The notes under the pieces are model-generated. The model did not search any database. It was given only the letters and a program-made list of their open reading frames with translations, and was not told the origin of the DNA. Below are positions 1 to 37,034 of a stretch of 37,034 bases of DNA, piece after piece; the stretch's first letter is position 1; every line of letters starts with the position of its first letter. The position numbers and the translations under genes are program-made. This DNA comes from a virus. The stretch spans positions 1 through 37,034 of the IMG/VR virus record IMGVR_UViG_3300044988_000512; one strand, given 5' to 3'.

Positions 1-39
1 GTCCTTACCTGCAGCCGGAGCTGCTTTCCCTTCGTCCAT
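1..39 (-). CDS. N-terminal fragment of an unidentified phage protein (cut by window edge)
   Basis: Only the first 13 codons are in the window, starting M-D-E-G-K-A-A-P-A-A and running off the left edge. I chose the ATG at 39 because a GAGGG Shine-Dalgarno lies 7 bases upstream (47-51) and a promoter-like pair lies further upstream at 131-158. An overlapping frame starting at 101 is also open but has a less convincing start. The gene follows the terminase in transcription order, so a head-morphogenesis function (scaffold, capsid or portal) is an inference from position only. Confidence 0.45.
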   Translation of the reverse strand, partial: MDEGKAAPAAGKD

Positions 40-130
40 GAGTAAACCCTCAAGAAGTGCCAGGCGGTGCGTCCGCCAGTCCGATCAAACCGATGTGCCA
101 TGAGGGCACGACTCCACTTTGATACTAATA

Positions 131-158
131 AGTATAGCGGCTGCTGTACAAAAGTCCA
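131..158 (-). promoter_or_regulatory. Candidate sigma70-type promoter for the gene at the left edge
   Basis: On the minus strand TGGACT (153-158) is followed after 16 bp by TATACT (131-136), a good -10 with a 4/6 match at -35. The inverted repeat ATACT-AATA-AGTAT (122-135) overlaps the -10, so a protein bound there could occlude it. The predicted leader to the ATG at 39 is about 85 nt. No experimental support. Confidence 0.4.
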
Positions 159-179
159 GCACTATTTTTCAAGTGGCGA

Positions 180-200
180 GTGACGTGTGACGAGTGACGA
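180..200. repeat. Three tandem 7-bp repeats GTGACGT/GTGACGA
   Basis: GTGACGT (180-186), GTGACGA (187-193) and GTGACGA (194-200) follow each other without spacers. Function is unknown. The string resembles the low-complexity word repeats seen at other gene ends in this window (see findings) more than a known operator. Confidence 0.6.
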
Positions 201-252
201 GAGCCGGATGGATAGAAACGTCCACACTTCTGCACAAGTGATGACAGTTTGT

Positions 253-280
253 GTTACAAAATGTGCGGTGATTTTGTAAC
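253..280. terminator. Perfect 10-bp inverted repeat, possible terminator or operator
   Basis: GTTACAAAAT (253-262) and ATTTTGTAAC (271-280) are perfect complements around an 8-base GTGCGGTG loop. It lies about 90 bp downstream of the last gene of the minus-strand early operon. There is no T-run after it on either strand and the stem is AT-rich, so it is a weak intrinsic terminator at best; a dyad operator is equally possible. Confidence 0.4.
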
Positions 281-369
281 TATTACCGAGCGGGTATGGC
301 GGCGGCAGGTGAACCCTTGCTTCATTTATGGCCGATAGTTCAAACGTGGCTTGAACTACGGCGCGAAAC

Positions 370-660
370 CTACTCCAAGCGGGAGGCTTCGGCGCGGCGC
401 TGCTCTAAGGTGTCCCACAGCTCGAGGAGGGCGTTGAGCTGTCCGCTGGCGTGGGCGAGCCAGCCGGGTTCTTTGGCGGTGGCCATCGTTGAGACGAGCA
501 GGGATGTGTCGGCGATGCGGTCCTGCAGCTCGGTCATTACGGCGAGAAAGGCCGGCGGGGCTTGCTCGCGGGTGAAGGACAGGGCGCCCTTGGGGTCGTA
601 GTTGTCGGTGACTTGGTAGCGGTCGATGGGGATGGTTTTGGTTTTTTGCGTGAATAGCAT
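370..660 (-). CDS. Hypothetical protein, 96 aa
   Basis: I do not recognise this family. It is soluble and mixed-charge, with an N-terminal M-L-F-T-Q-K-T-K-T-I-P-I segment and a probable C-terminal helix rich in Leu, Glu and Arg. The ATG at 660 was preferred over longer in-frame starts because the upstream frame runs through the Cys-containing gene at 728-937. The leader has no Shine-Dalgarno but carries ACACAAACA (672-680), seen before other genes here. It is the last gene of the early operon, 67 bp after the zinc-ribbon-like gene. Confidence 0.65.
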   Translation of the reverse strand: MLFTQKTKTIPIDRYQVTDNYDPKGALSFTREQAPPAFLAVMTELQDRIADTSLLVSTMATAKEPGWLAHASGQLNALLELWDTLEQRRAEASRLE

Positions 661-727
661 AATTTTTAAGCTGTTTGTGTTCGTGGTTCGCGAATGGCGA
701 ATACAGTCGTTCGTATGGGTTAAGGCG

Positions 728-937
728 TCATCCGCGACGCATGACGATGATCTCCAGCGCGGTGATGGCATTTTGCAGATGCGGGCCGCAGTCCCGGCAG
801 GCGGGGCCGAGGTGGATGTCGTGGCCGTGGATGTCTTGAATACGAAGCGGCTTGGCACAGATGCCGCAGCGCGGGATGTCACTGCCGCGGCGGCCGGGGC
901 GCAGGCGGCTGGGTGGTGAGGGCGGCGATTGGGTCAT
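728..937 (-). CDS. Small zinc-finger-like protein, 69 aa
   Basis: Two Cys pairs, C24-x2-C27 and C47-x2-C50, with His residues between them (H38, H42) suggest one structural zinc site in a short treble-clef or ribbon-like fold. The N-terminus is Ser/Pro/Arg-rich. The ATG (935-937) overlaps the terminase stop as TGATG, so the two are translationally coupled. The position directly after TerL is where some phages encode small packaging or HNH proteins, but no catalytic HNH residues are visible. The function is unknown. Confidence 0.7.
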   Translation of the reverse strand: MTQSPPSPPSRLRPGRRGSDIPRCGICAKPLRIQDIHGHDIHLGPACRDCGPHLQNAITALEIIVMRRG

Positions 938-2598
938 CAGTAACTTCCGCCTCCGGTAGATCGCAGGATGTCGCCTTCGACGTTGATGGCATCGGAGAGG
1001 CAAACGTAACGAAGCAAATCGATGAAGTCTTTTACGGCCCCGAGTTTTTTGTCCGCACCAGTATAAGTCTGCAGCGCATAGATGACATTTTTGCAGTTCT
1101 CTGAGATGTAAAGCCTCGGCTGGTTGATTGCGTCAACTGGCTTTTCGGGATTATAGGACAGCGCGTCGTTAATCATGCTGACGCCTTCGTCGATGCTGTC
1201 GCCCGGCGTGGCGGTGAAGTGCATATTCAAGTCCGCCATGTCATCAATGAGGGTCGATGGCGACTCCTTGCCTAAATTTCGGGCGTGCCCATAGCGGCTG
1301 TCCATCCAGCGCTCGAAAATTTCTTCGCCGCCTTCGACGCGCAGAATTTCTTCTTTGTAGCGCTGTAGCCCAAAGCCAAAATTCTGCTGCGCAGGACCGG
1401 GTTTGCCATCGAGCTTTTTGCCATCCGGCAGCGCCCACTCGCCGGCATAGCCCACGCCTTCGATGTATGACGTTTGGTCGGGCCACTCGCGGTAGACAAC
1501 GATGCGGCCGGTAATATCGTGAACAGTCCAAAGCATGGCCCAATTTTTGCCAGACGCCGGATCGACCCAATGGTAGCGAGTCCCGTTTGGTACGTTGCTG
1601 TGCCGGATAACGTGAACCTTCGGGTTGAACAGCGGGAAGCGGCCAGAATGCGCCTTGGTGGGGATTCCGTAAGCTCGCTCTAAGATTTTTTCTCGGGTTT
1701 CGCTTTGCAGCTCCTTTTTCATCCGAGACCAGCCGGCCCAGGGATTTAGCTTGGTGTGAAAATAAATAATGGGCCGACCCTTCGGGTTGATTTGCTCGAT
1801 GGGCACTTGCTCAAAGCCAACAACCTTGCCCTCGGCGTTTTTGCGCTCCAGCAACTCGGCATCGACGGTGACAACGTCTTTGGCGCCGGACAAGTAGTCG
1901 GCCACGATAGGCGTCCAGCCTTGCACTGGGGTAAAAGTGACGGCCAACTTGCCATTTCGGTCCACCAAGCGGAAGCGGATCGTGCTGAGAACATCGAGAG
2001 CACCCATAGCCTCGTCCATCCAAACCATATCGACCTCGCCACCTTCTAGTGTGGACGGATCTTGCGAGTAATTGCGGAAAATGCACTGTGCTGAGTTTGG
2101 CGCGACCCACTTAGATTCTGAGAATCCGTTCTTAATTGTGTAGCTGATTGCCGTGACGGCCGATTTTCTGGCGTTTCTCCATTCTGGCGGCATGTATTTC
2201 CAGACACGGGGCTGCTGAAGCTCAACGCTGTTGGCGGCGGTCAAAGAAAAGCACCACACAACGGCACCCGGCTTGTTGTACATCGTTTTGATGACTTCCT
2301 TTGCGGCCCACTCCGTTTTCCCGCTCCGGTTTCCGCCCAGAACAAGCAATTCGCGGTGCTTATCGATCAACTCGGACGCGCGCTTCCACACCGGCGGGAT
2401 GTAGCCATGGCGAAACGGGTCTGATGCCTCGCGGGCGATCATCTCTTCGCGCGTTTTGAGATATAGCCAGCCGCTTTCAGCTCCCAGCTTGTCCAGCAGA
2501 TCGTAATCTAGCTGCATGACCGGGTGCGGCGTAGGCTTAAAGCGTGTCTGGTGCTCGTTCACGAAGTAGATCGGGCGCCGGCCGGTGCGTTTGCGCAA
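937..2598 (-). CDS. terL: Terminase large subunit (ATPase/nuclease packaging motor)
   Basis: Packages DNA into proheads by ATP hydrolysis and cuts the concatemer. The Walker A-like element VLGGNRSGKTEWAAKE lies in the N-terminal third, followed by a Walker B-like VDMVWMDEA. The C-terminal half has the nuclease-type acidic motifs, including WVDPASGKNWAMLW. I place the start at TTG 2598, behind a GGGGAAG ribosome site and just after the preceding stop (553 aa); the first ATG is at 2517 (526 aa). The frame is open to 2838, but that part overlaps a separate 70-aa gene and reads like a shadow. No small terminase is adjacent; the HTH protein at 10625-11221 is a possible partner. Confidence 0.92.
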   Translation of the reverse strand: MRKRTGRRPIYFVNEHQTRFKPTPHPVMQLDYDLLDKLGAESGWLYLKTREEMIAREASDPFRHGYIPPVWKRASELIDKHRELLVLGGNRSGKTEWAAKEVIKTMYNKPGAVVWCFSLTAANSVELQQPRVWKYMPPEWRNARKSAVTAISYTIKNGFSESKWVAPNSAQCIFRNYSQDPSTLEGGEVDMVWMDEAMGALDVLSTIRFRLVDRNGKLAVTFTPVQGWTPIVADYLSGAKDVVTVDAELLERKNAEGKVVGFEQVPIEQINPKGRPIIYFHTKLNPWAGWSRMKKELQSETREKILERAYGIPTKAHSGRFPLFNPKVHVIRHSNVPNGTRYHWVDPASGKNWAMLWTVHDITGRIVVYREWPDQTSYIEGVGYAGEWALPDGKKLDGKPGPAQQNFGFGLQRYKEEILRVEGGEEIFERWMDSRYGHARNLGKESPSTLIDDMADLNMHFTATPGDSIDEGVSMINDALSYNPEKPVDAINQPRLYISENCKNVIYALQTYTGADKKLGAVKDFIDLLRYVCLSDAINVEGDILRSTGGGSY

Positions 2599-2621
2599 CG
2601 CCAGCTTCCCCAAGCCGTTGG

Positions 2622-2834
2622 TTAAACCGGCGCGGCGCCCAAATTTTTGATGTCCATCGTGGGATTCTCCAAAACGACGAACTGATCGCTGCGCATGTAG
2701 CGCGTCTCGCCGGTGTCCTCGAGGATCACGGCGTAGATGTTGTTGAAATAGGCTCCCTGCGACTCGACATACCACACCGAGCCAAGACCGAGAGGGGTCT
2801 TGACGGCAACGGGGCGGGCGAACTCGTGGATCAT
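2622..2834 (-). CDS. Hypothetical protein, 70 aa
   Basis: Small and probably beta-rich (many Val, Ile and Tyr; motif GSVWYVESQG, then a Y-F-N-N-I-Y-A-V strand). It reads like a small barrel, but no family is recognised. The ATG at 2834 overlaps the previous stop as ATGA, the standard junction of this operon. It precedes the terminase by 23 bp, so a packaging-related role is possible from position alone. Confidence 0.65.
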   Translation of the reverse strand: MIHEFARPVAVKTPLGLGSVWYVESQGAYFNNIYAVILEDTGETRYMRSDQFVVLENPTMDIKNLGAAPV

Positions 2835-2959
2835 GCAAAGTATGTGCAGGCGCCCCACTCGTCTCGCTCGGTGGAGCTGGGCATCCCGGAGATGGTCCGC
2901 GGCGTCACACCACATGAACGCCGGCGAGAACCCGCTTGAGCCTGCAGATTGAAAGTCAT
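2831..2959 (-). CDS. Micro-ORF, 42 aa, inside an ATGA chain
   Basis: The predicted product starts M-T-F-N-L-Q-A-Q-A-G and ends with W-G-A-C-T-Y-F-A. There is no recognisable domain. Support comes from the gene chain: its ATG overlaps the stop of the 59-aa gene as ATGA, and its stop overlaps the ATG of the 70-aa gene as ATGA, so it fills the gap exactly. It has two Cys and no membrane segment. Without homologues it could be a chance frame. Confidence 0.45.
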   Translation of the reverse strand: MTFNLQAQAGSRRRSCGVTPRTISGMPSSTERDEWGACTYFA

Positions 2960-3135
2960 TTGGATTGTTTGCGCTTGCGCGCGGCGAAGGCGGCGGCGAG
3001 GGCGGGCAAATTGTTGCTGGCGCGGTCGCGGCCGACTTCGTTGTAAAGTTTGATAGCCTGCTTGAGCTTGGCCTTGATCTCTGGCGTGTCGGTCGGATGA
3101 CTCGTCAGGTCGTACATGTCGCGGGGCTTAGTCAT
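2956..3135 (-). CDS. Small basic helical protein, 59 aa
   Basis: Starts M-T-K-P-R-D-M-Y-D-L and ends in an Ala-rich, Lys/Arg-rich helix (A-A-A-F-A-A-R-K-R-K). The middle IKAKLKQAIKLYNEVGRDRA is a typical amphipathic helix. A strong GGAGGG Shine-Dalgarno lies 8 bases before the ATG. The start overlaps the end of the 51-aa membrane protein by 8 bp. The basic tail suggests nucleic-acid binding, which is an inference only. Confidence 0.65.
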   Translation of the reverse strand: MTKPRDMYDLTSHPTDTPEIKAKLKQAIKLYNEVGRDRASNNLPALAAAFAARKRKQSK

Positions 3136-3283
3136 AAATGGTTACCCTCCATAGCCCGATTTGCGCGATGCTGTAGCCGAGCCATATGAGACTGTGCCAG
3201 TAGCGGTGCTGGATGAGGCCGAGGTCGATGGCAACGGCGAAGTAGATGAAGCCGACCAAGGCGATGAGGAGGCCAGAGGTCAT
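3128..3283 (-). CDS. Small membrane protein, 51 aa
   Basis: Starts M-T-S-G-L-L-I-A-L-V-G-F-I-Y-F-A-V, giving one clear transmembrane helix (about residues 3-20). A second, weaker hydrophobic stretch contains several Trp and Tyr (W-H-S-L-I-W-L-G-Y). The start overlaps the stop of the upstream 51-aa gene as ATGA. It sits in a chain of very small genes before the terminase. The family is unknown; membrane-active early proteins are common in phages. Confidence 0.6.
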   Translation of the reverse strand: MTSGLLIALVGFIYFAVAIDLGLIQHRYWHSLIWLGYSIAQIGLWRVTIYD

Positions 3284-3435
3284 CGGCGCGCTTTAGCGGT
3301 CTTGGCGGATGCGCGGAAGGCTTTGGCGGTGGGCGCGCCGGCGGAACCGGGCTTGCGCATGCGTTCACCGCTTCCGGCGGCGATGCGGGCTTTTTTGGCG
3401 TGGATGTTTGCGTACAGTCCTGCGGGTTTTTTCAT
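3280..3435 (-). CDS. Small basic phage protein with GSGERMRKPGSAGAPT motif, 51 aa
   Basis: The product starts MKKPAGLYANIHAKKARIAA and is strongly basic, with the conserved-looking stretch GSGERMRKPGSAGAPT in the middle and an Ala/Lys tail. Short proteins with this Gly-Ser-Gly-Glu...Arg-Lys-Pro-Gly pattern occur in many tailed phages, usually near terminase or replication genes; I know of no proven function. It starts 2 bp after the stop of the 39-aa membrane gene and its stop overlaps the next ATG as ATGA. Confidence 0.7.
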   Translation of the reverse strand: MKKPAGLYANIHAKKARIAAGSGERMRKPGSAGAPTAKAFRASAKTAKARR

Positions 3436-3437
3436 AA

Positions 3438-3557
3438 TTATTCTTCTTCGTTGTTTCCGTAGCGGATGGCCCAGGCGAACATGCCGCCGTAGGCTGCCAA
3501 GGCGCCGAGCACTATGCCTGCGGCGAGGCCGATGAGGATGTAGCCGGCGGCGGTCAC
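3438..3557 (-). CDS. Micro membrane protein, 39 aa (GTG start)
   Basis: GTG at 3557 overlaps the stop of the HExxH gene as GTGA. The product is one long hydrophobic helix with small residues (G-Y-I-L-I-G-L-A-A-G-I-V-L-G-A-L-A-A) and a short acidic C-terminus (N-N-E-E-E). A single-pass membrane protein is the only supportable call. The perfect fit in the gene chain argues against a chance frame. Confidence 0.55.
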   Translation of the reverse strand: MTAAGYILIGLAAGIVLGALAAYGGMFAWAIRYGNNEEE

Positions 3558-3802
3558 TCGTGGACGCGCCTCCACTTGTCTTTCCACATCGACCTCGCCA
3601 TCGTGGCGGACTTCTCGGCGACTGCTTCTTCGCTCATGTCGGGGCAGACGTGGTGCAGAAGCTCATGCAAAACCGTGTCTAGCTCGTCTGCGCCGGATTG
3701 ACGGGGATCGATGTAGACTTTGCCGTCGCCCAGCGTCATGCCGTCCGCTTTTTCGCGGCCGAGCTTCTTGCGGACGATGGCTATGGTTCTGCGTGGGGGC
3801 AT
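3554..3802 (-). CDS. Small HExxH protein, putative minimal zinc metallopeptidase, 82 aa
   Basis: The motif DTVLHELLHHVCPD places H46-E47-x2-H50 in a helix, as in zinc metallopeptidases (SprT, ImmA and M78-type gluzincin/metzincin-like helices). A preceding strand (G-K-V-Y-I-D-P) and a later Glu-rich helix (S-E-E-A-V-A-E) could supply the third ligand. At 82 aa it is far smaller than usual peptidases. It may be a minimal protease, an anti-host or anti-repressor factor, or an inactive relic. It lies just downstream of the RecB-like nuclease gene with no gap. Confidence 0.65.
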   Translation of the reverse strand: MPPRRTIAIVRKKLGREKADGMTLGDGKVYIDPRQSGADELDTVLHELLHHVCPDMSEEAVAEKSATMARSMWKDKWRRVHE

Positions 3803-4579
3803 TTAGGCGGCCTTCTTCGCCATGAGCTGGACGTAGTGGAGGTTGAGACGCGCTTGGAAGACCTTCCAGAACGGCTCGGCTGAAAACAGCCAGGCGACCT
3901 CGAAGTCGTCCGGGGATTCCTTGCCGATGCGCACGATCCCGCGGCGCTGGACCTTCATGGTCGGCCGGTTCTCATTCCAGAGCTGCTCGTACCCGGCGAG
4001 CTGGACCTTGTGGGCGCCAACGATGGCTTTGCTCGTCTTCCAATCCAACAAGACGATCTTTCCGTCGCGGTCGCGGCTGGGCGCATCGATGGTGCCGCCG
4101 AAAAGGTATTCCTCGGAGACCAACTGCACCTCCGGCTCGATGACGGTGAGACCTTCGTCATCCCACCACCGCTTGAAGTTGTTGAAGGCGATGGTCGCTT
4201 TCTCAATGTCCGCGGAGCTGAACTCGGAGAGGTCGGCAACGTGGTTGTGGAGAAAACACTCAATGAGGAAGTGCGCGATGGTCCCGATGTCGGCGGCCTT
4301 GTCGCGCACCTTGCGGTAATCCTGACCGTCCATACCCAATTTCCACGCCCAGTGGATGAGGCCGCTGCTGTCCTCGCCGATCTTGGCGATGGTGCTGGCG
4401 CCGGGAACATCGGTGCCGTCTTTCAGCGGATACTTCTGGTGGGCGCGGGTCTTCTCGAGGCGTACGATTTTGCGTCCGTCCTCGGTGAAGAGATCCGGCT
4501 CAACGGGCTTGGCGGCCTTGGCCGAAGGGAGGCGGCGTTTTGCCGCCCCCCTTTTGACTGTGGTGTTTTTCTTGGGCAT
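3803..4579 (-). CDS. RecB/Cas4-like PD-(D/E)XK exonuclease
   Basis: 258 aa. The pattern is that of the RecB-family nuclease fold: DIGTIAHFLIE (H103), an acidic strand VIEPEVQL (E148, E150), FGGTIDAP (D165), IVLLDWKTSK (D179, K181), then a Q-L-A-G-Y helix (Q193, Y197). Such phage enzymes degrade or process DNA ends in recombination and replication. It follows the SSB gene by 5 bp, a typical phage recombination pair. The N-terminal 30 residues are a basic, probably disordered tail. Confidence 0.85.
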   Translation of the reverse strand: MPKKNTTVKRGAAKRRLPSAKAAKPVEPDLFTEDGRKIVRLEKTRAHQKYPLKDGTDVPGASTIAKIGEDSSGLIHWAWKLGMDGQDYRKVRDKAADIGTIAHFLIECFLHNHVADLSEFSSADIEKATIAFNNFKRWWDDEGLTVIEPEVQLVSEEYLFGGTIDAPSRDRDGKIVLLDWKTSKAIVGAHKVQLAGYEQLWNENRPTMKVQRRGIVRIGKESPDDFEVAWLFSAEPFWKVFQARLNLHYVQLMAKKAA

Positions 4580-4584
4580 AAGAA

Positions 4585-5157
4585 TTACCAGCTAATTTCT
4601 TCGTCGTCGGTGCCGGTCTTGCGTGCGGCGGGCTTGGCTTCCGAAACGTCGAAGCCGTAGGCGGTGGCGCTGCCGCCATCGCCCCAAGTGACGAGGTCAT
4701 GCACCATGATGGCCTTGGGCTGCAGCGTAATGCCGGCGCCGAGCGTGCCCGTGTACCAGCAGTAGGGAACGACCGCGACTTGGATCTTGCTGCCGCCGCC
4801 GATGTTGTCGGTGATGATATCGCCGGAGGCGTTGAAGAGCTTCGGCGCGCGGCTGTAGGTCTCGCCGGCCTTGTCTTTGCCCACGGCTTTGACCTTGAGC
4901 TTCAATTGCGTCATACCGTCGTTGTCTTCCCACGGCGCGGCGTGGAGCTTGAGTTTGTCTTTCTTCAGCTCGGCTTTCTTCTCGGCGACGAACGCGGAGA
5001 AAAGCTCCTCGGCTTGTTTGATGAACGGTTCGGCTTCCTCAGCGGTTAGCTCGAGGTTGACTTTGAACACTCCCACGTCGTCGAACTTGGTGTCGGGACG
5101 GTTGAGGTGAGGATAGCGGGCGATGCCCACGGGTGTGGTTAGGGTCTTATTTGGCAT
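4585..5157 (-). CDS. T7 gp2.5-like single-stranded DNA-binding protein
   Basis: 190 aa. It has an OB-fold-type N-terminal part (T-P-V-G-I-A-R-Y-P-H-L-N-R-P-D), conserved K-V-K-A-V-G and G-S-K-I-Q-V-A-V-V-P-Y strands, and an acidic tail ending D-D-E-E-I-S-W. In gp2.5 the acidic tail with a terminal aromatic residue docks the SSB on replication partners. It probably coats ssDNA and stimulates annealing by the phage nucleases around it. The leader contains ACACAAACAC (5176-5185) and no Shine-Dalgarno. Confidence 0.85.
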   Translation of the reverse strand: MPNKTLTTPVGIARYPHLNRPDTKFDDVGVFKVNLELTAEEAEPFIKQAEELFSAFVAEKKAELKKDKLKLHAAPWEDNDGMTQLKLKVKAVGKDKAGETYSRAPKLFNASGDIITDNIGGGSKIQVAVVPYCWYTGTLGAGITLQPKAIMVHDLVTWGDGGSATAYGFDVSEAKPAARKTGTDDEEISW

Positions 5158-5158
5158 G

Positions 5159-5518
5159 TTATGCGTTGGTTGGTTGTGTTTGTGTTGGGACTAGAAAATC
5201 GGAGCGGCGAAGGATGGTGAGGAAGTCCTGTGCGCGGAGCGTGATGAACCACTCCTCGCCGTTGCGCTTGTGGGCAACGACCGGGAAGAGCTTGGCCTTG
5301 GCATCGCGAATGGCTTGGGCCATCCAGTCGCGGATCTTGACGACCTGGCAGAATTTGACCTCCCAGTGGAAATCGGGCAGGCAAGGGCAGACGACATCGG
5401 GCGAGTCGCCGAGACCGCTGAACTGCTGACCGCGGCGGATGCCGGAGTCGCCGAAGGCTTCGCGCAACTCATCGCGCCACATGCGCTCTCCGCGGGCGCC
5501 TTTTGCGCGACTATTCAT
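5159..5518 (-). CDS. Resolvase-like PD-(D/E)XK endonuclease, 119 aa
   Basis: The order G-A-R-G-E-R-M-W-R-D-E-L (Glu in the first helix), SGLGDSPDVVCP (Asp), HWEVKFCQ (E-x-K) and a later helix fits small Holliday-junction-resolvase or VRR-Nuc-like nucleases of phages. It probably resolves branched replication intermediates before packaging. The ATG at 5518 was chosen because the longer frame is an Arg-rich shadow of the helicase tail; it overlaps the helicase stop by 8 bp. Confidence 0.75.
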   Translation of the reverse strand: MNSRAKGARGERMWRDELREAFGDSGIRRGQQFSGLGDSPDVVCPCLPDFHWEVKFCQVVKIRDWMAQAIRDAKAKLFPVVAHKRNGEEWFITLRAQDFLTILRRSDFLVPTQTQPTNA

Positions 5519-6893
5519 TGATCGCCTCCCAAAGTTGTTTCGCCGGGGCGTAGACCGAGCCGTCGCTGTCGCTAGTGCGTCCCGCGGGTGCGGTGCCTTC
5601 AAAGCGGGTGAGCGAGGGACGCCATGTGAGGTTGAGCGTGCCGGTGCGGCCGGCGCGGTGCTTGGCGACGATCAACTCGGCGTCCTGCGGGTCTGGCTCT
5701 TGATCCTGCACTGCGTAGTACGCGGGACGATGGACAAGGCAAACAATGTCGGCGTCTTGCTCGATGCTGCCGGATTCGCGGAGGTCGCTAAGTTTTGGGC
5801 GGTTGTCGCTGCGGTTTTCGGCCTGCCTGTTAACCTGGGCGGCGGCGACTACAGGGATGCCCAACTCCATGCTCATGGCTTTGAGGCCGCGGGAAACAAA
5901 GCCGACTTCGTTCTCGCGGGACTGGGCGCCGGAGTGACTAACGAGTTGCAGGTAATCAACGAAGACGCACTTGACGCCCCAGCGGCGGACGGCGAGGCGG
6001 GCGCGGCCGCGGATGTCGAGCAGCGTGAGTCCGCCGCGGTCGTCAACGTAGAGGGGTTCGGTGCTGAATTGCGTGGCGGCGTCAAAAATGCGGTGTTTGA
6101 TCGATGCGGTCAAAAATCCGTTCCGAATGATCTCGGTGTTGGTTTCAGCGCGGCCGAGGACCACGCGGGCGGCGAGTTCGTTGGCGGGCATCTCAAGGCT
6201 GAAGTAGACGACCGGGACGCCGCGGCGGGACATGTTGTCGGCCATGTTGAGCATCAGTGCGCTTTTACCCATGGCAGGGCGGCCAGCGATGATGGTAAGC
6301 TGTCCGCCGCGGAGTCCGCCGGTGACTTGGTCAAAGTCGCGGATGCCGGTCTGCAGGCCGAGCTTTTTGCCGCCGGCCATGAGGCTCTCCAGCTCTTCGA
6401 GGAGGCCCGGGACGATGGCGCTGGGGGCGCGCATGCTGTCGGTGGCAGTGGTGAGGCTGAGGCTGAGGACGGACTCGCCGGCTTGCTGGAGGACGCTGTC
6501 GGCATCGGTGGCCATGTCTTGGGCGGCGGCTTGCATGGCGACGCTGGCGTCGATGATGCGGCGGCGGGCGTGGAGGTCGCGGAGGGTTTGCGCGTGATAT
6601 TCGACCGCGGCGCTGCCGCCGGCGTAGTCGCCGAGCATCTCGGTGAGGGCGCCGGCGCCGCCTACGAAGTTGAGTTTGTGCTGCGCGTCGATGCGCTGGG
6701 TGACGGCGATGACGTTGGGCGTGCCGCCTTCACCGCGGACTTCGGCGATGGTCTCGTAGATGAGGCGATGCGCGGGCGTGTAGAAAAGATCGGCGTGGAT
6801 GCCGGAGACTTCGTCGCAAAGTTTGGGATCGGCCATGAGCGAACCGAGGACGGTGCGCTCGGTGGCGGGGCTTTGGGGAACGGTGCGTTTCAT
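5511..6893 (-). CDS. dnaB-like: DnaB-type replicative helicase
   Basis: Ring helicase of the RecA fold that unwinds the fork. An N-terminal DnaB domain (T-E-R-T-V-L-G-S-L-M) is followed by a C-terminal ATPase with Walker A AGRPAMGKSALML, the VYFSLEMP motif, Walker B VKCVFVDYLQLV, and VVAAAQVNRQ followed by an arginine-finger region. Length is 460 aa from ATG 6893, which follows the 31-aa membrane gene by 1 bp; an in-frame ATG at 6917 would add 8 residues and overlap that gene. It probably loads at the origin inside the O-like gene at 8818-9654, as lambda O/P recruits host DnaB. Confidence 0.95.
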   Translation of the reverse strand: MKRTVPQSPATERTVLGSLMADPKLCDEVSGIHADLFYTPAHRLIYETIAEVRGEGGTPNVIAVTQRIDAQHKLNFVGGAGALTEMLGDYAGGSAAVEYHAQTLRDLHARRRIIDASVAMQAAAQDMATDADSVLQQAGESVLSLSLTTATDSMRAPSAIVPGLLEELESLMAGGKKLGLQTGIRDFDQVTGGLRGGQLTIIAGRPAMGKSALMLNMADNMSRRGVPVVYFSLEMPANELAARVVLGRAETNTEIIRNGFLTASIKHRIFDAATQFSTEPLYVDDRGGLTLLDIRGRARLAVRRWGVKCVFVDYLQLVSHSGAQSRENEVGFVSRGLKAMSMELGIPVVAAAQVNRQAENRSDNRPKLSDLRESGSIEQDADIVCLVHRPAYYAVQDQEPDPQDAELIVAKHRAGRTGTLNLTWRPSLTRFEGTAPAGRTSDSDGSVYAPAKQLWEAINE

Positions 6894-6894
6894 G

Positions 6895-6990
6895 TTAGGC
6901 GGCGCCTCCGTCGTCATTGTTTTCCAGAACGACTATGACAATGAGTGTCAGCACGATCAGCACTGCGTAGGTGAGAATGAGCGCGTTCAT
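6895..6990 (-). CDS. 31-aa single-pass membrane peptide
   Basis: Starts M-N-A-L-I-L-T-Y-A-V-L-I-V-L, is hydrophobic for about 22 residues and ends with E-N-N-D-D-G-G. A strong purine-rich Shine-Dalgarno (AGGAAGGAAG) sits just upstream of the ATG at 6990, and the stop is 1 bp before the helicase ATG. It overlaps the 3' part of the 71-aa gene in another frame. The ribosome site and operon fit make a real membrane micro-protein likely; the function is unknown. Confidence 0.55.
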   Translation of the reverse strand: MNALILTYAVLIVLTLIVIVVLENNDDGGAA

Positions 6991-7129
6991 TTTCTTCCTT
7001 CCTGCGGGCGAGTTGTGCGCGGCGACGCTCCCAGCGGTCGCAGGCTGCATCGACTAAGCGAAATGATTCTTCGAGCCATGGTGTGATGTGGTGTTCGGGC
7101 GGTGGTGGCGGTTGATGCTCAGTGGCCAT
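6914..7129 (-). CDS. Hypothetical protein, 71 aa, first gene of the helicase transcript
   Basis: Starts M-A-T-E-H-Q with a Pro run, followed by an amphipathic helix and a basic, Arg/Glu-rich second half (R-W-E-R-R-R-A-Q-L-A-R-R-K). The C-terminal 25 residues overlap the 31-aa membrane gene and look less protein-like. No domain is recognised. It is the first gene after the decamer array at 7162-7191, so it heads a controlled sub-operon with the helicase. Confidence 0.55.
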   Translation of the reverse strand: MATEHQPPPPPEHHITPWLEESFRLVDAACDRWERRRAQLARRKEENERAHSHLRSADRADTHCHSRSGKQ

Positions 7130-7161
7130 GACGTTTTACGGCTTTCTGTCGTGGCGTGATC

Positions 7162-7191
7162 TGTAGGCAAATGTTGGCATGTGTTGGCATG
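7162..7191. promoter_or_regulatory. Decamer array A: three direct repeats TGTWGGCAWR in 10-bp phase
   Basis: TGTAGGCAAA (7162-7171), TGTTGGCATG (7172-7181) and TGTTGGCATG (7182-7191) are contiguous. They lie in the 66-bp gap upstream of the helicase sub-operon, 33 bp before its first ATG. The same decamer recurs at 12639-12824 and 13144-13183, so this is a likely operator for a phage regulator; see findings. Confidence 0.7.
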
Positions 7192-7195
7192 GGAA

Positions 7196-7456
7196 TCAAG
7201 GGTTTTTTGGGGGGATGGGCCATTTTTTTAGATGGCCGAAATCGCGGGGTTCGCTGACGGAGGTGACCTGACCGCACACGCCGCAGGGGTCTTCGTGCCA
7301 GGTTGAGACGTGGCCGGCGGGCATGCCGCGGCCGTGGGCTTCGCCGCAGGGGCGGCAGATCCAGGCGGGGTAGGGCGGTGAGAAGATCGCCTCGTAGTTG
7401 CGCCGGTAGCGGTCGCCGTTGACCGGCCGGGGGCTGTCGCCTTTGCCGGCGCTCAT
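7196..7456 (-). CDS. Small zinc-ribbon protein, 86 aa
   Basis: Starts M-S-A-G-K-G-D-S-P-R-P-V-N-G, an N-terminus that recurs in small phage proteins of unknown function. C34-x2-C37 (W-I-C-R-P-C) and C58-x2-C61 (D-P-C-G-V-C-G) with H49 and H54 between them form a likely zinc ribbon. The ATG at 7456 overlaps the previous stop as ATGA. It could bind nucleic acid or a host protein; no catalytic motif is seen. Confidence 0.7.
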   Translation of the reverse strand: MSAGKGDSPRPVNGDRYRRNYEAIFSPPYPAWICRPCGEAHGRGMPAGHVSTWHEDPCGVCGQVTSVSEPRDFGHLKKWPIPPKNP

Positions 7457-7662
7457 AGTTCGTGGCCCTCCGGTGATTTGAACTCGTCCTGCGAGAACAT
7501 GGGCTTGCCAGACTCTTCGAGGAGTGGGAAGTGCCGCAGGCAGGCGGACGCGCGGCCGCGCAGCTCTTTGACCGTCCGGGGCCGCGTCGAGGGATGCAGT
7601 AGGTCGGCCAAGAACTGGCGGGTGCGGCGCAGCGCCCAGTATTGCTCGTAGCGGAGGCTCAT
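7453..7662 (-). CDS. Hypothetical protein, 69 aa
   Basis: Starts M-S-L-R-Y-E-Q-Y-W-A-L-R-R-T-R and is Arg- and Leu-rich through two predicted helices, with an acidic tail. No family is recognised. Both ends are coupled to neighbours by ATGA overlaps. The helical basic first half is compatible with DNA or RNA binding, but that is only a guess. Confidence 0.65.
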   Translation of the reverse strand: MSLRYEQYWALRRTRQFLADLLHPSTRPRTVKELRGRASACLRHFPLLEESGKPMFSQDEFKSPEGHEL

Positions 7663-7859
7663 CGGATGCCGGTGGCCTCTTCGATGGCGTCATGCGCCTC
7701 GTTGGCAACTTCGTTGGACGGCTTGACGCAGCGGTTGATGACGCGGATGAGCCGATTGTTGCTGCGAATCAGCTCACGGACTTGCGACTCCAGCGAGGCG
7801 GTGTTGTCCGCGAAGTTGCTGCCGAAGCCGACCGAGCCGACAACCAACTCGGGGATCAT
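7659..7859 (-). CDS. Hypothetical helical protein, 66 aa
   Basis: After a short N-terminal strand (M-I-P-E-L-V-V-G-S-V-G-F), residues 20-60 form one long charged helix (ASLESQVRELIRSNNRLIRV) with heptad-like spacing, suggesting a coiled coil. The ATG at 7859 was chosen because the longer frame overlaps the 65-aa gene. The stop overlaps the next ATG as ATGA. The function is unknown. Confidence 0.65.
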   Translation of the reverse strand: MIPELVVGSVGFGSNFADNTASLESQVRELIRSNNRLIRVINRCVKPSNEVANEAHDAIEEATGIR

Positions 7860-7864
7860 GGTGC

Positions 7865-8062
7865 TCACTTGCGCGTCCTCCGTTTGCCGCGGCCGAAGAT
7901 GAAGCCGGAGTTGCGGAACGATGGCTGGGTGATCAAACCGCGTTTGGCGAGGAAGCGGTCGCACGCTGCGTTGATCGACGTGGCCTCAAGCATCAGCCGA
8001 CCAAACAGCGGGCCGGTGGGTTCATATTCGAGGGCTAAGGTTTTGCCATTGTGGAAGGTCAT
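7865..8062 (-). CDS. Hypothetical protein, 65 aa
   Basis: Starts M-T-F-H-N-G-K-T-L-A-L-E-Y and ends in a strongly basic tail (G-R-G-K-R-R-T-R-K). A helix around residues 22-42 contains F-G-R-L-M-L-E-A-T-S and A-C-D-R-F-L-A. No domain is recognised. The ATG overlaps the stop of the 57-aa gene as ATGA. The basic tail suggests nucleic-acid contact. Confidence 0.65.
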   Translation of the reverse strand: MTFHNGKTLALEYEPTGPLFGRLMLEATSINAACDRFLAKRGLITQPSFRNSGFIFGRGKRRTRK

Positions 8063-8232
8063 TTGCGGGCCTCCTCAAGTTCGGTGGCGAGTTGGCGGAC
8101 GAGGGCGCGCAGGGCCATAATGGTGGCGATGCTTTCGTCGGCGATCTGCTCGACGTATTCGACGTTGATGTTGAGGTTGGTTTTCGGCGCCTTGCGGGCG
8201 CTCGCCTTTTTGGTGCTTTTTGCGGTTTTCAT
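8059..8232 (-). CDS. Small protein with basic N-terminus and long helix, 57 aa
   Basis: The first 20 residues are Lys/Ala/Ser-rich (M-K-T-A-K-S-T-K-K-A). The rest reads N-I-N-V-E-Y-V-E-Q-I-A and then one long helix ending L-E-E-A-R-K. The composition resembles small phage DNA-binding or oligomerising proteins. The ATG at 8232 follows the previous stop by 16 bp of AT-rich sequence without a clear Shine-Dalgarno. Confidence 0.6.
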   Translation of the reverse strand: MKTAKSTKKASARKAPKTNLNINVEYVEQIADESIATIMALRALVRQLATELEEARK

Positions 8233-8248
8233 AAATATTTAGGGAGTA

Positions 8249-8821
8249 TTAAGGATGGGGTGGGACATTTGTTGTCCCATGGGTCAAAGATTCTTGGGAA
8301 TATGTAGCTGCGACTTGGTCGAGGAGTTCCCAGTTGTCGGGGTCGCGGTCGGCCATAAGCTCGCCGTGCACGCCGCGAGAAACCATGCGGGCTACTTTTC
8401 TGAATTCTTGCGGCTGGTAGTTCGTGCTAACCCGATTGGCAAACTCAGATCTTGTGTAAAAAAGCCACTGCTTGCGGTCGGGCAGATAGGCCGCCAACAC
8501 GTCGTAAGCGTGCCGTGAGTACGGCTTATTATTGCGAGCAGTGTTGTAAATTTTGTAGGCGCTTTGGCGAGGAGTCCAAATGCCGGTTTTCTCTTGAATT
8601 ACTAATGGCCGGCCCGGCGGTTTGCGGATGATGTGATCAAAATCTCTGCCGCCTCCAATGTTGACTGCGACTTCGTAGCCGCGCTCTAGGGCTGCGATTT
8701 CAAAACGCTTTTCAACAATTGCGCCCTTTGGGCCAGAATCAATCTGCAGAGCGGCTACCCCACCCTCAGTCACCGCAGAATGCTCGCCATCGGTCAGCGC
8801 AAATAAAGCGGGCTGCGTCAC
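8249..8821 (-). CDS. PD-(D/E)XK endonuclease-like protein, 190 aa
   Basis: The arrangement GAIVEKRFEIAALERGYEVA (Glu in a helix), GGGRDFDHIIR (D60, D62) and LVIQEKTGIW (Q76-x-K78 with E77) is that of small PD-(D/E)XK nucleases such as the PDDEXK_5 or resolvase-like group. The rest is mixed alpha/beta. A GTG start at 8821 overlaps the initiator stop as GTGA. Its position between the initiator and helicase genes fits a role in replication or recombination; restriction-like activity cannot be excluded. Confidence 0.65.
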   Translation of the reverse strand: MTQPALFALTDGEHSAVTEGGVAALQIDSGPKGAIVEKRFEIAALERGYEVAVNIGGGRDFDHIIRKPPGRPLVIQEKTGIWTPRQSAYKIYNTARNNKPYSRHAYDVLAAYLPDRKQWLFYTRSEFANRVSTNYQPQEFRKVARMVSRGVHGELMADRDPDNWELLDQVAATYSQESLTHGTTNVPPHP

Positions 8822-9654
8822 GCTGCGTTCTCCTTTGCGAATTGTTCGCGCATCTCGGCGAGGGAGCGCTCGAGGGCGGTTTGTTTGGGTTGGCCCTGCA
8901 CAGGCAAAGGGATCGGCTGGCGCTGTTGGCGCAGCTTCTGCAGCTCGTCGGGGAAGACGACGCCGGAATAGTTGTTGACGATGGCGCGTTCCATCTTCTC
9001 GACCGCATCGCGCTCGTTGAACTCGGCTAGTTGTTTAAGGAGTCGGCGGGCGCCAATCTCGGTAAGGGGCGACCGCTTCTGGCGCTTGTGCTCAATCAGA
9101 TCAACCCAGACCGCGGCGAAACCTGGGCCGTGAGGCAGGGGCAAGGATGCTGGGTCAAATTTGGGAGCGGTGGCGCGTTTTGGCTTGGGTGCTTCCTTTT
9201 CCGAAGAAGAGGGTAGCGAAGGCGATGAAATCGCCGGAGCGGGCGCGTCAGCGCCTTTATTACGTTCCTTTATGTTCCTTATTGTTGGGGTCTCATTCTG
9301 ACACCACTTGGGTCTCATTCTGACACTACTTGGGTCTCTTTCTGAGACCGGTCTCATTCTGAGACCCATCTCGGCGGACACGCCGGGGATCTTCCAAATC
9401 GATGCCTCGGCGCCGTCTCCGGCCAGCTTGCGGTGGCCCTTTTCGACCATGATCAGCTCGCCGCGGTCCTGCAGGCGGCGCAGGCAGCGGGCGACCGTAG
9501 CGCGGGCCAGCCGGGTCTTCTCCTCGAGCTTGCCCCATGAACCGAAGCAGTTGCCCGCCTCATCGGCAAAGTCGGCCAAGGCCAGCAGGACAAGCCGGTC
9601 GGCACCCTCCGCGGGCGACTGGGTCCAGACGTAGTTGGTGGCGGCTACGCTCAT
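8818..9654 (-). CDS. O-like replication initiator with N-terminal winged helix
   Basis: 278 aa. Residues 1-90 read as a winged helix-turn-helix (L-A-L-A-D-F-A-D-E-A-G, then LARATVARCLRRLQDRGELI), as in lambda-O/phage-replication-type N-termini. The middle is a Ser/Pro/Ala-rich linker and the C-terminal 100 residues are helical, the usual site for helicase contact. The DNA for residues about 96-123 carries four iteron-like repeats (9287-9367), so protein and origin probably overlap, as in lambda O. The ATG at 9654 overlaps the previous stop as ATGA. The helicase gene lies 2 kb downstream in the same operon. Confidence 0.75.
   Translation of the reverse strand: MSVAATNYVWTQSPAEGADRLVLLALADFADEAGNCFGSWGKLEEKTRLARATVARCLRRLQDRGELIMVEKGHRKLAGDGAEASIWKIPGVSAEMGLRMRPVSERDPSSVRMRPKWCQNETPTIRNIKERNKGADAPAPAISSPSLPSSSEKEAPKPKRATAPKFDPASLPLPHGPGFAAVWVDLIEHKRQKRSPLTEIGARRLLKQLAEFNERDAVEKMERAIVNNYSGVVFPDELQKLRQQRQPIPLPVQGQPKQTALERSLAEMREQFAKENAA
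9251..9367. other. Candidate replication origin: four iterons plus AT-rich stretch inside the initiator gene
   Basis: Units GGGTCTCATTCTGACACC (9288-9305), GGGTCTCATTCTGACACT (9310-9327), GGGTCTCTTTCTGAGACC (9332-9349) and GGTCTCATTCTGAGACCC (9350-9367) share the imperfect palindrome GTCTC-N5-GAGAC. The first three are spaced by exactly 22 bp. On the left lies an AT-rich stretch (9256-9286) with GTTCCTT repeated at 9264 and 9274. This is the lambda-ori layout of iterons followed by a melting region. It is predicted, not tested. Confidence 0.75.
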
Positions 9655-10052
9655 CGGCGCCAGCGGTTGCGGCGGATGCCGTCGCGGTTCTCAAAGACGA
9701 GGCGACCCTCGGTGTCGGCCTTAACGTACACACACTTGATCCGCTCGCCGGCCGACCAGTCCGCGGCGTTTTGCACTGAGCAGATCGCTGGCTCGCTCCA
9801 GTCTGGCACTGAAACGTAGAGCAGGCGGGTGTTGGGGATCTTCTTGGGGAGAACGGCGCCGGTCACTTGGTCGCCGGGTTGGTAGCCGACCTGCTGGGCG
9901 ACAGTTTCGGCGAGCTGCTGGTCGGTGACTGGGGAGGCTTTGAGGGTGGCTTCTGGGGTTGGCTTGGCGGGTTCCGCGGCGGCAACCTGGGCGGGTTGAC
10001 TGATGGATTGACCGATTGCTGACTTTGCTTTGGTGAGGATGTCTTTGATCAT
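9651..10052 (-). CDS. Hypothetical protein, 133 aa
   Basis: The N-terminal half is a Lys-containing helix followed by a Pro/Ala/Glu-rich linker. The C-terminal half is beta-rich (T-R-L-L-Y-V-S-V-P-D-W, then ERIKCVYVKADTEGRLVF), like a small OB or SH3-type barrel, and ends R-R-N-R-W-R-R. No family is recognised. It overlaps the initiator ATG by ATGA, so an accessory role in origin function or in single-strand handling is possible from context. Confidence 0.65.
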   Translation of the reverse strand: MIKDILTKAKSAIGQSISQPAQVAAAEPAKPTPEATLKASPVTDQQLAETVAQQVGYQPGDQVTGAVLPKKIPNTRLLYVSVPDWSEPAICSVQNAADWSAGERIKCVYVKADTEGRLVFENRDGIRRNRWRR

Positions 10053-10462
10053 GCTGCTAGTTGCTCCTGTTGGATTTGCTGGTGTTGTTGTGCTTCGGGC
10101 TTTTGGGCCGCGATTTCCAAATACTCAGCGACCTCATTGAGCATCGGATCGCCGTTGTGGTTGATGACGGTTGTGCGTCCGTCAAAAGACCAATGGATCC
10201 AAGGGCAGCCGTGCCACTTGTCTGGCCGGCACCTGCCAATCTCGATGAGCGCGTTGCCGCCGTCCCAACAGATAATGCCATCCGGTATCTGGCGCCCCCT
10301 GCGGCCAGAGTTCAGCGTTCCCATAAGGGCATGGGTGAACATCTCGTCGATGCTCCCGCCGACCCTCATGTCTTCCCACACCTGTTGCAGCGTGTAGATG
10401 ACCCAAGGGATGAGGTTAATCATCGCCTCATGCAGTGGTCCGCCGTCTTTGCCGTAGCTCAT
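10049..10462 (-). CDS. Hypothetical protein, 137 aa, Gln-rich tail
   Basis: The first 110 residues are a compact alpha/beta domain with many Trp (I-P-W-V-I-Y-T-L-Q-Q-V-W-E, C-P-W-I-H-W-S-F-D-G). Around I-C-W-D-G-G-N-A-L-I-E-I-G there is a nuclease-like strand pair, but no catalytic set can be defended. The tail is Gln/His/Ala-rich. The leader is AT-rich with no Shine-Dalgarno. The function is unknown. Confidence 0.65.
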   Translation of the reverse strand: MSYGKDGGPLHEAMINLIPWVIYTLQQVWEDMRVGGSIDEMFTHALMGTLNSGRRGRQIPDGIICWDGGNALIEIGRCRPDKWHGCPWIHWSFDGRTTVINHNGDPMLNEVAEYLEIAAQKPEAQQHQQIQQEQLAA

Positions 10463-10472
10463 GGTCGTGTTT

Positions 10473-10628
10473 TTATAAAAAATTTCGGAAGGCGCTATCG
10501 GTGGGGGGTATTAGAGAAATTGATAACGACAGACCCCCTCCTCCCCTCCATAACCGAACCCAATAACTCTCATGTGCAGCAGCTCTACTCTGTTGTCGCA
10601 TTAACGACTTGGTCGGTTTGCGGCTCAT
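10473..10628 (-). CDS. Doubtful 51-aa ORF filling a 162-bp gap
   Basis: A frame starting M-S-R-K-P-T-K-S-L-M overlaps the HTH-protein stop as ATGA, like the other junctions here, and runs to 10473. The middle is an unlikely W-R-G-G-G-G-L-S-L string made by a GC-rich purine tract. The gap also has GGGGGT/ACCCCC inverted arms and the AT-rich palindrome TTTTATAAAA (10471-10480), so it may instead be an untranslated control segment. Confidence 0.25.
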   Translation of the reverse strand: MSRKPTKSLMRQQSRAAAHESYWVRLWRGGGGLSLSISLIPPTDSAFRNFL

Positions 10629-11221
10629 CTCTCGCTTTCCTCTGTAGAGTCAGTCTCAATCTCAATAGCAGCAGCCGGCAGAGCAGCAGCCTTTTGCGTC
10701 TCGCGTCCTTCTGAGCCAACCGTTAAATCGACACGCTCCGGCGTCACATCGATGACCTGAGCGCTGCGCAGGCCGCTCACGAAGCTATTCCAAGAGTCAG
10801 CCGCCGGAGCCATCACATGCTCCACACGCTGCGTTGCTCCACCAGCCAGCAGTTCAGATTTCTCTGTTGCAACCGCAGACATGATAGTGAGTTCGTGACT
10901 CTTCATGTCGGGTATCCTCTCAAAGAGTTCCGCGGTCCCAACTGCGGCCAAGGTCTTCCAATTCTTCGACGTGATTTCCCGCGCGCGTTCCAACAGCTCC
11001 GGCCTGTTGCGTATCAACGCCATGATCGTGTGGTACGACGTGTTGAACGCGCGGCACATCTCACGGATCGACATGCCGGCCATATGCGCTGCGGCGATCT
11101 TCTCAGCCTTCGCTTCGGGCACCTCGAGGCCGGTTGAGCGGCCCACATGCACCGGAGCAATGTCTGGCTCCGGCTTGGCTGCTTTCTTTTTGGGTTTAGA
11201 TGTCGTCCGCGGTCTTGCCAT
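10625..11221 (-). CDS. HTH protein, small-terminase-like or regulator, 198 aa
   Basis: A basic Lys/Pro-rich N-terminus is followed by a clear helix-turn-helix of the resolvase/terminase-small type (AAAHMAGMSIREMCRAFNTS, residues about 43-62, then a recognition helix HTIMALIRNRPELLERA). A helical middle region (ELFERIPDMKSHELTIMSAV) and an acidic C-terminus rich in Glu and Thr follow. The HTH-plus-helical-stalk layout is typical of TerS proteins and of some phage regulators. It is not next to TerL, so TerS is unproven; no other TerS candidate is visible in the window. Confidence 0.55.
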   Translation of the reverse strand: MARPRTTSKPKKKAAKPEPDIAPVHVGRSTGLEVPEAKAEKIAAAHMAGMSIREMCRAFNTSYHTIMALIRNRPELLERAREITSKNWKTLAAVGTAELFERIPDMKSHELTIMSAVATEKSELLAGGATQRVEHVMAPAADSWNSFVSGLRSAQVIDVTPERVDLTVGSEGRETQKAAALPAAAIEIETDSTEESER

Positions 11222-11223
11222 AG

Positions 11224-11499
11224 TCAGGAAATCAAAGTGCCTCTGCGGGGCATTTCGTGAATTGCCCTCTCTGTAGAAATCTCCCTTAAATAGCGGGTCA
11301 CACTCGCCATCACCCTTTGAGCGTCAGCCTTCGAGCCGATGACCTTGAAGATGACCAGGTGCCCGCCACAGATCGCCCAGGCGCAGCGCGTCAGCTTCAG
11401 CCCGGAGCGCAGGTATTTGGACGCCGCACCGATGCGCGACTGGATGCGCCACTCATTGTGGGCGACCGGCCAGGCGCAGAGGAGAGGCGCCGTCTTCAA
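11224..11499 (-). CDS. Hypothetical basic protein, 91 aa (TTG start)
   Basis: A TTG start at 11499 is supported by a GGAGGT Shine-Dalgarno 7 bases upstream and a TTGA overlap with the stop of the Cys-pair gene; the longer frame to 11778 is a shadow. The product contains R-S-G-L-K-L-T-R-C-A-W-A-I-C-G-G-H-L-V-I, a strand-rich middle, then a helix ending with a basic C-terminus. No family is recognised. Confidence 0.6.
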   Translation of the reverse strand: MKTAPLLCAWPVAHNEWRIQSRIGAASKYLRSGLKLTRCAWAICGGHLVIFKVIGSKADAQRVMASVTRYLREISTERAIHEMPRRGTLIS

Positions 11500-11675
11500 G
11501 CCGCCAACCTCCGTTGCAGAATGTGCTTGGCCCACCAGTCGATTCCCTTGGTCAGGTGGTAGCGGCCGCAATACTTGCACTCGTAGGCGGTCATCATCGG
11601 CTGACAACGACGCGCCTCTGCCGCGGTGTGAAACCGCCGCTTCCGTCCGCACGCTCGCCACTGCTTGAAGGTCAT
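11496..11675 (-). CDS. Small zinc-binding-like protein, 59 aa
   Basis: The motif A-Y-E-C-K-Y-C-G-R-Y-H-L-T (C33-x2-C36 and H40) is the common phage/plasmid small ribbon that reads Y-x-C-x-x-C-G-x-[WYF]-H. The N-terminal half is basic (R-K-R-R-F-H). The start is ATG 11675, overlapping the previous stop; a GTG one codon earlier (11678) is an alternative. It is probably a nucleic-acid-binding accessory protein with no proven role. Confidence 0.7.
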   Translation of the reverse strand: MTFKQWRACGRKRRFHTAAEARRCQPMMTAYECKYCGRYHLTKGIDWWAKHILQRRLAA

Positions 11676-11830
11676 CACCTCGAGCGCTTCCTCCAGATCC
11701 TCTCAGCCACCGCCAACATGGCAGCCGCCGGCAAACACGGCCGCTCGCCGTGATACACCTTGGCGCCGCACTTCTCATTGTCCCGCGCGGCGAGCCATTG
11801 GGTGACGAGGTCGATGTCGTGGGTGGTCAT
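11675..11830 (-). CDS. Hypothetical protein, 51 aa
   Basis: Starts M-T-T-H-D-I-D-L-V-T-Q-W-L-A-A-R-D and ends in a basic helix (E-R-I-W-R-K-R-S-R). It has two Cys, which are not paired. The end overlaps the next start. No domain is recognised; it is supported by frame continuity and the regular operon spacing. Confidence 0.55.
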   Translation of the reverse strand: MTTHDIDLVTQWLAARDNEKCGAKVYHGERPCLPAAAMLAVAERIWRKRSR

Positions 11831-11837
11831 GGTTCCT

Positions 11838-11990
11838 TTAGCAATTCCCCCAGTGATGCCCGCAGATGCGATCGGCCTCGTACTCCGCGCGCTTATCCTC
11901 GAGCCACTCGGCCTCTTCCTGCGGGGTGCGCTCGCGGCGGACGCGGTTGACTGACGGTGCGGGTGAGGGAAGTAAAAGCGTCTCGCTCAT
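11838..11990 (-). CDS. Hypothetical protein, 50 aa
   Basis: Starts M-S-E-T-L-L-L-P-S-P-A-P-S and continues as one strongly charged helix (R-R-E-R-T-P-Q-E-E-A-E-W-L-E-D-K-R). The C-terminus has C43, H45, H46 and C50 (C-G-H-H-W-G-N-C), which could bind a metal. The ATG at 11990 overlaps the stop of the 113-aa gene as ATGA. Confidence 0.55.
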   Translation of the reverse strand: MSETLLLPSPAPSVNRVRRERTPQEEAEWLEDKRAEYEADRICGHHWGNC

Positions 11991-12328
11991 TGCGCACCTC
12001 CGAGTTGATAGCTGCGTTTATCCCAGTCCTTCTTGGTCTTGCAGTAAGCCCACAAAGCCTGGTGCATCTCAGCGTTGGCTGCATCGATGGCTTTCTTGTT
12101 GGTCAGCGTGGCGATGTCGGGGAAGGAACCGGCGAGCAGTTCGCACAGGCGGCGAGCCTCGTTGCGCTCCTTGATCAGCTTGAGCATCGGCGACTGCAAC
12201 TGCGGCAGCGTGGCAGCCAACGCTTCAACCACCGGAATGACAGCATCCGCGGGTCCGAGGCATTCAGCGTCTCCGCATTCGCACAAGGCTTCCGGGTGAT
12301 ACGGCCGGTCGATGTTGAGGTCGATCAT
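11987..12328 (-). CDS. Hypothetical helical protein, 113 aa
   Basis: Three Cys near the N-terminus (L-C-E-C-G-D-A-E-C) are followed by a long helical region with charged heptads (L-K-L-I-K-E-R-N-E-A-R-R-L-C-E-L-L-A) and a basic C-terminus. It resembles small early phage proteins of unknown function. The ATG at 12328 overlaps the stop of the 39-aa membrane gene. Confidence 0.65.
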   Translation of the reverse strand: MIDLNIDRPYHPEALCECGDAECLGPADAVIPVVEALAATLPQLQSPMLKLIKERNEARRLCELLAGSFPDIATLTNKKAIDAANAEMHQALWAYCKTKKDWDKRSYQLGGAQ

Positions 12329-12444
12329 CGCGCGCCTCCGATCTTGTTAATGATCTCCAGTGCAACGAACGTGCCGACCGCGAGAGCAACCACCGTGCAG
12401 AACACGGGATCGGTGAGATAGGAGAGAACTTCGAGCGCGCTCAT
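12325..12444 (-). CDS. Micro membrane protein, 39 aa
   Basis: Starts M-S-A-L-E-V-L-S-Y-L-T-D and then has one strong transmembrane segment (C-T-V-V-A-L-A-V-G-T-F-V-A-L-E-I-I). The ATG at 12444 overlaps the HTH-gene stop as TAATG. Longer in-frame starts would overlap the HTH gene and read as a shadow. The function is unknown. Confidence 0.55.
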   Translation of the reverse strand: MSALEVLSYLTDPVFCTVVALAVGTFVALEIINKIGGAR

Positions 12445-12632
12445 TAGTTTCCTCCCGTCGTGTTCGCCGAGATGAACTTGGCGAGTTGCATGGCAGGTAT
12501 CCGGCGCGTGCGTTGCCCGAAGGCGATGCTCGGCAGCCGGCCGTCGATGACCCATTTGCGGGCCGTGGCGTAGCTCACGCGCAGGGCCGAAGCCGCATCG
12601 CGGATCGTGAGCAGTTGTGGTGTGTTTGTCAT
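12444..12632 (-). CDS. Excisionase/AlpA-like helix-turn-helix protein, 62 aa
   Basis: The motif LLTIRDAASALRVSYATARK (residues about 7-26), followed by WVIDGRLPSIAFGQRTRRIP, is the MerR-like HTH with wing found in AlpA, Xis and Cox-type proteins (HTH_17). These bend DNA for excision or repress promoters. It is the first gene of the leftward early operon. The decamer repeats at 12639-12658 begin 7 bases before its ATG, so autoregulation is likely. A start at 12647 would add 5 residues inside the repeat. Confidence 0.75.
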   Translation of the reverse strand: MTNTPQLLTIRDAASALRVSYATARKWVIDGRLPSIAFGQRTRRIPAMQLAKFISANTTGGN

Positions 12633-12638
12633 AGAAAG

Positions 12639-12658
12639 TGTAGGCATCTGTAGGCACA
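12639..12658. promoter_or_regulatory. Decamer array B: two direct repeats before the HTH gene
   Basis: TGTAGGCATC (12639-12648) and TGTAGGCACA (12649-12658) are contiguous, with a degenerate AGGCA a further 9 bp on. They cover the ribosome-binding region of the HTH gene, which has no Shine-Dalgarno, so bound protein could act on transcription or on translation of this gene. Confidence 0.7.
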
Positions 12659-12725
12659 CAAGGCACGACGATGCGCAGGGCGGCAGGCGATCAGTGCGAG
12701 GTGGGCTTGCATTGACTTCGCTAAA

Positions 12726-12755
12726 GATGCCTACACATGCCCACAGGTGCAAGCA
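12726..12755. promoter_or_regulatory. Decamer array C: three inverted-orientation repeats in the divergent region
   Basis: Read on the minus strand the units are TGTAGGCATC (12726-12735), TGTGGGCATG (12736-12745) and a degenerate TGCTTGCACC (12746-12755), in exact 10-bp phase. They lie midway between the divergent HTH and ribbon-helix-helix-like genes, so they could control either promoter. Confidence 0.65.
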
Positions 12756-12776
12756 TTATTTTTCCGCCATGGGGAA

Positions 12777-12824
12777 TTGACCCCAATTGACAATTGTAGG
12801 CATCCGTTGGAGTCTGTTTGCGCT
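12777..12824. promoter_or_regulatory. Decamer array D and TTGAC repeats upstream of the plus-strand gene
   Basis: TGTAGGCATC (12795-12804), CGTTGGAGTC (12805-12814) and TGTTTGCGCT (12815-12824) run in 10-bp phase up to the ATG at 12825; the second and third are degenerate. Just upstream TTGACC (12777) and TTGACA (12787) are 10 bp apart and would make good -35 boxes, but no good -10 is seen. Confidence 0.55.
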
Positions 12825-13085
12825 ATGAACACCACACCCACAGCAAAACGACTTGTCGGCTCACGCAGGTCGGTCTTTGCCAACATCAGCGACCAGGCAC
12901 ACGCCCGGCTGCAGCGGAGGGCGCCGGCGGCGCATCTCACCGCGGCCAAATACACCGGCGTAGCCCTCGAGTTCTACATGGAGCTGGAGGAAGCCTTCGG
13001 TGGCCCCATGACCGAGCAGTTCCGGTCGATGATTCTGCGCAACGTCGGCGGGATGGCCGCCAAGCTGGAAAAAGCCCTCAAGTAA
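12825..13085 (+). CDS. Ribbon-helix-helix-like small protein, 86 aa, candidate regulator
   Basis: After a Thr/Lys-rich N-terminus, R-S-V-F-A-N-I-S forms the expected strand, DQAHARLQRRAP helix A, and TAAKYTGVALEFYMELEEA helix B of the Arc/CopG/MetJ fold. The C-terminal 25 residues add a helix (E-Q-F-R-S-M-I-L-R-N). RHH dimers often bind short direct repeats as arrays. The ATG is at 12825, directly after a decamer array. As the first gene of the plus-strand module it could be the repressor, since no CI-type protein is present. Confidence 0.55.
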   Translation: MNTTPTAKRLVGSRRSVFANISDQAHARLQRRAPAAHLTAAKYTGVALEFYMELEEAFGGPMTEQFRSMILRNVGGMAAKLEKALK

Positions 13086-13143
13086 CCCGCTGATTTACAG
13101 AGGGAAGTAACTATTTTGCAAAATATTGCAAATATTGCTTGCA

Positions 13144-13193
13144 GATGCCTACAGATGCGATATGGTGCTGACAGATGCCAACAGCATCTACAC
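13144..13193. promoter_or_regulatory. Decamer array E upstream of the 77-aa plus-strand gene
   Basis: Minus-strand reading: TGTAGGCATC (13144-13153), ATATCGCATC (13154-13163), TGTCAGCACC (13164-13173) and TGTTGGCATC (13174-13183) in exact 10-bp phase, with a weak fifth unit at 13184-13193. The array ends 5 bp before the ATG at 13199. Directly upstream (13117-13140) TTGCAAAATATTGCAAATAT is another AT-rich repeat. Confidence 0.65.
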
Positions 13194-13198
13194 ACCAC

Positions 13199-13432
13199 AT
13201 GACAACATACACACCCAAAAAACTCCGCGCTGGTAGCTATCAGCTCGGCAACCTCATCATCTCCAAGCAGGAGCCAACAACCCGCGGCGGCACCACGACG
13301 TGGCGCAGCCAGCGCGGCAAGCTCATCGGCTATTCGCTTGGCGATGTCACGCGCTTGGTCAACACATTCGGCTCGGTTGCTTACGACCTGGCCAACGGCA
13401 CAAAGCATCATCCGCACTCCAAGCGTGCCTAA
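13199..13432 (+). CDS. Hypothetical protein, 77 aa
   Basis: Starts M-T-T-Y-T-P-K-K-L-R-A-G-S-Y-Q-L-G-N-L, has a beta-rich middle with basic residues (T-T-T-W-R-S-Q-R-G-K-L-I-G-Y), and ends with a His/Lys tail. No family is recognised. The leader is A/C-rich (ACACACCACATG) with no Shine-Dalgarno, as for the gene at 14018. It lies directly behind decamer array E, so it is probably regulated by the same factor. Confidence 0.6.
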   Translation: MTTYTPKKLRAGSYQLGNLIISKQEPTTRGGTTTWRSQRGKLIGYSLGDVTRLVNTFGSVAYDLANGTKHHPHSKRA

Positions 13433-13433
13433 C

Positions 13434-13610
13434 ATGAACATCCACGCCATCGCCCAATCCGCCGCCACGTTCAACGCAGACCACGACTACGATGTCGGCG
13501 CCGCGCTCAAGCTCACCGAGCTGATCATCACGCACGCCCACATGGTGCAGCTTGCGCGCAAAGAAGCCGCCGATCCGCAGCTTTCGCTACCCCTGGAGGT
13601 CGCCCAGTGA
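13434..13610 (+). CDS. Hypothetical helical protein, 58 aa
   Basis: Starts M-N-I-H-A-I-A-Q-S-A and continues with D-V-G-A-A-L-K-L-T-E-L-I-I, then a helix ending L-P-L-E-V-A-Q. It begins 1 bp after the previous stop and its own stop overlaps the GTG of the lipoprotein gene. There is no domain call. The position suggests co-expression with the lipoprotein. Confidence 0.6.
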   Translation: MNIHAIAQSAATFNADHDYDVGAALKLTELIITHAHMVQLARKEAADPQLSLPLEVAQ

Positions 13611-13984
13611 GACCGCTCGTCATCCTCGCCGTGCTCCTCGCCGGCTGCGCCACCGATCCGGTGCCCGAGCGCTACCGCACCGCCGAGCCGGTCGTCACCG
13701 TGCAGGTCGCCACGCTGCCACCCGGCGCATTGGTCTACCTCAACGCGGAATACATCGGCACCTCACCGGTCACGGTCAAGTTGGTCGCCGACCAGTTCGG
13801 CAAATGGAAGCAAGACTCCATCATTCGCGCCGTAGTGCCACACGACTCGGTTGCATTCGAGGAAATGGTCTACCCGAGTGGCTACCGCGTGCCGTCCCGC
13901 GTCCTGCTGCGCGTGCCTGGGTACACGCACTGGTACAGCGCCACCCAGCCCAAGCCACCGCAACCGCTTGCCGTTAACCCTTGA
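13607..13984 (+). CDS. PEGA-domain lipoprotein, 125 aa (GTG start)
   Basis: A hydrophobic N-terminus ending in the lipobox L-L-A-G-C14 predicts lipid-anchored export. Residues 30-60 (V-Q-V-A-T-L-P-P-G-A-L-V-Y-L-N, then Y-I-G-T-S-P-V-T-V) match the PEGA domain, common in bacterial surface proteins. GTG at 13607 overlaps the preceding stop as GTGA. In a temperate phage control module such an envelope protein could alter the host surface or exclude other phages; this is an inference. The source is likely a host gene. Confidence 0.75.
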   Translation: MRPLVILAVLLAGCATDPVPERYRTAEPVVTVQVATLPPGALVYLNAEYIGTSPVTVKLVADQFGKWKQDSIIRAVVPHDSVAFEEMVYPSGYRVPSRVLLRVPGYTHWYSATQPKPPQPLAVNP

Positions 13985-14017
13985 AACTTTGACCCAACCC
14001 AAACACAAACACACCAC

Positions 14018-14311
14018 ATGAAACCCAAAACCAAATCCACCAAGCGCAAGCCAGCTTGCGATAATACCGACCTCAACGCCACCGAGTTCCAAGTCTACTA
14101 CAGCGTCGAAAAGCACGGCCAGTGGGAGCACGACGAATCATTCGCCACGCTCGCCGAGGCTGAGGCTTATTGCCGCGAGAAAAGCTACACCTACGCCACC
14201 GACGAAGATGACGAGATCGCGGCGCCGTGGGAGTTCTACATCTACGAAACCAAGTGCGTCCGCGTCTTCCGCGGCAAAGTGAAACGCGAGCTGATCTTGG
14301 AGGAGCAATGA
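14018..14311 (+). CDS. Hypothetical protein, 97 aa
   Basis: Basic N-terminus (M-K-P-K-T-K-S-T-K-R-K), then an alpha/beta domain (E-F-Q-V-Y-Y-S-V-E, followed by FATLAEAEAYCREKS) and an acidic stretch with Asp/Glu. The order (strand, FATLAEAEAYC helix, strands) is that of small ferredoxin-like domains. The leader ends ACACAAACACACCACATG without a Shine-Dalgarno. The function is unknown. Confidence 0.65.
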   Translation: MKPKTKSTKRKPACDNTDLNATEFQVYYSVEKHGQWEHDESFATLAEAEAYCREKSYTYATDEDDEIAAPWEFYIYETKCVRVFRGKVKRELILEEQ

Positions 14312-14532
14312 CCCGCCACGACTACTTCGCCACCGGCACGTTCCCATGGTCTGGCCTACGCCTCGCCGGCCGCCGCTTCGACAGCCCCGAGCTGTTCGCC
14401 ATGATGCGCCGCCAGTGCCTTAGCGATGGATGTGTGCGCAATGCCTGCGCGGACCTCGATGTCCTGCCATTCGCCGAGGAGGTTGCGGGGATTGAGGAGC
14501 ATATTTGCCGCAGGGAGGCCGCCTACTGCTGA
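14308..14532 (+). CDS. Hypothetical protein, 74 aa
   Basis: Starts M-T-R-H-D-Y-F-A-T-G-T-F-P-W-S and contains four Cys spread over the C-terminal half (Q-C, G-C, A-C, I-C-R). The ATG at 14308 overlaps the previous stop (ATGA). It runs toward the integrase and overlaps its 3' end by 10 bp on the opposite strand, so there is no intergenic terminator. No domain is recognised. Confidence 0.55.
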   Translation: MTRHDYFATGTFPWSGLRLAGRRFDSPELFAMMRRQCLSDGCVRNACADLDVLPFAEEVAGIEEHICRREAAYC

Positions 14533-15623
14533 TCCCAAACGGACGCCACGTCCACCTCGCGGTCGTACACACTATAAAAACGACTGGTTGTGTTGGGGCT
14601 TACATGGCCGAGCATGTGCTGCACGACCGAGATGCGTCCCGTGGCGTTCAGCATATCGCTACCAGCTTGCCGTCGCAGCTCGTAAGCGGCAGACCGGCGA
14701 TCCGGTAAAAACTCGCGCACCCACATGTTGAAGTTGCGTTCCATGAATTTCATCCGCGTGCCAGCAGTGCGGCCAACGACCATGAAGTCGTCTGCGTCAA
14801 GTAGCTCCGGCACCATCCACGTTGGGATCGCCATGACGCGCCCGCGCTTGTAGCCGGTCTTGAGTGTCAGCCCTTCGTCCTCTCTCTCAATCAGCACCAA
14901 CACGTGCCGGTCGCCGCGGTCTTCGATCCAGCCCTTGCGGCAGTAGGCAACTTCCTTGGGCGTCATGCCCAGGTAGCGCGTCAGCAAAAATGCGCGCCGC
15001 GTAGACCCGCCGATTGCCTTGCTGGAATCATCCATCTTGATAAGTATCTCGGGCGGAATCCGCACAAACGTCGAGACCGGCGCCCGCATGCCCTTGGTTG
15101 ATGCGGCGAACTTGGCGATGGTGTCCGGCAACTCAAAGCCTTCCCAGTCCAGCGGGTGCGCAAAGATGGCGCGCGTGGCGGCGAGATTGGTGCGCACGCT
15201 GTAGGCGCTTCCCTGAAACTTCTCCCGATACTTGGCCACCAATAGAGGCGAGATAACCGAGAGCGGCTTGGCGCGCACCGCATCGTTGTCGCCGCCGAAG
15301 ACCGTGCGCAGAATCAGGAGCAGGCAGTTGACATTGGCGTGGCGGCTGGCGATTTTGCTCACCTGCAAATAATGATCAATTGCCTTACCAACTGGGAGCG
15401 CCGTGGATCGCATGGCGTGATCTTTGAGGGCTGCGATGCCCTTGATGGCCGTGGCGTTAAGGATGACCTGCGCCTTGGCCTTGGCCATGTCGAGGTTGGC
15501 GGTGCCGAGCGAGACCCGCTGCCGATTGCGCAGGCCGGGATGGTAGAACTTGAGTTGCCAGCGCGGCGAGGCGCCCGTGGTGTAAATGCGTCCGGTGATG
15601 CCGCTGCCTTTGATCGTGTGCAT
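14523..15623 (-). CDS. int: Tyrosine-recombinase integrase
   Basis: 366 aa from ATG 15623, preceded by AAAGAG; a GTG at 15638 would add 5 residues. It has an N-terminal arm-binding and SAM-like core-binding region, then a catalytic domain. Y350 of the nucleophile box (S-R-F-Y-S-V-Y) and H340 of H-M-L-G-H are clear, and K259 lies in the beta-hairpin. The first Arg of the usual G-[LM]-R-x-x-E box is Thr (LGMTPKE), and the second-box His position is Tyr (A-Y-E-L-R-R), although its Arg (R317) is kept. It would insert the phage at the tRNA-like site beside it (15761-15815). Confidence 0.88.
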   Translation of the reverse strand: MHTIKGSGITGRIYTTGASPRWQLKFYHPGLRNRQRVSLGTANLDMAKAKAQVILNATAIKGIAALKDHAMRSTALPVGKAIDHYLQVSKIASRHANVNCLLLILRTVFGGDNDAVRAKPLSVISPLLVAKYREKFQGSAYSVRTNLAATRAIFAHPLDWEGFELPDTIAKFAASTKGMRAPVSTFVRIPPEILIKMDDSSKAIGGSTRRAFLLTRYLGMTPKEVAYCRKGWIEDRGDRHVLVLIEREDEGLTLKTGYKRGRVMAIPTWMVPELLDADDFMVVGRTAGTRMKFMERNFNMWVREFLPDRRSAAYELRRQAGSDMLNATGRISVVQHMLGHVSPNTTSRFYSVYDREVDVASVWDQQ

Positions 15624-15656
15624 GCCGCTCTTTCGCACGGCAAAAACAGCGCGTCA

Positions 15657-15702
15657 AATAGTTTGGCAGGAATTTGGTCGAAACTTTGGCAAAAAGTTGG
15701 CT
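15657..15702. repeat. Tandem TTTGGCA-type repeats, candidate integrase arm sites (left arm)
   Basis: TTTGGCA (15662-15668), TTTGGTC (15673-15679), TTTGGCA (15685-15691) and GTTGGCT (15696-15702) recur every 11-12 bp, so they lie on one face of the helix. AATAGTTTGGCAG (15657-15669) is repeated exactly at 15845-15857. They overlap the integrase promoter region. Their role as arm sites is inferred from position. Confidence 0.5.
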
Positions 15703-15760
15703 ATCCCATGTTCAACCAGATGCATTGTTTTGCACTCTCGTCACAAGAATTTGATAGTTC

Positions 15761-15815
15761 GCCGGCATAGCACAGCGGTAGTGCACCTGATTTGTTCTCA
15801 GGTGATTTTGCCGGG
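15761..15815 (+). tRNA. tRNA-Thr-like 5' half (UGU anticodon), probable attP core, not a complete tRNA
   Basis: Acceptor strand GCCGGCA (15761-15767), D-arm GCAC/GTGC, anticodon arm with TGT at 15793-15795. Stem CACCTGA (15784-15790) and TCAGGTG (15798-15804) are perfect complements around a 7-base loop, the layout of a tyrosine recombinase core. The 3' acceptor-like TGCCGGG (15809-15815) follows after 4 bases, so the T-arm is absent. Loop positions 37/38 are T/C instead of the usual purines. I read it as a captured attB fragment; a T-armless tRNA-like RNA is an alternative. Confidence 0.5.
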
Positions 15816-15844
15816 TTTACTCAGACGTGCTAAGGGGTATGGCC

Positions 15845-15857
15845 AATAGTTTGGCAG
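15845..15857. repeat. Second copy of AATAGTTTGGCAG (right arm)
   Basis: Exact 13-bp copy of 15657-15669 on the other side of the tRNA-like core, same orientation. It is preceded by TGGCC. A pair of such repeats flanking a core is what arm-type sites of a tyrosine integrase look like. Confidence 0.5.
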
Positions 15858-15866
15858 TATTCAGAC

Positions 15867-15895
15867 TTGACTTTTGATAGCTGATCTGTCATAAT
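15867..15895 (+). promoter_or_regulatory. Strong sigma70-like promoter for the HNH gene
   Basis: TTGACT (15867-15872) and CATAAT (15890-15895) are separated by exactly 17 bp, the best match in the window. The next gene on the plus strand starts at 15955. The AATAGTTTGGCAG copy ends 9 bp before the -35, so integrase or its partner may affect this promoter. Confidence 0.6.
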
Positions 15896-15907
15896 AGACG
15901 TTGACAA

Positions 15908-15925
15908 AGTGGGTTGCTGCCCACT
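15908..15925 (+). other. Leader hairpin AGTGGG/CCCACT
   Basis: AGTGGG (15908-15913) and CCCACT (15920-15925) pair around a TTGCTG loop in the predicted 5' leader of the HNH transcript. It could be an operator dyad or an RNA stem; no T-run follows, so it is not a terminator. Confidence 0.35.
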
Positions 15926-15954
15926 CTGCCAACTAACTTCAACCATGAGATACC

Positions 15955-16644
15955 ATGATCAAAGCTACGTCTATTATGCCCGTCACTCGACGCGGCGTCA
16001 ATTCCAATAAACCCCTCAAGCGCGGCGACACTCGTCCAGACGGCCTAGTCTTTTGGGCATACCGCAAGAGTGGTGAGCGTTGGATTGCGCCAGAAGACCT
16101 CAAGGCCCGCCGCGAACGGGTGCGCCTTGCCGTTGCTGCGCACTACTACCGGAACATTGAGACCCAGCGCCAGAAAGCCCGAGAGCGCCAACAGACGCCG
16201 CGCGTCCAACTCATACGGAAGGCTTACAAGGCTCGCGAGGATGTCCGAGAGCGCCGCCGCGCCTTGGATCGCCAGCGCCTAGCCAAGCTGCGCAAAGAAA
16301 GCCCCGAATACCGGCTAGCCTGCTCTGTCCGCCGCCGCATGCTCAATGCCCTGCATGGCCATCTAAAGGCCGACAAGTCAATGGTGCTCCTCGGTTGCTC
16401 GCCCGCCGACCTGCGCCTGTGCCTCGAGGCCCGCTTTGAACCCGGCATGACGTGGGAGAACTACGGCACCGTGTGGCAGGTTGACCATGTAATTCCCCTC
16501 GCCACCTACGATCTCACCGACCCAGCCCAACAGCGCGAAGCCTTCCACTACACCAACCTCCAGCCGCTCTGGGCGTCCGCCAACATGGCCAAGGGCGACA
16601 CGGTGGAGGGCGAGGACATCGTGCTGGGGATGCTGGCGGCTTAA
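15955..16644 (+). CDS. HNH endonuclease, 229 aa
   Basis: The C-terminal part contains WQVDHVIPLATYDL (D177-H178), YTNLQPLW (N201) and A-N-M-A-K-G-D (N210, K213), the H-N-N/H core of phage HNH nucleases with the typical 'NLQPLW...N..KG' ending. The first 130 residues are strongly basic and helical and probably bind DNA. It may be a homing endonuclease or a packaging/host-DNA nuclease. It is the only gene in its transcript and lies between attP and the late terminator, an intron-less insertion-like position. Confidence 0.85.
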   Translation: MIKATSIMPVTRRGVNSNKPLKRGDTRPDGLVFWAYRKSGERWIAPEDLKARRERVRLAVAAHYYRNIETQRQKARERQQTPRVQLIRKAYKAREDVRERRRALDRQRLAKLRKESPEYRLACSVRRRMLNALHGHLKADKSMVLLGCSPADLRLCLEARFEPGMTWENYGTVWQVDHVIPLATYDLTDPAQQREAFHYTNLQPLWASANMAKGDTVEGEDIVLGMLAA

Positions 16645-16678
16645 GCAAAAAAGAAAGGGCCAGCCGTAGCTGACCCTT
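16644..16678 (-). terminator. Intrinsic terminator of the late operon (and convergent HNH gene)
   Basis: AAGGGCCAGC (16655-16664), CGTA loop, GCTGACCCTT (16669-16678): 9 of 10 base pairs plus one G-T wobble. On the minus strand the stem is followed by TTTCTTTTTTGC (down to 16644), a good T-tract. On the plus strand the tail is weaker (AGTCTCTTTCT). It separates the rightward HNH gene from the leftward virion operon. Confidence 0.75.
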
Positions 16679-16711
16679 AGTCTCTTTCTGGGTGTGCCGG
16701 ATGAGCTGAAA

Positions 16712-16936
16712 CTATGAGCGGAACAATTCCGCTAGACGCGCGAAATCGTCCGCGGTCGGCTCCCAATTTTCATCGGCAGCCTTGCCACCCGCGGTGACGT
16801 AGTAGTGGTCCTTACCGGGTTCCGGCCGCAAGGATTGCTCGCCGGCGCCCCAGTTCTTGCTTCGCATTACTTCCACGAAGGTCAGCGGGCGTTGCGGTTG
16901 TGTATTCTTCGATGCCGTAGACTGCTGTTGAGACAT
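16712..16936 (-). CDS. Hypothetical protein, 74 aa, last gene of the late operon
   Basis: Starts M-S-Q-Q-Q-S-T-A-S and contains L-T-F-V-E-V-M-R-S-K-N-W and K-D-H-Y-Y-V-T-A-G-G. The ATG at 16936 has AAAGGAAGG just upstream. It overlaps the 3' end of the giant gene by 125 nt in another frame, an unusually long overlap for two real genes; both frames look coding there. It is followed by the terminator at 16655. The function is unknown. Confidence 0.55.
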   Translation of the reverse strand: MSQQQSTASKNTQPQRPLTFVEVMRSKNWGAGEQSLRPEPGKDHYYVTAGGKAADENWEPTADDFARLAELFRS

Positions 16937-19900
16937 AGCCTTCCTTTCTATAACTGACATTATCTTGATTCTCGAGATTGGCAATAGCCCTTCTGGCTTT
17001 GTCAACCCACTGGCCAGAGTTTATTGCAAACTGATCTGGATTCAAATGATCCAATGTGTCATACCTTGCCGAGATCTCTGGAACATATTGAGAGCGAACG
17101 CCTAGCGCATCGCCTCGCTCGTTTCTGGCGATGGTAAAACCGTCGATGCCATTGGCCCGGAAAGCGGCCGTGACCGCATCCACCTGAGCCTTGGTGGCCG
17201 CACTCTTAAATCCAACCTCCACCATGGGGCGCGCGTTTGGGTGCAGCTCATCGACGACCAGGCTAATGATCACGTCCTTTTGGTTGTTCCGTTGCGCTGT
17301 CTCGATAGCGCTCCGCATCACCGGCTCAATGCTCGGCGAAACGTCGCCGCGGCGGTTGACGCTGAACTCCACATCGAAGCTCGGCTCCACGACATCGCCG
17401 TAAAGCCCCTCCGATTCCGTGATGCGCGCCGCCTCAAGTCCGTCTAGGCCGCGCACGCTCTCGCGGAATGTGTTCATCTCCGAGCGCTGCACCGCAGGAT
17501 CAAACTGCTCGGGCGTTGTAAATGTCGTCAGCCCCACTTGGTAGCGGTCCACGTTGAGCTTGCCGGCTTCCTTGTCGAACGAGCTTTTCTCCGCGCCTGT
17601 TTTATCGGTCCAGCCGTTCACCTCCCAAACGTCCTTCTCGTTAAACCATTGCAGCGCTTGCAAGTCATCAGTCGGCACGCCCATGCGCCGGCCGACCTCA
17701 TCGTAGACTTTCTGCGAGAAGAAAAAGTCCGCGTCCGTCACGCCCTGCTCCTGCTCCGGCAGGATGCGCCAGCGCGCTTTCTTGCCTTGGTAAAGTAGGC
17801 GGCGAAGATTGCGAGCCGCCCATACGTCGATGGTCGCCTTAAATGTGCGTCCGGTTAGGTTGCCGGCAAAGTTTGGCGTCTTCGGTCCTTTGGTCTGCGC
17901 GATCCAGTTGCCATACAGCGCATGCAGCACCTTGGTGCTATTGGCGTTGTATTTCTTGCCATTGGCCCGCAGCGGCACTTCTTTGAACGAGTTCACCTGC
18001 TTGCGGTATTCGTCCTCGAGCTTAAATGCCCCCTTGCCGCCCTTTTTGCGCCAGTCGGCTTCCATCTTGCCGCTGTCCGCATCCGCCTTCTTCTGCATCA
18101 CGAACGCATCAAACCGCTTTAGCAAATCATCGTAGGCGCCGCGGCCAAACATCTGCAGAGCTTCGCGCGCCTGGATAAAGTTCATGTCCACCGGCGTACG
18201 AGCCGAGGTAGCGCCGAGCAATTGCCCAAAGCGCTCGATGGTCGCGCCGTAGGCATTCTGCAGCCACGACCGCATGCGACCATACCAGCCGATGCCCTTG
18301 GCTATGGCTGGATTCTGTTGCCCGCGCCGCGCATCGGCTTCCATCAAGTCCGCCGCCTGCTGCACCGCACGCGCCTCGTCCTTCGACAGCCCCGGGGCTT
18401 CGCGCAATCCGTATTTCTCGCCCTTGTAAATGGCGCCAAACATTTGGTTGCCGCGGGCATCCAGCACAGGATTCCCATCGCTGTCTTCGATTAGTCCGAC
18501 CTTTGGCAATCCGCGGTCGTCGCGAGTGACCTCAAGACGTGCCGCCTCGGGGTTATTCCTGGCAACCTCCGCAATTCGCTTCTGCGCCTCGGTGATAGCC
18601 TTCTGCTCGCGCGGCCCGAGATATTGCTTCGCGTCTTGCAGCGACAGTCCGCTAAAAAATTCTTTCTCGGCTCGAGTTCTGGCCTGCGCCTCGGTTGCAT
18701 ATTCGGCAACCTTGGTCGGCGGCAACACGACCTGGCGACCATCCTTGTCAACTGACACCATCGGCGACGTGAAGACCTGCCACTTGCCGTTGGCCCCCTT
18801 GCGCAGCATTCCGAGCGGCTCGTATTGGCCGGCCGGGTCGCGCTGGATCAGTGTTTGCTGGTCGGTTGGTCCGCCCATTTGCTCAAGACCTGGGGGGTCT
18901 TCTAATAGTGCCGATGGCCGTTGCCCGCTTCTGTACAGCGCTTGATTGTGTCGTGCGGCTGCAGCCAGCGACTCCCGCGGCGATTCGCCCATTGCGTCGT
19001 CCATTGTTTGTGACCCAAAGCGGAAGAAGCCGTCCTCGCCGATGCTGCCGGCGCCGATGGCCAAGAAGTCCGGCCCGAGATCCTCGTTGGTCTCAAAGTG
19101 CGTGCGCTTGTTGGTGCTGACCACACGTCCGTCTGCGCCGACAAACGCAGCGCGCCTGGCTCGCTCATTGAGCGGGATGTCTGCGCGCTCGGAATAAGCC
19201 GCGCTGGCACTTCTTTTTGCGTCCCGCGGCAATGCCGCACCCTCTGCCGGTCGCTCGTTCGGCACCGGGAACTCGCGGCGATACTCGGCATCCGCGGCGC
19301 GGAATCCGGCGGCGTCAGCTCCCTGCCAGTTGGTCGAGTTGCTGTAGCCGCGGCGCGCGGCCTGCTGGTTCAAGTAAGCGCTCTTGCGGTCGGCGTCGAA
19401 TTGGCGCCACTCGTCAAGCGACATCACACCCACCTCGCGCGGCAGGGCGTTGGTGTTGATCTTGTGGTAGTGCGGGAAGTAGCCGGTGCCAAAGGGATCG
19501 GCGTAGTTGAGTCGGTCGAAACGGAACGTGCGGATGCTGCCCTTGGGGTTCAGATCGCCGTAGAGCGGATTGGCTGCCTTCTGCGTGGGCGTGCCAGTGC
19601 CGAGCAGTCCGTTGAGCAGGTTCTTTTTCTGCGCTCCGAGGTTGGTCTCGCCGGGCACTCCGTCTTCGTGATTCTTGAGCAGCACCTTGAGGCCGGCCTC
19701 AACGTCTTTCACGTTGTTGTTGAACTCCGGCAACTCTCCGCGGTCCACCGCGCGGATCGCCGCGGCGCGGAAGGCATCAAGATCGATGACCTTGGCCAGC
19801 AGGTGGTTCTTGTCCGAGAGCTGCCATCCGAAAGGCACCACCTCGCGGGCGATCGCCTCGACGTTGCCCAGGTTGCTCACCTTGTAACTGCCGCTCGCTC

Positions 19901-22900
19901 CGGTGCCGATGGCGTTGTACGAAACGCGGTAGCTTTGCCCGGTGCGGCGACCCGCTTCAAACTCGCGCGCCTTGGTCCGCAGCCACTGCGGCACCTGCAC
20001 GAAGTTGTCGAACTGCAGCGGAAGATTAGGCCCGCCGACTTCCACGCGGTTGCCCACCTTGCGGGCGCCCCACTCGGCACTATGCACCGGCACCAGGCGT
20101 GTGCGCGTGTTGATCGACTTGAGCGTTGCCGCCCGCGCCTTCTCCTGCGTGTTGACCTGCTGCTGCGACTTCGGCATCGGGTTGCCGTTCGCGTCTAAGA
20201 TAAAGATGTCGTTCTCCACCACCGCTCCGTTTTGATAGACGCGGTTATGCGGACTGCGCGCCGCCTCGCTGGCCTTGCCGGTCGGCGCCACCTTCGTGCC
20301 GCGCTTTTTCGGCGCCGAGTCGCGCTCCATGCCGACCAGGTAGCGCTCAAATTGTTTCGTATAGTTGGTCACCGCTCGGCGCATCTCTGGCGTGTCAAAC
20401 AGCGGATTCTCCTCGAAAACCCGGTTCGGCGTTTCCAGCCGGCCGTTGCCGCGGAACTTCGCACCCATCATGTCAAAGAGTCCGCTGGCCGCACCGAGCA
20501 TACCGGCAAGCGGCCCGCCCTCGCGCATACGTCGGAAGTCGATACCTCCCGACAGCCCGGAGAATGTCTCCGCGGCGATCTCATCCCGCGCCCAGTCCCA
20601 CTCCATATTGCCCTCGGCGAGGTCGCGTTGATTCTTGTCCTCGATGCGCTCGTCGATCATGCGCTGCCGCATCTGCGGATCTTCCCAGCGCGCCCGCACG
20701 ATGTCCTCCGGCGAAGCGCCATTGGCCACCCGCTGCATCTCCGCATCGGTCAGCACCTCCGGCTTGATGCCGGTCACGCCCGCCTCGACTTCGCGCGCCA
20801 TGATGCTGGCCAAATACTCGCGCCCGCGGGCCTGCACACCGTCTTGGCCATACTGCACGTTGACCTGGTTGCGCATGTTGTTTTTGATCTCGCCGCCCAG
20901 GATGTCGCTCTTGAGGATGGCGTGCCCGATTTCGTGGCCGGCCACATCGCCCGAGGCGAGCTGATCAATATCGAGGAAGATGCGCGGCCGATTGCCGTCC
21001 GAAGCATCGACAAAAAGCCCCTTGGTCGTCTCACGACTAGCCGCCGGCATGGCGAGGTTGGCTGCGTAGTCCTGCGCCGATAGCGGCACCCAGTCCACCT
21101 TGGTGGACACCACACCCTGCATGGCAGCGTAGCGGGCCAATGTTTCGTGCGGCAGTTGGGAGAAGTAGGCCGCGTCACCGCCCGCCGCGTCCACGTCGGC
21201 CAGCATGCGCGCGATGTCCGCGTCGATCATCTGCGTGCGACGCGCCAAGGGTCCGCCAATCAATCCGCCCGCGGCGCCCATTGTGGCGATGGCGCCAAAA
21301 ATCTGCGACTGCTGGTCCTCCGGCGCAATCAAAGCAAACGGCGAGGCCACCGCGGCGCCCGCTAGTCCGCCGGACACGGCGTCATCGGCCAATCGGAACG
21401 CCTGCGTCACGCCTGTGTTATCGAGCGCCCCCAACGTCCTGCGCGCCCGCAGCGACATGCCCTCGTTCTGCGAAGCCCTCTTGAGCGAGCTTTCCGGTCC
21501 CGAAAAGAATCCGCGCATTGCCTCGCGGTAGCGCCCGGGGATCGCCGCATCGTCCGCCAGCCTAGACGCCGAGTCCGCGCGAAATACGCCCACGCCGCCC
21601 ACGCCCATTTCCTTCACGACCATCTGGCCCGACTGCGCCGCGGACTCCACGCCGCGCAGGATGCCGCCGCTTTTGCGCACCGCCGGCAGCACCGCGGCGG
21701 CTAAGGCAATGCCCTTGGCTACGTCATTGTTCTGCGAAAATCCCAGCGCGCCGGAACCAACCGCCACACCGAAGGAAGCCTTAGCCAAGCGGTCACTCGT
21801 CAGGCCAGCGCGCATCAACCGGTCTTGCAGGTTCTCGGCTTTGGTCGCCGCCCAGCCCGCGCTTTTGGCCACGCCACCCAGCGGCTTGTCGGCCAGAATC
21901 GAAATGCGCCGCAGCGCCCGCAGCTTGGAAAGCCCGCCCGCGCCCATCGGCAAAATGGCCAACGGGTCTAGTGCAAGCATGCCGAAGGTCGCCAAACCCT
22001 CGTCCACCTTCGAGTCATCAATGCCGTAAGCGCGCTTCGTCACCGACTCCGCGGTGATCTGCGACGGCTGGCCACCGACCGTCTTGGGGCCGAAAATTCT
22101 TCCTGTCTCGATGGGATCGTTGCCCATCGTAAAGTTATCAATGCCGAGAAACTCCTGCTCCAGCGCCCGGTTGCGCACGAAGCGGTCGTAAGCCGTCTTG
22201 CGATCCTCTTGCGCCTGCGCGGCGGTCTCCTCCAGCGTTCTGTCATAAAGACCAGCCGCACGAGCCTCGTGAAACGCTTGCTCAAGGATTGCCTCATCCT
22301 GCTGCGCGTTGCCGGTGAATTTGTTCTCCGCGGCGAGCTGCTGCCGGATTTTGTCATTGATCGCCGCGCTACGGCGAATGTCGCTGCTGCTGTCCGCGTA
22401 GACATCGCCCGCGTAATTAATAATCTCAGCCAGCCCCACGCCCGAGCGCCGCGCGCCCTCGGCCAGGCTATGCACCATCGTGTCGTACGCCGGCCCGAAG
22501 CCGCGGAAGACAAAGTCACCGGGCAACTTGCCCAGACTCCAGACCACGCCGCCTATTGCACTGGCAATTGACCCGGCGCCTTGAAAAAACCCATTCACCG
22601 CATTAGACCGCGCCGCCCGCTTTTGATCCCAAGAGTCCCACTCGTTAAACGTCGGGATGTAAGACGGGTCGCGCACCGTCTGGTCCTCCAACTCGTCCAT
22701 TTCCCAGTCGGATAGCGGGCGCTGCTCCTCCTCCGGTAGCTGCGGCGCCGCGGGATCGGTCGCCCGGCCAAACGGCGTCTGCTGCACCGCCGTGCCGGTG
22801 CCGGCGCGCATTTCCGCCGACTCCATCTGCGCGTCCGAGAGCGGCTCCTCCCGCGGCACGCCGACCACGGTGCCCCAGAATGACTCTGACGCCTGCGCCT

Positions 22901-22961
22901 GCTGCTCGAGGGCGTTCATCTCCTCGTCAGTGAGTGGGCGTGTTATCGCTGCGGTAGCCAT
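16812..22961 (-). CDS. Giant 2049-aa polyvalent virion protein with HEIGH metallopeptidase-like motif
   Basis: Probably an internal, ejected virion protein, the size and position class of T7 gp16 or the large polyvalent proteins of other phages. Residues 1-110 are acidic and carry three copies of a PL[ST]D-x-x-M motif (about 9, 40 and 82). Residues 121-145 are hydrophobic. H676-E677-I-G-H680 (AGHEIGHAIL) is a zinc-peptidase signature; residues after about 900 are mixed alpha/beta with K-x-Y-rich stretches I cannot assign. The start overlaps the previous stop by 19 bp. I see no phage lysozyme motif. Confidence 0.8.
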   Translation of the reverse strand: MATAAITRPLTDEEMNALEQQAQASESFWGTVVGVPREEPLSDAQMESAEMRAGTGTAVQQTPFGRATDPAAPQLPEEEQRPLSDWEMDELEDQTVRDPSYIPTFNEWDSWDQKRAARSNAVNGFFQGAGSIASAIGGVVWSLGKLPGDFVFRGFGPAYDTMVHSLAEGARRSGVGLAEIINYAGDVYADSSSDIRRSAAINDKIRQQLAAENKFTGNAQQDEAILEQAFHEARAAGLYDRTLEETAAQAQEDRKTAYDRFVRNRALEQEFLGIDNFTMGNDPIETGRIFGPKTVGGQPSQITAESVTKRAYGIDDSKVDEGLATFGMLALDPLAILPMGAGGLSKLRALRRISILADKPLGGVAKSAGWAATKAENLQDRLMRAGLTSDRLAKASFGVAVGSGALGFSQNNDVAKGIALAAAVLPAVRKSGGILRGVESAAQSGQMVVKEMGVGGVGVFRADSASRLADDAAIPGRYREAMRGFFSGPESSLKRASQNEGMSLRARRTLGALDNTGVTQAFRLADDAVSGGLAGAAVASPFALIAPEDQQSQIFGAIATMGAAGGLIGGPLARRTQMIDADIARMLADVDAAGGDAAYFSQLPHETLARYAAMQGVVSTKVDWVPLSAQDYAANLAMPAASRETTKGLFVDASDGNRPRIFLDIDQLASGDVAGHEIGHAILKSDILGGEIKNNMRNQVNVQYGQDGVQARGREYLASIMAREVEAGVTGIKPEVLTDAEMQRVANGASPEDIVRARWEDPQMRQRMIDERIEDKNQRDLAEGNMEWDWARDEIAAETFSGLSGGIDFRRMREGGPLAGMLGAASGLFDMMGAKFRGNGRLETPNRVFEENPLFDTPEMRRAVTNYTKQFERYLVGMERDSAPKKRGTKVAPTGKASEAARSPHNRVYQNGAVVENDIFILDANGNPMPKSQQQVNTQEKARAATLKSINTRTRLVPVHSAEWGARKVGNRVEVGGPNLPLQFDNFVQVPQWLRTKAREFEAGRRTGQSYRVSYNAIGTGASGSYKVSNLGNVEAIAREVVPFGWQLSDKNHLLAKVIDLDAFRAAAIRAVDRGELPEFNNNVKDVEAGLKVLLKNHEDGVPGETNLGAQKKNLLNGLLGTGTPTQKAANPLYGDLNPKGSIRTFRFDRLNYADPFGTGYFPHYHKINTNALPREVGVMSLDEWRQFDADRKSAYLNQQAARRGYSNSTNWQGADAAGFRAADAEYRREFPVPNERPAEGAALPRDAKRSASAAYSERADIPLNERARRAAFVGADGRVVSTNKRTHFETNEDLGPDFLAIGAGSIGEDGFFRFGSQTMDDAMGESPRESLAAAARHNQALYRSGQRPSALLEDPPGLEQMGGPTDQQTLIQRDPAGQYEPLGMLRKGANGKWQVFTSPMVSVDKDGRQVVLPPTKVAEYATEAQARTRAEKEFFSGLSLQDAKQYLGPREQKAITEAQKRIAEVARNNPEAARLEVTRDDRGLPKVGLIEDSDGNPVLDARGNQMFGAIYKGEKYGLREAPGLSKDEARAVQQAADLMEADARRGQQNPAIAKGIGWYGRMRSWLQNAYGATIERFGQLLGATSARTPVDMNFIQAREALQMFGRGAYDDLLKRFDAFVMQKKADADSGKMEADWRKKGGKGAFKLEDEYRKQVNSFKEVPLRANGKKYNANSTKVLHALYGNWIAQTKGPKTPNFAGNLTGRTFKATIDVWAARNLRRLLYQGKKARWRILPEQEQGVTDADFFFSQKVYDEVGRRMGVPTDDLQALQWFNEKDVWEVNGWTDKTGAEKSSFDKEAGKLNVDRYQVGLTTFTTPEQFDPAVQRSEMNTFRESVRGLDGLEAARITESEGLYGDVVEPSFDVEFSVNRRGDVSPSIEPVMRSAIETAQRNNQKDVIISLVVDELHPNARPMVEVGFKSAATKAQVDAVTAAFRANGIDGFTIARNERGDALGVRSQYVPEISARYDTLDHLNPDQFAINSGQWVDKARRAIANLENQDNVSYRKEGYVSTAVYGIEEYTTATPADLRGSNAKQELGRRRAILAAGTR

Positions 22962-23992
22962 CCGTCAGGAGTTCTGACCCAGGTTTGATTGCCGACTTTT
23001 TTGGTTTGCTGCGGCGCGGCCTGTCCGCCAGTAGACGCTGCCGGAGCATTGCTCCCGGTCGTGTCATCGCTTTCGCTCGGCAACGCTTGGTTGGTCGCCG
23101 GGTTCACTACCGCCTTGTCTGCCGCTTTCAGCATGTCGCGCTTTTCCGACAAGTATTGCTCGTATACTTCCCAATGCTGCCTAGAGCCTGGCACCAACGT
23201 GCGCAAATATTTCAATTCGTCTTGCGAAATCGGGCGCAAATATTTGGTCATGTCCAAGACATCGATATTAATCAATCGGTCTAGCTTTGCTCGCTTGGCT
23301 TGCATCTTGGGATTAAATGCAGCGTCGTACATCCCGCCGACCGTTCCGTCGAATGGCCCGACCAAGCTGGCGTAGTCTTTGTCTTTTAGAACTTCTTCAA
23401 TATTTTTAAGCGTTGCCTGCCGGCGGATTTTAAAGTCGTTCTGGACGGCCTCGCGCTCGGCAATTTTCGACTTACGATCTGCAAGCTGCGCCTGCTTGAG
23501 CGGGTCTTCCCTCTGCATTGCAACCCTGTCCTGCTTTTGCCGGAACTCATCAGCCAGCCGCGCGGCCTCCGAGGCAGGCACCTTCTTCATGTTCTTGATA
23601 TTTTCGTAGACGTAGCGCGACTGGGGATCGAGGGAGTTGTAAATATTGCGCGCCTCGTCGGTTTGGCCTGCGGCATGGAGCTGTGCGATTTGTTGGAACG
23701 GCTCAAAGTTAAAATGCACGCCCTTGGCCGGGACGCTCATCGTGGCACGGCGCACCTCGGCGGGCACCTCCTCCGGCGCTTGATCGGTCATCCCGCCAAA
23801 CTCCGTCAGCGGGACAGGGTTGCCCTGTGCGTCGCGCACTGGCGGAAGGGTTTCGTCATCGGATGCTCCGAGTGAATTATTAACGCTAGTTTGGCTAGGG
23901 GTCATAGGGTCTTTGGTAGGTAGTGCCGGCTCAACCACCATGCCGTCCGGTGGCTGGGTTAGCGGATAACGCTGGTCGCGGCGGCGACTCAT
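22943..23992 (-). CDS. Internal virion protein candidate, 349 aa
   Basis: The N-terminus is Pro/Thr-rich and disordered. Residues about 90-230 form long charged helices with coiled-coil spacing (SEAARLADEFRQKQDRVA and others). The C-terminus has a linker rich in Ala, Gln and Thr, then W-V-R-T-P-D-G-W-L-P. It lies between other ejection-type genes and just before the giant, so a core or ejectosome subunit is likely. No family name can be defended. Confidence 0.6.
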   Translation of the reverse strand: MSRRRDQRYPLTQPPDGMVVEPALPTKDPMTPSQTSVNNSLGASDDETLPPVRDAQGNPVPLTEFGGMTDQAPEEVPAEVRRATMSVPAKGVHFNFEPFQQIAQLHAAGQTDEARNIYNSLDPQSRYVYENIKNMKKVPASEAARLADEFRQKQDRVAMQREDPLKQAQLADRKSKIAEREAVQNDFKIRRQATLKNIEEVLKDKDYASLVGPFDGTVGGMYDAAFNPKMQAKRAKLDRLINIDVLDMTKYLRPISQDELKYLRTLVPGSRQHWEVYEQYLSEKRDMLKAADKAVVNPATNQALPSESDDTTGSNAPAASTGGQAAPQQTKKVGNQTWVRTPDGWLPQR

Positions 23993-24468
23993 CGATTGCC
24001 GAAGGTGGGCAACAACGTGCCGTCAAAGCTCGCGCCCTCTTCGGCGAGGGTGTTGGCGTTTTTGATATTCTGTTGGGCAAGCGGAGCATTCTGCTGAATC
24101 TGCTGCCCAGCCATGCGCGTCTGATTGTTCATGCCTGCAATACCCAGTTGTGAAATCGCCCCGAGGTTGTCGAGAATGCTCATGGAGGCCAGCCGGCGCG
24201 TGCGCGGGTCCATGCCCTCAAGGGCAGAGGAAATCTTTTTCATGCCGGGATACATTTGGCCGATGGCATTGATGGCATCGAATGCCGAGTCCGCCTGAGC
24301 GTTGGCCTGACTGACGTTGCCGACCATTCCGCCGATGGACGCCAGCGCCCCGCCAATATCTTGGCCGAGCTGTCCCATCGTCTGTGCGTTGGTTTGCGCG
24401 GCACCCATCATGCCCTGGGCGATGATGCGTCCGCTTTGGTCGTTCTCTGTCGGGTTATAAGCAAACAT
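23989..24468 (-). CDS. Small Gln/Ala/Asn-rich virion protein, 159 aa
   Basis: Starts M-F-A-Y-N-P-T-E-N-D-Q-S-G-R with a strong AAGGAGAAC ribosome site. The composition is Ala/Gln/Gly/Asn-rich with a helical middle (D-S-A-F-D-A-I-N-A-I-G-Q-M-Y) and hydrophobic patches such as I-G-G-A-L-A-S-I-G-G-M-V-G. This is typical of small internal core or membrane-penetrating proteins of podoviruses. Its position between CysH-like and giant genes supports a virion role. Confidence 0.6.
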   Translation of the reverse strand: MFAYNPTENDQSGRIIAQGMMGAAQTNAQTMGQLGQDIGGALASIGGMVGNVSQANAQADSAFDAINAIGQMYPGMKKISSALEGMDPRTRRLASMSILDNLGAISQLGIAGMNNQTRMAGQQIQQNAPLAQQNIKNANTLAEEGASFDGTLLPTFGNR

Positions 24469-24490
24469 AGTTTTGTTCTCCTTCTCGTTG

Positions 24491-25300
24491 TTAAGCTGCT
24501 TCCGCCCGCAGGTAGCTGGGGCGTTCTTTTTGTGACCATCTGAGCTGATCGCTCACATTGCTCACCAATTGGCCAAGCCGTGGGCACAGCACCTCGGCGG
24601 GTCCGTCCTTGGCCATGCACGCCGTGCAGGCGGTCACATAGTCAGGGTTGTCACCTTTGTCCTCCCGCTCCCGCCATGACTCGCCGACCTTCTCGTAGCG
24701 TCCATAGTGGATGGGCAAATTGTTCTCTTCGATGTAGCGCCACACGTCCTCATCGGTGAAGAGGCGAATCGGGAAGACGAGGCTGGCGCTGTCCAGGTTG
24801 CGCGCCACGTCGGTGCGGATCGTGATGTCGCCGTAGACCGCATCCGTATCGCTCGCCTTGTGGCCATGGAACATCGCATCCCACGGCCAATTGAACGTGC
24901 CGGTCGGGCGCTGGTAGATGTCATTGAGTCCGCAGACAAAGTCCTCGCCGTCCTTCGGAGCGCGGATGCCGGTCGGCAGCATATTGTAGCGGGCGCCGAT
25001 CTGGTAGTATCCGGCGATCTCCACCTCGCCACCGCCGTCCTGCACAAAGGTCGCCGAGGGAGGGAAGTCGTAGACCCGCAGTCCGTAGTGCTGGATCACC
25101 GCATCGGCGAACCGATACTTGTGCGGCTGCCAAGGCTCGCGGTGGAAGACAACCGGCAGGTCATCCCGGTGCCGCCGCACCAAGTCCAGCACCACCATGC
25201 TGTCCTTGCCGAATGAGCAAGCGATGCACGGATTGCCAAACTCAACGAGCGACTGCTCGATGAGCCGGTGAGCGTAGGAGACTTTGTCTTCGTAGGTCAT
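24491..25300 (-). CDS. PAPS-reductase/PP-loop (CysH-like) family protein
   Basis: 269 aa. The PP-loop S29-F-G-K-D-S34 in IACSFGKDSMVVLDLV binds an adenylated substrate. PIRLFTDEDVWRYIEENNLP is the conserved C-terminal core of the adenylylsulfate/PAPS reductase family, and C225-x2-C228 and C239 form a possible metal or disulfide set. The double-Cys [4Fe-4S] signature of assimilatory reductases is absent. It could act in sulfur activation or DNA modification chemistry; no Dnd-type partner genes are seen here. It sits inside the virion operon and overlaps the previous stop as TAATG. Confidence 0.75.
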   Translation of the reverse strand: MTYEDKVSYAHRLIEQSLVEFGNPCIACSFGKDSMVVLDLVRRHRDDLPVVFHREPWQPHKYRFADAVIQHYGLRVYDFPPSATFVQDGGGEVEIAGYYQIGARYNMLPTGIRAPKDGEDFVCGLNDIYQRPTGTFNWPWDAMFHGHKASDTDAVYGDITIRTDVARNLDSASLVFPIRLFTDEDVWRYIEENNLPIHYGRYEKVGESWREREDKGDNPDYVTACTACMAKDGPAEVLCPRLGQLVSNVSDQLRWSQKERPSYLRAEAA

Positions 25301-26712
25301 TAGAAAGAAACGCCGCCGAGAGCCATGCCCATGCCGACCGATCCGAGGCCAGAGGCCACACCGCCGCCGATCCCGCCAAACATCCCCATCATGCCCGCGT
25401 TCTGCGAGGCACCGGCCTGCATTGCTGCGGCCTGCATGGCGGCATTATTGTTGAGCACAGCGTTGCGATTCGACGCCAACATATTGGTGTTGAAGCTGGC
25501 CACGTTGCCCGCTTGTTGCAGCGAGTTGCCAAAGATGTTCCCAACTTGCTGTGTCGTATTCCCCAGCGTTCCCATTCCGAGCTGGAACGCCGGTCCCAGC
25601 GCCTGCCGGTAAGGGTCCATGTCGCCGTAGAGCGTGCCGAGACCAAGGCGCCGCTGTGAGCGCATCTGGTCATTGGCCAGCGCCTGCTGGGCGACACTCG
25701 ACAGGAATCCACGGTTGTTGTTCACCTGATTCATGTTCGCCTCTTGGTTGGCCATCTGCGCGTTGAGCAGGAACTGACCGAGCGTTGTGTCGCGCACTTG
25801 GTTGAGGCGCTGTGCGTCCATGAGCGCAGCTTGGTTGGCGAGGGCCGTCTGCTGGGCGAACTGTGCGTCCGTCTGGCCGCGCGTCAGGTCGCTCGCTTGG
25901 TTGAGCCGCTGCGCATCCATCATCGCCGCTTGATCGGAAAGGGACATCTGACCGGCGAGCGCTTGGTTGCCTCGGTCGGCTTGCAGCGCCATCTCCGCTC
26001 CTGCCATCTGGCGTTGGATGTCGGCGTTCTGCACGTTTTGCGCGAAGGACAAGTCCTCCATGTTGCGCTGGCGGGAGTAGCGGTCGCGGTTCAGCAACTC
26101 GGCAGCGAGACCGGCGCTTCCGGTTGCCATGCCGCGAGCGGCCATTCCGGCTCGGGCCGACTGCACGGCATCGCGGCTGGCTTCGGCAGAGAGCCGTCCG
26201 CCGCTGGCCACGCGATTCATAGCCTCGCCGACTAGCGACTGGCCGAGGGCACCGGCGCCGACCTCGCGGGCGCGGACATCGCCGACCCGCTGGGCATTGA
26301 CTCCGCGAACGTCGCGCACCGGACCCATCTGCGCAGCGTTGGCCAGATTGGCGCGCACATTGCGGATATTGGTCGGCGCGGAGACTTGATCCGGCCGGTA
26401 GGACATGGCGTTGGCGCCAAGCTCGCGCATCTGGTTTTCCAGTGCGCTCGGCCCCATGTCGCGGCCCATCTCATCGAGGATGGTCTGGCGGGCGAACTGG
26501 GAGTATTGGTTGTCGAGGTTGCGCGAGAGCTGATCGGCGGTGCCAAACTGCATGCGGATATACTCAGGGTATAGCCGCTTGATTGCCGCCTCTTCTTCGC
26601 GGGTTTGTGCTCGGGCCACGCGAATCGACGCATTGGCCATCTTGTCGTAATCAATCGGTGCTGGCGGTGGCGGCACGGGTGCCGCGCTGAATGATGGTCC
26701 TCCTCCTCCCAT
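25300..26712 (-). CDS. Internal core protein candidate, 470 aa, low-complexity
   Basis: Gly/Pro N-terminus, then long Gln/Asn/Ala/Arg-rich helices with internal repeats: an M-M-D-A-Q-R-L-N-Q-A-S segment recurs as L-M-D-A-Q-R-L-N-Q-V-R. The C-terminus is Gly/Met-rich and hydrophobic (M-F-G-G-I-G-G-G-V-A-S-G). The profile matches tail-tip or internal virion proteins that are ejected with the DNA. A strong AAGGAGATAACATTATG ribosome site precedes the ATG. Confidence 0.6.
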   Translation of the reverse strand: MGGGGPSFSAAPVPPPPAPIDYDKMANASIRVARAQTREEEAAIKRLYPEYIRMQFGTADQLSRNLDNQYSQFARQTILDEMGRDMGPSALENQMRELGANAMSYRPDQVSAPTNIRNVRANLANAAQMGPVRDVRGVNAQRVGDVRAREVGAGALGQSLVGEAMNRVASGGRLSAEASRDAVQSARAGMAARGMATGSAGLAAELLNRDRYSRQRNMEDLSFAQNVQNADIQRQMAGAEMALQADRGNQALAGQMSLSDQAAMMDAQRLNQASDLTRGQTDAQFAQQTALANQAALMDAQRLNQVRDTTLGQFLLNAQMANQEANMNQVNNNRGFLSSVAQQALANDQMRSQRRLGLGTLYGDMDPYRQALGPAFQLGMGTLGNTTQQVGNIFGNSLQQAGNVASFNTNMLASNRNAVLNNNAAMQAAAMQAGASQNAGMMGMFGGIGGGVASGLGSVGMGMALGGVSF

Positions 26713-26716
26713 AATG

Positions 26717-27061
26717 TTATCTCCTTACTTTCTTAGTTAGTTGTTCCCACGAATATACTCGCGGCTCAAAGCTCCCACGTCGGCACCAAGCCACATAGGG
26801 GTGCGGATGCGGCGCCACGCGAAGACACTCCCGCACGCAGCTTGTGCCAGCAGTGCCAGCAGCCAAAGCGACGAACCAGCAGTTGCTCTCACCGAGTTCA
26901 AATTGTTGCTCCTCCGCGTTCCACCGGCAGGCACGAGCCAGCATGAAGCATTCCGGCGAGTTCCACACATAGCCCGCCGACAGATGCTCGCCGACTGCTT
27001 CCCAGAAGTCTTGCGTCGAGTGGTTGTCCCACCATTGTTTTGCGCGTTGCCATGGGGTCAT
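26717..27061 (-). CDS. Hypothetical protein, 114 aa
   Basis: Trp- and Cys-rich (starts M-T-P-W-Q-R-A-K-Q-W-W-D, contains S-A-G-Y-V-W-N-S-P-E-C-F-M-L) with six Cys. A central helical/beta core ends with V-A-P-H-P-H-P-Y-V-A-W. I do not recognise it. It lies between the fibre and internal protein genes with ATGA coupling to the fibre stop, so it is probably expressed with the virion proteins. Confidence 0.6.
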   Translation of the reverse strand: MTPWQRAKQWWDNHSTQDFWEAVGEHLSAGYVWNSPECFMLARACRWNAEEQQFELGESNCWFVALAAGTAGTSCVRECLRVAPHPHPYVAWCRRGSFEPRVYSWEQLTKKVRR

Positions 27062-28701
27062 CGGAAAATGGCAATAGAAACAACTCCTACGTCTGATGGC
27101 GTTCTGTTTGTTGTTGCGTTTATTGCCGAAGTGCCAACCCTAAAAGACGATGCCGTTCGTGCTGTGGCTGAATCCAATGGCTCTAACACGCTGACAGAGA
27201 TTGATGTTGTGCCGTTGGCAGATGCTCCAGTGATAGAATAATTTGCGTCCGGCATGGCCGTTGTGAATGTTATCGTGTAGTCGCCAGTTCCGTTTCGCAG
27301 AACGCTCGTCACGTTTCCAGACGCACGGATCAATCGGTTGGTGTTTGCGGTCGAGGCTTCGCCCGCTGTGTTTTTTGTCCCATCGAAATTCACCCAAGCC
27401 CTGCACGCAAAGATCGGCGGATCGTTGTCGGCGTTCAGCGCCTTTTTGATTTCACCGGCGTTGGCGGCGAGGGAGAGCTTGGCGTCGGTGACGCTGTCGT
27501 CGGCAATCCGCGCAATCGGCAACGTGCCGGTGGTGAGCTTGCTGGCGTCGATGTCGCTGGCCAACTTGGCGTTGGTCACGTTGGCGTCCACAATCTTCGC
27601 CGTGCTAACACTGCCGTCCGCGATGGCGCTGGCGGTGCCGGTGAGATTGCCTGTGACGTTGCCTGTGAGGTTGCCGGTGACGTTGCCGGTGAGCGGCCCG
27701 CTGAATGCTGTGGCTTTGACGGTGCCGCTGACTTCTAGGCGTTCGGTGGGGCTGCTGGTATTGATGCCGACATTACCAGTGCTTCTTGAGATATGCAGAA
27801 CTCTTTCAAGGAATGTTCCATTATCCGACCATCGATGCATGAAAAAGTTTGAACCAGCGTTGGAGCCGCTTTCTGCGTCATTGTCGGTTCCAACGTGCCA
27901 GCGTGCTACATTGTTTGTGTTCAATGCGAGGAAGCGATATGTAGCCGCCGCGCCATCAATTATGTTTAAAAGAGCAGAACGGATGCCCCCAACAACCTCT
28001 AGTTTTACTCCGGGGAGTGGCACAGTGCCAATACCCACGCTCCCATCCGCCGTCACCACAAACGGCGTAGCGTCAGGGTTCGCCGAGTCTTCCACCACCA
28101 GCGCATTGCCACTGCCGGTCTGCGTGATGCGCACGGCGTCGTTGGCGCTGTTGTCTACGACTGTTAGTTTGGAGGTGGAAGAGCTTGTCCCAATATTCAC
28201 GTTGCCATTCGGCATCGAGACAGAATCAATGGTCGTTCCAGACCTCTGGATTTCGATGGCGTTTCCGGCGGCGTTGTAAGCGTCATTGACTGCGCGGATA
28301 AACATTCCCTCGTTATCGGCAAGAATGTCCCACTGCTTATTGTTCGTTGACGCATCGGTTTCATTGATTTGCACCCGAGGATCACCGCGCCGGATGTCCA
28401 ATATCGAAAATGTTCCTACTCCAGTCGTTGTAACATTCTGACTTCCAAAATTAGGATCAACCTTCGTCCCAGCAATCGCTGCCGAGGCATTGATGTCTGC
28501 ATTAACAATGGTGCCGTCCACCAAGTTATCCGAGGCAACCGTGATCGCAGCAGGAAGCGCACCTGTGGCGAGCTTGCTGAGAGCAATCGCAGCATCGCTT
28601 TTGATGTCGGCATTGACGATCTCGCTGACGGTGCGGGCGGAATTCAACTTGGTCGGGGTCACGGTATCCCCAGAGGTGAATGTGTAATTATAGGAGGCCA
28701 T
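27058..28701 (-). CDS. Tail fibre / appendage protein, 547 aa
   Basis: The N-terminal region repeats S-D-A-A-I-A-L-S-K-L-A-T-G-type units. The middle has G-N-V-N-I-G-T and V-G-I-G-T beta-helix-like signatures, with GNVTGNLT repeats in residues about 335-355 (near-identical 12-bp DNA units at 27637-27694). The C-terminal 120 residues look like a folded receptor-binding head. Trimeric beta-helix fibres with this word pattern are frequent in phages. It probably attaches to the tail of the short-tailed virion. Confidence 0.75.
   Translation of the reverse strand: MASYNYTFTSGDTVTPTKLNSARTVSEIVNADIKSDAAIALSKLATGALPAAITVASDNLVDGTIVNADINASAAIAGTKVDPNFGSQNVTTTGVGTFSILDIRRGDPRVQINETDASTNNKQWDILADNEGMFIRAVNDAYNAAGNAIEIQRSGTTIDSVSMPNGNVNIGTSSSTSKLTVVDNSANDAVRITQTGSGNALVVEDSANPDATPFVVTADGSVGIGTVPLPGVKLEVVGGIRSALLNIIDGAAATYRFLALNTNNVARWHVGTDNDAESGSNAGSNFFMHRWSDNGTFLERVLHISRSTGNVGINTSSPTERLEVSGTVKATAFSGPLTGNVTGNLTGNVTGNLTGTASAIADGSVSTAKIVDANVTNAKLASDIDASKLTTGTLPIARIADDSVTDAKLSLAANAGEIKKALNADNDPPIFACRAWVNFDGTKNTAGEASTANTNRLIRASGNVTSVLRNGTGDYTITFTTAMPDANYSITGASANGTTSISVSVLEPLDSATARTASSFRVGTSAINATTNRTPSDVGVVSIAIFR
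27637..27694 (-). repeat. Four to five near-identical 12-bp repeats in the fibre gene
   Basis: On the plus strand TTGCCTGTGACG, TTGCCTGTGAGG, TTGCCGGTGACG and TTGCCGGTGAG recur in phase with codons and encode G-N-V-T-G-N-L-T-G. Such in-frame repeats can expand or contract and change fibre length. Confidence 0.7.
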
Positions 28702-28706
28702 AGTAA

Positions 28707-30833
28707 TTATGCTGCTGATCGGGTTTCGGTCGGAGGCAACGACTTGGGCGATGCCTCAATGCTGGCGGATCTGATTTCCGGCCGCCCACCGGATGTTTCG
28801 TAAATGACTTCGGCGCTGTGCGCCTTGTAGCGCACCGGCGCCTTCATGTTGTAGTCTTCCAAGCCGCCGGTGCTATTGGTCAGCGTGCCGACCGTTGTTT
28901 CGGTGTCAGGGTTGATGGTCTTTATCTTCGTGCTGACGCTGGCGCCTGCCGGAATGACCACATCGGCGATGGTGCGGAGGAAGCGCTTGCTGTGCATGTC
29001 GCCGAAATCGTATCGGCGGGTCTTGAGGCTGCCGGTGACTGGGTTGCTGCCGACCAAGCTGCTCGCCGCATTAGCGTCCACGGCAGTGTTCTCTTCTTCC
29101 AGCAGGTAGAGGTTGCCAGAGCGGGGGATTGAGAACACGCGGCGCTGGTTATCGTAGGTGCCGACGAGGATCTGGTTGACGCTGGCGCTGCTCGGATAGA
29201 TGTCGCGGTATTCCCATGTGTCCGTCAGCGCATTCCACGCAATGACAAGCTGGTTGCCGTCGAGCGGTTCGGCGCTGGTCGGAAGCGCGATGAGATAGCG
29301 GTTCGCGTGCCATACCCCGAAGGCAGACTTCTCGACGCGGGACTGCACCACTTGGCTAAACAGGTCGGCGATGGGTTCCGAGAGCGGCTTCGTATCGCCG
29401 CGCAGCTTTAGATCGAGGCGGCTGTCGAGGCGGTAGATCCCTGCGTCAGACAGGAAGAAGACAAAACTGCCTGCGGTGACAATGGTGTTGCGGGCGCTGC
29501 ATCCGATCTCGTTTGTGAGCATCGTGAGTTGTGACACCGGAGTGTCCACCGAGAAGGCGCTGCCATCTGTGGACGACACTTGGCCGAGGGTGGCGAGCCA
29601 GATGGACTTCCTACAGAAGACGAGTGCTTGCCCCTCAATCCATGGATGCACTGCAACAATGCGGTCGTCGCCGCCCGCTCCTGCGCGGAAGCTGTTCCAA
29701 AATGGGTCGTATAAGTCGGAGTCCAAAACGTCGCTGATGCCCACCGTGTCGCGGGTCTTGGCGATCCATAGCCGATTGTTATGGTAACTCGCCCAGCCGA
29801 CACTCGGCATGCGGGTGTAGGTGACGCCTTCGCTTGGCACACCTGCGGTGGCGCGGACGAAGTTGCCAGCGCCGCCGTCCCAATAGATTGGGGGCTTCAC
29901 GCGGCGAACCTTGATGCCTGCGGCAGCGTGGGTTGCAGTGCCGCTTGGAACGGTAATCGTGAAAGAGTCTGTAGCGACACCTGTAACGTCGTATTCGTGG
30001 CCGTCGAACGCGGGCGTTGTGCTGCCTTCGATGCGGACGCGGGCGCCTTCGGGGTAGCCGTGGGCGGTGACGTTAATGGTGGCCGTGGTGGTGCTGACCG
30101 TTATGCCGGAAGCGGTCGTGAGCTTTTGCTCCCAGCCGGTGACGGCGCGGTCGGCTTCGCGGAGGATGTAGAGACGGTCAAAGGCTTGGACAACGCTGAC
30201 GGTGTCTGTGCCTTCGATCTTTTCTGCGGGACTGGTCGGGTAAGTCTTGACCACCGGAGATTGTCCCTGCCGGTAAAGCGTGGCGCTATCCGATCCGGCG
30301 AGGACAATGTATTCGTTCGCGTTGTCGTAGTTTTGCGAGGCGAAGACACCGGCCGCGTAGAGTCCGCCCTCGTAGCTGTCGCGCACTTCGGGGCCGTTGT
30401 TGGCGATAATGGTTCCGGTGGCCGGTGTCGCGGGACTGCCGCTGACGGTGTAGGTGAAAGTATTGGCGTCCGTCACAGTGACGATGAAGTCGCCGTTGTA
30501 GTCGGTCTGATCGGCGCCGCGAATGTTGATCTGGTCGCCTGTGGTGAAGCCGTGGGCGGTCGCCGTGACTGTGGCCGTGGTCGAGGCGCGGGTGATTGAG
30601 GTGACGGTCTTGTCGGTGCCGAGGGTGAAATCCAAAGTCAGCGGGGCGCCGGTCGTGCCGATGGTGTCGGTGAGGCGCTTGCTGCCTTTGCGGGTTTGTG
30701 CGACCCCGCGATCCAAGCGCATGTTGACGCTGTCTTGCAGCATGCCTGCGGGGAGCGTCAGCGGGTTGAGCCGTGACGCGAAGCCGAGGAAACCGGCATC
30801 ACCATCGCGTTGGACTGGACTCTCTAATGCCAT
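28707..30833 (-). CDS. Tail nozzle-like protein (tubular protein B type), 708 aa
   Basis: The start MALESPVQRDGDAGFLGFAS and the following R-L-N-P-L-T-L-P-A-G-M-L-Q-D-S-V-N-M-R-L-D are typical of the nozzle/gp12-like beta-propeller proteins of podoviruses. Two inserted beta-domains share T-A-H-G-[FY] (residues about 80-145 and 245-320) and look duplicated. The central propeller has W-I-E-G-Q-A-L-V-F-C. It forms the distal tail tube; the 206-aa protein at 33635 is a plausible adaptor partner. Confidence 0.75.
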   Translation of the reverse strand: MALESPVQRDGDAGFLGFASRLNPLTLPAGMLQDSVNMRLDRGVAQTRKGSKRLTDTIGTTGAPLTLDFTLGTDKTVTSITRASTTATVTATAHGFTTGDQINIRGADQTDYNGDFIVTVTDANTFTYTVSGSPATPATGTIIANNGPEVRDSYEGGLYAAGVFASQNYDNANEYIVLAGSDSATLYRQGQSPVVKTYPTSPAEKIEGTDTVSVVQAFDRLYILREADRAVTGWEQKLTTASGITVSTTTATINVTAHGYPEGARVRIEGSTTPAFDGHEYDVTGVATDSFTITVPSGTATHAAAGIKVRRVKPPIYWDGGAGNFVRATAGVPSEGVTYTRMPSVGWASYHNNRLWIAKTRDTVGISDVLDSDLYDPFWNSFRAGAGGDDRIVAVHPWIEGQALVFCRKSIWLATLGQVSSTDGSAFSVDTPVSQLTMLTNEIGCSARNTIVTAGSFVFFLSDAGIYRLDSRLDLKLRGDTKPLSEPIADLFSQVVQSRVEKSAFGVWHANRYLIALPTSAEPLDGNQLVIAWNALTDTWEYRDIYPSSASVNQILVGTYDNQRRVFSIPRSGNLYLLEEENTAVDANAASSLVGSNPVTGSLKTRRYDFGDMHSKRFLRTIADVVIPAGASVSTKIKTINPDTETTVGTLTNSTGGLEDYNMKAPVRYKAHSAEVIYETSGGRPEIRSASIEASPKSLPPTETRSAA

Positions 30834-31393
30834 TAGGCGGCGTCCTTCCGGCTGGTCAGGACATAGCTGACGGTCTTGGCGTTGTTCCTTTTCATCTCGG
30901 ATTCAACGAGGGAGATGAAGGCGGGCCATTGGGCGGGCGGAAGGGTCTGGCAGCCTTCGCTGTTGGTGCGGGTGATGCCGCCGCGATGGATATTGATGCC
31001 GAAAAAGCCGGTCTCTTCGTTGCCGCCGTCGCGCTGGACGGTGACTGCATCGCCCTGCACCAGAGCTTTGTAAGGGTTGCCGCTCCGAATGCCGTGCTTG
31101 CCCAGTCGGTAGCGGTAGACACCTGACTTGAGGGATGCGTAGCCCTTGCCGATCTTTGGGTTGATGCCGTAGCGGGCCGGATCGACGTTGGCGTTGAAGG
31201 CGGCGTGGACATTGGGCGAGACAAGGATGATGGCATCGTCATAGATTCCGCGATCCTGCTTGCCCTTGGCGCCCATGCTGTCGCGGTAGTAGCCACGAAT
31301 GCCGACCAAGCACACCGGATCGCTGACGTTGGCAGCCTTGAGCTGCTTCAGCGTCTCGTCGCGCTTTTGTTGTGGTCGGCTCTTGGGGATCAC
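30833..31393 (-). CDS. L,D-transpeptidase-fold (YkuD-like) lysis or cell-wall protein, 186 aa
   Basis: The motif G-I-N-I-H-R-G (H136) followed by T-R-T-N-S-E-G-C-Q-T-L-P (S145, G147, C148) is the H...SxGC signature of the YkuD/L,D-transpeptidase fold. In phages this fold is used for peptidoglycan chemistry. GTG at 31393 overlaps the lipoprotein stop as GTGA. It adjoins two holin candidates and the lipoprotein, so it is the best endolysin candidate, though hydrolysis rather than transpeptidation is unproven. Confidence 0.7.
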   Translation of the reverse strand: MIPKSRPQQKRDETLKQLKAANVSDPVCLVGIRGYYRDSMGAKGKQDRGIYDDAIILVSPNVHAAFNANVDPARYGINPKIGKGYASLKSGVYRYRLGKHGIRSGNPYKALVQGDAVTVQRDGGNEETGFFGINIHRGGITRTNSEGCQTLPPAQWPAFISLVESEMKRNNAKTVSYVLTSRKDAA

Positions 31394-31545
31394 TTGGTCG
31401 GTTCTTTGACAGTCTTCGCGTCGAACGTGACGGTGGCTTGCTGCTTCAAGAAGTCATAGCCGACCGTCACGCAGCCAGCCGCAAGAGCAGCCCAGCTCAC
31501 GGCGAGGATCACACACGCAATGAGTTTTGTGACGCGGGCGCTCAT
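31390..31545 (-). CDS. Small lipoprotein, spanin-like candidate, 51 aa
   Basis: M-S-A-R-V-T-K-L-I-A-C-V-I-L-A-V-S-W-A-A-L-A-A-G-C ends in lipobox L-A-A-G-C25, so lipidation is likely. The mature part is about 27 residues (V-T-V-G-Y-D-F-L-K-Q-Q-A). It adjoins the holin-like and YkuD-like genes with overlap, the usual place of an outer-membrane spanin (Rz1-type). An inner partner could be the upstream membrane gene; no coiled-coil Rz is evident. Confidence 0.65.
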   Translation of the reverse strand: MSARVTKLIACVILAVSWAALAAGCVTVGYDFLKQQATVTFDAKTVKEPTK

Positions 31546-31549
31546 GGAG

Positions 31550-31723
31550 TCAGAGGCGGGCGGTGCCGTCTTTCGCTACCACTAATCCCCATGCAGCCAT
31601 GAGGCTGGCGGCGATGAGGCCGATGTCGGGGATGGTGCCGGTGGCGAGGAATTCCTTGGCGCCGGTCGCCAGGGCGATGAGGGCGGTCAAGATTCCGATG
31701 GTCGTTGTTTTCCAGTTGCGCAT
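31550..31723 (-). CDS. Holin-like small membrane protein, 57 aa
   Basis: M-R-N-W-K-T-T-T-I-G-I-L-T-A-L-I-A-L-A gives a basic N-terminus and a first transmembrane helix, then G-T-I-P-D, then a second helix (G-L-I-A-A-S-L-M-A-A-W-G-L-V-V-A) ending K-D-G-T-A-R-L. The size and two-helix layout match small phage holins. The ATG at 31723 follows the 68-aa stop by 1 bp. The function is inferred. Confidence 0.65.
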   Translation of the reverse strand: MRNWKTTTIGILTALIALATGAKEFLATGTIPDIGLIAASLMAAWGLVVAKDGTARL

Positions 31724-31724
31724 A

Positions 31725-31931
31725 TTATTTGTCTTTCTGTTGCTTTTTGCGGAGGTCGTGGAGGACCGAAATTAGGGTGACTACGCCGACGGCGAGGCCG
31801 ACACATAGGCCGGCGACTCGCAGGGTTGTCTCAAGGTGGGGCAGCATGCTGAAGACGCTTGAGCCGATGCTGGTCACGGTGCCGATGACGCCTTTCTCGG
31901 TCGTCGAAAAATGTGTGTGCCAATACGTCAT
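31725..31931 (-). CDS. Second small membrane protein of the lysis cassette, 68 aa
   Basis: After a soluble N-terminus (T-Y-W-H-T-H-F-S-T-T-E-K-G), residues about 38-58 form one strong transmembrane helix (A-G-L-C-V-G-L-A-V-G-V-V-T-L-I) followed by a very basic tail (D-L-R-K-K-Q-Q-K-D-K). It could be an antiholin, a pinholin-like protein or an inner-membrane spanin partner. Adjacent genes support lysis. Confidence 0.6.
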   Translation of the reverse strand: MTYWHTHFSTTEKGVIGTVTSIGSSVFSMLPHLETTLRVAGLCVGLAVGVVTLISVLHDLRKKQQKDK

Positions 31932-32278
31932 GGGGCAGTTGAGGGTTGCAAGATGAGGGTTGAGAGTTGTTCTTCCGTCAGTTGTTCGACGCCGTCGATC
32001 TCGCCTGCGTCAAAGGCGGCGGCGAGGTCGGCTTGCCAGAGGCAGCGGAAGGCGAGGCGTCCGTCCGTGAGCGGCTGGCCGGTGATCGTGCCGTCTGTGA
32101 GGCTGGCGGCGCGGATGCGGGTCTTCGCGGCGTCGTCCCAGTGCCCGCCGATGGTGAGGATGCTGCGGCCGGCGTCGGGCAATTCTTGGCCATACTGCGC
32201 GAGGAGCTGCGGGAACATCGTGGCGACCGCTTCGGCGGGCACGGCGATGATGCGTTCGGTGGTCTCGAAGTTGCTCAT
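31928..32278 (-). CDS. Hypothetical virion-associated protein, 116 aa
   Basis: The core is alpha/beta with A-E-A-V-A-T-M-F-P-Q-L-L-A and T-I-G-G-H-W-D. The last residues (Q-L-S-T-L-I-L-Q-P-S-T-A-P) are translated from a low-complexity word repeat at 31931-31965, so the true C-terminus may be recent. No family is recognised. It lies between the LamG-like protein and the lysis genes. Confidence 0.6.
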   Translation of the reverse strand: MSNFETTERIIAVPAEAVATMFPQLLAQYGQELPDAGRSILTIGGHWDDAAKTRIRAASLTDGTITGQPLTDGRLAFRCLWQADLAAAFDAGEIDGVEQLTEEQLSTLILQPSTAP

Positions 32279-33066
32279 GGGAGTCCGAGGCCGGTGCCGA
32301 GGGTTTGGCGGTAGAGGTTATGCAGGGCGGTGACTTGCGAGTTAGTCCACATTGCTGTGCTGGTCATGGCGAACGCGCCGGTCATGGCGGTGCTGTTGCC
32401 GAATAACAGCCGAATGTTCCGTGCCCCCGTTGGATTGATGGCGGACAGCCCTGTTCGGGCCGCGCCGACTTCGACGGCACCATTGCGGAACACGTTATCG
32501 GCAGAATCGTTCATCGTGAACGATCCTGTTTGAAAGTTCACCAAGTCTATGGTGCGTCCCGTGTTGTCGTTGACAGAGGTGAGGCCATTGCGCGTTGCGC
32601 CTAACCGAAAGCCCGCCCCGCCGTCTTGGGCGGTTCCAGCAAATCGAAACAAATAATACCATTCGGCACCCGACAGCGCGCTTTGAAATTCAATCATTTG
32701 GCGGTTTAAGCCCGTGTCGCTTGTCTTCATAGCGACCATACCTGAACGAGCATTGTAAAGCGCCGCAGCGTCCGGTAGCTGCACATGCTCGTTGGTCGCA
32801 TCTGTGACCAAACCATCCGCCGTCCACACCGGCCCATTTATTAGACTCCCATCAAAAGTCCCAAGCCCACCCAGCGAATATGCCGTGGTGCCGGTGCCTG
32901 CGTTTTGCTCCGAGCGAAGGGGCCAGCAGACCATGCTTTCCCACAATCCGAGATCCTTCACGCCGCGCACGAAGGCGGACACGGCGGCGCGGTCGCTGGC
33001 GCCGCTGCGGGCGCAGAAGGCGGCGGCATCCGGGTCGGTGCGGCGGACTGTGAAGGGAAGCGGCAT
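32275..33066 (-). CDS. LamG/concanavalin-like lectin domain protein, 263 aa
   Basis: The body has the alternating-strand pattern of LamG/ConA-like lectins (Y-S-L-G-G-L-G-T-F-D-G, then W-Y-Y-L-F-R-F-A-G and A-G-F-R-L-G-A-T). Such domains bind glycans on virion tails. It may help host attachment. The ATG at 33066 is 2 bp after the previous stop. Confidence 0.65.
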   Translation of the reverse strand: MPLPFTVRRTDPDAAAFCARSGASDRAAVSAFVRGVKDLGLWESMVCWPLRSEQNAGTGTTAYSLGGLGTFDGSLINGPVWTADGLVTDATNEHVQLPDAAALYNARSGMVAMKTSDTGLNRQMIEFQSALSGAEWYYLFRFAGTAQDGGAGFRLGATRNGLTSVNDNTGRTIDLVNFQTGSFTMNDSADNVFRNGAVEVGAARTGLSAINPTGARNIRLLFGNSTAMTGAFAMTSTAMWTNSQVTALHNLYRQTLGTGLGLP

Positions 33067-33068
33067 GC

Positions 33069-33539
33069 TTAGTTTTCGGTGTGGACTTCGATGGTGACGC
33101 GGAGCTTGAGGCCGCTGGCGCTGTGGGTGCCGGCGCCGCCGGTGCTGGCGGCAACAAAGAGGCTGCCGCTGTTGACGGTGAAGGGCAGGCCGATGTCGGT
33201 GTTTTGTCCGAAACGGCTGCCGATGAGATCCGTGCTGGTGGTGACGGCGGCGGTGCCGAGGAGCTTCTCGGCGTCTGCGTCGCTGATGCTGATGGCGCTA
33301 TTGGCCGTGCCAAGGGTGAAGGTGGACCCGGCGAAATACAGCGTGATGGTCTGCGAGGCTTGGTCGTCGGTGTCGAGGATCGAGGCGTGCTTGATGACGC
33401 CGCTGACGAGCTGGTTGCCGAAGTCGAGTTCGATGGTCGGGAACAGAACGTCGTTCGCCGTGTAGGCGTTGGTGTCGAGCGCCGGGGTGACGGTGATCGT
33501 GCGGTTGATGAAGTTGGCGATGCGGGTGTTGGCGTTCAT
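33069..33539 (-). CDS. Hypothetical virion protein, 156 aa
   Basis: Beta-rich (N-R-T-I-T-V-T-P-A-L-D-T-N and Q-T-I-T-L-Y-F-A-G), with Gly/Ser loops and an acidic end. It looks like a small head or tail decoration protein. No family is recognised. It is followed on the left by the LamG-like gene and preceded on the right by a filler region. Confidence 0.6.
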   Translation of the reverse strand: MNANTRIANFINRTITVTPALDTNAYTANDVLFPTIELDFGNQLVSGVIKHASILDTDDQASQTITLYFAGSTFTLGTANSAISISDADAEKLLGTAAVTTSTDLIGSRFGQNTDIGLPFTVNSGSLFVAASTGGAGTHSASGLKLRVTIEVHTEN

Positions 33540-33540
33540 A

Positions 33541-33634
33541 GGAATGGAGTTGGCAGTTAGCAGTTGGCAGTATTCAGTTCAGAAAAGTCTTTTGGTCTTT
33601 TAGGCTCTTGGTCTTTTGGTCTTGCTTGGGCGGC
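33541..33634. other. 94-bp intergenic filler of low-complexity words
   Basis: No gene lies here. The plus strand reads GTTGGCAGTTAGCAGTTGG, then a run of GGTCTTTT-like words at 33592-33630. Similar word repeats occur at other gene ends in this window. No hairpin or promoter is evident. Confidence 0.5.
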
Positions 33635-34255
33635 TCAGTAATGTCCGATTCGGGCGGACCAGGCTTGGGGTTGGTTTTGTTGGAAGTAGAATTTGTCGCG
33701 TTCGGTCACTAGTTCGTTCATGGCTTTTTCTTCCATGAGGGTTGATTTCGTGAGCTGGCCGTCTTCTTCGAGAAGACTTGCTGTCAGGTAGTAGCCGACG
33801 GCTTTGCTTAGGACGGCGGGGACCGTCGCCGAGAGATTTGATGTGGTGTAGGTGTCGGGGCGGAGGCGGTATCTCACCCAGGCGGTGGTGGGGATTTCCG
33901 CGTCGTCGGGGAAGCGGATGCTGTCGCCGAGGAGGCTGTATTGGAGTTCGCGGGGTGAGGCGGTTTTGTTCGGGTTGTCCCGAGTGATGGCAAAGACTTC
34001 GCCCATCGGGGTCTCGCCGCCGCCTTGGTCGTAGTCGATGTAGTAGCCGGTGGTTGCGTTGCCCTGGATGGTGCGCTCCTCGATGCGGCACAATTCGGGC
34101 CAATCGGCCCAGGTCCAGCAGGCCTCGATGGCGTCGTTCGCCGCGGCGACCAACATCGTCTGCGCACCGCTCGGGATGTTGGAGATGGATGAGGCGTCGT
34201 TGCCGACTCTCTGCCAGGCGCGTAACAAAATAGACTGAAGAGTTACAGTTCTCAC
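33635..34255 (-). CDS. Head-tail adaptor/tubular-A-like protein, 206 aa
   Basis: The start M-R-T-V-T-L-Q-S-I-L-L-R-A-W-Q-R-V-G is followed by M-L-V-A-A-A-N-D-A-I-E-A-C-W-T-W-A-D-W-P and a beta-rich middle. This resembles tail tubular protein A-like or adaptor proteins of podoviruses. It lies between fibre-associated genes and the nozzle gene further on. The call rests on pattern and position; homology search needed to fix it. Confidence 0.6.
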   Translation of the reverse strand: MRTVTLQSILLRAWQRVGNDASSISNIPSGAQTMLVAAANDAIEACWTWADWPELCRIEERTIQGNATTGYYIDYDQGGGETPMGEVFAITRDNPNKTASPRELQYSLLGDSIRFPDDAEIPTTAWVRYRLRPDTYTTSNLSATVPAVLSKAVGYYLTASLLEEDGQLTKSTLMEEKAMNELVTERDKFYFQQNQPQAWSARIGHY

Positions 34256-34270
34256 GGGGACACTAAGGCA

Positions 34271-34717
34271 CTAAGGGTTTCCGCCTACGCTTTGCTCCGG
34301 CGTGACAAGCAGGGTTTGCATGGCGCTTTGGACGGCGGCTTCGAAGGTGCTGGGCGGCTGCGGCCAGTCGTTGCGGGGGCTTGGATCGGACGCGAAGATG
34401 GCGAGGATCTGCTGCAAGTATTGCTCGATGGCGTCCAGTTCGGGGCTTTGCTGGCCGGCGGCGGCGAGGGACTGGCGGAGATAAAGCAACGTGGGCTGGC
34501 GTTCGCCGCCGAGGCCGACGGATTTGAGGTGTTCTTCGGCGGTGATCGGTTCGGCTTCCGGCGCCGGTGCGGGCGGAAGTGTGGCGAGGTCGATGTCGGC
34601 GAGGCGGACGGCGGATGTTCCGGCGGGCGGTTGCCACTTGGCGGTGTTGCCGTCCCAAAGCACCACGTTGACGAGGTGTCCGGCGGGTTGAGCGAGGATG
34701 GCGTATTTCTCGGTCAT
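34271..34717 (-). CDS. Hypothetical protein, 148 aa, possible tail fibre assembly factor
   Basis: The N-terminus M-T-E-K-Y-A-I-L-A-Q-P-A-G-H-L-V-N-V and V-V-L-W-D-G-N-T-A-K-W-Q-P-P form a small beta domain. The second half is helical (L-L-Y-L-R-Q-S-L-A-A-A-G-Q-Q). Fibre-adjacent position suggests a chaperone or small tail protein. No family is recognised. Confidence 0.55.
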   Translation of the reverse strand: MTEKYAILAQPAGHLVNVVLWDGNTAKWQPPAGTSAVRLADIDLATLPPAPAPEAEPITAEEHLKSVGLGGERQPTLLYLRQSLAAAGQQSPELDAIEQYLQQILAIFASDPSPRNDWPQPPSTFEAAVQSAMQTLLVTPEQSVGGNP

Positions 34718-34719
34718 GG

Positions 34720-35961
34720 TTAGAAATAGGTTGTGATGACGACGATGCCCGCCGCGCCGTTGCCGCCTGCTCCCGAAGCCGCTGGCAAGGCTCCCGCGCT
34801 GCCGCCGCCGCCGCCGCCGCCGTAAAGACCGCCGTTGCCACCCGCGTTGCCAGCACCCGTGGAGCTATTTGGCGACCCGCCGCCGCCGCCCGTTCCGACA
34901 AAATTCATGCCCCCAGAGTTTCCGTTTCCACCAGCAGCACTTGCCCCGCCAGTCCCGCCAGCAACCAATGCTCCCGTGCGAACGTGACCCGAATCTGCCG
35001 CTGCCGCGCTTACGCTTACCACATTTGCAGCACTGATGCCGCTGCCGCCTTGACCTCCGGTCGGTGAGTTAAAAACTGCGGAACCCTGCAACCTGCCCGC
35101 ATTACTGCCATTGACTCCGCCATTCGTAGCCCCGTCTGCACTATAAATTCGCGCACTATTGTTCGCGCCCGTCCCGCCCCCGCCGGTCGTTGTTCCTCCG
35201 CCACTGCCGCCAACTGACGCAAATGTTTGAATGACCGATCCTATGCTGCTGACTCCACCAGATGTTCCAAGTTGGCCATTGGCGACAGTGGTTCTCGCAA
35301 CGCCACCAGCGCCGCCTGCGCCCACTGTAATAGCTTCTGTAGCGCCCAATGCGCTGGCGTCCAACCAACCAACAGTAATGCCTCCCGCGCTCCCACCGCC
35401 GCCGCCGCTCCGGTCTGTCCCTGCATTATCACACCTGCCGCTACCGCCCCCGCCGCCGCCGCCGATGACGATGTAATGCACCATCTTGGCTCCGGCGGGT
35501 TTTGTCCAAGTGTCGTTAGCGGTATAGATGCGGGTTTCGGTGAGTTGGCCGGTCAGCGCGATGGTGCCGGAGCTGTTGGGGACGGTTAAAGTCCGCGTCT
35601 GGCCCGAGGAGATGCCGGAGAGTTGGAACTTTAGATTCTTGGTGGCGTCTCCGTCGTCGTAGATAAGGAACGAGCTGTCGCTCATCACATCAAAGAATGA
35701 CGTGTCGGTGAGCTGGTAGTCGTTGTCGCGGCTGGCGCCCACGGTGGCCTTACGCACATACACGCCAGCCTGTTTGTAGGACGAGAAGGGCCACGTTCCG
35801 GAATTCGACCGGACCAGCCAGCGGCTATCCAATGCGGCGGTGCCGTCGAGCGGGAGGTCCGCATAGGTTGCCACTTCGCCTGCGAAGAACGCAGAGCCGC
35901 CGCCGCCTCCAGACCCCTTGAGGTCGAAGTTGCCGGTGAACGGATTGAAGGCGAAGCCCAT
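34720..35961 (-). CDS. Tail fibre with Gly-rich receptor-binding domain, 413 aa
   Basis: N-terminus M-G-F-A-F-N-P-F-T-G-N-F-D is a short attachment-type peptide, followed by a beta region with W-L-V-R-S-N-S-G-T-W-P. From about residue 150 the sequence W-T-K-P-A-G-A-K-M-V-H-Y-I-V-I followed by long Gly-rich runs is a Gly-rich fibre domain, known to fold as polyglycine-type sheets at receptor-binding tips. Its end is a Gly/Ala segment with V-V-I-T-T-Y-F. It is distinct from the fibre at 27058. Confidence 0.8.
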   Translation of the reverse strand: MGFAFNPFTGNFDLKGSGGGGGSAFFAGEVATYADLPLDGTAALDSRWLVRSNSGTWPFSSYKQAGVYVRKATVGASRDNDYQLTDTSFFDVMSDSSFLIYDDGDATKNLKFQLSGISSGQTRTLTVPNSSGTIALTGQLTETRIYTANDTWTKPAGAKMVHYIVIGGGGGGGSGRCDNAGTDRSGGGGGSAGGITVGWLDASALGATEAITVGAGGAGGVARTTVANGQLGTSGGVSSIGSVIQTFASVGGSGGGTTTGGGGTGANNSARIYSADGATNGGVNGSNAGRLQGSAVFNSPTGGQGGSGISAANVVSVSAAAADSGHVRTGALVAGGTGGASAAGGNGNSGGMNFVGTGGGGGSPNSSTGAGNAGGNGGLYGGGGGGGSAGALPAASGAGGNGAAGIVVITTYF

Positions 35962-35982
35962 TACAAATTAGAAATTTGAGAT

Positions 35983-36192
35983 TTAAGAGCGGGTGACGGT
36001 GGCGATCTTTGCGTCATCGCTGGACGGCGTGCCGCCGACATAGGTGAAGGTGAGCGTGGCGACTGTCTGGCTGCCTTCTTTGTAGACCACCGTGGAAAGG
36101 TTGTTTGTCGTGGAGACGTAATTCAGCTCAACCGCGTTGTGCTGCGGGATGTTTAGTCCGGCGATGTTTCTGACGGAGACGTTTGGGTGCAT
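35983..36192 (-). CDS. Hypothetical small beta protein, 69 aa
   Basis: Starts M-H-P-N-V-S-V-R-N-I-A-G-L-N-I-P and contains L-N-Y-V-S-T-T-N-N-L and T-L-T-F-T-Y-V-G-G. It resembles a small capsid- or tail-accessory barrel. The gene lies 3 bp after the portal stop. The region between it and the fibre gene contains filler words. The function is unknown. Confidence 0.6.
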   Translation of the reverse strand: MHPNVSVRNIAGLNIPQHNAVELNYVSTTNNLSTVVYKEGSQTVATLTFTYVGGTPSSDDAKIATVTRS

Positions 36193-36195
36193 GTG

Positions 36196-37034
36196 TTAGG
36201 CGGGTTGGGCGGTCATGCCGAGTTGCTGGTCTTGCGCCATCTTTTGCAGCGCGGGCTGGGCGCCGGTGCGGCCGATGACTGCGTTCTGTTGCTGTTGCAA
36301 CTGGAACTGGAAGGCTTGTGCTCTCGCGTCGATCATGCTGCGGAAGATTTCGTCTTGCTGGTATCGCTGCTGGACGGCGGGGTTGGACTGAATGATGGCC
36401 TGCAAGGTTTGCAGGCGGACTTGGGCGTTTTGGCCGCCCTCCTTGAGCGGGGGTTCGGTGCCTGCGGCGATTTTGGCGAAGGCGGTTTGTTCGTCTTCTT
36501 GCTCGGCCTGGGTAGCGGCGCCGATGTCCTTGATGAGGATGCCGGCGAGATTTGGGTCTACTGCCTGCATCATATATTGGACCAGGCCGACTCGATCGAT
36601 AACGCCGAAGCTGTCCAAGGGAACCAAGACTTTGGCGAGGTAGTCTAACTTGGCGCCGAGGGCTTCGTTGTCGAGGAGGCGCGCGTCAAACTCGGCGGTA
36701 ATGTCGAAGCGGCCCCGGATGTCTTGGGGCGATGCGTTGAATTGGAGCTGCTCGTTGCCGGTGATGCGCGCGACCTCTTCTGGGGTCATGTATTGCTGGC
36801 TGAGGGCCATGACCTGGGCCATCACGAGCTTCATGTCGATGAGCCAGCTATCGACCAGCTCCTGCATGTGGAGCATCGCCATGTTGGGGTTGACGGCTTC
36901 GGTCATGCGGCCGAAGTAGCGGTCGATGTCGGCGCGGGTGGCGGCTTCGACTTCGATGCTGCCTTGGTCGAACGGCGGCGGGGCCATCCACGACACTTCT
37001 CCGGGGCGGCGCTCGGGGATCTGCATGGCGGGGC
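36196..37034 (-). CDS. Portal protein, C-terminal part (cut by window edge)
   Basis: About 279 codons are visible and the frame is open at the right edge; the ATG at 37026 is internal because upstream codons continue in frame. The body is helical (A-D-I-D-R-Y-F-G-R-M-T-E, then L-V-D-S-W-L-I-D-M-K-L-V-M-A) and ends with a Gln-rich coiled tail (Q-F-Q-L-Q-Q-Q-Q-N). Podovirus portals end in such helical barrels. The call is moderate because the N-terminal core, with the diagnostic motifs, is missing. Confidence 0.65.
   Translation of the reverse strand, partial: PAMQIPERRPGEVSWMAPPPFDQGSIEVEAATRADIDRYFGRMTEAVNPNMAMLHMQELVDSWLIDMKLVMAQVMALSQQYMTPEEVARITGNEQLQFNASPQDIRGRFDITAEFDARLLDNEALGAKLDYLAKVLVPLDSFGVIDRVGLVQYMMQAVDPNLAGILIKDIGAATQAEQEDEQTAFAKIAAGTEPPLKEGGQNAQVRLQTLQAIIQSNPAVQQRYQQDEIFRSMIDARAQAFQFQLQQQQNAVIGRTGAQPALQKMAQDQQLGMTAQPA

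Follow-up and report, generated by a model that had tools for sequence, protein, structure and literature searches.

The DNA analysed here (the window) comprises the 37,034 nucleotides of the IMG/VR virus record IMGVR_UViG_3300044988_000512 and encodes an O-like replication initiator on its minus strand (Table 1). In a profile search this ORF matched PHROG 678, 'replication initiation O-like' (E 3.9e-19). Nine more PHROGs, mostly initiator or primosomal families, matched as well, and Pfam HTH_36 scored above its cut-off. HTH_36 was the only Pfam match at E <= 1e-3; Phage_rep_O, the family of the lambda O N-terminus proper, was not matched. No relative was found among solved structures, and in bacterial genomes we detected distant relatives only, no close ones.

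About 2 kb downstream of the initiator gene, the same strand encodes a DnaB-like replicative helicase, which is probably the client loaded at the origin; an exonuclease gene is located downstream on this strand, too. Directly downstream, an ORF at 8249-8821 (minus strand) overlaps the initiator gene; it matches PHROG 5018 (unknown function) and shows a weak PD-(D/E)XK nuclease match below the Pfam cut-off. The largest ORF of the window (16812-22961, minus strand) encodes 2049 amino acids, and a 269-aa ORF (24491-25300, minus strand) matched phage phosphoadenosine phosphosulfate reductase families (E 7e-10).

Table 1. Location of the initiator gene, the DNA elements inside it and neighbouring replication genes in the window
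Feature	Position	Strand	Frame	Basis or remark
O-like replication initiator gene, 278 aa	8818..9654	minus		PHROG 678, Pfam HTH_36
Winged-helix DNA-binding domain, residues 1-88	9391..9654	minus		AlphaFold2 model; covariation with iteron type
Predicted recognition helix, residues 51-63	9466-9504	minus		AlphaFold2 model
Specificity-tracking residues Ala52 and Arg56	9499-9501 (Ala52), 9487-9489 (Arg56)	minus		Covariation with iteron type
Predicted disordered linker, residues 95-158	9181..9372	minus		pLDDT < 50; DNA carries iterons and AT-rich element
C-terminal helical domain of initiator, residues 177-244	8923..9126	minus		AlphaFold2 model; L043 comparison
Iteron 1, GGTCTCAGAATGAGACC	9350..9366	minus	0	
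Iteron 2, GGTCTCAGAAAGAGACC	9333..9349	minus	2	Abuts iteron 1
Iteron 3, AGTGTCAGAATGAGACC	9311..9327	minus	0	Followed by CAAGT spacer
Iteron 4, GGTGTCAGAATGAGACC	9289..9305	minus	1	
AT-rich putative unwinding element	9251..9286	minus		64% AT; directly 3' of array, still in gene
DnaB-like replicative helicase	5511..6917	minus		PHROG 19 E 7e-97; Pfam DnaB_C E 2.6e-84
Gp2.5-like ssDNA-binding/annealing protein	4585..5157	minus		PHROG 112 E 3e-23; same replication/recombination block

The AlphaFold2 model of the initiator, built from 32 family members, reached a mean pLDDT of 64 and a pTM of 0.34. Given this modest overall confidence we used it at domain level only. The winged-helix region showed block means of pLDDT of 73-87 in residues 1-70, the wing being formed by residues 68-88. 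The O-like HTH assumed from the sequence alone is borne out by the family matches, and the iterons lie in the DNA of the predicted disordered linker. According to the model, iterons and AT-rich stretch are thus placed in the segment of the initiator whose amino acids should matter least.

The iteron array

Four 17-bp hyphenated palindromes (GGTCTCAGAATGAGACC-like) were found at 9289-9366 inside the initiator gene. The same four-copy family can be written as 22-bp units (9288-9309, 9310-9331, 9332-9353 and 9349-9370). The iteron starts are spaced by 22, 22 and 17 bp in window coordinates, which is 17, 22 and 22 in gene order. GTCTC-N5-GAGAC occurs in two units and GTCTC-N5-GACAC in the other two. 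This agrees with a sequence-only reading of the window, which had described four GTCTC-N5-GAGAC-like copies, three of them 22 bp apart; 'like' is apt for the two GACAC units. In gene order the iterons encode GLRMRP, VSERDP, SVRMRP and CQNETP, and the peptides quoted in that reading were correct. Its statement that the repeats are read in different frames holds in so far as every codon frame occurs; units 1 and 3, however, coincide in theirs (GLRMRP and SVRMRPK).

The 15-bp core of the palindromes matched four times without mismatch in the 80 bp of the array. With up to 2 mismatches we counted 13 matches in the window, compared to 4.2 +/- 2.0 in shuffles (maximum 10). The codons of the initiator gene were furthermore shuffled synonymously in 1000 rounds, self-identity being scored at any shift of 15-29 bp. 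The tandem self-identity within the gene was 36/39, whereas shuffles reached 29/39 at most and reproduced the periodicity in 0 of 1000 rounds, indicating that the protein sequence does not account for the DNA pattern.

With GGTCTC/GAGACC, the palindrome arms are recognition sequences of BsaI/Eco31I, so that this iteron type places several of these sites in the putative origin. They are absent from the type B (GGTGCA) and type C (GGTCTAA) arrays of relatives.

Iteron types and recognition helix in relatives

About 100 relatives were compared overall; 80 IMG/VR loci plus further scans yielded 87 unique genes, 72 of them close family. A DNA-only search for the iteron skeleton led to 72 contigs, nearly all shared with the protein search. 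Across the 72 unique close-family genes a unit spacing of 17/22/22, 32/22/22 or 17/22/22/22 recurs. The half-sites vary among relatives (GGTCTCA, GGTCTAA/GGTCCAR, GGTGCA, GGTGTCA), all copies of one gene switching together. Copies within one gene are 80% identical, compared to 59% for same-position copies of different types. Thus, in the alignment of homologues that the sequence-only reading had proposed as a check, iteron positions are kept and peptides vary. The concerted switch across frames follows the HTH and, together with the synonymous shuffles, upholds the view that selection acts on the DNA.

Iteron type varies together with residues 52 and 56 of the initiator, which lie close to where its recognition helix begins: Ala/Arg goes with GGTCTCA iterons, Ala/Asn with either GGTCTAA or GGTCCAR iterons, Arg/Asp with GGTGCA, and both Arg/Arg and Ser/Arg mainly with GGTGTCA. 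Type D with Ser/Arg (L185, L187) is mixed. This covariation comprises about 10 distinct helices, the counts ignoring phylogeny.

The type B representative L230 is identical to the window initiator at 76/90 positions of the HTH domain, at 108/110 of the last 110 amino acids and at 12/26 of the iteron-encoded linker. L043 combines a different HTH and different iterons with a C-terminal half almost identical to that of the window. In L123 and L125, unrelated HTH domains and iterons (TGACGCAGCGTCA and CTGACAATTTGTCAG, respectively) are joined to the C-terminal domain of the window's family. Judged from these comparisons, the C-terminal domain of the initiator is exchanged independently of HTH plus iterons.

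The distant type G genes (L125, L126, L127) have another HTH and CTGACAATTTGTCAG repeats, which mostly keep the reading frame at a spacing of 21 bp and differ in copy number among the three; their C-terminal domain resembles that of the window. An O-like gene of a Chloroflexi MAG (L249), encoding a very distant protein, carries GGGTGCAAATTCTGCACCC palindromes similar to the type B half-site.

The AT-rich flank and the GAAC-core repeats

The AT-rich element reads AACAATAAGGAACATAAAGGAAC on the coding strand; hardly any other 36-bp stretch of the initiator gene, whose AT content is 38%, is richer in AT. AAC occurs in the element with a 10-bp period (9284-9286, 9274-9276 and 9264-9266), the second and third belonging to the two AAGGAAC copies. 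These are the repeated GTTCCTT noted from the opposite strand, and the AT-rich stretch described there is real. The AAGGAAC-bearing element is unique in the window. In 23/23 distinct family flanks, irrespective of iteron type, AAC is found at 0, 9-10 and 19-20 nt past the last iteron.

In distant O-like genes of bacterial genomes, too, palindromes stand after the HTH, with repeats such as AGAACCATCA behind them. IMG/VR was scanned blindly for GAACCATCA-N1-5-GAACCATCA, which returned at least 120 stretches, of which 80 loci were fetched. In 70 of these the paired GAACCATCA lies inside an O-like ORF, 70 times in sense and never in antisense. Among the matches listed, the 70 ORFs form 43 clusters at 60% identity, with GAACCATCA read in frames 0, 1 and 2 in 29, 7 and 8 clusters, at spacings of 10, 11, 12 and 13 bp, and encoding most often E-P-S (29/43). 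Among the same matches, repeat families in the 160 bp upstream of the motif have a mean size of 5.0, compared to 2.0 downstream and 2.1 in shuffles, and exceed the 95th percentile in 38/43 clusters; the motif zone is 57% AT, compared to 44%. One permuted motif served as control and gave 25 stretches in the whole IMG/VR collection, none of them (0/25) in an O-like ORF.

We also examined a set of 43 genes picked by protein or family similarity irrespective of the motif. GAACC pairs at 9-13 nt numbered 21 in sense and 0 in antisense (0.4 expected). At least two phased GAAC were present in 24 genes in sense and 2 in antisense (9 expected), and at least three in 10 and 2, respectively (0.6 expected), these gene counts being approximate since some include GAAC within iterons (e.g. 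L326). This strand asymmetry fits a single-strand reading of the repeats by the initiator or a loader.

The layout of array plus GAAC flank is found in cultured phages, too. Pseudomonas phage MD8 carries GAACC four times at 11-12 bp, Salmonella ST64B, E. coli Ayreon and Vibrio VPBES have the flank word GAACCAGTCA, Burkholderia Bcep176 has GAACAGTA, and mycobacteriophage Xavia has GGAACAGG with an 8-bp period. By eye, neither array nor GAAC flank was seen in Pseudomonas phage F10. The RepA of mycobacteriophage Miko has been suggested to hold an internal origin (PMC7157519); inspection by eye revealed no obvious palindromic array or GAACC repeat in it.

The window itself contains exact GAACCATCA no more often than expected by chance, and its initiator gene holds no exact or one-mismatch copy. 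In place of paired GAACCATCA, its flank shows the AAGGAAC/AAC variant with the 10-bp period. With at least two sense GAAC about 8-17 bp apart and 3' of the array as the broader definition, the window falls into the class (GGAACATAAAGGAAC, spacing 10); as it has AAGGAAC and not GAACCATCA, this placement rests on the shared core, position and phasing. AAGGAAC x3 as a blind search pattern proved unspecific: 1/80 hits was O-like, and many others were 9-nt-periodic repeats in long ORFs.

Taken as a general proposal, O-like in-gene origins of phages and prophages from several bacterial phyla might carry a second code: a coding-strand GAAC-core word (GAACCATCA, GAACCAGTCA, GAACAGTA or AAGGAAC), phased at about a helical turn and serving as a strand-specific unwinding or helicase-loading signal that is read as ssDNA and would be new as a general element of phage origins. 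We put this forward tentatively, at slightly less than even odds. The open-access papers listed for GAACCATCA dealt with subjects other than phage origins, which is weak evidence of novelty.

Origin reading and alternative explanations

In our interpretation the site in the window is, with a probability of about 0.9, a replication origin of the lambda type that lies within the O-like initiator gene. Copying very probably starts at this mid-gene DNA site. The comparison with relatives supports the lambda-type origin proposed in the sequence-only reading: the gene is O-like, a helicase gene lies downstream, the iterons are conserved and their switch tracks the HTH. The initiator gene would hold two DNA codes, namely palindromes covarying with the DNA-reading helix and, beside them, a coding-strand GAAC word.

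GC skew, suggested there as a further check, does not support an origin position at 9.3 kb. The cumulative skew has turning points at 10,175, which is close to the site, and at 23,588, the former with a sign opposite to the leading-strand G excess of an origin at 9.3 kb. Owing to this wrong sign and the other turn, GC skew was set aside as origin evidence. When third codon positions of minus-strand genes with the same orientation are considered, the skew changes its sign somewhere from about 10.46 to 10.6 kb, and hence the turn is not an effect of gene orientation.

By analogy, we infer the following steps for the window phage. O dimers would bind the iterons via their N-terminal winged helix, and the array would bend and strain the DNA so that the adjacent AT-rich DNA opens. 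O or a partner may read the GAAC-type repeats, which lie on one strand and about one helical turn apart, in single-stranded form. The C-terminal domain of the initiator would recruit the DnaB-like helicase of the phage, which is then loaded.

Alternatively, the palindromes might be an operator array for repression of the own operon or for copy-number control, with the origin elsewhere. HTH proteins often autoregulate, the array is located early in the replication operon, and the site is unmarked by GC skew. However, the array lies about 290 bp inside the gene, away from the gene start, and the whole family has the AT-rich AAC-phased element downstream of it. Moreover, array and GAAC flank recur in O-like genes of unrelated phages, and lambda offers a precedent, making an operator very unlikely. 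The GC-skew turning points elsewhere would also suit an origin that is a relic, inherited by a phage now replicating from another site, but tens of divergent relatives retain near-perfect iterons and flank, accompanied by corresponding changes in the HTH, and we consider a relic extremely unlikely.

Selection of the repeats as protein, with the DNA repeat as a mere by-product of a repetitive linker peptide, could be suspected from the low-complexity linker, from the mostly in-frame repeats of type G and from the predominance of E-P-S among the GAACCATCA clusters listed. It is already contradicted by units that stand in frames 0, 2, 0 and 1 and encode different peptides; GAACCATCA, too, is used in all frames and at four spacings, and synonymous shuffles never reproduced the array. 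The probability of this explanation is practically negligible. More weight, though still on the unlikely side, is due to the idea that the GAAC-type repeats exert their effect at the mRNA level, or via transcription running through the origin, and not as DNA unwinding or ssDNA sites. Their strict coding-strand placement (70 to 0) suits RNA as well as a strand-specific DNA element, and opening of the lambda origin depends on transcriptional activation (PMC5043065). On the other hand, the repeats stand directly 3' of palindromes of the initiator-binding type, in AT-enriched surroundings and with a spacing near the helical turn.

The relatives make it testable how an initiator's DNA code and its origin evolve together if a single DNA segment contains the two. 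They form a natural series (Ala52/Arg56 with GGTCTCA, Ala52/Asn56 with GGTCTAA, Arg52/Asp56 with GGTGCA, Ser or Arg52/Arg56 with GGTGTCA). As a sequence signature, the GAAC-core flank allows candidate origins of uncultivated phages to be proposed from their DNA alone.

Comparison with known systems

An origin inside the initiator gene is textbook knowledge for lambda. The likeness to lambda claimed in the sequence-only reading is correct, lambda O also containing in-gene iterons and an AT-rich region. The in-gene iterons of lambda (J02459), at spacings of 20/24/23, change frame as well; frame-changing iterons in the window are therefore not new. Compared to lambda O/ori-lambda and the Stx phages P27 and 933W, the window differs in iteron sequence and in its spacing of 17/22/22. 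Unlike lambda, the window phage encodes its own DnaB-like helicase. The AT-rich tract of lambda (ACACAAAAGACACTATTACAAAAG) has no GAAC repeats, whereas the window side has GGAAC/AAC phased at 10 bp, and the window initiator is set apart from the lambda O family by the missing Phage_rep_O match. For lambda and the Stx phages, iteron footprints and binding of O to ssDNA of the AT-rich tract have been published (PMC7466680).

The origin specificity types of the lambdoid phages lambda, phi80 and 82 go back to Furth and Yates 1978, as cited in PMC6022878. HTH and iterons change there as one specificity cassette, too, with the C-terminal part exchanged independently. The window family differs in being a single metagenomic family with single-helix resolution (residues 52 and 56), and in that one C-terminal family is combined with whole unrelated HTH and iteron cassettes (L123, L125).

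The DnaA-trio/DnaD recognition element of B. subtilis oriC (PMC10201434) resembles the flank as a short strand-specific repeat beside double-strand initiator sites. The B. subtilis motif is read as single strand (PMC10201434), and such a reading is proposed for the phage GAAC repeats. Trinucleotide repeats or TnnT pairs make up the bacterial element, whereas the phage repeats have a GAAC core and a period of about 8-13 bp, and the initiators are O-like and not DnaA/DnaD. Iteron plasmids (P1, RK2 and others; PMC5043065) share the combination of iteron array and AT-rich unwinding region; in the window, by contrast, the palindromes lie inside the initiator gene. The GAAC-core flank suggests an unwinding signal shared beyond lambda. 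The in-gene iteron layout is already known. What goes further than lambda is the flank, and it is this GAAC-core flank and the specificity series that deserve more attention.
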